A stretch of 48,834 nucleotides of DNA. Origin: Marinobacterium iners DSM 11526. GTDB taxonomy: Bacteria; Pseudomonadota; Gammaproteobacteria; Pseudomonadales; Balneatricaceae. Location: contig NZ_FNRJ01000021.1 in NCBI RefSeq assembly GCF_900107855.1, forward strand, positions 1 to 48,834, given 5' to 3'. Each line of letters begins with the position of its first letter. Position 1 is the stretch's first letter. Under the pieces are notes generated by a model, which was not told the DNA's origin, made no database searches, and was given only the letters and a program-made list of their open reading frames with translations. This document shows positions 1 through 48,834 of this stretch, in pieces. The position numbers and the translations under genes are program-made.

Positions 1-107
1 GCTCAAGGTATTACACAACGCTAAATGAATATTCAGTTAGGTTGCTTGCCTTGATTAAGCTTTGTGTGCTCAATCCTGACAAGCGCCCACACATATTACC
101 TGATCAA

Positions 108-148
108 TTTGTTAAAGAGCGGGCTTGGCCAACCGCACCGTTCGGTGC
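108..148 (-). promoter_or_regulatory. rRNA operon leader: boxA and boxB-like hairpin
   Basis: Read on the minus strand, 120-108 is GCTCTTTAACAAA, the classic boxA antitermination element of gammaproteobacterial rRNA leaders. The following bases, through about 80, continue to resemble an rrn leader (TGATCAGGTAATATGTGTGGGC). Just upstream, 135-148 is a perfect hairpin (GCACCG/CGGTGC type), in the place of boxB. Together they form a nut-like site that recruits NusB/NusE and Nus factors. The direction and position imply that a 16S rRNA gene begins just beyond base 1, outside the window. Confidence 0.85.
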
Positions 149-174
149 AACCTGTTGTCTCAAGCGAGGCGCGT

Positions 175-202
175 ATTCTACCGCAACCCGTTTCAGTGTC
201 AA
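175..202 (-). promoter_or_regulatory. rRNA operon promoter P2 (proximal)
   Basis: On the minus strand the -35 element TTGACA lies at 202-197 and the -10 element TAGAAT at 180-175, separated by 16 bp. A GC-rich discriminator (ACGCGCC) follows, as is usual for stringently controlled stable-RNA promoters. It lies about 55 bp upstream of boxA and shares its -35/-10 arrangement with a second promoter about 100 bp further upstream. Confidence 0.8.
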
Positions 203-273
203 CCGTTTTTTTCGTTTGTTTTCACTGCCTTGGCGGAGAAAACAACGCGCGGTCAGCGCTGATGAGGTGGCGT

Positions 274-301
274 ATTCTACAGCGATTCGGATCGCTGTCA
301 A
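274..301 (-). promoter_or_regulatory. rRNA operon promoter P1 (distal)
   Basis: On the minus strand the -35 element TTGACA lies at 301-296 and the -10 element TAGAAT at 279-274, with a 16-bp spacer and the same GC-rich ACGCC discriminator as the proximal promoter. An A-rich stretch immediately upstream (about 310-322), overlapping the end of the uspA-like gene, could serve as an UP element. The tandem pair is typical of rrn operons. Confidence 0.8.
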
Positions 302-311
302 CGCCTCGATA

Positions 312-758
312 TCACTTTTTTTGCTTTGCTAATCGCAGCACCATTACCGAGCAGTGCGCACGCTCAACCACCCGCGAGGTAACCGAGCCGATCAGTATGT
401 TTTCCATACGCGAATAGTTGTGACTGGGCATAACGATGAGGTCGACGTCCAGCTTATTTGCCTGCTTGATTATCTGCTTGGCCGCATTGCCTTCACAGAT
501 ATGTTCATAGCAATGAGCCAACTCCGGAACGGTTTCCTTGATCAATTGCGCAAGCTCACATTCAAGCTCCTTCAACGCCTTCTCAACTGTATCTTCCGGA
601 AAGTAGGCGGCGACCATTGGCATATTGAGCCCGGGCATTACCGACATCACATGCAGCTCGGCCTCAGGCCCTGCCAAATAGCGTGCTGCCTCACGCAACG
701 CTTCCTGCGCTGTATTTCGGTCCTGCATATCAATCGGCAGCAGTATTTTATTAAACAT
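312..758 (-). CDS. universal stress protein, UspA family
   Basis: The protein is 148 aa, the usual size for a single-domain Usp. It starts MFNKILLPIDM and ends with the family signature region (LIGSVTSRVVERAHCSVMV). In many Usps the ATP loop reads G-x-x-G-(9x)-G-S. Here the first part is PSHNYSRMEN, so the leading glycines are absent while the final GS is kept, as in UspF/UspG-like members; ATP binding is therefore uncertain. The start at 758 was chosen because AGGAGG lies 4 bases upstream; an ATG one codon earlier is too close to it. Its ATG overlaps the TGA of the TRAP permease by one base (TGATG). TRAP genes often have a Usp as the last gene of the operon, so it probably responds to or modulates the transporter. 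Confidence 0.88.
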   Translation of the reverse strand: MFNKILLPIDMQDRNTAQEALREAARYLAGPEAELHVMSVMPGLNMPMVAAYFPEDTVEKALKELECELAQLIKETVPELAHCYEHICEGNAAKQIIKQANKLDVDLIVMPSHNYSRMENILIGSVTSRVVERAHCSVMVLRLAKQKK

Positions 759-3355
759 CATGCCTCCTGTGTCTCTGGTGCAGATGCCCGTCTCCGACGT
801 ATCTGCAACCATGCCAATGCAGCCAGCAGCAAGAGAGCTGGTAAATACATCCATTGTTTATCCGGTCGATCTGCCTCAACCTGAATGGACAAAATTTCCC
901 AGTCAAAGTCGAAGCCTGCGTCCTGCGCTGCACTGCCAAATGCAACCAGATCAACAATCACGCTGTCATCATTTATATTGAGCACCAGGCCAGCATTCTC
1001 AAGCCGCTCGGCTCCACTACTGCCCTCTTCTAACGGCAGACGAATCAGTCGAGTAACTTCATCGCCATCTATTGTCATTCCCCTCGCTTGAATCATCAGG
1101 TGGCCATTGGCAGGAACCTGTTCTGCCAGCCATTCAATCTTCTGAGCCGGTTCGTTGATTACAGGTGGATAAACTTCATCCCACCAGAAGCCAGGACGGA
1201 ACAGTGTAAATGCGATCAGTAACAGCAACAGGGTTTCATACCAACGGCTTTTCACCAGCCAGTAGCCTTGAGTCGCAGCTGCAAAAATCAGCATGGCAAT
1301 CACCGCAGTCGCAATGGTGACCAGCAGATGCGGAATGCTCTCTATACCCATCAGCAACAACTCAGTGTTGAAAATAAACATAAAGGGCAAAACCGCTGTG
1401 CGGATGTCATAGGTGAAACCCTGAACACCGGTTCTGATTGGGTCTGAGCGTGCTATCGCTGCAGCAGCAAACGCAGCAAGCCCTACGGGCGGTGTGTCAT
1501 CGGCCAATATTCCGAAATAGAACACAAACAGGTGTACGGCGATCAGTGGCACAATCAGCCCCTGCTGAGCCCCCAGGGTCACGATGACCGGAGCCATCAA
1601 TGTGGATACGACAATATAGTTTGCTGTTGTTGGCAGCCCCATACCCAACAGCAAGCTAATGACAGCAGTGAACAGCAGCATCAGCATGATATTGCCCGCC
1701 GAAATGAACTCAACGAACTCGGTCATAACCAAACCGATTCCGGTCAACGTAACAGTTCCCACGACAATACCCGCCGCTGCAGTTGCCACGCCGATGCCTA
1801 TCATGTTTCGAGAGCCTGTCACCAGCCCATCAAGCAGATCGCAGAAGCCTTCCTTTACCCCCTGTCCAAACGCACCCTGGGCCCGGAACATGGCTTTTAT
1901 CGGCTTGTGTGTAAGCACAATCACTACCATGAACACAGTTGCCCAGAACGCGGACAGCCCCGGAGAAAAGCGCTCCACTGTCAGGCACCACACGAGTACA
2001 AAAACCGGCAGCAGAAAATAAAGACCCGACTTGACGGTCGGTGCTGTTTCAGGGAGTTCGACTATATCTGAGTCAGGATCATCCAGTTTCAGATCTGGGT
2101 AAGCTGCGGAGTGGCGAACCAGCCAGAGATAAGCCACAAATACGATTGCGGCCATAATCCAGTAACTGGCACTACCTATGTAACTCTTGGTCCAACCAAA
2201 ACCATAATAGAGTCCAAGTGAGACAACACATACGCCCACTATAATACCAACCCAGGTCGCCAGCCTCTGAGCAAGGGTACCGCCATCATTACGCTTCGGC
2301 AGACCTTGCATGCCCGCCTTCAACGCCTCCAGGTGCACGATATAAATCAGTGCAATATAGGAGATCAACGCCGGCAGAATGGCATGCTGAATTACTTCAA
2401 TATAGGAAATGCCCACATACTCAACCATAAGGAAGGCTGCTGCCCCCATGATCGGCGGCGTAAGCTGACCGTTAGTAGATGCTGCAACCTCAACAGCCCC
2501 GGCCTTGTAAGCGGGAAACCCCACGCGCTTCATCAATGGAATGGTAAAGGTACCCGTAGTTACAACATTGGCGATGGAAGAACCGGATATAAGGCCTGAT
2601 AACCCTGAAGACACCACCGCAGCCTTTGCCGGCCCTCCGCGCATGTGCCCCAACAGAGAAAACGAGACCTTGGTGAAGTAGTTGCCGGCGCCTGCCTTTT
2701 CAAGCAAAGCGCCAAACAGCACGAACAGAAACACAAAGCTGGTGGATACGCCCAATGCAACCCCGAACACCCCTTCAGTAGTCAACCACTGGTGCGACAT
2801 CGCCTTGTTAAGGCTTGCACCCTTATGGGCAATCACATCCGGCATGTAAGGCCCTGCGAATGTATACGTCAAAAATACTGCCGCAACGACCATCAACGGT
2901 GGCCCCAGAGCGCGTCGAGTTGCCTCAAGCAACAGCAGCATTCCCATAACAGCTACCACCACATCCGCGGTGATCGGTGCACCCGAGCGTCCGGCCAGTT
3001 CCGCTTCAAAAATGACCAGATAGGCAGCAGAGAAAGCACCCAGGAGTCCAAATATCCAGTCCTGGATCGGGATGTGGAAACGTGGTGAACGTTTCAGCGC
3101 CGGGTAAGCGGTATAAGATAAAAATATGGCAAATGCCAGATGGATGGCACGAGCCTTGGAATCATTGATGGCCCCGAAGTCCAGCATAAAAGGAAGTGGC
3201 GAGGCATACCAAAGCTGAAACAGAGCCCAGGCCAGTGCAACCCCCCAGAGAAGGCGCCCAGGCAGGCCCTTGGGAGAGCGAGCACCGCTGTCGGACTGTG
3301 CGACCAGTGCCTGAATATCGTCATTGGAGGTTTGCTGCTTGTCTTCCTGAGTCAC
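758..3355 (-). CDS. TRAP transporter fused permease subunit (DctQM fusion, TAXI type)
   Basis: This 865-aa inner-membrane protein is the fused small and large permease of a TRAP transporter, which imports small organic acids or related solutes with an ion gradient. The N-terminal third holds a DctQ-like four-helix unit and the rest a DctM-like unit with about 12 membrane segments, including the glycine-rich loop around GLSGLISGSSIANVVTTG (residues about 230-250) and the later LGMGLPTTANYIVV repeat. A soluble tail of about 120 aa and one last helix precede a charged C-terminus. The start is GTG, with only a weak ribosome binding site. The TAXI binding-protein gene lies upstream, 69 bp away, and uspA follows with a one-base overlap, so the order is binding protein, permease, Usp in one operon. 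The substrate cannot be read from the sequence. Confidence 0.93.
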   Translation of the reverse strand: MTQEDKQQTSNDDIQALVAQSDSGARSPKGLPGRLLWGVALAWALFQLWYASPLPFMLDFGAINDSKARAIHLAFAIFLSYTAYPALKRSPRFHIPIQDWIFGLLGAFSAAYLVIFEAELAGRSGAPITADVVVAVMGMLLLLEATRRALGPPLMVVAAVFLTYTFAGPYMPDVIAHKGASLNKAMSHQWLTTEGVFGVALGVSTSFVFLFVLFGALLEKAGAGNYFTKVSFSLLGHMRGGPAKAAVVSSGLSGLISGSSIANVVTTGTFTIPLMKRVGFPAYKAGAVEVAASTNGQLTPPIMGAAAFLMVEYVGISYIEVIQHAILPALISYIALIYIVHLEALKAGMQGLPKRNDGGTLAQRLATWVGIIVGVCVVSLGLYYGFGWTKSYIGSASYWIMAAIVFVAYLWLVRHSAAYPDLKLDDPDSDIVELPETAPTVKSGLYFLLPVFVLVWCLTVERFSPGLSAFWATVFMVVIVLTHKPIKAMFRAQGAFGQGVKEGFCDLLDGLVTGSRNMIGIGVATAAAGIVVGTVTLTGIGLVMTEFVEFISAGNIMLMLLFTAVISLLLGMGLPTTANYIVVSTLMAPVIVTLGAQQGLIVPLIAVHLFVFYFGILADDTPPVGLAAFAAAAIARSDPIRTGVQGFTYDIRTAVLPFMFIFNTELLLMGIESIPHLLVTIATAVIAMLIFAAATQGYWLVKSRWYETLLLLLIAFTLFRPGFWWDEVYPPVINEPAQKIEWLAEQVPANGHLMIQARGMTIDGDEVTRLIRLPLEEGSSGAERLENAGLVLNINDDSVIVDLVAFGSAAQDAGFDFDWEILSIQVEADRPDKQWMYLPALLLLAALAWLQIRRRRASAPETQEA

Positions 3356-3392
3356 GATCTACACCCTTGTTTCAGACAGAAAGGAGGGGGTG

Positions 3393-3416
3393 AGCAGGGG
3401 GAGTCGCCCCCCTGCT
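3393..3416 (-). terminator. intercistronic hairpin between TAXI binding protein and permease
   Basis: A perfect 9-bp GC-rich stem (AGCAGGGGG paired with CCCCCTGCT, loop of 6) sits just after the binding-protein stop and before the permease start. No U-run follows, so it is more likely a 3'-end-stabilising or partial-termination structure that keeps the binding-protein transcript more abundant than the permease one, as in many binding-protein operons. Confidence 0.55.
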
Positions 3417-3424
3417 GCCGGTGC

Positions 3425-4405
3425 TTAAAGCAGGCCGGCTTCCTTGTAGTACTTCTCTGCACCCGGGTGCAGGGGTGCCGTCAAGGCATCTCGTACCATC
3501 TCTTCCTTGCTCAGGTTTTCAAAAGCAGGATGCAATTTGCGGAAGGTGTCGAAGTTCTCGAAAACCGCCTTGACCACATTATAAACCACATCATCAGGCA
3601 CACTGGCAGAGCTTACAATCGTGGCACCCACACCGAAGGTTACAACATCATCAGGATTGCCCTGATACATGCCACCCGGGATCACAGCCTTGCGGTAGTA
3701 GCTGTTCTCATTCACCAACATGTCGATGGCCGCGTCATTCACTTCTACCAGATTGCTTTCACAGGAGGTGGTTGCCTCCTTGATTGCGCCGCTTGGGTGG
3801 CCAACAACGTAAACCATTGCATCAATTTTGTTGTCACACAGTGCACTGGCCTGCTCTGAAGCCTTCAGCTCAGATGCCAACGCAAAATCGCTGTTGGTCC
3901 AGCCCTTCGCCTTCATGATGACTTCGATGGTACCGCGCTGACCTGAACCCGGGTTGCCGATATTGACCCGCTTGCCCTTGAGGTCATTGAAGTTCTTGAT
4001 ACCAGCGTCGGCTCGCGCAACCACAGTGAACGGCTCGGGGTGAAGTGAAAAAACGGAGCGCAGATCCTTGTTTGCCCCCTGTTCGGCAAAGGCATCGGTG
4101 CCATTGTAGGCATGGAATTGCCAGTCGGACTGAGCTACACCCATGTCCAGCTCCCCGGCACGGATTGTATTCAGGTTATAAATGGAGCCACCCGTACTTT
4201 CGACCGAGCAGCGGATGCCATGCTCAGAACGGTCCTTGTTAACCAGACGGCAGATGGCACCACCTGTGGGATAGTAAACTCCCGTCACCCCGCCGGTACC
4301 GATGGTAATAAAGCTTTCCGCACTCGCCGTTGTTGGTGCGGTCAGACCTGCAGCCATTACACCTGCCGCCATCGCGGCTGAGATCAGTGTTTTTTTCAAC
4401 GCCAT
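3425..4405 (-). CDS. TRAP transporter solute-binding protein, TAXI family
   Basis: The 326-aa precursor has a signal peptide ([20 protein letters not shown]...ASA, cleavage near residue 29) and a mature TAXI domain starting [20 protein letters not shown]. It captures the solute in the periplasm and delivers it to the fused permease encoded next. Typical features are the [19 protein letters not shown] segment, STGGS at about residue 70 and the [13 protein letters not shown] stretch. A TTG two codons upstream is possible, but the ATG at 4405 has AGGAG 8 bases ahead and begins the signal peptide, so it was preferred. The gene is first in its operon and divergent from pfkA. Confidence 0.92.
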
Positions 4406-4618
4406 GTTCAACTCTCCTGTTTGATCGGAAATCTGCGGTCACGCACCCGTGCCGGGTCGGACTCAGAGCTTTCAGTATTGGCCAGCATTGCGCCGGCATC
4501 AACCTGCAACAGAATTTTTTTACTGCAAAAACCGTAACATGGATCGTTTCCACTTCTATCACGATAACGCAATAATTCAGTTATAGTGTCAGCATGCCCA
4601 CTCACCAGGGAGTCGTTT

Positions 4619-5623
4619 ATGTACAGTCTGCCTGATCTTGAACCCATCCGTGATTTCGACGCCATAGCGGTTCTGACCAGCGGTGGAGATTCGCCCGGCA
4701 TGAACCCGGCCGTTCGAGGCGTCGTGCGAGCGGCCCTGAACAGCGGCGTGCAGGTATACGGTATTCAAAAAGGATACAGTGGCCTGGTAGCCGGAGACCT
4801 GCGCGTGATGACATCGTCCTCTGTCCGTAACATCGTACAGCGCGGTGGCACCATTTTGAAAAGTGACCGCTGTGAGGCGTTCAAGGACCCAGAGATACGG
4901 CAGCAGGCCGCAGCCAACCTGAAAAATGCCGGAATAGGTGCGCTGATCGTAATTGGTGGGGATGGCTCGCTGACGGGGGCTCATCTACTGGCTGAAGAGA
5001 GTGACATTGCCGTTATCGGACTTCCTGGCACCATCGACAACGATATCTTCGGTACGGAAGACACCATTGGCTTTGATACCGCCGTCAATACCGCCCTGGA
5101 TGCCATTGATAAGATCCGTGATACCGCCTCGTCGCATGAGCGTTACTTTCTGGTAGAGGTCATGGGCCGAAACTCCGGCTTCCTGGCCACTCATGTAGGT
5201 ATTGCCGCCGGTGCCGAGATGGTGATTGTGCCGGAGTACCAGGTAAATATCGAAGAACTGGGGCGCCAGCTATGTGAAAATCGCCGAACAGGCAAGGGTT
5301 CCAGCGGCATTATTGTTGTAGCAGAGGGACGTGAGCCCGGCCTTACCTACAGGCTGGCTCAGCAGCTGCAGCAGCAGGGCGAAGATCCAAGGGTCTGCAT
5401 TCTCGGCCATATTCAGCGCGGAGGGCATCCGAGTGGGCATGATCGGGTACTGGCCTCTGGACTGGGTGCCATGGCCGTAAGCTATCTGCTGGCGGGTTAT
5501 AACGACATTATGGTAGGCGTGTCCGAAGGTGCCATACTGGATATTCCTCTCGATAGCGTAATCCGTTATCGCAAGGGACTTGACCCGCAACTGTTCGAAC
5601 TGGCGCTGCTGCTGCACAAATAG
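4619..5623 (+). CDS. pfkA: ATP-dependent 6-phosphofructokinase
   Basis: The 334-aa enzyme phosphorylates fructose 6-phosphate in glycolysis. It carries LTSGGDSPGMNPAVRG near the N-terminus, IGGDGS at about residue 105 (glycine rather than the aspartate of PPi-dependent enzymes, so ATP is the expected donor), the catalytic GLPGTIDNDI loop, EVMGRNSGF for sugar binding and LGHIQRGGHPS in the C-terminal half. The start at 4619 has AGGGAG 7 bases upstream; an in-frame ATG 11 codons earlier would add residues that do not match the family. The neighbour 11 bp downstream is a DUF502 membrane protein, possibly cotranscribed. Many related marine gammaproteobacteria use only the Entner-Doudoroff route, so a PfkA is a useful metabolic marker. 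Confidence 0.95.
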   Translation: MYSLPDLEPIRDFDAIAVLTSGGDSPGMNPAVRGVVRAALNSGVQVYGIQKGYSGLVAGDLRVMTSSSVRNIVQRGGTILKSDRCEAFKDPEIRQQAAANLKNAGIGALIVIGGDGSLTGAHLLAEESDIAVIGLPGTIDNDIFGTEDTIGFDTAVNTALDAIDKIRDTASSHERYFLVEVMGRNSGFLATHVGIAAGAEMVIVPEYQVNIEELGRQLCENRRTGKGSSGIIVVAEGREPGLTYRLAQQLQQQGEDPRVCILGHIQRGGHPSGHDRVLASGLGAMAVSYLLAGYNDIMVGVSEGAILDIPLDSVIRYRKGLDPQLFELALLLHK

Positions 5624-5634
5624 AAGGGATATCC

Positions 5635-6240
5635 ATGAACACTCTGATTCGGCTATTTTTCAAGGGATTGCTGGTACTGCTGCCGGCCGTTATCACCTTT
5701 TATCTGGTATATGCCATTTTCATGGCCCTGAACAACACCCTGTTCTCGGCGCTTGGCCGACTGTTTCATCAGTTGCTGCCCCAGCTCGAGCCTGGCTGGC
5801 CCACCACTCTTCTGGCTATCGCCTCGACACTGACACTGATCACGGTAGTGGGCATACTGGCCAATAACTACCTTGGCCGTTATCTGGTCAGGCGATTTGA
5901 GCAACTGATGAAGCGGATACCGCTGGTGAAGCTGCTCTATAACGCTGTAGGAGATCTGTTCAACGCACTGTTGGGTGAGGACAAGCGCTTCAACAAGCCA
6001 GTACTGGTTTGCTTGAGCGAAGAAGCAGGTGTGCGTGTTGCCGGATTCATCACAGCTGAGGATTTATCACACTGGGGGTTGAATGAAGAGGTAGCTGTTT
6101 ACCTGCCACAATCATACAACTTTGCCGGAAACCTGATTATCGTCCCTGCCAACCGGGTTACAGCTCTGGACCAGCCGGCCGGGGACGTTACCACCTTTAT
6201 CGTCAGTGGTGGTGTTTCCTCAAAGAGTCGGGAACATTAG
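5635..6240 (+). CDS. DUF502 family membrane protein
   Basis: This 201-aa protein starts with two membrane helices (about residues 5-30 and 55-80) followed by a soluble domain. Conserved DUF502 features include the [20 protein letters not shown] segment with IYNAV-like LYNAVGDLF, and the [18 protein letters not shown] region. The molecular function of the family is not established. It follows pfkA by 11 bp with AAGGG before its start. Its stop overlaps the stop of the convergent hydrolase gene by 4 bases. Confidence 0.85.
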
Positions 6241-6878
6241 CCAAACCGACTGGCAATGAACGGATTGGTCAGCCGCTCCTGACCGAAGGTCGACATGGGA
6301 CCGTGCCCGGGTATGAAACGTATTTCATCGCCCAATGGCAAAAGCTTTTCCTTGATCGAGCGGATAAGGGTGGCATGATCCCCCCGCGGGAAGTCCGTGC
6401 GACCAATGGAGCCCTGAAACAGAACATCACCCACCAGTGCCAGTGACGAGTCTGCGTGGTAAAACACGACGTGACCAGGCGTATGTCCCGGGCAGTGTAT
6501 CACCTGCAGTTCAACCTCACCGAAGTTGACACGATCACCCTCTTCCAGCCAACGGTCCGGCGTGAACACATCCACATTCGGAAAACCGAACATCTGACTC
6601 TGCTTGGGCAATCCCTCAATCCAGAACTCATCCTCGTGACCCGGTCCTTCAATGGTCAGGCCCAACTCATGAGACAGCGCAGCGGTTCCACCAGCATGGT
6701 CTATATGAGCGTGAGTCAGCAGAATCTTTTCCAGCGTTACCCCTTCTTCGGCAATGGCAGCCTTGATAAGGGGCAGGTCTCCGCCGGGGTCGACCACGGC
6801 TGCCTTGCCGGTCTGCTCACACCAGAGCAGAGTACAGTTCTGCTGGAACGGGGTTACCGGGATGATGCGATATTTCAT
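6237..6878 (-). CDS. metallo-beta-lactamase-fold hydrolase, YcbL/glyoxalase II-like
   Basis: The 213-aa protein has the MBL metal-binding motif [10 protein letters not shown] (about residues 54-63), a second His in HCPGHTPGH, the Asp in [14 protein letters not shown] and the final His in FIPGHGPMS. Its length and the short form, lacking the glyoxalase II C-terminal domain, match E. coli YcbL, a type II glyoxalase-like thioesterase. The start MKYRIIP at 6878 has GGAG 4 bases upstream; an ATG 8 codons earlier is weaker. It runs convergently into the DUF502 gene. Confidence 0.88.
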
Positions 6879-6941
6879 AATTCTCCGCGCATGTTCAGAC
6901 ATTTCGCCCCAGTATATCCCCCTGTTGCCAACAGGCCCAGA

Positions 6942-8570
6942 TCAGGTACTGAAGCGATTGATCTGTTGCTGCAGACTGCGTGACAGCTGCTGCAGCTGTT
7001 CACCACTGGCCGCCACGGTATTCGCAGCCGCAACAGTGCTTTCAGAAGCTTGGGTGATACGCAGCAGATTGGAGTTCATCTCTTCCGATACCTGACTTTG
7101 CTCTTCGGCCGCCGCTGCCACCTGTACGCCCATGTCACGGATGAGCGCCATCTGTTCCACGATACGGCTCAGCTCCTTGCCCGCATGCTGGGCTGTTGTG
7201 ACACTGGCATCCGCACGTTCCTTGGAACGCTCCATCACTTCAACAGCCCGCTGAGCAGCCGAACGCAAACGATCGTTCATGCTGCGAATCTCTTCGGTAG
7301 AGCCCTGGGTCCGCTGCGCCAGCTGGCGGACTTCATCAGCCACCACCGCAAAGCCTCTGCCGGACTCACCGGCTCGAGCCGCCTCAATCGCCGCATTCAG
7401 CGCCAGCAGGTTGGTCTGTTCGGAAATGGCCTGGATCTGACCCAGCACCTGGCCGATCTGAACCGTATCACCTTCCAGAGCCTGAATCACCTCAGCCGCT
7501 GCATCAACTTCGCGAGCAAGCGCCTGAATACGTTCAACGGTATCTTCAACGTCATGGTTGCCTTCATCAGCCTCATGATCGGCACTTTCAATCGCCGCCG
7601 CCGTCTCACCGGCACTACGGGCAACCTCATGCACACTGGCGGCCATCTCGTTCATGGCGGTGGAGAGCAGCTCAGCTTCCTGCGCCTGTGCATCCAGCGC
7701 CGCGCTGGTTTCCTCGGCACTGCGGGCCAACTCTTCAGCACTGGCTGATACCTGGGTCGCCGAGCCGGCAATCTGATGAACCAGATCCTGGAACACGCCC
7801 AGAGTTTCATCGATACGCCGACCCACCTTGCCCAGCTCATCCCGGCTGGTCAGCTCGGTACGCACCCGAAGATCACCATTGGCAGCACGCTTCATCACGT
7901 CACTGATAATATCAAGAGGCATTATTATCGTGCGTCCGATAGGAATCGCACACAGTATCAGAAGGGCCAAGGCAACGAGCAGCTGAAGACTAAGGTGTAT
8001 GAGGTCTTCCATGAACGCCGCATTCAAGTCATCCATATATACCCCTGTGCCAATCACCCAACCCCAGGGCTCAAAGGATTTGGCCAGCGTCAGCTTTGGC
8101 TGAGGCTCGGTACTGCCGGCTTTGGGCCAAAGATAACTAAATGCCTCTACCTTTTTTCCACCGCCGATCATCGCTGCCATCTGCGCAAATACAGGTACCC
8201 CATCCGGGGTTCTTGCTGATTTCAGATTACGACCTGCCTGAGACGTATCGCCCCCATGTACCAAAATGTCGGCGTTGGCATTGAGAACAAAGAAATACTC
8301 ATTGCCGGCATAGCGCATGTTTTCCAACAGGGTACGTGCCTGCTGCCGCGCCTCATCGCTACTCAGCTCACCTGCAGCTACACGTGCCTGCAAGGAAGCT
8401 GTCAGGCTCAGGGTAGTGTCCAGTAATGAATTCAGCTGGGCTTCACGCTCCTGCTGAAGTGAGTGGCGCATATCCAGCAGTGCTGTCGAAGTTAGAAACA
8501 GCAACATAAAACCGGCAATACCGATCAACAGCCATAATTTGGCACGAACTCTGAGGTTTTTGAAAAACAT
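6942..8570 (-). CDS. methyl-accepting chemotaxis protein with Cache sensor
   Basis: This 542-aa receptor has a first membrane helix (about residues 12-32), a periplasmic single-Cache domain (about 40-185; note the [15 protein letters not shown] and [12 protein letters not shown] stretches typical of sCache_2), a second helix (about 190-212), a HAMP domain (to about 265) and a cytoplasmic signalling domain. The hairpin tip reads [20 protein letters not shown] and [15 protein letters not shown]. sCache_2 domains often bind small organic acids, which would suit the TRAP-rich neighbourhood, but the ligand is unknown. There is no C-terminal CheR pentapeptide. It appears monocistronic, with AGGTAGG before the ATG. 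Confidence 0.93.
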
Positions 8571-8702
8571 GGGGGCCTACCTGCTTAATTCATAATTTGC
8601 GCAACTTTCGTCGCCTAATGCACACAGATTAACATAGTGTCTATCGAGGTAAAGATCCTTTAAATCAAATGCTTATATGAACACTGCCTAATCTTTAAAC
8701 AC

Positions 8703-9596
8703 CTAATGCTTCCAGCACCGATACAACTGTTTTGCCCGCTTGCGAGCCCGCTTTGCGTAGATCTCGTCGGTAAGGACGTCAATTTCGCCAAGCGCGTTTA
8801 GACGGGCTGCCTTAATGCCTGTGCTCACCTGATCCAGATCCTCTTGCCGAAAACAGGCACGAGCCTCTTCCATCTGCACAGTCAGTACATCCAGGTCATG
8901 CAGTCGTCCCAGAGCACTTCCGAGCGCTTTAACCTGGCTAATCCATTTGGGAGCGGTTTCATCCAGCAACCAACCACTTTGGAACAATAGTAACTTGACC
9001 CACTTCCTCCAGCGGTGCATCGGCTCCATGGCATGCTTTTGCAGTGCTTCGTGGGCAAGGCTACTGCCCTTGCGGCAGGTTTGCTTCAGCCCTTTGTGCA
9101 GATGTCGTTTACTCATTGAACTCAGATCAATGGCCACAATAGCCTGCTCCAGCCTCAGCAGTGTCTGCACAACCTGCAACAATGCCGGTTCATTCACTGT
9201 CACATGTCCAAGTACCTGCACCAACCCCGACAACAATCGTTGGCGAACATCCGGCGGGAGGTCTGCACTCACCCAATCCAGCGTTTCCTTCATGACCTGC
9301 GCATCGCGACTGGAGGCAAGCGGCTTGGCCAGTCCCTTGCTCAAACGCTCGAGCCTGCTGTAGTCCGTGGTTTTCAGCCCAGGCTTCAGCAGACGCCAGA
9401 GCGCACGCAGGCGCTTACTGTCCACACGTGTCTGGTGCACGATCTCGTTCAGTGATTCGGTATCGGCATCAGCCCGCAGCGCAAGTCGGTCACGCATATT
9501 GGTTAGCAATTGCAGAGCAATGCAGCGTATTTCAACGTCCAGCGGCTGACTCGACTCCAGCAGTCTCTGCCGGCTTTTTTCAATTTCTGGTTGCAT
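8703..9596 (-). CDS. CHAD domain-containing protein
   Basis: The 297-aa protein is mainly helical and rich in conserved His, Arg and Lys, as expected of the CHAD domain, which binds polyphosphate. The pattern is visible as HQTRVDSKRLRALWRLLKP near residue 50, SSRDAQV near 95, and in the second half MHRWRKWVKLLLFQS and LGRLHDLDVL. No CYTH domain is fused and no polyphosphate kinase is nearby, so its role is inferred from the family only. The CPXCG gene lies 15 bp upstream, suggesting a two-gene transcript. Confidence 0.82.
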   Translation of the reverse strand: MQPEIEKSRQRLLESSQPLDVEIRCIALQLLTNMRDRLALRADADTESLNEIVHQTRVDSKRLRALWRLLKPGLKTTDYSRLERLSKGLAKPLASSRDAQVMKETLDWVSADLPPDVRQRLLSGLVQVLGHVTVNEPALLQVVQTLLRLEQAIVAIDLSSMSKRHLHKGLKQTCRKGSSLAHEALQKHAMEPMHRWRKWVKLLLFQSGWLLDETAPKWISQVKALGSALGRLHDLDVLTVQMEEARACFRQEDLDQVSTGIKAARLNALGEIDVLTDEIYAKRARKRAKQLYRCWKH

Positions 9597-9611
9597 AACG
9601 ACTCCCTGTTA

Positions 9612-9803
9612 CTAGCCACCTTCACGCTCAACGCTAACCTCGGGGCGCTCTTGATCACCTACGCTGACCTGAACCTGAATCGGGCTGCAACAGACTGGAC
9701 AATCCTCTGTGTATTCCTGCTCAGGCTCTGTCACTTCGATCATCAGACTGATCGGCTCACTGCACCAGGGGCACAACAGATCGACATTTTCCAGCGGATT
9801 CAT
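9612..9803 (-). CDS. CPXCG motif cysteine-rich protein
   Basis: This 63-aa protein has two zinc-knuckle pairs, CPWC (residues 11-14) and CPVC (35-38), in the arrangement of the small CPXCG family found widely in gammaproteobacteria. The C-terminus is acidic. It most likely binds one zinc ion; no function is known. It lies just upstream of the CHAD gene on the same strand and is divergent from the thiamin operon. Confidence 0.85.
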   Translation of the reverse strand: MNPLENVDLLCPWCSEPISLMIEVTEPEQEYTEDCPVCCSPIQVQVSVGDQERPEVSVEREGG

Positions 9804-9910
9804 GGCATCTACTCCTGCTCAAAAGGTGCCGGCCTGACCTGAAAGCAGCCGGCATCTGGTTACAGCATAGACAGTGGTAGCGCTTGTGCCTAAACTAGCC
9901 ACAGATTCTT

Positions 9911-9988
9911 GGTCGGGGTGCCCACACTGGATGGGCTGAGATGAGACCCGCTGAACCTGATCCGGCTTGTACCGGCGTAGGAAATCGA
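9911..9988 (+). ncRNA. TPP riboswitch (THI element)
   Basis: The conserved THI-box parts are all present in order: TCGGGGTGCCC at 9913, GGCTGAGAT at about 9934, ACCCGCTGAACCTGATCCGG at about 9946, and CCGGCGTAGGAAATC ending at about 9986. The P3 arm is the short segment between GGTGCCC and GGCTGAGA. It lies about 70 bp upstream of thiD and faces it, so TPP should shut down the whole operon through thiC. Between the aptamer and thiD there is no hairpin with a clear U-run, so translational rather than transcriptional control is possible. Confidence 0.93.
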
Positions 9989-10057
9989 GATGACCGTTAC
10001 TATCACTCCATGCATGCCCATGGCTGGTGCGGTTTTCTCCCGTACTGGAGCATCCGC

Positions 10058-10876
10058 ATGACACACGCACACACACCCATCGCTCTCACTATCGCCGGCT
10101 CCGACAGCGGCGGCGGTGCCGGTATTCAAGCGGATCTGAAGACTTTTTCAGCACTCGGCGTATTTGGCACCTCGGTGATCACCGCCCTGACGGCACAAAA
10201 CACCCGTGAAGTTCGTGCCATCCACGACGTTCCACCCGCCTTTATCGCCGATCAGCTTAATACCGTGCTGGACGATATCCACATCGATGCGCTCAAGATC
10301 GGCATGCTCAGCCGTCCGGAAACCATTACAACCATCGCGACTATTCTGCGTGACCGTGGCCTTCGCAATATCGTGCTTGACCCAGTCATGGTCGCCAAGA
10401 GCGGCGACAAGCTGCTGGCAGACGAGTCGGTTGAGGCGCTGCGCAGCGAGTTGCTACCGCTGGCGACCCTGATCACCCCCAACCTTCCGGAGTCAGCCGT
10501 ATTATTGGGCGCGCCGGAAGCGACCGATACGGATGCAATGCTGACACAGGCCAGAGAGCTGCTGGCACTGGGCCCTCAGGCGGTACTGGTCAAGGGCGGC
10601 CACCTGACCGACTCGGCAAGTGACGACAGCGCCGATCTGCTGCTGATGGACGGGCAGACCCACTGGCTGCCGGCCAAACGCATCCCCACCGCCAACACCC
10701 ACGGTACCGGCTGCACTCTTTCCTCCGCGATTGCCGCCGGATTGGCCAGGGGGCGGGATATGCACACTGCCGTGGCCGAAGCCAAGACTTATATCACGGC
10801 AGCCATCACGGCAGCCGATCGGCTACAGGTGGGTTCAGGGCACGGCCCAACTCATCACTTCCACGCCTGGTGGTGA
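10058..10876 (+). CDS. thiD: hydroxymethylpyrimidine/phosphomethylpyrimidine kinase
   Basis: The 272-aa enzyme phosphorylates HMP to HMP-P and then to HMP-PP for thiamin synthesis. Motifs: [19 protein letters not shown] near the N-terminus, DPVMVAKSG in the middle, VLVKGGH and the anion-hole region [18 protein letters not shown] near residue 210. The start at 10058 has GGAG 8 bases upstream; longer in-frame extensions run into the riboswitch. It is the first gene after the aptamer. No thiE is fused or adjacent. Confidence 0.95.
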
Positions 10877-10879
10877 GCC

Positions 10880-11617
10880 TTGGATATTGAACTTCGTCAA
10901 GCCAGCCTGAACTGGCAGCAGCACTGCGTATTCAGCGACCTGAATCTGACACTGCCAAGTGGGCAGTGGACCTGCATTCTGGGCCAGTCCGGTGTCGGCA
11001 AAAGTTCCTTGCTGCAGCTGCTCTGCGGCATTGCCGACGAGGCCAGCATCAGTGGCGAGATTCACTGCAGTGATGGCCTGCCACTGGCTGGCCGCGTAGC
11101 CTGGATGTCCCAGCAGGATCTGCTGTTGCCCTGGCTGAATTTACAAGACAACGTGTTGCTTGGCGCCAGGCTGCAACAGGGCCGCAAACCCTCAGGCGAA
11201 CAGCGTGAACTGGCCGGATATTTGCTGCAGCAGGTGGGTCTGAACGATCGAGCCACTGCCCTGCCGGGGCAGCTGTCCGGCGGTCAGCGCCAGCGTGTGG
11301 CACTGGCCCGCACTCTGTTTCAGGATCAGCCACTGGTCTGCATGGATGAGCCCTTCTCTGCGCTGGATGCGATCAACCGGCTCAAACTGCAGGACTTGGC
11401 CGCCGGGCTGCTGGCCGATCGAACCGTGCTGATGATAACCCATGACCCACTGGAAGCCCTGCGCCTGTCGGATCGTGTACTGGTGCTGCAAGGCTCCCCA
11501 GCACGCTTGTCGGACCCGATAGTGCCGATTGGAAGCACACCCAGACCGGTCACCGACCCTGCCCTGCTTGAGCTGCAGGCACAGCTGCTTCAGCTGCTGA
11601 TGGAAGGTGCCGCATGA
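10880..11617 (+). CDS. thiZ: ABC transporter ATP-binding protein, thiamin-pyrimidine importer (ThiZ type)
   Basis: This 245-aa ATPase has Walker A GQSGVGKSS (about residue 38), Q-loop SQQDLLLPWL, signature LSGGQRQRVALAR and Walker B CMDEPF followed by the H-loop ITHDP. The type resembles SsuB/TauB/ThiZ ATPases of small-molecule importers. It starts with TTG, 3 bp after thiD, since no ATG gives the expected N-terminus. It ends in a 4-bp ATGA overlap with the permease. Assignment to HMP-precursor uptake comes from the riboswitch and the neighbours, not from the ATPase itself. Confidence 0.85.
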   Translation: MDIELRQASLNWQQHCVFSDLNLTLPSGQWTCILGQSGVGKSSLLQLLCGIADEASISGEIHCSDGLPLAGRVAWMSQQDLLLPWLNLQDNVLLGARLQQGRKPSGEQRELAGYLLQQVGLNDRATALPGQLSGGQRQRVALARTLFQDQPLVCMDEPFSALDAINRLKLQDLAAGLLADRTVLMITHDPLEALRLSDRVLVLQGSPARLSDPIVPIGSTPRPVTDPALLELQAQLLQLLMEGAA

Positions 11618-12384
11618 TGCAGGTTCTGCGCCCACTGATCATCACCACCGGATTGCTGCTGATCTGGCAACTGATTGTCTGGCTGACCGATGCCCCCACA
11701 TTCATTTTGCCCGGCCCCCTGCGCGTGCTGGAAACTCTGTTCAGTCAGTTTCCACTACTGATGAAGCACGCCGGTGTCACCCTGATCGAGATTTTGCTGG
11801 GCCTGATGCTCGGCGTGCTGCTGGGGCTGGCGAGCGCTCTCTCACTGGTAACCTGGGGCAGCCTGCGCCGTTGGCTGCTGCCGGTTTTGGTGGTCAGCCA
11901 AGCGATCCCGGTATTTGCACTGGCGCCGGTTTTGATGCTCTGGCTTGGCTACGGCATGACCTCCAAAATCGCCATGGCCACGCTGATCATCTATTTCCCG
12001 GTGACCGCTGCCTGCTTCGACGGCCTGCGCCAGACGCCCAGCGGCTATCTGCAGCTGGCGCGCACCCTCGGCGCCAGCCGCCGCGCCCAGCTGTTGCAGA
12101 TCCGCCTGCCCGCTGCCCTGCCTGCCCTTGGCTCCGGCCTGCGCGTCGCCGCGTCAGTGGCACCCATAGGTGCCGTGATCGGCGAATGGGTCGGTTCCTC
12201 CACCGGACTGGGCTATCTGATGCTGCACGCCAACGCCCGCATGCAGGTGGATTTGATGTTTGCCGCCCTGCTGGTGCTGGCCTTCATGGCACTGGCCCTC
12301 TATTTCTCCGTCAACCTGATCGCACGACGACTCACCCCCTGGCTGGATGAGTCCACGTCGTCCGCACCCCGAGGTACTTCATAA
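11614..12384 (+). CDS. thiX: ABC transporter permease, thiamin-pyrimidine importer (ThiX type)
   Basis: The 256-aa protein has about six membrane segments and the EAA coupling loop LARTLGASRRAQLLQIRLP (about residues 150-168), as in BPD_transp_1 permeases of the SsuC/TauC/ThiX group. It overlaps the ATPase gene by 4 bp and the binding-protein gene by 1 bp (TAATG), so the three transporter subunits are translationally coupled. Confidence 0.87.
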   Translation: MMQVLRPLIITTGLLLIWQLIVWLTDAPTFILPGPLRVLETLFSQFPLLMKHAGVTLIEILLGLMLGVLLGLASALSLVTWGSLRRWLLPVLVVSQAIPVFALAPVLMLWLGYGMTSKIAMATLIIYFPVTAACFDGLRQTPSGYLQLARTLGASRRAQLLQIRLPAALPALGSGLRVAASVAPIGAVIGEWVGSSTGLGYLMLHANARMQVDLMFAALLVLAFMALALYFSVNLIARRLTPWLDESTSSAPRGTS

Positions 12385-13316
12385 TGAAACGATTGACTGC
12401 ATTGCTCTGTGGCTGCCTGCTCTCAACACAGGTACTGGCAGCCGACAAGGTCGAGCTGCTGCTCGACTGGTTCATCAACCCCGATCACGGCCCGCTGATC
12501 GTCGCTCAACAGAAGGGCTACTTCGCCGAGCAGGGGCTGGAGGTGAATCTGGTGGAGCCTGCCGACCCGTCGATGCCACCCAAGCTGGTTGCCGCCGGCA
12601 AGGCCGACATGGCGCTGACCTACCAGCCGCAGCTGCACGTGATGGTTGGTGAAGCACTGCCACTGACCCGCATCGGCACCCTGATCGCCACACCGCTGAA
12701 CTCGCTGGTGGTTCTGGATCAGGGCCCGATCAAGACCCTGGCCGACCTCAAGGGCAAGAAGGTGGGTTACTCGGTGGGCGGCTACGAGGAAGCGCTGATG
12801 CGCGCCATGCTCAAGCCGCACGGCCTGACCCTGAACGATATCGAGATGGTCAACGTCAACTGGTCGCTGTCGCCGTCCCTGATCACCGGCAAGGTCGATG
12901 CGGTGATCGGCGCCTACCGCAACTTCGAACTGAACCAGATGGATATCGAGGGCCATCCGGGCCGCGCCTTCTACGTAGAAGAGGAAGGCGTCCCCGCCTA
13001 TGACGAGCTGGTACTGGTGATCAACAACCAGGATCGGGGTGACAAACGCTTCGCCCGTATGATGGCCGCACTGGAACAGGCGACCCAGTACATCGTCAAC
13101 CACCCGGATGACGCCTGGAAAGCCTTCGTCAGCTACAAGCCAGACGAGCTCAACACCGAACTCAACCGTCGCGCCTGGGCCGACACCCTGAGTCGTTTCG
13201 CGCTGCGTCCGGCAGCACTGGATAAGGCCCGCTACCAGCGCGTCGGCGCCTTCATGCAGGAACAGGGCTTGACCAAAAGCAATCCGCCGGTGGCCGACTA
13301 CGCCATCGTGCCCTGA
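12384..13316 (+). CDS. thiY: ABC transporter substrate-binding protein, NMT1/ThiY type
   Basis: The 310-aa precursor has a signal peptide (MKRLTALLCGCLLSTQVLA, cleavage about residue 19) and an NMT1/THI5-like domain beginning KVELLLDWFINPDHGPLIVA. This group binds thiamin pyrimidine precursors such as N-formyl-4-amino-5-aminomethyl-2-methylpyrimidine. The STGGYEEA-type motif is present here as YSVGGYEEALM near residue 130. The TPP riboswitch upstream and the TenA genes downstream support the same substrate. Confidence 0.85.
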   Translation: MKRLTALLCGCLLSTQVLAADKVELLLDWFINPDHGPLIVAQQKGYFAEQGLEVNLVEPADPSMPPKLVAAGKADMALTYQPQLHVMVGEALPLTRIGTLIATPLNSLVVLDQGPIKTLADLKGKKVGYSVGGYEEALMRAMLKPHGLTLNDIEMVNVNWSLSPSLITGKVDAVIGAYRNFELNQMDIEGHPGRAFYVEEEGVPAYDELVLVINNQDRGDKRFARMMAALEQATQYIVNHPDDAWKAFVSYKPDELNTELNRRAWADTLSRFALRPAALDKARYQRVGAFMQEQGLTKSNPPVADYAIVP

Positions 13317-13324
13317 ACACCCAC

Positions 13325-14089
13325 ATGGATAGCTTTGAGCCAAACAAAATGGAAAGCCCGATGACCTTTGCCGATTACCGCCAACAGCACCCACAGCAGC
13401 CGCTGAGCGAACAGCTGCGCGGCTACGCCGAAACCGACTGGAACCGGGCGGTGAACCATGCGTTCACCGACGCGCTGGGCGATGACCGCCTGGCCGACGA
13501 GGTCTATGCCCGCTACCTGGTGCAGGACTACGCCTTCATCGACACCCTAGTCAACCTGGTCGCCCGCACCCTCGCCAACGCTCCGGCGATGCCGCCAAAA
13601 GCCGTGCTGGCCGGCTTCCTGGCGGCGCTGACCAGCGACGAGAACACCTATTTCCTGCGTTCCTTCGAAGCACTGGGGCTGAGCGAGGCCGATTACCTGA
13701 ACCCGGCATTGCACCCGGTCAGCCGGGCGATCATCGACACCATGAAGGCGTCCGAAGTCAGTTACGAACGCGCCATCATCTGCCTCTGCGTCGCCGAATG
13801 GTCCTATTTGAGCTGGTCGCAGCAACAGGCGAAAAAGCCGCGCGGCAGCCGTTTCTATCTGCAGGAATGGATCGACATCCATGTGCTGCCCGAGTTCGAG
13901 CAGTTCGTCGCCTGGCTGCGCGGCCAGGTGGACAGCTTTACCGACCGCAATGACGCCACGCTGGAGGAACTGGCCAGGCTGTTCCACCAGATGTGCGTGC
14001 TGGAACACCAGTTCTTCAGCGCCAGCCTCGACCCCGCAGCCGTAACCGAACAGGAGGTACCCCGTGTCTGCAAACGTATCTGCGAATAA
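13325..14089 (+). CDS. TenA family protein without the usual catalytic cysteine (TenA_E-like)
   Basis: This is an all-helical TenA/THI-4 domain protein of 254 aa from the first ATG. Other starts at 13349 and 13361 are possible because no clear ribosome binding site precedes the first. It keeps the VQDYAFIDTL segment with the conserved Asp and the Glu near the C-terminus (CVLEHQFF), but the position of the active-site Cys of canonical TenA is replaced: the helix reads CVAEWSYLSW instead of APC-x-x-x-Y. That is the pattern of the TenA_E subgroup, reported to act on formylamino-HMP or amino-HMP in pyrimidine salvage. It overlaps the next tenA by 26 bp. A division of labour with its neighbour (deformylation, then deamination) is an inference. 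Confidence 0.8.
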   Translation: MDSFEPNKMESPMTFADYRQQHPQQPLSEQLRGYAETDWNRAVNHAFTDALGDDRLADEVYARYLVQDYAFIDTLVNLVARTLANAPAMPPKAVLAGFLAALTSDENTYFLRSFEALGLSEADYLNPALHPVSRAIIDTMKASEVSYERAIICLCVAEWSYLSWSQQQAKKPRGSRFYLQEWIDIHVLPEFEQFVAWLRGQVDSFTDRNDATLEELARLFHQMCVLEHQFFSASLDPAAVTEQEVPRVCKRICE

Positions 14090-14750
14090 GTCACTGTACG
14101 ACCATCTAAAAACCCGGTGTGCCGATGACTGGAACGCCTATATCCAGCACGACTTCGTGCGCCAGCTGGGACAGGGAACCTTGCCCAAGGAATGTTTCCA
14201 GCACTATCTGAAGCAGGATTACCTGTTTTTGATCCAGTTCAGCCGTGCCTGGGGTCTGGCCGTATTCAAAAGCGAAGACCTGGACAGCATGCGCTACGCC
14301 CAGGCCGGTCTCAACGCCATGCTGGATACCGAAATCGGGTTGCATGTCGACTACTGCCGCGACTGGGGCATCAGCGAAAAACAGTTACAGGCGTTGCCGG
14401 AAGCCTCGGCCACAGTAGCCTACACCCGCTATGTACTGGATGCAGGATTCGCCGGCGATCTGCTCGACCTGCACGTGGCGCTGGCGCCCTGCATCATCGG
14501 CTATGCCGAAATCGCCAACTGGCTGACCGAACAGCCGGATACCCTCCGCGAAGGCAACCCGTACAACGCCTGGATCGAGATGTACCTGAGCGAGGAATAT
14601 CAGCAGGCGGCCGCCACCGAACGTGAGCTGCTGGACAGGCTGGGGCAGGATCTTCCCGCCAGCCGTCTGGCCGCACTGGAACAGCGCTTTAGCACCGCCA
14701 CCCGCATGGAAGTCAGTTTCTGGCAGATGGGCCTGGATCTGGCCGATTAA
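14064..14750 (+). CDS. tenA: aminopyrimidine aminohydrolase TenA (TenA_C)
   Basis: The 228-aa enzyme converts 4-amino-5-aminomethyl-2-methylpyrimidine to HMP. It has the Asp-containing LKQDYLFLIQF (about residues 47-57), the catalytic Cys in ALAPCIIGYAEIA (about residue 138) and the C-terminal Glu in RMEVSFWQMGL. The start is GTG at 14064 with AGGAGG 5 bases upstream, lying inside the end of the preceding tenA-like gene. Its product HMP is the substrate of ThiD, three genes upstream. Confidence 0.92.
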   Translation: MSANVSANKSLYDHLKTRCADDWNAYIQHDFVRQLGQGTLPKECFQHYLKQDYLFLIQFSRAWGLAVFKSEDLDSMRYAQAGLNAMLDTEIGLHVDYCRDWGISEKQLQALPEASATVAYTRYVLDAGFAGDLLDLHVALAPCIIGYAEIANWLTEQPDTLREGNPYNAWIEMYLSEEYQQAAATERELLDRLGQDLPASRLAALEQRFSTATRMEVSFWQMGLDLAD

Positions 14751-14759
14751 GCCCCCTGA

Positions 14760-16682
<1,923 letters not shown>

Positions 16683-16708
16683 CGGCTGCCGGCAGCGGTG
16701 CGCCAGGC

Positions 16709-17410
16709 TTACAAAGGCCTGCGCGCCGCGATCTGGACCGCTCGGCCGCTGCGGATCGATTCATCCGCCAGCACTTCGTAACCGGTCAGGCTCAGTAGCG
16801 CCAGCAAGTCATAGTCGTGATAGCGGTTGTGTTCGAAGTAATCCTCAAACAGGGCAGCCATCGCCTTGGCGTCCTGTTTTTCATCCAGTCGATCCTGACC
16901 AAATTTATGGGTCAGAAAACTGCCCAACGGCTGGCGCACCATATCAACCAGAATCAGTACACCACCCGGCTTAAGCCAGTCATGCAGTTGCTGCAACAGC
17001 ACCAACGGCTGATGCAGTTCGTGCAATAAACGGTTCGCCAGCACCGCATCTATGGATTCGGCTTCAAACAGATCTGCCGGTGGGTCATTCAAATCAGCCA
17101 CACGAATGCTGAAGTCGTAGTCGTCCTCGCAAGCCTGCTCCAGCATGTAAGGGGCTGCTTCAACCCCAACCAGATCCAGCTCGGGGCCGCTCAAGGACAA
17201 ATCTCGCAGAAACAGCCCCGGGCCACAGCCCAGGTCTACCACCCGGCTGCCACGGGACAAAACAGGCTCTGCATGCTCTGCCCAGAAGCGGCGGAACAGG
17301 TCATCATGGTTGCGCGCATGTCCCTCTAGGGTTCGCTGAGCCGCCACAGAACCATCACCACCGTGGTGACGGGTCAAATAGTCCCTGAGGGTTTGAAGTT
17401 GATCCGACAT
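16709..17410 (-). CDS. class I SAM-dependent methyltransferase
   Basis: The 233-aa protein has motif I VVDLGCGPGLFLRDL (about residues 57-71), an acidic motif II region (VGVEAAP), motif IV around AVLANRLLHEL and GGVLILVDMVRQP. This is a generic Rossmann methyltransferase; the substrate cannot be named. It stands alone: a rho-independent terminator lies upstream and the convergent thiC downstream. Confidence 0.8.
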   Translation of the reverse strand: MSDQLQTLRDYLTRHHGGDGSVAAQRTLEGHARNHDDLFRRFWAEHAEPVLSRGSRVVDLGCGPGLFLRDLSLSGPELDLVGVEAAPYMLEQACEDDYDFSIRVADLNDPPADLFEAESIDAVLANRLLHELHQPLVLLQQLHDWLKPGGVLILVDMVRQPLGSFLTHKFGQDRLDEKQDAKAMAALFEDYFEHNRYHDYDLLALLSLTGYEVLADESIRSGRAVQIAARRPL

Positions 17411-17421
17411 TGATATCTCCC

Positions 17422-17451
17422 AAAAAACAAGGCCGGACAGTGCCCGGCCTT
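17422..17451 (-). terminator. rho-independent terminator after the DctP-type gene
   Basis: On the minus strand AAGGCCGG (17451-17444) pairs with CCGGCCTT (17436-17429) and is followed by GTTTTTT. It lies 30 bp after the stop of the TRAP binding-protein gene and before the methyltransferase start. Confidence 0.88.
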
Positions 17452-17480
17452 GAATCCTCTTCAGTGCAGCAGCCTGCAGA

Positions 17481-18560
17481 TCAACTCAGCGAACGGCCAT
17501 TGATATAGGCCTGCTCAGCCACAGCCGTCCATTTTTCAACCTGAGCCCGATAGGCCACGAAGGAGTCATACACTTTCTTGGTGATGGCATCCTTCTGCGC
17601 CTCTTCCGCCACCACTTCATCAGAGATTTCACGCAGCTTGCGCATCACGTCTTCCGGGAAGTTGCGCAGCTCGACGCCGTGCTCGCTCACGAGCTGTTCC
17701 AGCGCACGGTTGTTCTTCACCATGGACTCGGCCAGCATATCCTGGTTGGCTACCCGCAGTGCCGCACGCACAATTGCCTGCAGATCATCGGGCAGAGCCT
17801 CAAACGCTTCCTTGTTGATGAAACATTCCAGCGTGGTGCCCGGCTCATGCCAGCCCGGGTAGTAATAGTATTTAGCTGCCTTGTGCAGACCGAACGCCAA
17901 ATCGTTGTACGGACCAACCCACTCGGTGGCATCAATGGCACCGGACTGCAGTGACGGGAATATCTCACCACCGGGCAGCAGTACCGGAGTACCACCGGCA
18001 CGCTTGAGCACCTCGCCACCCAGGCCCGGGATACGCATTTTCAGACCCTTGAGGTCCTCAACGCTGTTGATCTCCTTGTTGAACCAGCCGCCCATCTGCA
18101 CACCGGTGTTACCGGCAGCTCCGGCAACCAGGCCAAACTGGTCATACACTTCCTGCCACAGCTCCATGCCACCACCGTGGTAGAGCCAGCCGTTCATCTC
18201 CTGAGCCGTCAGACCAAAGGGTACGGCAGAGAAAAACTGAGCGGCCGTACTCTTGCCCTTCCAGTAATAGGCGGCACCATGACCCATTTCCGCCGTACCG
18301 CGGGAGACGGCATCAAAGATCTCCAATGCCCCGACCAGCTCACCGGCACCATACACCTTCACTTCGATGCGGCCATTGGTCATCTGCTTGATCATATCGG
18401 CCAGATGGTTGGCACCCGTGCCCAGGCCCGGGAAGTTTTTCGGCCAAGTGGTGACCATCTTCCATTTGTATTCCGGCGCGGCCATCGCCTTACCGGATAC
18501 CAGGGTACCTGCTGCGACTGTAGCGGCTCCAGCACCCTGAATGAATTGTCTGCGTTTCAC
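17481..18560 (-). CDS. TRAP transporter substrate-binding protein, DctP family (TakP-like), orphan
   Basis: The 359-aa precursor has a Tat-type N-terminus (KRRQFIQGAG followed by a hydrophobic stretch and AMA), unlike the Sec signal of the TAXI protein at 3.4 kb. The mature part has the DctP fold with the solute-contacting Arg in LKGLKMRIPGLGGEV (about residue 180) and SLQSGAIDATEWVGPYND, both close to the alpha-keto-acid binder TakP. The start is GTG with AGGA 9 bases upstream. No DctQ or DctM gene is adjacent and a strong terminator follows, so its permease must be elsewhere. Confidence 0.88.
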   Translation of the reverse strand: MKRRQFIQGAGAATVAAGTLVSGKAMAAPEYKWKMVTTWPKNFPGLGTGANHLADMIKQMTNGRIEVKVYGAGELVGALEIFDAVSRGTAEMGHGAAYYWKGKSTAAQFFSAVPFGLTAQEMNGWLYHGGGMELWQEVYDQFGLVAGAAGNTGVQMGGWFNKEINSVEDLKGLKMRIPGLGGEVLKRAGGTPVLLPGGEIFPSLQSGAIDATEWVGPYNDLAFGLHKAAKYYYYPGWHEPGTTLECFINKEAFEALPDDLQAIVRAALRVANQDMLAESMVKNNRALEQLVSEHGVELRNFPEDVMRKLREISDEVVAEEAQKDAITKKVYDSFVAYRAQVEKWTAVAEQAYINGRSLS

Positions 18561-18744
18561 GGCTCTTGTTCCTTATGCTTTATAATTTGTTGTTAAGCGT
18601 GGATAACGTTTTTGAAATTAGCATGCTCTCATACAGGCTGCAATTACCTGAATGCAGGCCAGAACAGCACTTGAGCAGCATTGGGCCGATACCGTTTTCG
18701 TTGTTATACTCCTGACCTTCTGCTGATAATCGGATGTGACGGAG

Positions 18745-19647
18745 ATGAACTCCTTCAACCTGCTCAAATCAATTGCTGAAGCCCGCTCTGACCTGCGCAA
18801 GTCTGAGCAGAAAGTGGCTGACTATGTGCTGGCCAACCCCAATGACGTAATTCACATGCGTATTGTGGATCTGGCATCCGAAGCACAAGTCAGTGAACCG
18901 ACCGTAGTACGCTTCTGTCGTGCGCTGGATTACGATGGCTTTCAGGACTTCAAGCTGACACTGGCTCAGGGTCTCGCCAGCAACGCCAGCTATGAACAGT
19001 TCTCACTCGATTCCAAAGACACAGTGATCGAGTTTAAGCAGAAGATCTTCGACTCCATGATCGGCAACTTGATCAATATCCGCGATCAGCTTGATCCCGG
19101 CACCCTGGAAGAGGCGATCGACTGTCTGGCAAAGGCAAACCGGGTCGAGTTTTACGGTTTCGGGGCATCGGCACCGGTCTGTGCCGATGCCCAGCACAAG
19201 TTTTATCGGCTGATGGTATCGGCAGCTGCCTATTCCGACCCTCACATGCAGACCATTTCGGCCCTGACGCTTGGTGAAGGTGATGCCGTTGTAGCCATTT
19301 CCCAAACGGGCCGTACCAAGGATCTGCTGCATACCGTCAAACTGGTGAAGGACAAGGGCGCAACCGTGATTACCCTCTGTCCGGGCAACACCCCCCTTGC
19401 CGATCTGGCAACCATTCCCATTCATGTCGATGTGGAAGAGGACAAGGATCTGAGCACGCTGATGTCCTCGCGCGTCGTACACTTGGTCATCATTGATGTC
19501 CTGGCCGTTGGCGTGGCCATGAAACTGGGACCGGTACTGTTGGATCACCTCAAGACCATCAAACGCAGCCTGCGCAGCCTGCGCCAGAACGACAAGCGAA
19601 TTCCCACCCTGCGCCGCGGATCAGACAGCGAGGATGACGGCGAATAG
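18745..19647 (+). CDS. hexR: MurR/RpiR family transcriptional regulator, HexR-like
   Basis: The protein is 300 aa, with an N-terminal helix-turn-helix (AQVSEPTVVRFCRALDYDGF, about residues 45-65, then DFKLTLAQGLA) and a C-terminal SIS sugar-phosphate domain (GFGASAPV, ISQTGRTKDLL). The sequence follows HexR closely along its length; HexR represses central carbon genes (zwf, edd, gap) and is released by KDPG. An alternative GTG lies 9 bases upstream; neither start has a well spaced ribosome binding site. The gene is divergent from the orphan TRAP binding protein. The HexR name is a family judgement; a different RpiR paralogue is possible. Confidence 0.7.
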   Translation: MNSFNLLKSIAEARSDLRKSEQKVADYVLANPNDVIHMRIVDLASEAQVSEPTVVRFCRALDYDGFQDFKLTLAQGLASNASYEQFSLDSKDTVIEFKQKIFDSMIGNLINIRDQLDPGTLEEAIDCLAKANRVEFYGFGASAPVCADAQHKFYRLMVSAAAYSDPHMQTISALTLGEGDAVVAISQTGRTKDLLHTVKLVKDKGATVITLCPGNTPLADLATIPIHVDVEEDKDLSTLMSSRVVHLVIIDVLAVGVAMKLGPVLLDHLKTIKRSLRSLRQNDKRIPTLRRGSDSEDDGE

Positions 19648-19814
19648 AGCCGTCATTCATCTCGCTGCAACACGAAGCCTCTACCCTGATGCATACCGGT
19701 GATTTGAAATTCGGCGCCGGTTAGGGTAAATAAAAAACTCCTGGAGTGTTTGCTGTCATCGGACAGACACCTTCTGTCTCCCGATAGCGGCAACCCTGAG
19801 ATCGGAGAGAGGCT

Positions 19815-20024
19815 ATGCTGATACGGAAAGAACAGGATCTGGACCCGATTCAGACTGAGGTTTTCGACATCATGGTTGGATACGATGTTGAACAGAAAAT
19901 CCGGCGCAAGCAACACGCGACCAAACGCCTGCTTGAGGCCCGAAGAGCCATTGAGCGTCATCAGGAGGAAAAGGAGCTGATGACCTGGCTTGACCGCGAA
20001 TCCTGGTTCGACGACGAACGCTGA
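19815..20024 (+). CDS. small charged hypothetical protein
   Basis: This 69-aa product is rich in Lys/Arg/Glu, with a long predicted helix (KQHATKRLLEARRAIERHQ) and an acidic end (WFDDER). The layout resembles small PA3496-like proteins of gammaproteobacteria, but the likeness is weak. GAGAGAGG precedes the ATG and a strong terminator follows the stop by 6 bp, both supporting a real gene. No function can be given. Confidence 0.6.
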   Translation: MLIRKEQDLDPIQTEVFDIMVGYDVEQKIRRKQHATKRLLEARRAIERHQEEKELMTWLDRESWFDDER

Positions 20025-20030
20025 ACCAAT

Positions 20031-20060
20031 AGTGAAGCCAGCTTGATTGCTGGCTTCACT
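20031..20060. terminator. bidirectional terminator
   Basis: A perfect 12-bp stem (AGTGAAGCCAGC / GCTGGCTTCACT, loop of 6) lies between two convergent genes, the small ORF ending at 20024 and the oxidoreductase ending at 20071. A CTTTCC tail follows on the plus strand. Confidence 0.8.
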
Positions 20061-20070
20061 CTTTCCGCTC

Positions 20071-21561
20071 TCAGGAGCGGGGGTAGAGGATATTCAGCGG
20101 TACCGACCCACCACCATCGACCACGACGGCGGCATGCTCACGTGTCAGCTGACGAGGTTCTGATACACCGCAGGCATGGGCAATCATTTCAACTTCATGC
20201 ACCAGGTTGTGGTGAAAGTTGGCTACCCGCTCTGCCTTTACGTCCGGTACCAGCCCTTTGTGCAGTTTGGGGTTGTGAGTGGTAATGCCGGTGGGGCAGC
20301 TGTTTTTGTTGCACTGCAATGCCTGAATACAGCCCAGCGCAAACATGAAACCACGTGCGGTCACTACAAAGTCAGCCCCCAGACAGATCGCTGCCGCCAC
20401 ATCGGTCGGGTTGATCAACTTGCCCGATGCGATCACCCGCACCCGGTTGCGCAGGTTATGCTGGATAAGTTTATTGACCAGCAGCGGAAGACTCTCGCGC
20501 AGTGGTAGGCCAACGCTGTCCATCAGCGGCATGGGGGCTGCCCCGGTGCCGCCGTCAGCACTGTCCAGGGTAATGAAATCCGGTGCCGACTCACTGCCTC
20601 GATTTGACACAGCTTCACAGAATGCATCCAGCCAATCCGTACTGCCCAGCACCAGCTTGAAGCCGACCGGTTTTCCGGTCACTTCACGCACATGTGCAAT
20701 AAAATCCAGCAGGTCATCAATACTGGATATTTCCGGGTGGCGATTGGGGCTGATCGAGGCCTGCCCTTCCGGAATGCCACGCGCCTCGGCAATCTCGGCT
20801 GTCACCTTGTCACCCGGCAATATGCCGCCCTTGCCCGGCTTGGCACCTTGGCTCAGCTTGATTTCGAACATTTTGACCTGTTCAATCGCGGCCATTTTCG
20901 CCAGGCGCGCATCGTCAAGCCGTCCCTGTTCATTCCTGACGCCGTACTTGGCAGTGCCAATCTGAAATACGATATCGCAGCCACCGGTCAGGTGATGCTT
21001 CGACAGGGCGCCTTCACCGGTATTCATCCAGCAACCCGCTTTTGCTGCTCCCATCGACAATGCCTGTACCGCAGGTGCCGACAGAGCACCAAAACTCATG
21101 CCCGAAATATTGAGAAAGGATGGCGCATCGTAGGGCTGCCGGCAGTAGGGCCCAATCCGCATCGGTTGTGTACTGGCCGCATCTTCACTCAGTGTCGGAA
21201 ACGGGCAGTTCAGGAAGTAATAAGTCCCCGGCTTGCGCAGATCCCGTGTCGAACCAAAGGCCACCGTATTATCAATATTTTTCGCCGCCCGATAGACCCA
21301 GGAACGCTGGGCACGATTGAACGGCATCTCTTCACGGTCCATGGCAAAAAAATACTGACGCAAAAATTCGCCCAGTGTTTCGAACAGGTAGCGGAATCGC
21401 CCCAACAAGGGATAGTTGCGCCGTATGGTATGTGCCGTCTGGCGCTTGTCTATCTGATACATAATCACGCCAACAATAAGCAGGACAACAATCAGCAACA
21501 GCACGACAACACCAATAAGCGCAATAAAGTCGATCGCCAGCATGAAGATGGTTTCGTTCAT
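20071..21561 (-). CDS. FMN-binding glutamate synthase-like protein
   Basis: This 496-aa protein has one N-terminal membrane helix (about residues 10-38) and then a full glutamate-synthase alpha-subunit-type FMN barrel (GltS/Glu_synthase domain). Recognisable stretches are NISGMSFGALSAPAVQALS, NTGEGALSKHH, KPGKGGILPGDKVTAEIA, DSADGGTGAAPMPLMDSVG, and a Cys-rich loop with CIQALQCNKNSCPTGITTH that corresponds to the Fe-S cluster region. The glutamine amidotransferase domain is absent, so it is not a complete GOGAT; members of this membrane-anchored group have no well defined substrate. It appears to be a single-gene unit. Confidence 0.88.
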   Translation of the reverse strand: MNETIFMLAIDFIALIGVVVLLLIVVLLIVGVIMYQIDKRQTAHTIRRNYPLLGRFRYLFETLGEFLRQYFFAMDREEMPFNRAQRSWVYRAAKNIDNTVAFGSTRDLRKPGTYYFLNCPFPTLSEDAASTQPMRIGPYCRQPYDAPSFLNISGMSFGALSAPAVQALSMGAAKAGCWMNTGEGALSKHHLTGGCDIVFQIGTAKYGVRNEQGRLDDARLAKMAAIEQVKMFEIKLSQGAKPGKGGILPGDKVTAEIAEARGIPEGQASISPNRHPEISSIDDLLDFIAHVREVTGKPVGFKLVLGSTDWLDAFCEAVSNRGSESAPDFITLDSADGGTGAAPMPLMDSVGLPLRESLPLLVNKLIQHNLRNRVRVIASGKLINPTDVAAAICLGADFVVTARGFMFALGCIQALQCNKNSCPTGITTHNPKLHKGLVPDVKAERVANFHHNLVHEVEMIAHACGVSEPRQLTREHAAVVVDGGGSVPLNILYPRS

Positions 21562-21687
21562 TTCAGTCCCTGTCAGCCTGGTTGGTGCCCCCTATCCTAC
21601 CGCTCAGCCAGAGGAACAGCCATGGTCCGGTAGCGCAAAAGGCGGTCTTTCCTCCATTTCACTGAAGGGTTAAGCTGACACGAACAG

Positions 21688-22332
21688 ATGGATGGAGCCA
21701 CTGCCGTTATGCACGTACAAAAAGTTGTGGTGTTGCACGGTCTCTACATGTCAGGACTGGTGATGCGCCCTTTATGCAGGCGCCTGCATAAACAGGGTTA
21801 TCAGACACTCAACCTGACCTACAACACACTGTCGCCCGATCTGGATACGATCTGCACTCGAATCGATCAGTTTATCGACAACGAGCCCACCGCTTTCGTC
21901 TGCCATTCCATGGGAGGTTTGATTGCACGGCGCTACCTTGAACGCAACAGCAAACAGAGCCACTGGGTCGACTCGGTCATTACGCTGGGCACCCCTCACA
22001 AGGGCAGTCATCTGGCTCGTGAGATTCATGATTCCAGGTTCAAGGGGATGCTTAAAAACAGCATCGAATATTTGTTGGCCGACAATCATCACTGGCCCTT
22101 TAAAGCCCGGCTATACAGCATCGCAGGCGACCTTCCTGTGGGACTGATGCCTTTGCTGAGCAGGGATTCGATATCCGACGGGACCGTCCTGATTGATGAA
22201 ACCCGTGTCACCGGCATGACCGAACACAAGGTCTTTCCCCTCACTCACACCAGCCTGATTTACTCACGTCGGGTACTGAATTACATCGTTGAAACACTGC
22301 AACGACCAACCTCGACTGTGGCTGATGATTGA
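21688..22332 (+). CDS. alpha/beta hydrolase, triacylglycerol lipase-like
   Basis: The protein is 214 aa from the first ATG; MHVQKVVVLHG at 21709 may be the true start, since the oxyanion strand VVVLHGL begins there. The nucleophile elbow is CHSMGG (Ser at about residue 75), followed by TLGTPHKGS, and a His in FPLTHTSLIYS near the C-terminus completes the triad; DGTVL may supply the acid. No signal peptide is seen, so it is probably cytoplasmic. Confidence 0.82.
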   Translation: MDGATAVMHVQKVVVLHGLYMSGLVMRPLCRRLHKQGYQTLNLTYNTLSPDLDTICTRIDQFIDNEPTAFVCHSMGGLIARRYLERNSKQSHWVDSVITLGTPHKGSHLAREIHDSRFKGMLKNSIEYLLADNHHWPFKARLYSIAGDLPVGLMPLLSRDSISDGTVLIDETRVTGMTEHKVFPLTHTSLIYSRRVLNYIVETLQRPTSTVADD

Positions 22333-22428
22333 GTTGAGCTATGGCAAGCAGCGGGCTTTTAAATTGTCCTTTCGGTGAGTATTGGCCCATTATCCATACT
22401 GTATGGTCAAGAATACGGAGCCTCACTC

Positions 22429-22872
22429 ATGCCTTCAGTCAGGCGACAGACACAATCTGAAATAATCAGCCCCCCATTTCGTTGGGGCTGGTTACTGCTG
22501 ACTTGGGTCTGTATTGCCCTGGCCTTGATCGGCGCCCTGTTGCCGGGATTGCCCACCACCATCTTCGTACTGGTCGCCGCCTGGAGTGCTTCGCGCTGCT
22601 CACCCCGCCTGCGCGGCTGGTTGGAACAACATCGACTGCTTGGCCCATGTCTGCACAACTGGGAACAGGGTGGCTTTATCGATCGACGCACCAAATGGAC
22701 CGCCAGTATCGGCATGTTTGTGGCTCTTTGTATCGTACTAATCAGTATCCGCCACCCTGTATTGCTCCTGAGCATTCTGGTTTTCATCACCATCGGCGCA
22801 GTCGTTGTCTGGTCACGACCCGAGCCGGTCATGGACGAGTTAAAGCGGAATGACCACCGCGACTCAACATGA
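22429..22872 (+). CDS. DUF454 (YbaN) family membrane protein
   Basis: The 147-aa protein has three membrane helices and the family motif GLLLPGLPTT-like IGALLPGLPTTIFVLVAAW, followed by ASRCSPRLRGWLEQH and RTKWTASIGM. Start 22429 has GGAG 8 bases upstream; a GTG 54 bases earlier has none. The family's function is unknown. A bidirectional terminator follows. Confidence 0.85.
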   Translation: MPSVRRQTQSEIISPPFRWGWLLLTWVCIALALIGALLPGLPTTIFVLVAAWSASRCSPRLRGWLEQHRLLGPCLHNWEQGGFIDRRTKWTASIGMFVALCIVLISIRHPVLLLSILVFITIGAVVVWSRPEPVMDELKRNDHRDST

Positions 22873-22894
22873 GAGGCCCACACTTCGCGGATAC

Positions 22895-22923
22895 AAAAAT
22901 GCCCTGCACTGCAGGGCATTTTT
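22895..22923. terminator. bidirectional rho-independent terminator
   Basis: The stem AAAATGCCCTGC / GCAGGGCATTTT with a 3-base loop is flanked by A and T runs on the two sides, serving the convergent DUF454 gene and glmS. Confidence 0.9.
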
Positions 22924-22943
22924 CATTGTGACACAGGTATCTT

Positions 22944-24770
22944 TTATTCCACCGTAACCGATTTGGCCAGATTGCGTGGCTGATCCACATCCGTGCCCTT
23001 GAGAACGGCTACGTGGTATGACAGCAATTGCAATGGCAATGTAAAGGCTATCGGATCCAGTATGGCTGGCATCTCGGGAAGATGGATCACATGTACACCA
23101 TCCTCTGGCTGGATGCTTTGCTCGCAACCGGCAAACACAAACAGTTCACCGCCTCGGGCACGTACTTCCTGTAGATTGGCCTTGAGCTTGTCCAGCATGC
23201 CATTGCGAGGCGCCACCGCGATGACCGGCATCTCCTTATCCACCAGCGCCAGCGGGCCATGCTTGAGTTCACCAGCCGGGTAGGCCTCGGCATGAATGTA
23301 AGAGATCTCTTTCAGCTTGAGAGCTCCCTCCATTGCCACCGGATACAGACTGTTACGACCAAGAAACAATGCATGGTGCTTTTCGGCAAAGTGCGTCGAC
23401 ATCTGCTCAATCGCACCATCCAGCTGCAGCAGCTGTTGCAGCAGTTCAGGCAATTGCTGCAGGGCTGCGATCAGCTCGGTTTCACGCTCAGCGGTCAGGC
23501 TGTGACGACGCCCCAACGCAATGGTGGTCAACATCAGGGCAACCAGCTGGGAGGTAAATGCCTTGGTAGACGCCACCCCGATTTCAGGGCCGGCATTGGT
23601 CATCAGGCTAAGATCAGACTCCCGCACCAGTGAACTGCCCGGCACATTGCAGATTGCCAGTGTGGCCAGCACGCGCTGTTTTACTTCACGCAGTGCCGCC
23701 AGGGTATCGGCCGTTTCACCAGACTGGGACAGGGTCAACAGCAGAGTCCCCTCAGGCAACACTACCGGGCGGTAACGGAATTCACTGGCCACCTCAACCA
23801 TACAGGGGATGCCCACCAGATCTTCAATCCAGTATTTGGCTACCATCCCGGCATGGTAGCTGGTACCGCAGGCCACGATCTGCACCTGTTTCACCTGATC
23901 AAACACTGCACTTGCGCCACTGCCAAACGCTTGCTCCAGCAAGAGGCCCGAGGCGGTGCGCCCTTCCAGTACCGCCTGCATAACCCGCGGTTGCTCGTAA
24001 ATTTCCTTGAGCATGAAATGGCGAAACTCGCCCTTATCGGCATTGCCCAGTCCATGCTCGAAGGTGGTCACAGCACGTTCGACCACGTCTCCACTGGCAT
24101 CAAATACCTGAATGCGCTCAACCTCCAGCACCGCGATATCACCATCTTCAAGGAACATGAAGCGGTCGGTGACCGGCAGCAGTGCAAGCTGGTCGGAGGC
24201 GATGAAATTTTCGCCAATGCCAACCCCAATCACCAGCGGGCTGCCCTTGCGCGCGGTCAGCAGTTGCTCCGGGCTATCGGCATGAATCACGCCCAGTGCA
24301 AAAGCGCCTTCCAGATAACTCAACGTCTGGCGCAATCCATCCACTAAGGTCAGACCTTGTTTGAGCTCGCGATCCAGAAGGTGGGCAACCACTTCGGTAT
24401 CGGTTTCCGAGGTGAAGACATAGCCCTGCTGCTGCAGCTCACGTTTGAGCGGCTCGAAGTTTTCGATAATGCCGTTGTGTACCACCGCCAGGCGCTCGCC
24501 GGACATGTGCGGGTGAGCATTCTGTTCCGATGGTTTGCCGTGGGTCGCCCAACGGGTGTGGGCGATACCCAGATGCCCGGCCAGCGGCTGCTTCTCACAA
24601 GCCTCAGCAAGCGCCTGTACTTTACCAATACGGCGCAGGCGGCTGATCTGACCATGGTCCAGCACCGCCATACCGGCTGAGTCATAACCACGGTACTCAA
24701 GGCGACGCAGACCTTCCAGCAGAATTCCGGCCACGGAGCGCGCCGCAATGGCGCCTACAATTCCACACAT
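22944..24770 (-). CDS. glmS: glutamine--fructose-6-phosphate aminotransferase (isomerizing)
   Basis: The 608-aa enzyme makes glucosamine 6-phosphate, the entry to peptidoglycan and LPS amino sugars. The catalytic Cys is residue 2 (MCGIVGAIA), the glutaminase part has HTRWATHGKPS, and two SIS domains follow (CGTSYHAG, LSQSGETADTL, FLGRNSLYPVAMEGALKLKE). The C-terminus ends in the usual LAKSVTVE. It is 2 bp downstream of glmU and cotranscribed with it, as in E. coli. I saw no glmS ribozyme, as expected for a proteobacterium. Confidence 0.97.
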   Translation of the reverse strand: MCGIVGAIAARSVAGILLEGLRRLEYRGYDSAGMAVLDHGQISRLRRIGKVQALAEACEKQPLAGHLGIAHTRWATHGKPSEQNAHPHMSGERLAVVHNGIIENFEPLKRELQQQGYVFTSETDTEVVAHLLDRELKQGLTLVDGLRQTLSYLEGAFALGVIHADSPEQLLTARKGSPLVIGVGIGENFIASDQLALLPVTDRFMFLEDGDIAVLEVERIQVFDASGDVVERAVTTFEHGLGNADKGEFRHFMLKEIYEQPRVMQAVLEGRTASGLLLEQAFGSGASAVFDQVKQVQIVACGTSYHAGMVAKYWIEDLVGIPCMVEVASEFRYRPVVLPEGTLLLTLSQSGETADTLAALREVKQRVLATLAICNVPGSSLVRESDLSLMTNAGPEIGVASTKAFTSQLVALMLTTIALGRRHSLTAERETELIAALQQLPELLQQLLQLDGAIEQMSTHFAEKHHALFLGRNSLYPVAMEGALKLKEISYIHAEAYPAGELKHGPLALVDKEMPVIAVAPRNGMLDKLKANLQEVRARGGELFVFAGCEQSIQPEDGVHVIHLPEMPAILDPIAFTLPLQLLSYHVAVLKGTDVDQPRNLAKSVTVE

Positions 24771-24772
24771 GC

Positions 24773-26140
24773 TCAGGATCCTTTCTTCTGCGGGCGCACC
24801 CAGTTATCAAGATTGATCTGCTTGCCACGGGCCACCGCCAGCTGGTTGTCAGTCACGGTTTTGGTTACGGTAGAGCCAGCGCCGATGGTTGCACCAGCAC
24901 CAATATTGACCGGTGCCACCAGCGAGCTGTTGGAACCAATAAAGGCACCATCGCCGATACGGGTAAGGGACTTGTTAACACCATCATAGTTGCAGGTGAT
25001 GGTACCGGCTCCGACATTAACCTCTCGACCGATCTCGGCATCGCCGATATAGGTCAGGTGGTTGATCTTGGAGCCCTCTCCAATACGAGCCTTCTTGGTT
25101 TCTACAAAATTGCCTATCTTGCCGCCTTTGGCCAATTCGGTACCTGGACGAAGCCGAGCAAAGGGGCCGATCTGCGCATTGTCACCCACAGTAGCGCCAT
25201 CAATCATCGAATTGGCTTCTATACGACAACCTGCCCCAATCACCGCATTACGGATCAGGCAGTTGGGGCCAATTTCAACACCATCACCCAGCAGTACCTC
25301 GCCTTCGAACACCGCGTTGATATCGATCAGCACGTCACAACCGGTTTTCAGCACACCACGGACATCAATACGGGCAGGGTCGGCTAAGGTCACGCCTTCA
25401 GCCATCAGCATTTCGGCCTGCTGCTGCTGGAACCAGCGTTCCAGCTGAGCCAGTTGCAGACGATTATTGACGCCCTGTACCTCCTGCTCGGCTTTCGGCT
25501 GGATGGCGCGCACTCGCATGCCTTCTTCTGCCGCCATGGCGATCACATCGGTGAGGTAGTATTCGCCCTGAGCGTTATTCGCAGACAGACGTGGCAGCCA
25601 CTCATGCAGCGCCGCAGACGGCAGCGCCAGAATACCGGTGTTCACCTCACGGATCAGCTTTTGCTGTTCGCTGGCCTCCTTGTGCTCAACAATGGCCACC
25701 ACATCGCCAACTGCATTGCGAATGATTCGACCATATCCGGCTGGGTCTTCAAGATTCACTGTCAGCAGCCCAAGGTCGCCCTGTGAAGCAATACCTGTCA
25801 GCTGCTGCAGCGTTTCAGGACGCGTCAGTGGTACATCGCCGTACAGAATCAGTACAATCGAGTCGTTGCCGATCTGCGGCATCGCCTGAGCCACGGCATG
25901 GCCTGTCCCCAACTGCTCATGCTGCCAGACAAGATTCACTGCCTGACCCTTCATTGCCTGTTCAACCTGCTCACCGCCGTGTCCAATCACCACATGCAGC
26001 GCTTCAGCCTGAAGTGCCCGGGCACGATCAATAACATGCTGCAACATCGGCTTTCCTGCCAGTCGGTGCATCACTTTCGGCAACGCCGATTTCATGCGAC
26101 TGCCCTGTCCGGCAGCCAGAATCACTACATCCGTTTTCAT
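24773..26140 (-). CDS. glmU: bifunctional GlcNAc-1-P uridyltransferase / GlcN-1-P acetyltransferase
   Basis: The 455-aa protein makes UDP-GlcNAc. The N-terminal nucleotidyltransferase begins VVILAAGQGSRM with the K in SALPKVMH, and shows VLILYGDVPL and NTGIL. From about residue 250 a left-handed beta-helix of hexapeptide repeats carries KIGNFVETKKA, INHLTYIGDAEIG and NYDGVNK, the acetyl-CoA side. The start at 26140 gives the E. coli length; ATG one codon earlier is equally possible. A longer frame to 26173 would enter the palindrome upstream and does not match the family. It is divergent from the TrmB-type regulator. Confidence 0.95.
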   Translation of the reverse strand: MKTDVVILAAGQGSRMKSALPKVMHRLAGKPMLQHVIDRARALQAEALHVVIGHGGEQVEQAMKGQAVNLVWQHEQLGTGHAVAQAMPQIGNDSIVLILYGDVPLTRPETLQQLTGIASQGDLGLLTVNLEDPAGYGRIIRNAVGDVVAIVEHKEASEQQKLIREVNTGILALPSAALHEWLPRLSANNAQGEYYLTDVIAMAAEEGMRVRAIQPKAEQEVQGVNNRLQLAQLERWFQQQQAEMLMAEGVTLADPARIDVRGVLKTGCDVLIDINAVFEGEVLLGDGVEIGPNCLIRNAVIGAGCRIEANSMIDGATVGDNAQIGPFARLRPGTELAKGGKIGNFVETKKARIGEGSKINHLTYIGDAEIGREVNVGAGTITCNYDGVNKSLTRIGDGAFIGSNSSLVAPVNIGAGATIGAGSTVTKTVTDNQLAVARGKQINLDNWVRPQKKGS

Positions 26141-26162
26141 CATCCACAACTTGTCTGTTTGC

Positions 26163-26184
26163 GGCCCTGACACCTGTCAGGGCC
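26163..26184. promoter_or_regulatory. 22-bp perfect palindrome upstream of glmU (candidate operator)
   Basis: GGCCCTGACA and TGTCAGGGCC are perfect inverted arms around a 2-base centre (CC). It lies 23 bp before the glmU start and 80 bp before the divergent regulator. A 2-base loop is poor for an RNA hairpin, so a dimer-binding DNA site is the more natural reading. The same TGTCA/TGACA half-sites recur at 26199-26204 and 26242-26262. Confidence 0.5.
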
Positions 26185-26241
26185 CATTGATTCAAGAGTT
26201 GTCAGGCACTTTAGCGTATACTCGAAATCGATCAATCCTTT

Positions 26242-26262
26242 TTGTCACTCAAAAATTGACAA
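26242..26262. promoter_or_regulatory. inverted repeat immediately upstream of the TrmB-type gene
   Basis: TTGTCA (26242-26247) and TGACAA (26257-26262) form an inverted repeat with a 9-base spacer that ends one base before the regulator's ATG. It occupies the place of a ribosome binding site, none of which is visible, so binding here could give autorepression. A TATACT at 26216-26221 is a possible -10. Confidence 0.4.
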
Positions 26263-26263
26263 T

Positions 26264-27004
26264 ATGAACCAGCAGATTTTTGAACAGCTCGGTCTGAGTG
26301 AACGTGATGTCAGCATTTACAAGGCCTTGCTTGCATTGGGACCCAGTGCAATACGAACCGTTGCTGAACGCGCAGGTGTCAATCGCGGGACAACCTATGA
26401 GTGTCTTAAAAGCCTGCAACAGCGTGGAGTCGTCACCTACCTGCCCAAGGGCAAACGCCGCTATTTTTCAGCGCGAGAGCCAGAAGTATTACTCCAGTTG
26501 GCACAAGAGCGACGCCAGCAACTTGATCAGGCGATCAATCAGCTGAAAGGCAGTGTGATACCCGAACTGCACCACCTTAAACCTGAATTCAGCGTCGCCA
26601 ATGTGGAGTTTTATGAAGGGGATGCCGGGATTGAGCAGGTCCTGCGCGATATTCTCAACCGTGTTGGTGATCAGGATGAACGTGTCTACTCGGTGTTTTC
26701 CTCCAAGCCGATTCGACCCCTGTTGTACCGTCCATTTCCCAACTTCACGGCTCAGCGGGTCGCCCGCAAAATTCGCGTGCGGGTGATTGCGATCGGTGAT
26801 GGAGGTGAGAGCGCCGAGTACTCGGAACGTAAATGGATACGAACAGAGGGTTCAGTTGATGCGGCATACATTGCAATTTACCCACCACGCTGCGCCATTA
26901 TTTCGTTGGCTTCTGACAATTACCCTACCGCAGTGGTGATCGACTCACGTGAAGTTGCCGCTGCCCAGCAGATCATATTCAACACGCTGTGGGGCTTACT
27001 CTAG
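26264..27004 (+). CDS. TrmB family transcriptional regulator
   Basis: The 246-aa protein has an N-terminal winged helix-turn-helix (LSERDVSIYKALLALGPS, then AERAGVNRGTTYECLKSLQ and GVVTYLPKGKRRYFSA; residues about 11-70), a short coiled coil (about 75-100) and a C-terminal TrmB-type effector domain (about 110-245, EGDAGIEQVLRDIL). TrmB regulators mostly sense sugars or related metabolites. Its divergent position to glmU-glmS suggests a role in amino-sugar supply, an inference from location and shared half-sites. No Shine-Dalgarno sequence is visible before the ATG. Confidence 0.8.
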   Translation: MNQQIFEQLGLSERDVSIYKALLALGPSAIRTVAERAGVNRGTTYECLKSLQQRGVVTYLPKGKRRYFSAREPEVLLQLAQERRQQLDQAINQLKGSVIPELHHLKPEFSVANVEFYEGDAGIEQVLRDILNRVGDQDERVYSVFSSKPIRPLLYRPFPNFTAQRVARKIRVRVIAIGDGGESAEYSERKWIRTEGSVDAAYIAIYPPRCAIISLASDNYPTAVVIDSREVAAAQQIIFNTLWGLL

Positions 27005-27065
27005 CGAAAGCACGCAACATGATTTCTGCAACGCTTCATAGCCGTCACGTAATATCCAGATACAA

Positions 27066-27091
27066 AAAAAGCAGCCCTGAGGCTGCTTTTT
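27066..27091 (-). terminator. rho-independent terminator of the atp operon
   Basis: AAAAAGCAGCC / GGCTGCTTTTT with a 4-base loop; on the minus strand the stem is followed by TTTTTTT, 20 bp beyond the atpC stop. It can also stop the convergent regulator transcript. Confidence 0.9.
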
Positions 27092-27111
27092 GCATGCAGT
27101 CGAAAGGTTGG

Positions 27112-27537
27112 TTATTTACCAATCTTGCGACGAATCTGCTGCAGAGTGCGAAGCTGAGCCGCTGCTTCAGCCAGCTGAGCCGCAGCACGTGAGTATTCGA
27201 ACTCGCCGGTCTTGTCAGCCATGGCATGCTCAGCATGCTTCTGGGCTTCAAGCGCGGCAGCTTCACTCAGGTCACCCGCACGCAGTGCAGTATCAGCAAG
27301 CACTGTCACTTTATGCGGCTGTACTTCGATAAAGCCACCGGAGACGTAGAATACATCTTCCTCACCGCCCTGCTTGCGCAGCTCGACAGGGCCTGGTTTC
27401 AGTTCCGTCAGAAGCGGAGCGTGACCCGGATAGATACCCAGGTCACCCAGGCTACCTGTCACGGAGACGAACTCGATCAGGCCGGAGAAGATCTGCTCTT
27501 CGGCACTTACGATGTCACAATGAACAGTCATAGCCAT
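27112..27537 (-). CDS. atpC: ATP synthase F1 subunit epsilon
   Basis: The 141-aa protein has the N-terminal beta sandwich ([49 protein letters not shown]) and the C-terminal two-helix regulatory region rich in Ala and Glu. It is the last gene of the atp operon, 33 bp after atpD. Confidence 0.96.
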
Positions 27538-27570
27538 CTTGATTACCTCTTAAAAGGTTCCGCGCGGAAC

Positions 27571-28980
<1,410 letters not shown>

Positions 28981-29005
28981 TTAACTTTTAAACCTGTTCA
29001 CTGCA

Positions 29006-29869
29006 TCAAACAGCAGCAGCACCACCGACGATCTCGGAAATTTCCTGAGTAATCGCCGCCTGACGAGCCTTGTTGTATACCAGTTGAAGCTCGTCGATCA
29101 GGTTGCCGGCGTTGTCGGTTGCATTCTTCATCGCCAGCATTCGGGCTGCCTGTTCACAGGCGTTGTTCTCAACCACGGCCTGATAGACCAAGGACTCGAT
29201 GTAACGCGTCAGCAGGCCGTTCAACAGCTCCTTCGCGTCCGGTTCGTACAGATAGTCCCAGTGATGGTTGAGCGTCTTGTCATCGTCTTCCGCCTTCAGC
29301 GGCAGCAGCTGCTCAACGCCAGGCTTCTGGGTCATGGTGTTCACGAAATCGTTGGATACGATGAACAATTGATCCAGCTTGCCTTCGTCGAAGTTATCCA
29401 GCATCACCTTGACCGAACCGATCAGCTGTTCCAGTTCCGGCGCATCGCCGAGACCGCCCTTCGCAGCAACGACGTTACCGCCGTAGTTACGGAAGAAGGT
29501 GATTGCCTTAGAGCCCAGTGCACAGATATCGACTTCGATATTCCTGTCGTGGAACTCTTTCATTTTGCTTACAGCTGCCTTGAACGCATTCACGTTCAAA
29601 CCGCCACAGAGGCCACGGTCGGATGCCACAATAATGAAGCCGACACGTTTGACCTCACGCTCCTGCATGTAGAGGTGCTTGTATTCAGGGTTGGCTTTCG
29701 CCAGATGCTGAATAACACCACGGATGCTCTGGGCGTACGGACGGGAAGACTGCATGCGATCCTGGGCTTTACGCATCTTCGATGCAGCAACCATTTCCAT
29801 GGCGCTGGTGATTTTGCGCGTGCTGCCAATGCTCGCAATCTGCGTCTTAATCTCTTTTCCGACTGCCAT
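29006..29869 (-). CDS. atpG: ATP synthase F1 subunit gamma
   Basis: The 287-aa rotor shaft starts with the conserved [20 protein letters not shown] and ends with the matching C-terminal helix ([17 protein letters not shown]). The middle Rossmann-like part has [10 protein letters not shown]. Spacing to atpA is 74 bp and to atpD 37 bp. Confidence 0.98.
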
Positions 29870-29943
29870 AGTTCCGCCTATTAAACTTGAATCAGTATTG
29901 GACCGGCCGGTGTATCTGGCCGGTCACCAGCTCTGACGAGCAA

Positions 29944-31488
29944 TTACCAAGTTTGGGTAGACTTGAACTTCTCGATGCCAGCCTTGAACTGAGCCGCGAT
30001 TTCGTCGTCGTAACCGCCTTTCTCGTTCACTTTCGCCATCAGATCAGCGTGTTCGCTGTTGAAGTAGGCGACCAGGGCTGCTTCGAATGCACCGATCTTG
30101 TCCAGCTCGACACCTTTCAGGAAGCCTTCGTTGGCAGCGTACAGGCTCAGACCCATCTCGGCGACGGACATCGGAGAGTACTGTTTCTGCTTCATCAGCT
30201 CGGTTACGGCCTGGCCGTGTTCCAGCTGGTTACGAGTAGCATCATCCAGGTCGGAAGCGAACTGCGCGAACGCTGCCAGCTCACGGTACTGAGCCAGTGC
30301 CAGACGCACACCGCCACCCAGCTTCTTGATGATCTTGGTCTGGGCAGAACCACCCACTCGGGATACGGACAGACCTGCGTTGATCGCAGGACGTACGCCA
30401 GAGTTGAACAGGCTGGCTTCCAGGAAGATCTGGCCATCGGTGATGGAGATTACGTTAGTCGGTACAAACGCAGATACGTCACCACCCTGGGTTTCGATGA
30501 TCGGCAGCGCGGTCAGAGAACCGGTCTGGCCTTTCACTTCACCCTTGGTGAACTGTTCAACGTAGTCAGCATTTACACGGGACGCACGCTCCAGCAGACG
30601 GGAGTGCAAGTAGAATACGTCACCCGGGTATGCTTCACGGCCCGGCGGACGACGCAGCAGCAGAGAGATCTGACGGTATGCCCAAGCCTGCTTGGTCAGG
30701 TCGTCAAATACGATCAGCGCGTCTTCACCGCGGTCACGGAAGTATTCACCCATGGTCGCACCGGCGTACGGTGCCAGGTACTGCATGGCAGCCGGATCAG
30801 CAGCGCCTGCAGCGACAACGATGGTGTGATCCATCGCACCGTGCTCTTCCAGCTTGCGCACCACGTTGGCGATGGTGGACTGCTTCTGTCCGATCGCAAC
30901 GTAGATACACTTGATGCCGGTACCTTTCTGGTTGATGATCGCATCGATCGCAATTGCGGTCTTACCGATCTGACGGTCACCGATGATCAGCTCACGCTGG
31001 CCACGGCCAACCGGTACCATCGCGTCAATCGCTTTCAGACCGGTCTGAACCGGCTGATCTACGGACTGACGTGCAATTACACCCGGCGCTACCTTCTCAA
31101 CCGCGTCGGTGAGCTTGGTATTGATCGGTCCCTTGCCATCGATCGGGTTACCCAGCGCGTCAACAACGCGACCAAGCAGTTCCGGACCAACCGGCACTTC
31201 AAGAATACGACCGGTACAACGTGCGGTCATGCCTTCGACCAGACCCTGATAGTCGCCCAGTACTACGGCGCCGACAGAGTCGCGCTCCAGGTTCAGTGCC
31301 ATACCGTAGACACCGCCCGGGAATTCGATCATCTCGCCGTACATAACGTCGGCAAGACCGTGGATCAGGATAATACCATCGGATACGCTGACGATGGTGC
31401 CCTCGTTACGGGCTTCAGAAGACACATCAAGTTTCTCGATGCGCTTCTTGAGAATCTCGCTGATCTCAGATGGATTCAGTTGCTGCAT
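29944..31488 (-). CDS. atpA: ATP synthase F1 subunit alpha
   Basis: The 514-aa non-catalytic nucleotide-binding subunit has the P-loop [15 protein letters not shown] (about residue 170), the arginine-finger region [19 protein letters not shown] and the N-terminal [17 protein letters not shown]. It is complete and ordinary. Confidence 0.98.
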
Positions 31489-31503
31489 TGTTATTCCTCA
31501 CAC

Positions 31504-32040
31504 TCAGGAATTCATCGCTTCGGCCAGTTTCGCCAGTCGTGCGCGAACGGAACCGTCGATCACAAGGTCATCAGAGCGAACAACCACACCCCCGATGATG
31601 GACTTATCCACCTGGGATGTAAGCTTCACTTCACGACCCAACTTGGTGCTGAGGGCCTTGGCCAGTTTCTCCTGCTGTGCATCTTCAAGCGGGAAAGCCG
31701 TGGTCAGGTCAACATCGACCTTTTTCTCCAGATTGGCTTTCAGGCGCTCGAACTGCACGGAGATCTCTGGCAGCAGGCTCAGCCGGCCGTTTTCGGCCAA
31801 CAGACGAACAAAGTTCTTGCCTGCTTCATCCGCCTTGGCATCGAGCACTGACAGTACAACGTCAGCTTTTTGCTCGCCGCTCAGGGACGGATTGCTCAGC
31901 ACTCGGGTCATCAGGCTGTCACTGGCCGCCATGGCGACAAGTGACAGTGTCTGAGACCATTGATCGAGGTTGCCCTTCTCACGCGCATATTCGAATGCGG
32001 CTTTGGTGTAGGGCCGGGCGACTGTATTGAGTTCAGCCAT
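31504..32040 (-). CDS. atpH: ATP synthase F1 subunit delta
   Basis: The 178-aa peripheral stalk subunit starts with TVARPYTKAAFEYA and ends with the conserved VDKSIIGGVVVRSDDLVIDGSVR, the standard OSCP signature. It is 12 bp downstream of atpF and 15 bp upstream of atpA. Confidence 0.97.
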   Translation of the reverse strand: MAELNTVARPYTKAAFEYAREKGNLDQWSQTLSLVAMAASDSLMTRVLSNPSLSGEQKADVVLSVLDAKADEAGKNFVRLLAENGRLSLLPEISVQFERLKANLEKKVDVDLTTAFPLEDAQQEKLAKALSTKLGREVKLTSQVDKSIIGGVVVRSDDLVIDGSVRARLAKLAEAMNS

Positions 32041-32052
32041 CGTAAACCTCGC

Positions 32053-32523
32053 TTAAAGCTCAGCTGCCAGTTTCTCAACCAGCTTAGCGTGCGCTTTTTC
32101 GTCAACAGAGGCTTCCAGAATCTTTTCAGCACCGGCAATTGCCAGTGTAGCCACCTGAGCGCGCAGTGTTTCGCGTGCACGGTTGACTTCCTGTTCGAGT
32201 TCAGCCTGAGCAGATGCTTTCACACGGTCGGCTTCGACACGTGCCTGCTCCTTGGCTTCTTCGATGATCTGGTTAGCCCGCTTGTTGGCCTGTTCAATGA
32301 TGGCGGCTGCCTCTTCCTTGCTTGCACGCATTCCGTCAGCTGCTTTTTCCTGTGCCAGCTGGAGATCACGTTTAGCACGGTCGGCCGCATCAAGCCCTTC
32401 GGCAATCTTCTTCTTACGCTCAGCCAGGGCACCGGTAATCGGTGGCCAGACGTATTTCATACAAAATACGACGAAGAGGAAGAATGCAATGGCCTGACCA
32501 ATGATGGTGAGATTGATATTCAC
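32053..32523 (-). CDS. atpF: ATP synthase Fo subunit b
   Basis: The 156-aa stator subunit has one N-terminal membrane helix ([21 protein letters not shown]) and a long charged, Ala-rich coiled coil to the end. The start is GTG, giving [11 protein letters not shown], matching the family N-terminus. Confidence 0.97.
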
Positions 32524-32550
32524 GCCATTACCTCTCGCGGTTGTCTGTTC

Positions 32551-32593
32551 AAGTAGTTACCCCCGCAGGGGCGCAGTGCCATTCGAACTACTT
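32551..32593 (-). other. stem-loop between atpE and atpF
   Basis: AAGTAGTT (32551-32558) and AACTACTT (32586-32593) form an 8-bp outer stem around an inner GC hairpin CCCC-GCA-GGGG (32561-32571). It begins 3 bp after the atpE stop on the transcribed strand. No U-run follows, so it is probably a 3' stabiliser or RNase barrier that raises atpE mRNA, fitting the high copy number of subunit c. Confidence 0.5.
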
Positions 32594-32595
32594 AA

Positions 32596-32853
<258 letters not shown>

Positions 32854-32908
32854 TTAGTTAGTTTTGCAAAGGTAAATCGGTTGTTCAGTAAACTCTATCC
32901 GTTACAAC

Positions 32909-33742
<834 letters not shown>

Positions 33743-33754
33743 TCATTCAAAGTT

Positions 33755-34180
33755 TCAGGAACTGTGTCTGCACTGCTTCAGCTGCAGTATCCATCCGGAT
33801 AGCTGCAGCAGTATGAAGGTGCCAAATAGGGGAAATGGGCTCAAAGGCTGAACCAGCATGAAGGTTGCACTGAACAGCGCAACCGCCAGCATCATTTTCC
33901 CTATTTCGCTCGCATACATACGAATCACGATGCGATGGGCGTTATCGGCGTCCTGGCTGGAAAATGCCCGCCAGGCAAAATACAGATTCGGAATCAGGTA
34001 AAGCAGACCACCCAGCAGGGCCGAATATGCTTGTGTCACCCCGAGCAACAAACAGGCCATAGATACACTGAGTATCAACACGGCCTGTTGCAGGAAGATT
34101 CGCTTGAATCCCTTGATGCTGCGCCTGTCACGTACACTGACAGCCGCTTTTGGGACTTGCTCCGCTGTACTCTTCCTCAA
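33755..34180 (-). CDS. atpI: ATP synthase subunit I
   Basis: This is a four-helix membrane protein of 141 aa from this start, with GGLLYLIPNLYFAWRAF and YASEIGKMMLAVALFS, both usual in AtpI; it assists c-ring assembly and Mg2+ supply. No ATG gives a full protein. A TTG at 34213 is in frame, but it lies only about 5 bases from the start point predicted for the promoter at 34225-34253. The TTG at 34180, with AGGA 6 bases upstream, leaves a normal leader and is preferred. Confidence 0.85.
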   Translation of the reverse strand: MRKSTAEQVPKAAVSVRDRRSIKGFKRIFLQQAVLILSVSMACLLLGVTQAYSALLGGLLYLIPNLYFAWRAFSSQDADNAHRIVIRMYASEIGKMMLAVALFSATFMLVQPLSPFPLFGTFILLQLSGWILQLKQCRHSS

Positions 34181-34224
34181 TCCTGATCCTGTATCGTCCG
34201 AAACAGTGCCCAAATAGCGGGCAG

Positions 34225-34253
34225 ATTATAGGCATTCCCCCCCTGTTTCTCAA
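34225..34253 (-). promoter_or_regulatory. atp operon promoter
   Basis: On the minus strand TTGAGA (34253-34248) and TATAAT (34230-34225) are separated by 17 bp, a near-consensus sigma70 promoter. The predicted start point is about 34218, between parB and atpI. Confidence 0.8.
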
Positions 34254-34322
34254 CTGAAACCCGGAAGATTTGCACTAAGGTCTTACCCTAAGCCAGTACG
34301 ACTGGATATTACCTGATGCGGG

Positions 34323-35219
34323 TCAGCCAATCAGCTGCAGGATTGCATCGAGTTCATCACGAGACTTGAAATTGATTGAAATCTTACCCTTGCCGCTTGC
34401 CGTCGCATTGATCTTGACGGGTACAGAAAAACGCTGAGACAGCTCTCCTGCAAGCTGCTGCAGCTGTTCGTCTGGCTGCTTTGACGGCTTTTCTTCGGCA
34501 TCAGCGGGTTGCTGAAAACGCTTCACCAACAACTCGGTTTCGCGTACCGAAAGCCCTCTGGTGACGACCTCATCTGCCGCCTTGATCTGAACCAGCCCTT
34601 CCAGGGCCAGCAATGCCCTCGCATGGCCCATTTCGATATCGCCATACTCCAGCATTTTTTTGACCTCATCAGTCAAATTCATCAACCGGAGCAGGTTGGT
34701 AATCGTGGAGCGGGACTTGCCAACGGCATCAGCGACCTGCTGCTGGGTCAGCTCAAACTCGGTCTGCAGACGATGCAGCGCGATCGCTTCCTCGATTGGG
34801 TTGAGATTTTCACGCTGAATGTTTTCAATCAGGGCCATGGCGATGGCCGCTTCATCGGGCACATCGCGGATAATCACCGGGATTGTGCTCAATCCCGCCA
34901 TCTGTGCCGCTCGCCAGCGCCTCTCACCTGCGATGATTTCGTAACGTCCCTCCGCTACCGGCCGGACCACAATCGGCTGCATGACGCCCTGGGCACGAAT
35001 CGAGTTTGCCAGCTCTTCCAATGCCTGAGGTTCTAGATCACGCCGCGGCTGATAACGACCACGCTGGATTTCATCCAGTGGCATCTGTCGCAAGTCACCC
35101 TGCTTGTCTGCGGCCTGACGTGCCTCGGTCTGTTCCGCGTAAGGTGAGTCTTCTGCCGCCACATCAGACAGCAACGCATCCAGCCCGCGCCCCAGTCCCC
35201 GTTTTTTCGCTACCATCAT
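34323..35219 (-). CDS. parB: chromosome partitioning protein ParB
   Basis: The 298-aa CTP-dependent parS-binding clamp begins KKRGLGRGLDALLSD, has the ParB/Srx nuclease-like CTPase part with RYEIIAGERRWRAAQMAGL and NPIEEAIAL, the helix-turn-helix LTQQQVADAVGKSRSTITN (about residue 160) and a C-terminal dimerisation domain. Its first ATG overlaps the parA stop (ATGA). Confidence 0.97.
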   Translation of the reverse strand: MMVAKKRGLGRGLDALLSDVAAEDSPYAEQTEARQAADKQGDLRQMPLDEIQRGRYQPRRDLEPQALEELANSIRAQGVMQPIVVRPVAEGRYEIIAGERRWRAAQMAGLSTIPVIIRDVPDEAAIAMALIENIQRENLNPIEEAIALHRLQTEFELTQQQVADAVGKSRSTITNLLRLMNLTDEVKKMLEYGDIEMGHARALLALEGLVQIKAADEVVTRGLSVRETELLVKRFQQPADAEEKPSKQPDEQLQQLAGELSQRFSVPVKINATASGKGKISINFKSRDELDAILQLIG

Positions 35220-36028
35220 TCAGCTTCCTGTTCCGTTGTCACCACCGCCTCTGCGGTGCGTTCCCGATCCGTACGGCGAATCAATTCACCAGCCAGAGCC
35301 AGATAGGCCAGAGCCCCGCGGGAGCTCTTGTCATACTGCAGCGCCGGCAGACCATGGCTTGGCGCTTCAGCCAGACGCACATTACGGGGGATCACCGTGC
35401 GATAGACCTTATCCCCGAAATACTCCACCAAGTGAGTGGATACATCCTTCGTCAGGCTCATGCGCGGATCGTACATGGTGCGCAGTATGCCCTCGATCTT
35501 CAGCTCCGGATTAAGGCGCTGATTGATCTTGTTGATGGTCCCGACCAGTGCACTGATCCCCTCCAGTGCATAGTACTCACACTGCATAGGAATGATCACA
35601 CCGGATGATGCCGCCAGTGCGTTGACCGTCAGCAGATTGAGTGACGGCGGGTTGTCGATCAGGATGAAGTCATAGTCATCCATCACCGGCATCAGTGCCA
35701 TCTTGAGCCGGAATTCACGCCGCGGGAGCTGCAGCAGCTCAACCTCGGCAGCCGTCAGGTCGCCATTGGCACCGATCAGATGATAGCCGCACAGGGTATC
35801 CTTGATGATCGCATTGGCGGCATCGGTCTGATCTGTCAGGAGCTCATACACCGAATGTTCCAGTTGATGCTTGTCGATGCCGCTGCCCATGGTGGCATTC
35901 CCCTGGGGGTCCAGATCGATCATCAGTACCCGTTTGCGGGTCGCGGCAAGAGATGCCGCCAGGTTGACGCAGGTGGTGGTTTTACCCACACCACCCTTCT
36001 GATTGGTGATTGTGATGATCTTGGCCAC
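35216..36028 (-). CDS. parA: chromosome partitioning ATPase ParA
   Basis: The 270-aa ATPase has the deviant Walker A QKGGVGKTTTCVNLA (about residues 9-23), switch I VLMIDLDPQGNATMG and Walker B FILIDNPPSLNLLT. The common form of the last motif is DCPPS; here the Cys is Asn, a change not expected to break activity. The start is GTG with GGGAG 9 bases upstream, 2 bp after rsmG. Confidence 0.97.
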   Translation of the reverse strand: MAKIITITNQKGGVGKTTTCVNLAASLAATRKRVLMIDLDPQGNATMGSGIDKHQLEHSVYELLTDQTDAANAIIKDTLCGYHLIGANGDLTAAEVELLQLPRREFRLKMALMPVMDDYDFILIDNPPSLNLLTVNALAASSGVIIPMQCEYYALEGISALVGTINKINQRLNPELKIEGILRTMYDPRMSLTKDVSTHLVEYFGDKVYRTVIPRNVRLAEAPSHGLPALQYDKSSRGALAYLALAGELIRRTDRERTAEAVVTTEQEAE

Positions 36029-36030
36029 GT

Positions 36031-36654
36031 TCAGATTCTCCCAAGGATCAGCAGGTGTCGCTCGCCATCGGTATCCGGCAGGTTAAGCCGGTGTACGTCC
36101 TGCAATGAAAACCCTGCCGGTATCTGTTCGAGTTCGGCTTCAGGATACAGTCCTTTCATCGCCAGAAACACTCCACTTGGCGCGGCCAAATGACCGCTGA
36201 GTGTCAGCATGTCAGAAATGGAAGCAAAGGCGCGTGAAACTATCATGTCGAAAGGGGCTGCCTCTACCTGTTCCACTCGACCGTTGATAACGGTCAGATT
36301 ATCCAGCCCCAACTCGATTCGCACCTGCTGCTGAAACCGAGTCTTCTTGCCGTTACTGTCCAGTGTGGTGACATCAAGATCGGGACGGCAGATCGCCAGC
36401 GGAATACCGGGCAGACCGGGGCCACTGCCCACATCGAGCAGACGTCCCGAGCCAATCCAGGGCAGAATGCTCAAGCTGTCCACCAGGTGACGGCTGATCA
36501 TCTCCTGCGGATCACGTACAGCGGTCAGGTTGTATGCCTTGTTCCACTTCACCAGCAATTGATGATAGGCCAGCAGGCGCTCGACTTGTGTTTCGTTGAG
36601 GTCGAGTTTCAGTTGTTTCAGCGCCTGCTCCAGCGTGTGGCGATACCGATCCAT
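36031..36654 (-). CDS. rsmG: 16S rRNA (guanine527-N7)-methyltransferase
   Basis: The 207-aa enzyme (GidB) has KWNKAYNLTAVRDP, HLVDSLSILP and the SAM motif LLDVGSGPGLPGIPLAI, then VSRAFAS. The ATG at 36654 overlaps the mnmG TGA by one base; a TTG one codon earlier is less likely. Coupled to mnmG, as in most proteobacteria. Confidence 0.96.
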   Translation of the reverse strand: MDRYRHTLEQALKQLKLDLNETQVERLLAYHQLLVKWNKAYNLTAVRDPQEMISRHLVDSLSILPWIGSGRLLDVGSGPGLPGIPLAICRPDLDVTTLDSNGKKTRFQQQVRIELGLDNLTVINGRVEQVEAAPFDMIVSRAFASISDMLTLSGHLAAPSGVFLAMKGLYPEAELEQIPAGFSLQDVHRLNLPDTDGERHLLILGRI

Positions 36655-38549
36655 CAATGTTGCACCTGTGTCCTGTTATGGCTGAGTTGGCGTTTTTTCA
36701 GATATACCAGCAGCAACGAAATCGCTGCAGGTGTCATACCCTGAATGCGTGAAGCCTGTGCCAGGGTTTCCGGGCGCTGTTGATCCAGCTTGAGTTTCAA
36801 CTCATTGGACAGACCACTGACCTGACTGTAATCGAAATCATCCGGCAAGCGAGTGTTTTCCTGGCGGCGCATCTGCTCGATTTCAGTCTTTTGCCGCTCG
36901 ATATAGCCGGAATATTTGAGCTGGATCTCAACCTGTTCTGCGGCCTGAGCGTCATTGATCGGCTCGCCCTTGAGCCAGGCCACATCGTTGTAGCCCAACT
37001 CGGGGCGCTTGATCAGGTCGGCCAGATTGTATTCTCGGGTCAGCTCACTTTTCAGACGGCTGCTGAGTTGCTCTGCTTCGACCGTAGCGGGATGTACCCA
37101 AGTATTTTTCAGGCGTTGCAGCTCCAGCTCCATCGCTTCGCGCTTGGCCTCGAACCGCATCCAGCGTTCATCGCCGACCAGCCCCAGTTCACGCCCCTTT
37201 TCGGTCAAGCGCAGATCGGCGTTGTCTTCACGCAGAATCAAACGGTATTCCGCCCGACTGGTAAACATGCGATAGGGCTCGGAGGTACCCAGCGTGATCA
37301 GATCATCGACCAGAACACCGATATAGGCTTCATCGCGGCGAGGATACCACTGCTCGCGCTCAAGTGCGCGTGCTGCTGCGTTGTAACCCGCCAGCAGGCC
37401 CTGAGCGCCGGCTTCTTCGTAACCGGTCGTTCCGTTGATCTGACCGGCAAAATAAAGACCACTGATATGTTTTGTTTCCAACGTATGACGCAGATCCTGC
37501 GGGTTGAAAAAGTCATATTCGATGGCATAGCCCGGTCGGGTGATATGTGCATGTTCAAAACCGCGAATCGAACGAACCAGCTCCATCTGTACATCAAACG
37601 GCAGACTGGTGGAGATGCCGTTGGGATATAGCTCATGGGTAGTAAGGCCTTCAGGTTCAACAAAAACCTGGTGTTGATCCTTGTCCGCGAAGCGATTGAT
37701 CTTATCTTCGATAGAGGGGCAGTAACGAGGTCCAATCCCTTCGATCACGCCGGTATACATGGGCGACCGGTCCAATCCGCCACGAATAATGTCATGGGTA
37801 CGGGCGTTGGTATGGGTGATGAAACAACTGACCTGCTGTGGGTGCTCATCCCGGCTGCCCATGAAAGACATGACCGGTGTTGGAGTATCACCCGGCTGAG
37901 GCTGCATGACGGAAAAATCGACACTGCGGGCATCGATGCGCGGAGGTGTGCCAGTCTTGAGCCTATCGACCCGTAACGGCAATTCTCGTAATCGCTGTGC
38001 CAAACGGATTGAAGGCGGATCACCGGCGCGGCCACCGGCATGATGATCCAGTCCGATATGGATAACACCTCCGAGGAAGGTACCTGCAGTCAGAACCACG
38101 GAACGTGCGTGAAAACGAATGCCGGTTTGAGTCACTACCCCCTTGACCTGTTCACCTTCCACGATCAAGTCATCAGCCGCCTGCTGGAAAATATGCAGGT
38201 TAGGCTGATTCTCCAGTATCGAACGAACGGCAGCCTTGTAGAGGATACGATCAGCCTGGGCGCGTGTTGCACGTACAGCAGGCCCCTTGCGGGCATTAAG
38301 TACCCGAAACTGGATACCCCCTCGATCAGTTGCCCGTGCCATCGCGCCATCAAGCGCATCGATCTCTTTCACCAGATGACTCTTGCCGATCCCGCCGATG
38401 GCTGGGTTGCAGGACATCTGACCCAGCGTTTCGATGTTGTGTGTCAGAAGCAGAGTTTTGGCACCGATGCGTGCGGATGCCAAAGCGGCTTCTGTTCCGG
38501 CATGTCCGCCGCCGATCACGATTACATCAAAGTGGTCAGGGTAATCCAC
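36654..38549 (-). CDS. mnmG: tRNA uridine-5-carboxymethylaminomethyl modification protein MnmG
   Basis: The FAD enzyme (GidA) partners MnmE to modify U34 of tRNAs. It has the dinucleotide motif [50 protein letters not shown] and the C-terminal helical domain ([14 protein letters not shown]). The start is taken as GTG at 38549, with GAGG 8 bases upstream, giving [15 protein letters not shown] and 631 aa, the family length. An ATG 21 codons upstream would add Cys-rich residues foreign to the family. The gene borders the probable origin. Confidence 0.94.
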
Positions 38550-38612
38550 TGCACAGGCCTCACAGATTGTGTTGTCGAACTGACCGCATGGGTCGGGTGA
38601 AAAGGCTGACAA

Positions 38613-39330
38613 GTATAGCGTTCTGAAGTGCTGCAGGAAATGGTCAAATATTGAACAGCTCTTTTTCTTCTTATATATATGTAAGGATAAGTAAGGTTTA
38701 TATATAAAGATGATTATTGTTTGTTATGTATGGTCAGCCACATTTCCGTTGATAGTGCGGTTTTTTGCATGTATTTCATATGGTTAGACATCGTCAAACC
38801 CTGTATACCCTTGCCCGTGTGACTGGTGACGCCCTTGGGATGAGGTGTGTGTAAAACAGCACCATATCCACAGCCTGAATTGTTCCACCGTTTGTGCACA
38901 GATGGTTCCGGGACAGGAACACAGTTTCCGGACAGGCTGGTGTGAATTGTATATTCATGTGGTTAAGAGCAGAGCAAGCTGTACGTTGGCTGTGAATTGA
39001 TTTCGAAAACACAAACAAGTGCTGAATATCGTGAAGATAGATCTGTTGATAAGTCTGTGTGTGGTATGTATAACATGAGCAGGTTTTATTGCAGGATGGG
39101 ATTGGTAAGTTATGCCATGATAACAGAGTAAAAGCATTAATCTATTTAAAAACAGTAATTTACGAATTCTTTGATTGTGTATAACGAGGATTTATCATAA
39201 AGCCAACCCTTGTTTTGCACAGGCTATCACAATGCCGGTCAATAAATGTCCAGCAGGGTTAGGCCCGGAATCAGTGACACATGTGGGTAAGATACCGAAA
39301 AAAAAATTCGGCTTTGCCTGTGGGTAAGTA
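38613..39330. other. probable chromosomal replication origin (oriC)
   Basis: About 870 bp upstream of mnmG contain no credible gene. They hold a very AT-rich block (38667-38735) and many DnaA-box-like 9-mers. A perfect TTATACACA lies on the minus strand at 39176-39184, TTTTACACA (fits TTWTNCACA) at 38848-38856, and one-mismatch boxes at 38864, 38892, 38958, 39044, 39065, 39282 and 39319. Location beside mnmG-rsmG matches the E. coli oriC, and parAB is close by. GATC sites are scarce (one at about 39040), so SeqA/Dam-type control as in E. coli is not indicated. Confidence 0.75.
38667..38735. other. AT-rich segment, candidate DNA unwinding element
   Basis: This stretch is nearly all A/T, with TTATATATATGTAAGGATAA and GTTTATATATAAAGATGATT as two similar, adjacent units. 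It sits at the mnmG side of the DnaA-box cluster, as a DUE does. Confidence 0.55.
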
Positions 39331-39386
39331 GCAAGAAACGCTAAAGCCGCTGCAAAGCGATAAAAACAGGGGGAAATGAAGGTGGA

Positions 39387-39407
39387 AAGGCCGACGGTGC
39401 CGGCCTT
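39387..39407 (-). terminator. weak terminator after the yceI-like gene
   Basis: AAGGCCG / CGGCCTT form a 7-bp stem with a 7-base loop 14 bp after the stop; only a short pyrimidine tail (TTCC) follows. Confidence 0.5.
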
Positions 39408-39420
39408 GATTGTGCAGAGC

Positions 39421-39999
39421 TTACTGGCGGATGCCTTCAATACTCAAAATCAGTTCGACTTCCTGTGCAGCAGGGCCAAGATCCATATCGATATTGTAGT
39501 CCTTCAGGCGAATGCTGGTGCTGCCTTCGAAACCTGCGCGGTATCCACCCCAGGGGTCTTCACCCTCACCCAGATGTTGGGCATCAATAATCACTTCGCG
39601 GGTCGCGCCGTTCAGTGTCAGGTTACCCTTGATCTCCAGCGCGCCATCCTCAGACGCAGTCACAGAAGTAGACTCAAAGCGTGCAACGGGATGAGCGTCC
39701 ACATTGAGAAAGTCTGCGCTGCGCAGGTGTTTGTCACGTTCGGCATGATTTGAATCCACGCTGGCAGTATTGATATTGACGCTCACACTGCTGTCTTCCG
39801 GTGATTCGGAATCCCAGTTGAAGCGACCATCAAACTCATTGAAGCGGCCGTACAGCCAGCTGTAGCCCAGGTGGCTGATCTTGAAATTGACAAAAGCATG
39901 CTGGCCTTCGATATCAATGGCATATTCCGCTGCCTGTGCTGTCACAGCAGACATTGTCAGCATTGAACCCAATGCCATACCGGCAAACAGTTTATTCAT
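39421..39999 (-). CDS. YceI family periplasmic protein
   Basis: The 192-aa precursor has a signal peptide (cleavage after VTAQAA, about residue 24) and a lipocalin-like YceI domain: [44 protein letters not shown] and the [12 protein letters not shown] strand. The family binds isoprenoid lipids such as quinone-like molecules. Its start overlaps the cytochrome b561 gene by 8 bp, the usual pairing. Confidence 0.93.
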
Positions 40000-40573
40000 T
40001 ATGACTCTCCTTGGTATTAGTGGACCCCGGCCTCAACATGCGGATGAGGGTGGTGTCACGATCAATGAAATGATGCTTGAGTGCACCCAGAATGTGCAGG
40101 GCTACTAACGCAAGTACGCCCATGGCCAACCAGTAATGCACAGCCCCTGCGCGATCGGCCTGACCAGGAAGTCCGGTGATCAGTGCCGGCAGTTCAAACC
40201 AGCCAAATACACTGATACCCTGGCCCTTGGCGGTCGAGATCAGATAACCACTGATCAGAATGGCAAACAGCATGAAGTAGAGTAGAGCATGAGCGGCATG
40301 GGCAAGACGAACCTCCCAGTGGCGATGGCTGGGAAGTGTCTTGGGTTGAGGGTTTGTCAATCGCCACAGCAGGCGTGCAACAAGAACAGCGGCCAGACTT
40401 AAACCGATACTCTTGTGCCAGAATGGTGCAAGCTTGTACCAGGGGCTGTAATAGTTTAGTTCGACCATCCACAGCCCCAAGGCAATAAGACCGAACACTG
40501 TCAACGCAACCAGCCAATGCAGCAGGATGCTGATCAATCCATAGGACTCTATTGTGTTACGCAGGGCTGGCAT
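39992..40573 (-). CDS. cytochrome b561 family protein
   Basis: The 193-aa four-helix diheme membrane protein shows candidate His ligands in [10 protein letters not shown] (helix 1), FWHKSIG (helix 2), [13 protein letters not shown] (helix 3) and [14 protein letters not shown] (helix 4). GGAGGAGAAG precedes the ATG. It is translationally coupled to the YceI protein, suggesting electron exchange with a periplasmic quinone carrier. Confidence 0.92.
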
Positions 40574-40669
40574 TCTTCTCCTCCTGATTCAGTGCAATGA
40601 TTGTCACACTAAAAGGAGAATCAATTAAGCCGTCTGAATGGTGCAAATATATCAGTTTTTTTGATTGTT

Positions 40670-40858
40670 CTACCCTGTATGGTTTGCAGCCAAACCCAAC
40701 AAAAAAAGAATCATTATGGCCAAGATAGAGCCAATACTTTTCAATTTTTTGTTAGCGAACTTGAAGTCAAACTTCCCGACTACAAATAGCACAAGGTAAA
40801 CAATAGCGGCACTCATCAGCAAGCGGCCCAGTAAATTCCCTACAACATAGGCGTCCAT
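40670..40858 (-). CDS. small two-helix membrane protein
   Basis: The 62-aa product has two hydrophobic helices (about residues 9-28 and 42-58) joined by a basic loop (KFDFKFANKKLKS). AGGAA lies 8 bases before its ATG. It follows the exported-protein gene by 14 bp and is likely cotranscribed. I do not recognise the family. Confidence 0.7.
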   Translation of the reverse strand: MDAYVVGNLLGRLLMSAAIVYLVLFVVGKFDFKFANKKLKSIGSILAIMILFLLGLAANHTG

Positions 40859-40872
40859 TAGTGTATTTCCTT

Positions 40873-41454
40873 TTAATTATTGGGAAGAGGTTTCAAGTTA
40901 CTGATTATTTTAGTCAGCATTGGATGGATGTGTTCTGACTTTCCCTGAGCGGTAACAGCAAAAAAAGCTACGGAGCGTCCTGAAGGCATCATACCGGCAA
41001 AACTGAGCGCTTCGTAATCCACCCCTTCAGATCTCAAAGACAGAAGCTCTTCATAACCTACGATGTCGCCATAGGTTACTTTTTCCATTTTTCGCATGAC
41101 TTCAGGATTCATGGCACTTGCGCTCTTGCGTACAGTTGCCAAAGATTTCAGTGCAATCAAAGGTAAAAGTTCCTTTTTGATCGTGATATCAGGCACACTG
41201 ACAATATCAATACTTGTGGGTGGATAATAGTCCTCAGGTGTACTGAGTATTATCGCATGGGTATCACGGCGGCGTTGAGTTTCCCAGTTCCATTGTGGTC
41301 GCGCGGGTACAAATATTTGAAGGCCTGCTTCGGGTACATCTGTCACGGCAAAGGGGCGTTTGGCCCGCTGCTCTTCGGCCTGTGATGGCACCGCGATAAA
41401 AAAATGTATGAATAAGGTGACTAAAGCTAAAAGGTTCAGACGGTTTCTGGACAT
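40873..41454 (-). CDS. exported protein, possible PsbP/DcrB-like fold
   Basis: The 193-aa precursor has a signal peptide (SRNRLNLLALVTLFIHFFIA...SQA) and a mature domain with alternating strands that ends YEALSFAGMMPSGRSVAFFA then LTKIISNLKPL. That ending resembles the last strands and helix of PsbP/DcrB-type domains, but the match is by eye only. Start 41454 has AGGA 9 bases upstream; a longer frame is not needed. It is flanked by the small membrane protein and the lipoprotein. Confidence 0.7.
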   Translation of the reverse strand: MSRNRLNLLALVTLFIHFFIAVPSQAEEQRAKRPFAVTDVPEAGLQIFVPARPQWNWETQRRRDTHAIILSTPEDYYPPTSIDIVSVPDITIKKELLPLIALKSLATVRKSASAMNPEVMRKMEKVTYGDIVGYEELLSLRSEGVDYEALSFAGMMPSGRSVAFFAVTAQGKSEHIHPMLTKIISNLKPLPNN

Positions 41455-41518
41455 GATTAATTCTTCCTGATTATCAGTCGTTATAAAACGGAGGCGTTCA
41501 TCCTGAATAGCGGATAGT

Positions 41519-41544
41519 ACCCTACTGAGTAGCCTCAGTAGGGT
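41519..41544. other. hairpin between lipoprotein and exported protein genes
   Basis: ACCCTACTGAG and CTCAGTAGGGT form a perfect 11-bp stem with a 4-base loop. No T-run follows on either strand, so a processing or stability element is as likely as a terminator. Confidence 0.5.
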
Positions 41545-41573
41545 CAATAAGTCAATATGACCGTTTTAATTTT

Positions 41574-42521
41574 TCAATCCAAAGGTTCGATTCGCAAGCT
41601 GCCTTCCGGCTTTAATGTCAGCTTCGCTTTGCGCCAACCCAGCCCATCTTCAGACATCTGATTATGTAACTTGAGCAGTGCATTTTCTGAAGCGGTGCTG
41701 TCAGGTAGCATAAATCTATGAGCAGTATCATTAATAATATAGTCACTGACCATTGATACTTTGTTTTCGGCTATTTCAGCCGTAACAACAACGGCTTGCC
41801 ATCCCACTGGAAGTTTACCGTCTAGTTCTGAAGAAATGAACTTACGAACTTCCGAGTCGCTAAACGTGACAGGGGCCAATAATTTTTCAGGCATTTCATC
41901 AACCCGGATAACCGCAGTATAGGTGTCTGGAGACTGCTTGTTGGCGGGGTCTATTATATCGAGCATCGGAATATTAAAGGTGACAGTTTTGCCGTTATTG
42001 GACAAAGAACCGTTGGTATCCTTTACCTGTTCGCCAGTGAAGGCGATATGAAAACCCTCACTACCAACTTCTTCTTTAAGACTTTTGATCATGGCCTGTT
42101 GCATTTCAGCAGGCATATCTGGTGGGAACATGTCCTCATTGAACTCGGAAATGAAAGTGTTGACGTCAAGTGTGAGTTTGATAACACCTTTATCTTCGGT
42201 TTCTACATCAATCGGCATAGGTTTGGATTTTTCTGTACTGCCGATATCGATAAAACTGACTTTGCCCTCTTGCAACCATGTGTCAATTGAAAATTGAGTG
42301 ACGTGATGGCAAACAGTGCTTCCGTCTGCATGAGAAGTGAGTGAACCGCCCTGTTGCTCACAATTTTTATTTGGGTTGGGGCCTGGCTTTCCTGTATCAG
42401 CACCCTGCAGAGTACGAATGTCGAGTTGTTCCGATTTCAGATCGAAATCCAGGCTGACATCAATGCAGCCGCTTAGTGCAAGTGCACAAACGAGAGAAAG
42501 GAGTAACTTAGGCATTTTCAT
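41574..42521 (-). CDS. lipoprotein of unknown function
   Basis: The 315-aa precursor has a lipobox LALSGC at about residue 19, so it is anchored in the outer or inner membrane. The mature part has three further Cys (two near NKNCEQQGG and VCHHV) that could form disulfides. The C-terminal 75 residues (GWQAVVVTAEIAENKVSMV onward, ending LRIEPLD) are clearly homologous to the broken gene at 45.2-45.7 kb. The ATG at 42521 has AGGA 7 bases upstream. The family is not recognised. Confidence 0.75.
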   Translation of the reverse strand: MKMPKLLLSLVCALALSGCIDVSLDFDLKSEQLDIRTLQGADTGKPGPNPNKNCEQQGGSLTSHADGSTVCHHVTQFSIDTWLQEGKVSFIDIGSTEKSKPMPIDVETEDKGVIKLTLDVNTFISEFNEDMFPPDMPAEMQQAMIKSLKEEVGSEGFHIAFTGEQVKDTNGSLSNNGKTVTFNIPMLDIIDPANKQSPDTYTAVIRVDEMPEKLLAPVTFSDSEVRKFISSELDGKLPVGWQAVVVTAEIAENKVSMVSDYIINDTAHRFMLPDSTASENALLKLHNQMSEDGLGWRKAKLTLKPEGSLRIEPLD

Positions 42522-42527
42522 GTACAC

Positions 42528-42818
42528 ATCCTTTTGAAGTTGAGAAGTCCATCAGGTGGCTTGCGCAGCCCTGAGCATATCGATTAAAAGAGTAATTCTG
42601 AATGGAATTTTTTGTGTCGTCCAGCGGCGAGCTTAATTGTTACCCCTGTAATTTGATTTCAACAATGACTGGTTGAGATAATTAGCGTTACACTTTGCCC
42701 AAGTGTTTCTATCTTGCGCCATTTTTTATGTGGGTGTCAGATAAATACTGTCACTGTTCATCTAGCTCAATGCTTCCAACCGTGGTCTATTAAAAATTCA
42801 AATATCATACAATGGCAT
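42528..42818. other. intergenic region at the left border of the immunity island
   Basis: No gene or clear terminator was found in these 291 bp. Composition turns from moderate GC to strongly AT-rich across it, marking the start of the accessory island. It must hold the lipoprotein promoter, but no consensus element stands out. Confidence 0.5.
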
Positions 42819-43427
42819 TTAATCCTGTCTCAATGAATAAAATATCTTATCTTCGCTACACGAATACTCATAACCTCGACTGAAAATATTTATATAGTGC
42901 TCCATATTAAATTCAATATTACAGATATCATTCAGTACGTACCAGTTTATATTGTAATCATAGTGAATATGATAAACTGCTTCATTTATAGAGTAGTATA
43001 TCTTTTCTTTATATTTTAAGTTATCTATAAATATATCGTTTAAACATACATTAATTTCGCTATGCAGCGAATCTTGCCTCTTTATCTTTAAGAGCTGATC
43101 TTGATTGCAAAATTCAACTTCCTTTATATTTTTAATTTCATTGGCCAGTTCAATAAAATTATTTTCTCTCAATATTTTTATTTTTTCTTTTATATCAAAA
43201 AATATTTCTTCTTTAATGATTTTATCTGGGAGAGGGATCTTTTCTGAAAATAATTTGACCTCAATAAGTCTTGATTTTGTTCTATCACTTAAATTCATTT
43301 TTTCAAGTATTAAATCATAATCATGCTCTGTTAAATCCACTTCGAATAAATAATCGAAGTGGTTCATGTCATAGTTCTTTTTAGTATCCCTAAAAAGAAC
43401 CCACTCTTTAACAATATTACGAATCAT
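42819..43427 (-). CDS. hypothetical protein, immunity-island member
   Basis: This 202-aa soluble protein is rich in Ile, Asn, Asp, Glu and Lys and encoded by very AT-rich DNA, unlike the core genes. It has a charged helical middle (KEEIFFDIKEKIKILREN) and an aromatic C-terminus (INWYVLNDICNIEFNMEHY). I do not recognise a family. Its composition and place beside immunity genes suggest horizontal origin and possibly an immunity role. Confidence 0.65.
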   Translation of the reverse strand: MIRNIVKEWVLFRDTKKNYDMNHFDYLFEVDLTEHDYDLILEKMNLSDRTKSRLIEVKLFSEKIPLPDKIIKEEIFFDIKEKIKILRENNFIELANEIKNIKEVEFCNQDQLLKIKRQDSLHSEINVCLNDIFIDNLKYKEKIYYSINEAVYHIHYDYNINWYVLNDICNIEFNMEHYINIFSRGYEYSCSEDKIFYSLRQD

Positions 43428-43528
43428 CAGTTAAGTTCCAATGATGGTACTACAGGTGGGTCTATCTGCCTTCAACTTTCTCAGCATTATTTTTAGCTAT
43501 AAAAATATCTTAGTATTTCAAGGTTATT

Positions 43529-43870
43529 TTAAAATAAATCGGAAGAGATGGGTCCATGACATATCATTGCTGTTGATACATCTGACTCCATCCAGATCCA
43601 GTCATTCCAGTTTTCAATCAGCCAACCTACAGTAATACTCCTTTCAGGGTGAAGTGATGTAGCTGGAATTAGACGGAAAGGGTTTATACCACCCTTACTA
43701 CCAGAAATTCTTACAATAGAAATTGGAAAATCGTTATCTCCAATCCATTCACAAATCATGAATATAACTACTTCATCACACCATGAATCATCTTTCAACT
43801 TTATTAGAGAGCCTCTTCTTATGCTTTTTTCTATCGGCTCATGAAGTAGTCTTTTCCAGTCAAGTTTCAT
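43529..43870 (-). CDS. Imm45 family immunity protein
   Basis: The 113-aa protein has the pattern I associate with Imm45: IRRGSLIKL near residue 17, DEVVIFMICEWIGD, a central GSKGGINPFRLIP and the end ITVGWLIENWNDWIWMESDV. Such proteins neutralise polymorphic toxins in the cytoplasm. AGAAGG lies 7 bases before the ATG. The cognate toxin is not in the window. Confidence 0.7.
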   Translation of the reverse strand: MKLDWKRLLHEPIEKSIRRGSLIKLKDDSWCDEVVIFMICEWIGDNDFPISIVRISGSKGGINPFRLIPATSLHPERSITVGWLIENWNDWIWMESDVSTAMICHGPISSDLF

Positions 43871-43927
43871 TATTTAACCTTCTAACCTTGGTCGTTATTT
43901 TGGGAGTGAGTAAAAAACGCCGTTGGG

Positions 43928-44182
43928 TTAAGATCTTTTTATACTAACACCATCAGCTTCTTGGAATAGTTGAAATACCTTTTTTGCATAATCTCCAAGT
44001 GAGTCTTCAACTAAATCAAAATCCTTCCACTCCACTTCAACAGGCAGATCAATCCAGCCTGTGAGACAGTCCCAAAGAGCATCCAAATTCTCACCATAAT
44101 AGATTGGAAGCTCAAGTTTTTCTTTTATTTCTATATATAAATCATATTCTGAAAGCATATTTGAACCCTCTAATACAAACAA
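43928..44182 (-). CDS. barstar family ribonuclease inhibitor
   Basis: The 84-aa protein is close to barstar: ELPIYYGENLDALWDCLTGW carries the barnase-contact helix (Tyr/Asn/Leu/Trp) and EVEWKDFD follows, with length near the family's 89. The TTG at 44182 was chosen over the ATG at 44158 because FVLEGSNMLSEYDLY aligns with barstar strand 1, and GAGG lies 5 bases upstream, next to the stop of the chimeric frame. No barnase-type RNase is encoded nearby, so it is an orphan. Confidence 0.85.
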   Translation of the reverse strand: MFVLEGSNMLSEYDLYIEIKEKLELPIYYGENLDALWDCLTGWIDLPVEVEWKDFDLVEDSLGDYAKKVFQLFQEADGVSIKRS

Positions 44183-44189
44183 TTAAACC

Positions 44190-44462
44190 TCACTTTATTT
44201 TAATAAATGCCTCATAATGGTCTTTTTTATAGGAGGCCAACTGATGAATAGATGAATCTTCCAATTCAATTACTGGAGTTGGTTGAAGCTCATTCTTAGG
44301 GTGACTGTAAACCCGTACCTGCTGGTTACCATTGTACTCTTCGATTATAGGCTTAACTGCAATGTTTTCTGCGCTTTCGGTCAGCCATTGAATACTGGCA
44401 GAGGTGTCCAGGTCAGTGAAAAATCGATTGGGTCTCCTTGACGTAGAGCCCGGCTGATTCAA
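44190..44462 (-). pseudogene. chimeric remnant: PoNi N-terminus joined to an Imm11 fragment
   Basis: The open frame reads RRPNRFFTDLDTSASIQWLT to NGNQQVRVYS, matching residues 2 to about 50 of the PoNi gene at 46.5-47.9 kb, then switches to NELQPTPVIELED, matching residues 52-65 of the Imm11-type protein at 45.7 kb, and ends in 20 unrelated residues. The junction falls at about 44303-44312, in a short stretch (CTGTAAA) shared by both parents. The original ATG was lost by a 10-bp deletion relative to the copy at 48.48 kb, leaving only a TTG inside the former leader. It is probably not functional. Confidence 0.75.
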
Positions 44463-44781
44463 TGTGTTTATATACTTCTCATTTCATTAACGGGGGTATA
44501 CTTTATCCCTGTCATACCTGAATTTTTCATTTTTTCTACAATATCTGAGCGCAGCATTAAAGGTCTGAATCCTCCGTTTAGATGCACATAAAACATCTTT
44601 TGATTTTCCGGTATCTCATCATTCAATAGTACATAGTGCTCGATTGATCCTATTTGCAACTTTCCACTAGTGTCTGTCTCAATCGTAAAAAGAGAGTTTT
44701 CCTCATCAAATACTGGCAGCATATCTCTGGGGCACAGCAAGTAATAGGACTCCGGATAGGGTTCGCCTTTAATCGTCACCG
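44381..44781 (-). repeat. direct repeat, copy 1 (Imm11 3' part plus PoNi 5' start)
   Basis: This segment matches 48420-48830 in the same orientation. Over the Imm11-coding 300 bp I count about a dozen base differences by eye, plus the 10-bp deletion described for the chimeric remnant. It spans the end of one Imm11-type gene, the intergenic leader and the first codons of a PoNi-type gene. Confidence 0.85.
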
Positions 44782-45121
44782 CTGCCTCTGTAAAGTAGGC
44801 TTCAACGGCGGCCTCTTCGAACAACGCCCTGAGGCGGAAAGACACAAAAAAAGAAATTCCCACTTTAAACAGATCGAGCAAACGCCCCTCAGGCAGGGTA
44901 TAGTGCTCATCAAACCAGGCTCCCTCCCCTTGGTAGTTTTCAATCTGAATGACAGGCAGGGTTGATGTCGGCAGCAGGTTCGGGTCCTGATAAAAGCGAA
45001 GAGAAGCAAGCCTTACCCACTCCCATACCGACCTTTCATCTCCTAAAAACCATTCCCTTGTCGATTCGGTATAGGTGAGGTTATGCCGTGACGATATTTG
45101 CGTAATTTGTAAGTAGTCCAC
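44468..45121 (-). CDS. Imm11 family immunity protein, copy 1
   Basis: This 217-aa protein shows LPEGRLLDLFKVG, a central CPRDMLPVFDEE and the family-typical end FRPLMLRSDIVEKMKNSGMTGIKYTPV, as in Imm11 (DUF1629) proteins. The GTG at 45121 has AGGAGG 7 bases upstream and aligns with the start of copy 2, so it is preferred over an ATG 7 codons earlier. It differs clearly from copy 2 (45.7 kb) but is nearly the same as copy 3 at the right edge. Confidence 0.75.
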   Translation of the reverse strand: MDYLQITQISSRHNLTYTESTREWFLGDERSVWEWVRLASLRFYQDPNLLPTSTLPVIQIENYQGEGAWFDEHYTLPEGRLLDLFKVGISFFVSFRLRALFEEAAVEAYFTEAAVTIKGEPYPESYYLLCPRDMLPVFDEENSLFTIETDTSGKLQIGSIEHYVLLNDEIPENQKMFYVHLNGGFRPLMLRSDIVEKMKNSGMTGIKYTPVNEMRSI

Positions 45122-45221
45122 TTTGACTCCTCCTATTGCCATATTTGGGGTTCACAACCAGCGCTGGTGTCAGAATAACTGCCGCGATGGATGAGCGACG
45201 CTTGTCGCGTGGCGTGTCGGC

Positions 45222-45720
45222 TTATTCCAGAGGCTCTACCTTGACTCCGCCCTGTGATTTGAATGTGAGCCTTGCCTTGCGCCAGGTATGTCCATTCTTG
45301 GCCATCAGGCGTTGCAACTTGATCAGCGCGTTCATGGGACCGATGTTGTTGGATGGGGTGAAGCGCTGTGGGGCGCCATCCGTGATGTAATGACTGATCA
45401 TGCTGACGGCTCGCTTGCCGTCCTCTTCGAACAGTTCGGCAACGACGATCAGTTCCTTCCAGTTCGAGGGGTGTAGCCTGGCTTGTTGACGTCGTTCTTC
45501 GTCTTCGCGCTTGTACTTGTCGTAGAGTTCCTGGCCGATGGATTCGATGGTCTCTTTTTCATATTCTTCATCGAGCTCGGGTTTGTAGGCGAAGTCGATA
45601 CTGTGGGTGCCGTCGCGGGAGACTTCGATGGTGCAAAGGTTCCAGTAGTCAGGACTATTTTCATTATTAATAACTAGTTTTCTTGCTACCTTCTGGATAA
45701 ATCACATCGATAAACTCGGG
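45222..45720 (-). pseudogene. broken gene with a C-terminus homologous to the 41.6-kb lipoprotein
   Basis: In one frame, 45222-45701 is open for 159 codons with no start codon at its 5' end. It reads DYWNLCTIEVSRDGTHSIDF, KPELDEEYEKE and a C-terminal part NWKELIVVAEL ... AVSMISHYITD ... TWRKARLTFKSQGGVKVEPLE, which aligns with the lipoprotein's last 75 residues (VSMVSDYIIND, GWRKAKLTLKPEGSLRIEPLD). Upstream, a second frame gives KPEFIDVIYPEGSKK and would join smoothly if one A were removed from the AAAA run at about 45675-45681. So it is a frameshifted, 5'-truncated gene abutting Imm11 copy 2. GC content is higher than in the AT-rich immunity genes. Confidence 0.7.
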
Positions 45721-45722
45721 CT

Positions 45723-46382
45723 TCAGAACGGGCGTTTCATCTCGTTAACTGGGGTAAATTTCATCCCCGTGATGCCTGCAGACCGAATCTGTTCCACAAT
45801 ATCAGAGCGCAGCATGAGGGGACGATATCCACCATTAATATGTAGATAAAACAACTTCTGTTCTGCTGGGATTTCATCAGTTTTCAGGACAAACGTATCA
45901 ATCCTTCCAACAGATGATTCCCCAGAGGTGTCGTAACACGTCATAAATACAGATTGCTCCTCATCAAATACCGGCAACATATCTCGCGGAGCGACAAGGA
46001 AAAATGGCTCCAGATACTGCTCTTCCTCAATGGTGACAGACGCTTCTGTGAAAAAGGCTTCTGCTTCGTTCTCCTCCAGTAACTGCTTTAATCGAGACGA
46101 CACAAAATTTCTAAGTCCCAGGGAAAAATAGTCTAGAAGCCGTCCTTCAGGCAGACTGTAAGCCCTGTTAAAACGGGCATCGTCACCTCTGTAATCTTCC
46201 AGCTCAATTATAGGAATTGGTTGAAGCTCACACTCAGGGTGATTGTAAAATCGTCGTCCTGCCAGCCCGGTCCAGACATTAGCGGCATTTCCGGGTGCCG
46301 TTTTTAGAAACCATTTGCGGGTGCTCGCGGTGTAGGTAATACAGTGGCTTGAGATTAATTCGCTGATTTCGAAATATTCCAT
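45723..46382 (-). CDS. Imm11 family immunity protein, copy 2
   Basis: The 219-aa protein is a diverged paralogue of the copy at 44.5 kb: MEYFEISELISSHCITYTAS, LPEGRLLDYFSLGLRNFVSS, APRDMLPVFDEEQS and the end RPLMLRSDIVEQIRSAGITGM. It keeps the full family length. Its residues 52-65 (ECELQPIPIIELED) are the donor type for the chimeric remnant at 44.2 kb. Confidence 0.75.
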   Translation of the reverse strand: MEYFEISELISSHCITYTASTRKWFLKTAPGNAANVWTGLAGRRFYNHPECELQPIPIIELEDYRGDDARFNRAYSLPEGRLLDYFSLGLRNFVSSRLKQLLEENEAEAFFTEASVTIEEEQYLEPFFLVAPRDMLPVFDEEQSVFMTCYDTSGESSVGRIDTFVLKTDEIPAEQKLFYLHINGGYRPLMLRSDIVEQIRSAGITGMKFTPVNEMKRPF

Positions 46383-46564
46383 ATAGTGCTCTGTAAGTAC
46401 TTATAAAATGGTTTACTGCCCGATCTGCTCTCGTATTACGCGTACCGGCAAGTCCATGCCTCTGATCAGCTTGTCGTGATGAATGGGCCTATTGGTGTCG
46501 CTCTTCGCAGCGGTCGCTCACCGGTTGCAGGTTGTCGTCTACCAGTAAAAGCCATACAGCGGCA
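46383..46564 (-). other. spacer with short protein-like fragments
   Basis: There is no complete gene. On the minus strand two short frames read AVWLLLVDDNLQPVSDRCEE and, after a shift, HHDKLIRGMDLPVRVIREQI before a stop near 46430. They look like the tail of a decayed reading frame, possibly part of a former toxin or immunity gene. This is a weak impression only. Confidence 0.3.
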
Positions 46565-47932
46565 TTAAAACGGCTGATCATCGGCAAAGGTTCGGAGCGT
46601 CAGTCCCGCCCGTTCCAGTTGGATGACCCACTCATCCGCCTGCTCTTGGCGTACTGCCAGCGCGTAATAGCTGTCGTCGCCGGTATCTGGAGAGATCAGC
46701 CGGAAGCCCCGTTCGTTGAGCCATAGGTGGAAGCGGTACAGCACCTCCCAGACCCGGTGGGAACTGCTGAAGCTTAGCGGGTCCGGCTCGAACGCCTCTT
46801 CGATCGCCAGAGTACGGGCCAGATCGGCACAGAACGACAATGCGCTTTCGTCATCCTTCCAGTCTACATGCAGCAGTACCAGGCGACGATAGGTCTGCAG
46901 CAGTTCCATCTCCCACTGGGCCGTCGACAGGGCACAGAGAAGATCGGCGACATCGAACTGCTCCTCTTCCCACTCGTCGTTCAGCCACTGAACCAGAGCA
47001 TTCCACAGAGTGGCCTGCAGGCTTTTGGGCAAAGTGGCTGCCATCCGTTCGAACAGCGGCTGCCAGGGGGCAAGCAGCTCGGGCGCGGGCTTGCGCTTGG
47101 GCGAACGCTTGGGTGGCTCCGGCAAGGCCGGCTCTTGCAGTGGCTGCAGGATGACCGGCTCGCCCCGGTATTGGGCGCAGGCCTGCATCAGATCGGTGGG
47201 ATAGAACTCATGGTCGATGAAGCTGCTGTCATCGATATTCAGCGCGGCAACCACGGCGGCGGCGGGGTAACACCAATAGCCTTTCCATTCGCCTTGAAGG
47301 CGTTCTATTACAGGGTAGCGTTGTCTCGGTATTTTATTTTTCAGCAGCAGTTTTTCCCACTGATCCAGGTAGCGGGCGATCATGCCGGGGCGCTTGTCCG
47401 GTGGCGCATCGAACACCGCATAGAGGCTTTTGTAGACGGGTTTGTGATTTATATCATCAGCTAATGGGCGTGTGGGGTCATATATGCTCAGGAGACGGTC
47501 GATAAAGAGATCATAGCCAGCTGACATGGCGCGGGTGTTACGTCCGATCTCATCCCGGCTTTCACCCAGAGCATGGCCAAAGGCGAGGAGGATGCCGACC
47601 TCAATCGGATTGATAATGTCCATTCTGGCCTTTTCCATCCCGCAGGTATGGATACTCTTCTCTAGAAGACGCAACCGCTCACGGGTTTGCAGATAGACAG
47701 GACGCATGGAATCGATGCTGTCGCCACGCAGGTAGAGTGCTCGTAGAAGATCCAAGGAGTGGCCACATGAGTATTGATAACTGTAAACCCGTACCTGCTG
47801 GTTACCATTGCACTCTTCGATATATTTCAAAATATAGGCTTCACTGCACTCTTCTTCTGAGTTATCAATTAACCACTGAACACTATATGACGTATCGATA
47901 TCAAGGTCGCTAAAAAATCGGTTGGGCCTCAT
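46565..47932 (-). CDS. PoNi-type immunity protein with a C-terminal DUF6630-like domain
   Basis: The 455-aa protein has an N-terminal DUF1910/DUF1911 (PoNi) part: YSCGHSLDLLRALYLRG, PVYKSLYAVFDAPPDKRPGM, EWKGYWCYPAAAVVAALNID and DDSSFIDHEFYPTDLM, to about residue 265. PoNi proteins inactivate PoNe DNase toxins. A Pro/Lys-rich linker (LPEPPKRSPKRKP, about 280) leads to a second domain of about 165 aa, with LLHVDWKDDESAL and DTGDDSYYALAVR, that resembles DUF6630. The usual PoNi is about 250-300 aa, so this is a fusion. GGAG lies 6 bases before the ATG. The 3' two-thirds is GC-richer than the 5' end. Confidence 0.78.
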   Translation of the reverse strand: MRPNRFFSDLDIDTSYSVQWLIDNSEEECSEAYILKYIEECNGNQQVRVYSYQYSCGHSLDLLRALYLRGDSIDSMRPVYLQTRERLRLLEKSIHTCGMEKARMDIINPIEVGILLAFGHALGESRDEIGRNTRAMSAGYDLFIDRLLSIYDPTRPLADDINHKPVYKSLYAVFDAPPDKRPGMIARYLDQWEKLLLKNKIPRQRYPVIERLQGEWKGYWCYPAAAVVAALNIDDSSFIDHEFYPTDLMQACAQYRGEPVILQPLQEPALPEPPKRSPKRKPAPELLAPWQPLFERMAATLPKSLQATLWNALVQWLNDEWEEEQFDVADLLCALSTAQWEMELLQTYRRLVLLHVDWKDDESALSFCADLARTLAIEEAFEPDPLSFSSSHRVWEVLYRFHLWLNERGFRLISPDTGDDSYYALAVRQEQADEWVIQLERAGLTLRTFADDQPF

Positions 47933-48054
47933 CTATCTCTCCTTTTGGTAAAACTGATATTCGGAGCCGGTGCGGTCTAATTTTACCTTCGATGTGGAGC
48001 CTGACTGCTCATGAGTCTCATAGAATTTTGTATTACGGATTGCATAGAGATTCG

Positions 48055-48351
48055 TTAATCTCCAGAAAAACGCACAGTTTCAACATTTTTGTTCTTTAAA
48101 TAATCAATAAGTATGATCAGTTCATATTTAAATTCTATTCTTCCATGCTCTTTAAATTTTTCAAACTCGGCTATTAAATTTGCAAGAGAAGCTCCATAGA
48201 AAGTTTCATCAGCTAAGTAGTAATCCTTTATTTTTCTCAGTTGTTTATAATTTTTATAATCATCATATGAAAAAATACTTTTATGAAGCGTCTCAGACAT
48301 AGAGATGATCTTATTTTCTTTTTCTGTATATATCAAAATATCTAATGACAT
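48055..48351 (-). CDS. small hypothetical protein, immunity-island member
   Basis: The 98-aa soluble protein (SLDILIYTEKENKIISMSE at the start, IEFKYELIILIDYLKNK near the end) is encoded by very AT-rich DNA. AGAAGAG lies about 9 bases before its ATG, inside the end of the stub frame upstream. Size and place suit a small immunity protein, but I recognise no family. Confidence 0.65.
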   Translation of the reverse strand: MSLDILIYTEKENKIISMSETLHKSIFSYDDYKNYKQLRKIKDYYLADETFYGASLANLIAEFEKFKEHGRIEFKYELIILIDYLKNKNVETVRFSGD

Positions 48352-48357
48352 GACTAT

Positions 48358-48477
48358 TCAAACTCTTCTAATATCTTTTATGAAGTAGTCTTCGCCACAT
48401 CTACTCTGCGACACTTCAGTCAGCCATTGAATACTGGCAGAGGTGTACAGATCAGTAAAAAATCGATTAGGTCTCAT
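48358..48477 (-). pseudogene. PoNi N-terminal stub (39 codons)
   Basis: The frame starts ATG at 48477, reads RPNRFFTDLYTSASIQWLTE and stops after about 39 residues, matching only the N-terminus of the PoNi-type gene. It keeps the ATG that the copy at 44.46 kb has lost. It ends 6 bp before the 98-aa gene. It may be a decayed gene, or now serve only as a translated leader for the gene after it. Confidence 0.6.
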
Positions 48478-48830
48478 TGGTTTTCCTTGACGTAGAGCCC
48501 GGCTGATTCAATGCGGCTATATACTTCTCATTTCATCAACGGGGGTATACTTTATCCCTGTCATTCCTGAAATTTTCATTTTTTCTACAATATCTGAGCG
48601 CAGCATTAAAGGTCTGAATCCTCCGTTTAGATGCACATAAAACATCTTTTGATTTTCCGGTATTTCATTATTCAATAGTACATAGTGTTCGACTGATCCT
48701 ATTTGCAACTTTCCACTAGTGTCTGTCTCAATCGTAAACAGAGAGTTTTCCTCATCAAATACCGGCAACATATCTCTGGGGCACAGCAAGTAATAGGGCT
48801 CCGGATAGGGTTCGCCTTTAATCGTCACCG
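48420..48830 (-). repeat. direct repeat, copy 2
   Basis: Second copy of the segment at 44381-44781, same orientation, about 4 kb away. The match runs to the window edge, so the true repeat is longer. It still contains the 10 bp (around 48477) missing from copy 1. Confidence 0.85.
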
Positions 48831-48834
48831 CCAC
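48517..48834 (-). CDS. Imm11 family immunity protein, copy 3 (partial, 5' end outside window)
   Basis: The last 105 codons of an Imm11-type gene are present: TIKGEPYPEPYYLLCPRDML to the end GMTGIKYTPVDEMRSI. Protein identity to copy 1 over this part is very high, with a handful of substitutions. The frame stays open to the window end, so the start lies beyond base 48834. Confidence 0.75.
   Translation of the reverse strand: MAVTIKGEPYPEPYYLLCPRDMLPVFDEENSLFTIETDTSGKLQIGSVEHYVLLNNEIPENQKMFYVHLNGGFRPLMLRSDIVEKMKISGMTGIKYTPVDEMRSI

Follow-up and report, generated by a model that had tools for sequence, protein, structure and literature searches.

The right end of a contig of Marinobacterium iners carries the same stretch of about 400 bp twice within an array of immunity genes, which raises the question of whether this genome has recently doubled part of the array or holds two forms of something older. 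The window analysed here is the whole contig (G000:C33, 48,834 nt). A first-pass annotation had located the direct repeat at 44381-44781 and 48420-48830, and explained it by a recent duplication through unequal recombination between immunity arrays, which could let the flanked cassette be lost or amplified. The repeat itself is borne out, with computed limits of 44376-44782 (copy A) and 48415-48831 (copy C), both on the minus strand; the copies are 93-95% identical (~95%; within-genome BLAST E = 6.9e-180), start 4039-4049 nt apart, and differ by one 10-nt gap in copy A relative to copy C. Each comprises the 3' half of an Imm11 gene, a leader that retains what by eye appears to be a 3'-terminal remnant of a PoNe-like toxin gene, and a PoNi 5' stump; both PoNi starts are truncated and diverge after about codon 20. 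The Imm11 coding part spans 312 nt (104 codons including the stop), of which 12 codons differ between A and C, in agreement with the dozen or so differences counted before. The annotation had also allowed that the copies might be independent genes alike in their coding parts only, but the collinear similarity includes the non-coding leader common to both. Its list of the flanked contents holds for Imm11 copy 2, the PoNi-DUF6630 gene and a small open reading frame (ORF), all within the 3,632 nt that separate the copies, yet leaves out that Imm11 copy 1 also has its 5' half there, together with a YezG-like fragment (45222-45701).

The right limit of copy C is set by the contig end at 48834, which falls inside the copy, and the matching unit in M. 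marinum and at locus L033, in a genome of another order, continues through the whole Imm11 gene. As a stop inside a repeat is typical of short-read assembly breaks, an artefact has to be considered as the source of the repeat, a possibility that the first-pass annotation had also raised. However, 20/407 sites and an indel differ between the copies, their neighbours differ, and no overlap exists between contig ends; with differences at about 5% of sites, the assembler cannot have set a single sequence in two places, and we regard an artefact as exceedingly improbable.

The unit was found in four copies, two in the window, one in M. marinum (G) and one at L033 (H), and the comparison of all four bears directly on the age of the repeat. 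The pairs differ at 17/407 (A-G), 13/407 (A-H), 18/417 (C-G), 19/417 (C-H) and 16/417 (G-H) sites, and A-C, at 20/407, is the most different of the six. Sites that set two copies against the other two number three for AH|CG and none for either AC|GH or AG|CH. The same scar of the PoNe-like tail, the remnant of a deleted toxin, stands between Imm11 and PoNi in all four units. Since leader and scar are shared throughout, A and C appear to descend from one ancestral unit, and their split does not appear to be recent; at the level of nucleotide comparison, the A-C distance equals or exceeds that to the copies in other genomes, and the shared scar, the mosaics and the remnants described below are likewise seen in the sequence. 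A recent unequal recombination in this lineage, which would have doubled a 4-kb segment and left the 400-bp repeat at its edges, fits the direct orientation, the common leader and the succession of PoNi and Imm11 B traces in the same order behind both A and C, as a single doubling of a larger block would leave them. But no site joins A and C against the copies of other species, the two differ by ~5% and a 10-nt indel, and the piece behind A that resembles Imm11 B matches it at only 82%, so that this account is unlikely. Of the earlier proposal there remain the direct repeat within an immunity array and several signs of recombination among its members, while the recency has to be given up. No crossover between A and C that removed or multiplied the 4-kb cassette was seen in the assemblies, taken without reads.

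The four copies also bear on how the unit travels. It is ~94-97% identical at the nucleotide level to the copies in M. marinum and in the genome of another order, as against 79% for the rsmG-mnmG region in M. marinum, 75% in M. mangrovicola and 69% (aligned part only) in the L033 genome; the YceI/cytochrome b561 region is 66% identical to that of M. marinum. Furthermore, in a comparison of A, C and G, the sites peculiar to A or to C fall into 4 runs in 21 sites (permutation p ~0.0005). The best reading of the unit is a toxin-immunity module that circulates horizontally and recombines, and we think it likely that A and C are two alleles of an old mobile toxin-immunity block in an orphan array behind a polymorphic toxin of a Tad locus. 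The circulating unit might also have been acquired twice, each time independently and without any duplication; this is a special case of the explanation just given, with which its odds overlap. The contrast between the unit and rsmG-mnmG favours such acquisitions, but with two outside copies known they are inseparable from an old duplication and later gene conversion, and we hold them to be a real though somewhat less than even possibility.

The array around the repeat lies entirely on the minus strand. At its right end, the 3' half of Imm11 C (48517..48834, open at the contig end) is ~95% identical at the nucleotide level to Imm11 A, and its Pfam match to Imm11 is weak (E 0.083, below cut-off), so that two Imm11 genes are counted over the cut-off and the third by nucleotide identity. 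It is followed by the PoNi stump of copy C (48358..48477, 39 aa), an A+T-rich ORF of 98 aa without a Pfam family over the cut-off (48055..48351, 26% GC), and a 3'-end remnant of a PoNe-like toxin gene (47933..48058, ending in STSKVKLDRTGSEYQFYQKER and the stop), which is 81% identical over 75 nt to the PoNe-like tail in L033. Directly after this remnant stands an intact frame for an immunity protein of 455 aa with PoNi_C and DUF6630 domains (46565..47932; 2e-15 and 3.5e-14). Two scraps come next, a remnant of a small array gene (46500..46564, 86% over 65 nt to an open-frame gene of M. marinum, L025:8502-8954) and a piece from the 3' region of cpaF, the Tad ATPase gene (46421..46470, 90% over 50 nt to cpaF on contig C10). 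Imm11 B (45723..46382, intact) is 92.7% identical in amino acids to an M. marinum Imm11 whose preceding TadE-Hint gene is broken and has weak AHH matches. The YezG-like immunity gene (45222..45701) lacks its N-terminal part and an internal part, both of which are present in full-length copies on contig C44 and in L033. Beyond Imm11 A (44468..45142, intact, 224 aa, 3.2e-7) lies a mosaic ORF (44190..44462) made of the PoNi 5' stump, a piece of another PoNi allele (44304-44345, 98% identical to 47780-47821) and an Imm11 B-like piece (44255-44316, 82% identical to 46193-46254). A Barstar-family gene (43928..44182, 2.4e-21), Imm45 (43529..43870, 3.3e-6) and an A+T-rich ORF of 202 aa (42819..43427), a candidate immunity gene by position alone with a homologue in the L033 array (75% aa), complete the series. 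At the far end of the locus there is a gene judged lipoprotein-like by eye (41574..42527), whose last 100 aa resemble the YezG-like protein and whose M. mangrovicola homologue stands behind immunity genes. A further gene (40873..41547) encodes a putative secreted accessory protein (secretion judged by eye), of which other genera have homologues close to genes of the TadE-Hint-toxin scaffold. Thus Imm11, PoNi_C, YezG-like, Barstar and Imm45 genes, of unrelated families, stand side by side in one orientation, as in a heterogeneous polyimmunity locus, and what remains in the window are orphan immunity genes, the tails of toxins and a scrap of cpaF. The array is probably a graveyard of immunity genes that trails a tad-linked toxin.

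The genome does possess a candidate for such a toxin gene. Contig C10 carries mnmE, tadB, tadC, tadD, a pilin ORF, tadG, a tadE-like gene, cpaB, the secretin gene and cpaF, with other ORFs among them, and after cpaF a gene for a 704-aa protein with TadE and PT-HINT parts, followed by an ORF without family assignment at the contig end. Matches over the Pfam cut-off to T2SSE, Secretin, RcpC, T2SSF (twice) and Tad make up the core of a Tad pilus locus. The pilin ORF, which we take to be Flp-like from a motif, misses the cut-off of the Pfam Flp family, to which no match over the cut-off was found in the genome; the tadE-like operon gene has no Pfam TadE match, and one A24 peptidase is encoded on another contig. 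The TadE-HINT protein itself has the TadE-like N-terminal segment of a TadE-type minor pilin (Pfam TadE 4.9e-10). Modules on contig C44 contain Hint fragments, a PoNe-like end and PoNi, and the contig also has pieces of the TadE-Hint gene. Taken together with the tails in the window, the C44 fragments give this genome displaced toxin ends and stretches related to the active toxin gene, a reading in which C44 is taken to adjoin the window. We infer that C44 and C10 adjoin C33 from gene content and one closed sister genome, with no overlap found among the contig ends. That sister genome, G003, belongs to the same species and was the one further strain searched; in it the array is absent and transposase-like genes stand in its place, and between these two strains the locus varies.

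A scaffold of the same kind was found at 11 loci, namely G000 (L026/L046), L027 (taken as G788), L028 (on a G004 contig), L030, L031, L032, L033 (G536), L063 (G812), L064 (G760), L065 (G434) and L066 (G773), with L029 excluded as a 4.5-kb contig that shows TadE by Pfam and no tad genes. With tad linkage defined as cpaB, secretin and cpaF within 10 kb, the HINT-toxin scaffold lies beside a tad operon at 8/11 loci (G000, L027, L030, L031, L032, L064, L065 and L066); at the other three a complete operon is absent alongside, L028 and L033 having no core genes and G812 only pieces of tadG. None of nine Hint-only control loci (L034-L042, two of them under 5 kb) has a tad operon alongside, as far as queries with Marinobacterium tad proteins, which could miss distant tad genes, can tell. 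A TadE start is recognised at 7 of the 8 tad-linked loci and at 8/11 overall, by Pfam in G000, L027, L028, L030, L032, L064 and L065 and by tblastn in L066, and is not recognised in L031, L033 and L063. The scaffold is rare: the present genome is alone among 398 sampled in its phylum. A search at class level, over 369 genomes, gave 7 matches at E <= 1e-25, of which G534, G694, G741 and G755, matched mainly in the Hint part, were left uncounted. In L032 the TadE and Hint parts lie in two frames, and M. marinum and G773 have a broken gene. The proteins are conserved up to residue ~607 and variable thereafter, with ends that are PoNe-like, AHH (1.4e-13, 4.6e-9), RNAse_A_bac (2.9e-28) or without family assignment. 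PoNi or Imm11 stands next to the scaffold toxin in L027, L064 and G812; in M. mangrovicola an open 798-aa TadE-Hint-PoNe-like protein is followed by two PoNi genes, and in G812 an AHH end is followed immediately by Imm11. A conserved N-terminal scaffold, ends that vary at a fixed junction and an immunity gene next to them are the marks of a polymorphic toxin, and from sequence, a HINT scaffold with variable ends is linked to tad in several genera. Of the structural models, that of the full-length protein is poor (pLDDT 44), and that of the M. mangrovicola N-terminal part (pLDDT 67) has no significant fold match.

These observations bear on whether the array has anything to do with the tad toxin. 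It might be an ordinary polyimmunity locus placed by chance at a variable site near oriC, since Imm11-containing polyimmunity loci have been described before (PMC3482391) and the stretch from mnmE to the b561 gene differs between genomes; but the cpaF piece in the array, the pieces of the TadE-Hint gene on C44 and the position of Imm11 or PoNi directly after scaffold toxins in relatives make this quite unlikely. Rather, the array probably trails a tad (Flp-pilus) operon that ends in a gene with a TadE-like start, PT-HINT and an exchangeable toxin end. Under this explanation the operon would make a Flp-type pilus or pseudopilus, whose last gene would encode a TadE-type minor pilin with PT-HINT and an exchangeable nuclease-like end; the Hint domain would free this end, which would act on neighbouring cells. 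Exchange of toxin ends by recombination would push the old end and its immunity gene downstream, where the toxins would decay and the immunity genes be retained, we propose as a defence against kin in which the old toxins remain in use, and members of the array would go on recombining and passing between species. The displacement mechanism, a protective role of the orphan genes, Hint cleavage and delivery through the Tad apparatus are all inferred. That Tad pili or pseudopili deliver polymorphic toxins by way of a TadE minor pilin with a HINT-released nuclease end, the array being at once fossil and shield, has in our view an even chance of being right.

If so, an unusual toxin built onto a pilus-type subunit may represent a new way of poisoning neighbouring bacteria. 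We found no description of the TadE-HINT-toxin scaffold in the literature searched, and it would add a class of toxin carrier not covered in the descriptions found there and offer a candidate for the cargo of a killing Tad apparatus. Since such a tad locus would bring an exchangeable toxin and immunity genes of its own, the question of Tad effectors would become directly testable in a marine bacterium. The scale of exchange is indicated by a unit ~95% identical between genomes of different orders in which the mnmG region is 69% identical (aligned part).

Several known systems resemble the locus in part. Among the closest are the orphan cdiA-CT/cdiI and rhs-CT/rhsI arrays, for which displacement of cdiA-CT/cdiI is a published model (PMC4927057); they too lie downstream of a polymorphic toxin and hold, all oriented alike, displaced toxin ends and immunity genes, with pieces homologous to the active gene. 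The behaviour known behind CDI and Rhs toxins seemingly occurs also behind a TadE-HINT-toxin in a tad operon, whereas the carrier there is CdiA or Rhs; in addition, the window has lost most toxin ends and immunity genes dominate. The heterogeneous polyimmunity loci of PMC3482391, where Imm11 is listed against Tox-AHH, likewise place unrelated families, Imm11 included, next to each other in one orientation and vary between strains, while the present array most likely trails a tad-linked toxin and contains scraps of toxin genes and of cpaF; neither 'TadE' nor 'pilus' occurs in 300,000 of the 354,187 characters of that text. In the PoNe/PoNi pairs (PMC6688995), a PD-(D/E)xK-like toxin end is followed by a PoNi gene as here, but the carrier here is a TadE-HINT protein, where the part of that text available names carriers of type V, VI and VII and a Sec signal. 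The printed PoNe motif, Kx3GExnGIDx2YxnYx3ExK, is partly matched: by eye, the PoNe-like ends have GE, GIDSI and ESK, with differences in spacing and in some residues. Finally, the Kil apparatus of Myxococcus xanthus is a Tad-like predation apparatus with TadE/F/G-type minor pilins that acts on other bacteria at contact (PMC8460266, PMC12075869 and PMC10433427, each in part), and its toxic effectors were called unknown in a 2023 review (PMC10433427). Its FHA proteins are essential, whereas the FHA match of cpaF here lies below the cut-off, and in contrast to Kil, the present locus has a candidate toxin, which belongs to a TadE-type protein that carries a HINT domain and has immunity genes of its own.

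The first-pass annotation had claimed a direct repeat in the immunity array at the right-hand end of the contig, and such a repeat is indeed present: copies A (44376-44782) and C (48415-48831) lie in direct orientation, are 93-95% identical with one 10-nt indel, and were recovered by a similarity search within the genome (E 6.9e-180). The repeated unit comprises the 3' half of an Imm11 gene, a leader with the scar of a PoNe-like toxin tail, and the 5' start of a PoNi gene; in the Imm11 portion, 12 of 104 codons differ between A and C, the stop counted. The contig ends inside copy C, its end being the right edge of the window. A crossover between A and C that deletes the intervening cassette, as that annotation suggested, is possible in principle, although no instance of it turned up.

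The same annotation took this repeat for a recent local duplication, which was not borne out by comparison with copies elsewhere. When 390 genomes of the order were searched at the DNA level, the unit turned up in two, the source genome and that of Marinobacterium marinum (G004), which belongs to the same genus, and a toxin-protein scan reached a third, Granulosicoccaceae sp. 1_MG-2023 (locus L033), which is related at the class level only. The rsmG-mnmG region of M. marinum is 79% identical to that of the source genome, and that of the L033 genome 69% over the best-aligning 1.4 kb. A and C differ at 20 of 407 positions, A and the M. marinum copy at 17 of 407, and A and the L033 copy at 13 of 407; the M. 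marinum and L033 copies differ from C at 18 and 19 of 417 positions, respectively, and from each other at 16 of 417. No informative site unites A with C in this four-copy comparison, in which A and C may be either the products of two separate acquisitions or an old duplication with later exchange. When A and C are set against the M. marinum copy alone, the 21 sites specific to A or to C fall into only 4 runs (permutation p ~0.0005), a clustering that may reflect patchwise imports, possibly involving unsampled alleles.

The stretch from the Imm11 stop to the PoNi start is nearly identical across all four units, reading GAATCAGCCGGGCTCTACGTCAAGG in A and C, with one change each in the M. marinum and L033 copies. 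By eye, it looks like the terminal (3') part of the PoNe-like toxin genes that precede other PoNi genes. The common history of the units therefore probably includes one toxin-gene deletion. A PoNi stump in M. mangrovicola is also preceded by a similar stretch, but behind another gene. Past about codon 20 of PoNi, every unit runs into another PoNi piece, which is a full gene in M. marinum and differing stumps in A, C and L033.

All array genes in the window are on the minus strand. From left to right, they are a putative secreted accessory gene (40873-41547), a lipoprotein-like gene (41574-42527), a 202-aa ORF (42819-43427), Imm45, Barstar, a mosaic ORF (44190-44462), Imm11 A, a YezG-like fragment, Imm11 B, a cpaF scrap, a scrap of a further array gene, a PoNi_C-DUF6630 gene, a PoNe-like toxin tail, a 98-aa ORF (48055-48351), a PoNi stump and, at the contig end, the 3' half of Imm11 C. 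Imm45, Barstar, Imm11 A and B, the YezG-like fragment and both domains of the PoNi_C-DUF6630 gene score above the Pfam cut-offs, and Imm11 C was assigned by its identity to Imm11 A. The mosaic ORF joins a PoNi start to stretches 98% identical to 47780-47821 and 82% identical to 46193-46254, and the cpaF scrap (46421-46470) is a 50-nt piece 90% identical to the genome's own cpaF. The 202-aa and 98-aa ORFs, both of 26% GC (the array overall 43%, PoNi 55%), are apparently foreign genes with no family assigned. The lipoprotein-like protein may have a periplasmic immunity function, its last 100 aa sharing 40% identity with the end of a YezG-like immunity protein encoded on another contig, C44. The product of 40873-41547 has no family, and homologues lie near scaffold genes (see below) in M. 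mangrovicola, Cocleimonas, G812, G760, G434 and G773, the last three with two or three matches per genome, some weak; the gene may thus serve that system in an accessory or immunity role.

On C44 (5,444 nt), the YezG-like gene is complete; the contig also has fragments of Hint and toxin sequence, a PoNe-like end with the final portion of a Hint domain, and PoNi. A second direct repeat of about 114 nt (226-338 and 1677-1790, 93%) lies within the part of the array on this contig. The end of a third contig, C10, carries in order mnmE, tadB, tadC, tadD, a Flp-like pilin gene, tadG, a tadE-like gene, cpaB, a secretin gene and cpaF, with a few other ORFs among them; Pfam backs tadB and tadC (T2SSF), tadG (Tad), cpaB (RcpC), the secretin and cpaF (T2SSE), and the names of tadD, the tadE-like gene and the pilin were given by eye. 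At 28 nt past cpaF follows a 704-aa protein with a TadE-like start (4.9e-10) and a PT-HINT domain (2.6e-12), and then, at the contig end, an ORF without assignment that is by position a candidate immunity gene. We infer the contig order C33 (the window)-C44-C10; no overlap was found between their ends.

In G003, a closed genome of the same species, about 17 kb separate mnmE from the array's left flank, and transposase-like genes, putatively of IS66 and other types, lie in between. Array DNA beyond the left flank was not found anywhere in G003, the scaffold profile had no match there, and tadB to tadG were not found in the interval between left flank and mnmE, where about 0.6 kb adjoining tadG is still present. 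Hence, at least 19.5 kb of the three contigs, together with tadB to tadG, is variable. A transposase-bearing insertion (L024:10045-12401) splits the gene beside tadG in G003, its flanks overlapping by 8 nt, as a target-site duplication would give, and more insertions break up the flank of the lost locus.

The scaffold, i.e. PT-HINT with an exchangeable toxin end, in most loci behind a recognised TadE-like start, is rare: of 116 genomes from the family, 6 carry it (E <= 1e-15), and among 398 genomes sampled from the phylum it was found in the source genome only (E <= 1e-35). In M. mangrovicola, the same tad operon occurs with a 798-aa TadE-PT-HINT protein whose frame is open and whose end is PoNe-like; two PoNi genes come next, then more ORFs, the PoNi stump and the lipoprotein-like gene found at the border of the array in the window as well. 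A full-length structural model was poor (pLDDT 44), and a model of the N-terminal part of the M. mangrovicola protein (pLDDT 67) gave no significant fold match. Other loci have other ends: Granulosicoccus (1.4e-13) and G812 (L063; 4.6e-9) have AHH, in G812 with Imm11 directly next and no TadE start recognised, and Noviherbaspirillum has RNAse_A_bac (2.9e-28), with the TadE and Hint parts in two frames. In M. marinum, the TadE-Hint gene is broken and its AHH matches fall below the cut-off; the Imm11 after it shares 92.7% identity with Imm11 B. Tox-AHH is paired with Imm11 in a published listing (PMC3482391). In 8 of 11 loci (the source genome, L027, L030, L031, L032, L064, L065 and L066, the last with broken frames), the scaffold gene has cpaB, secretin and cpaF within 10 kb, vs none of nine Hint-only control loci; of the rest, L063 has tadG pieces only, and L028 and L033 have no core genes. 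The TadE start was recognised in 8 of the 11 loci, including 7 of the 8 adjacent to tad. The Cys, TxxH and HN of the Hint domain, motifs associated with cleavage, are invariant in all six aligned proteins.

A displacement model has been published for cdiA-CT/cdiI modules (PMC4927057). By analogy, when the TadE-Hint gene exchanges its toxin end, the outgoing end would most likely be displaced downstream together with its immunity gene, and the window would be the far end of the record of such exchanges, with toxins worn down to tails and several immunity genes with intact frames, the latter probably retained as protection against relatives. Because of the TadE start and the tad operon, the toxin is predicted to be delivered via the Tad apparatus. 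None of the components is new in itself: polymorphic toxins and HINT domains have been described before, as have orphan immunity arrays and Tad pili. Among the matches listed from open-licence papers, there was no description of them joined in one gene and one locus. Killing on contact by a Tad apparatus is established in Myxococcus; a 2023 review describes its toxic effectors as unknown (PMC10433427), and one minor-pilin tip is thought to bear or bind toxin (PMC12075869), whereas here the candidate toxin is fused to a TadE start and HINT.
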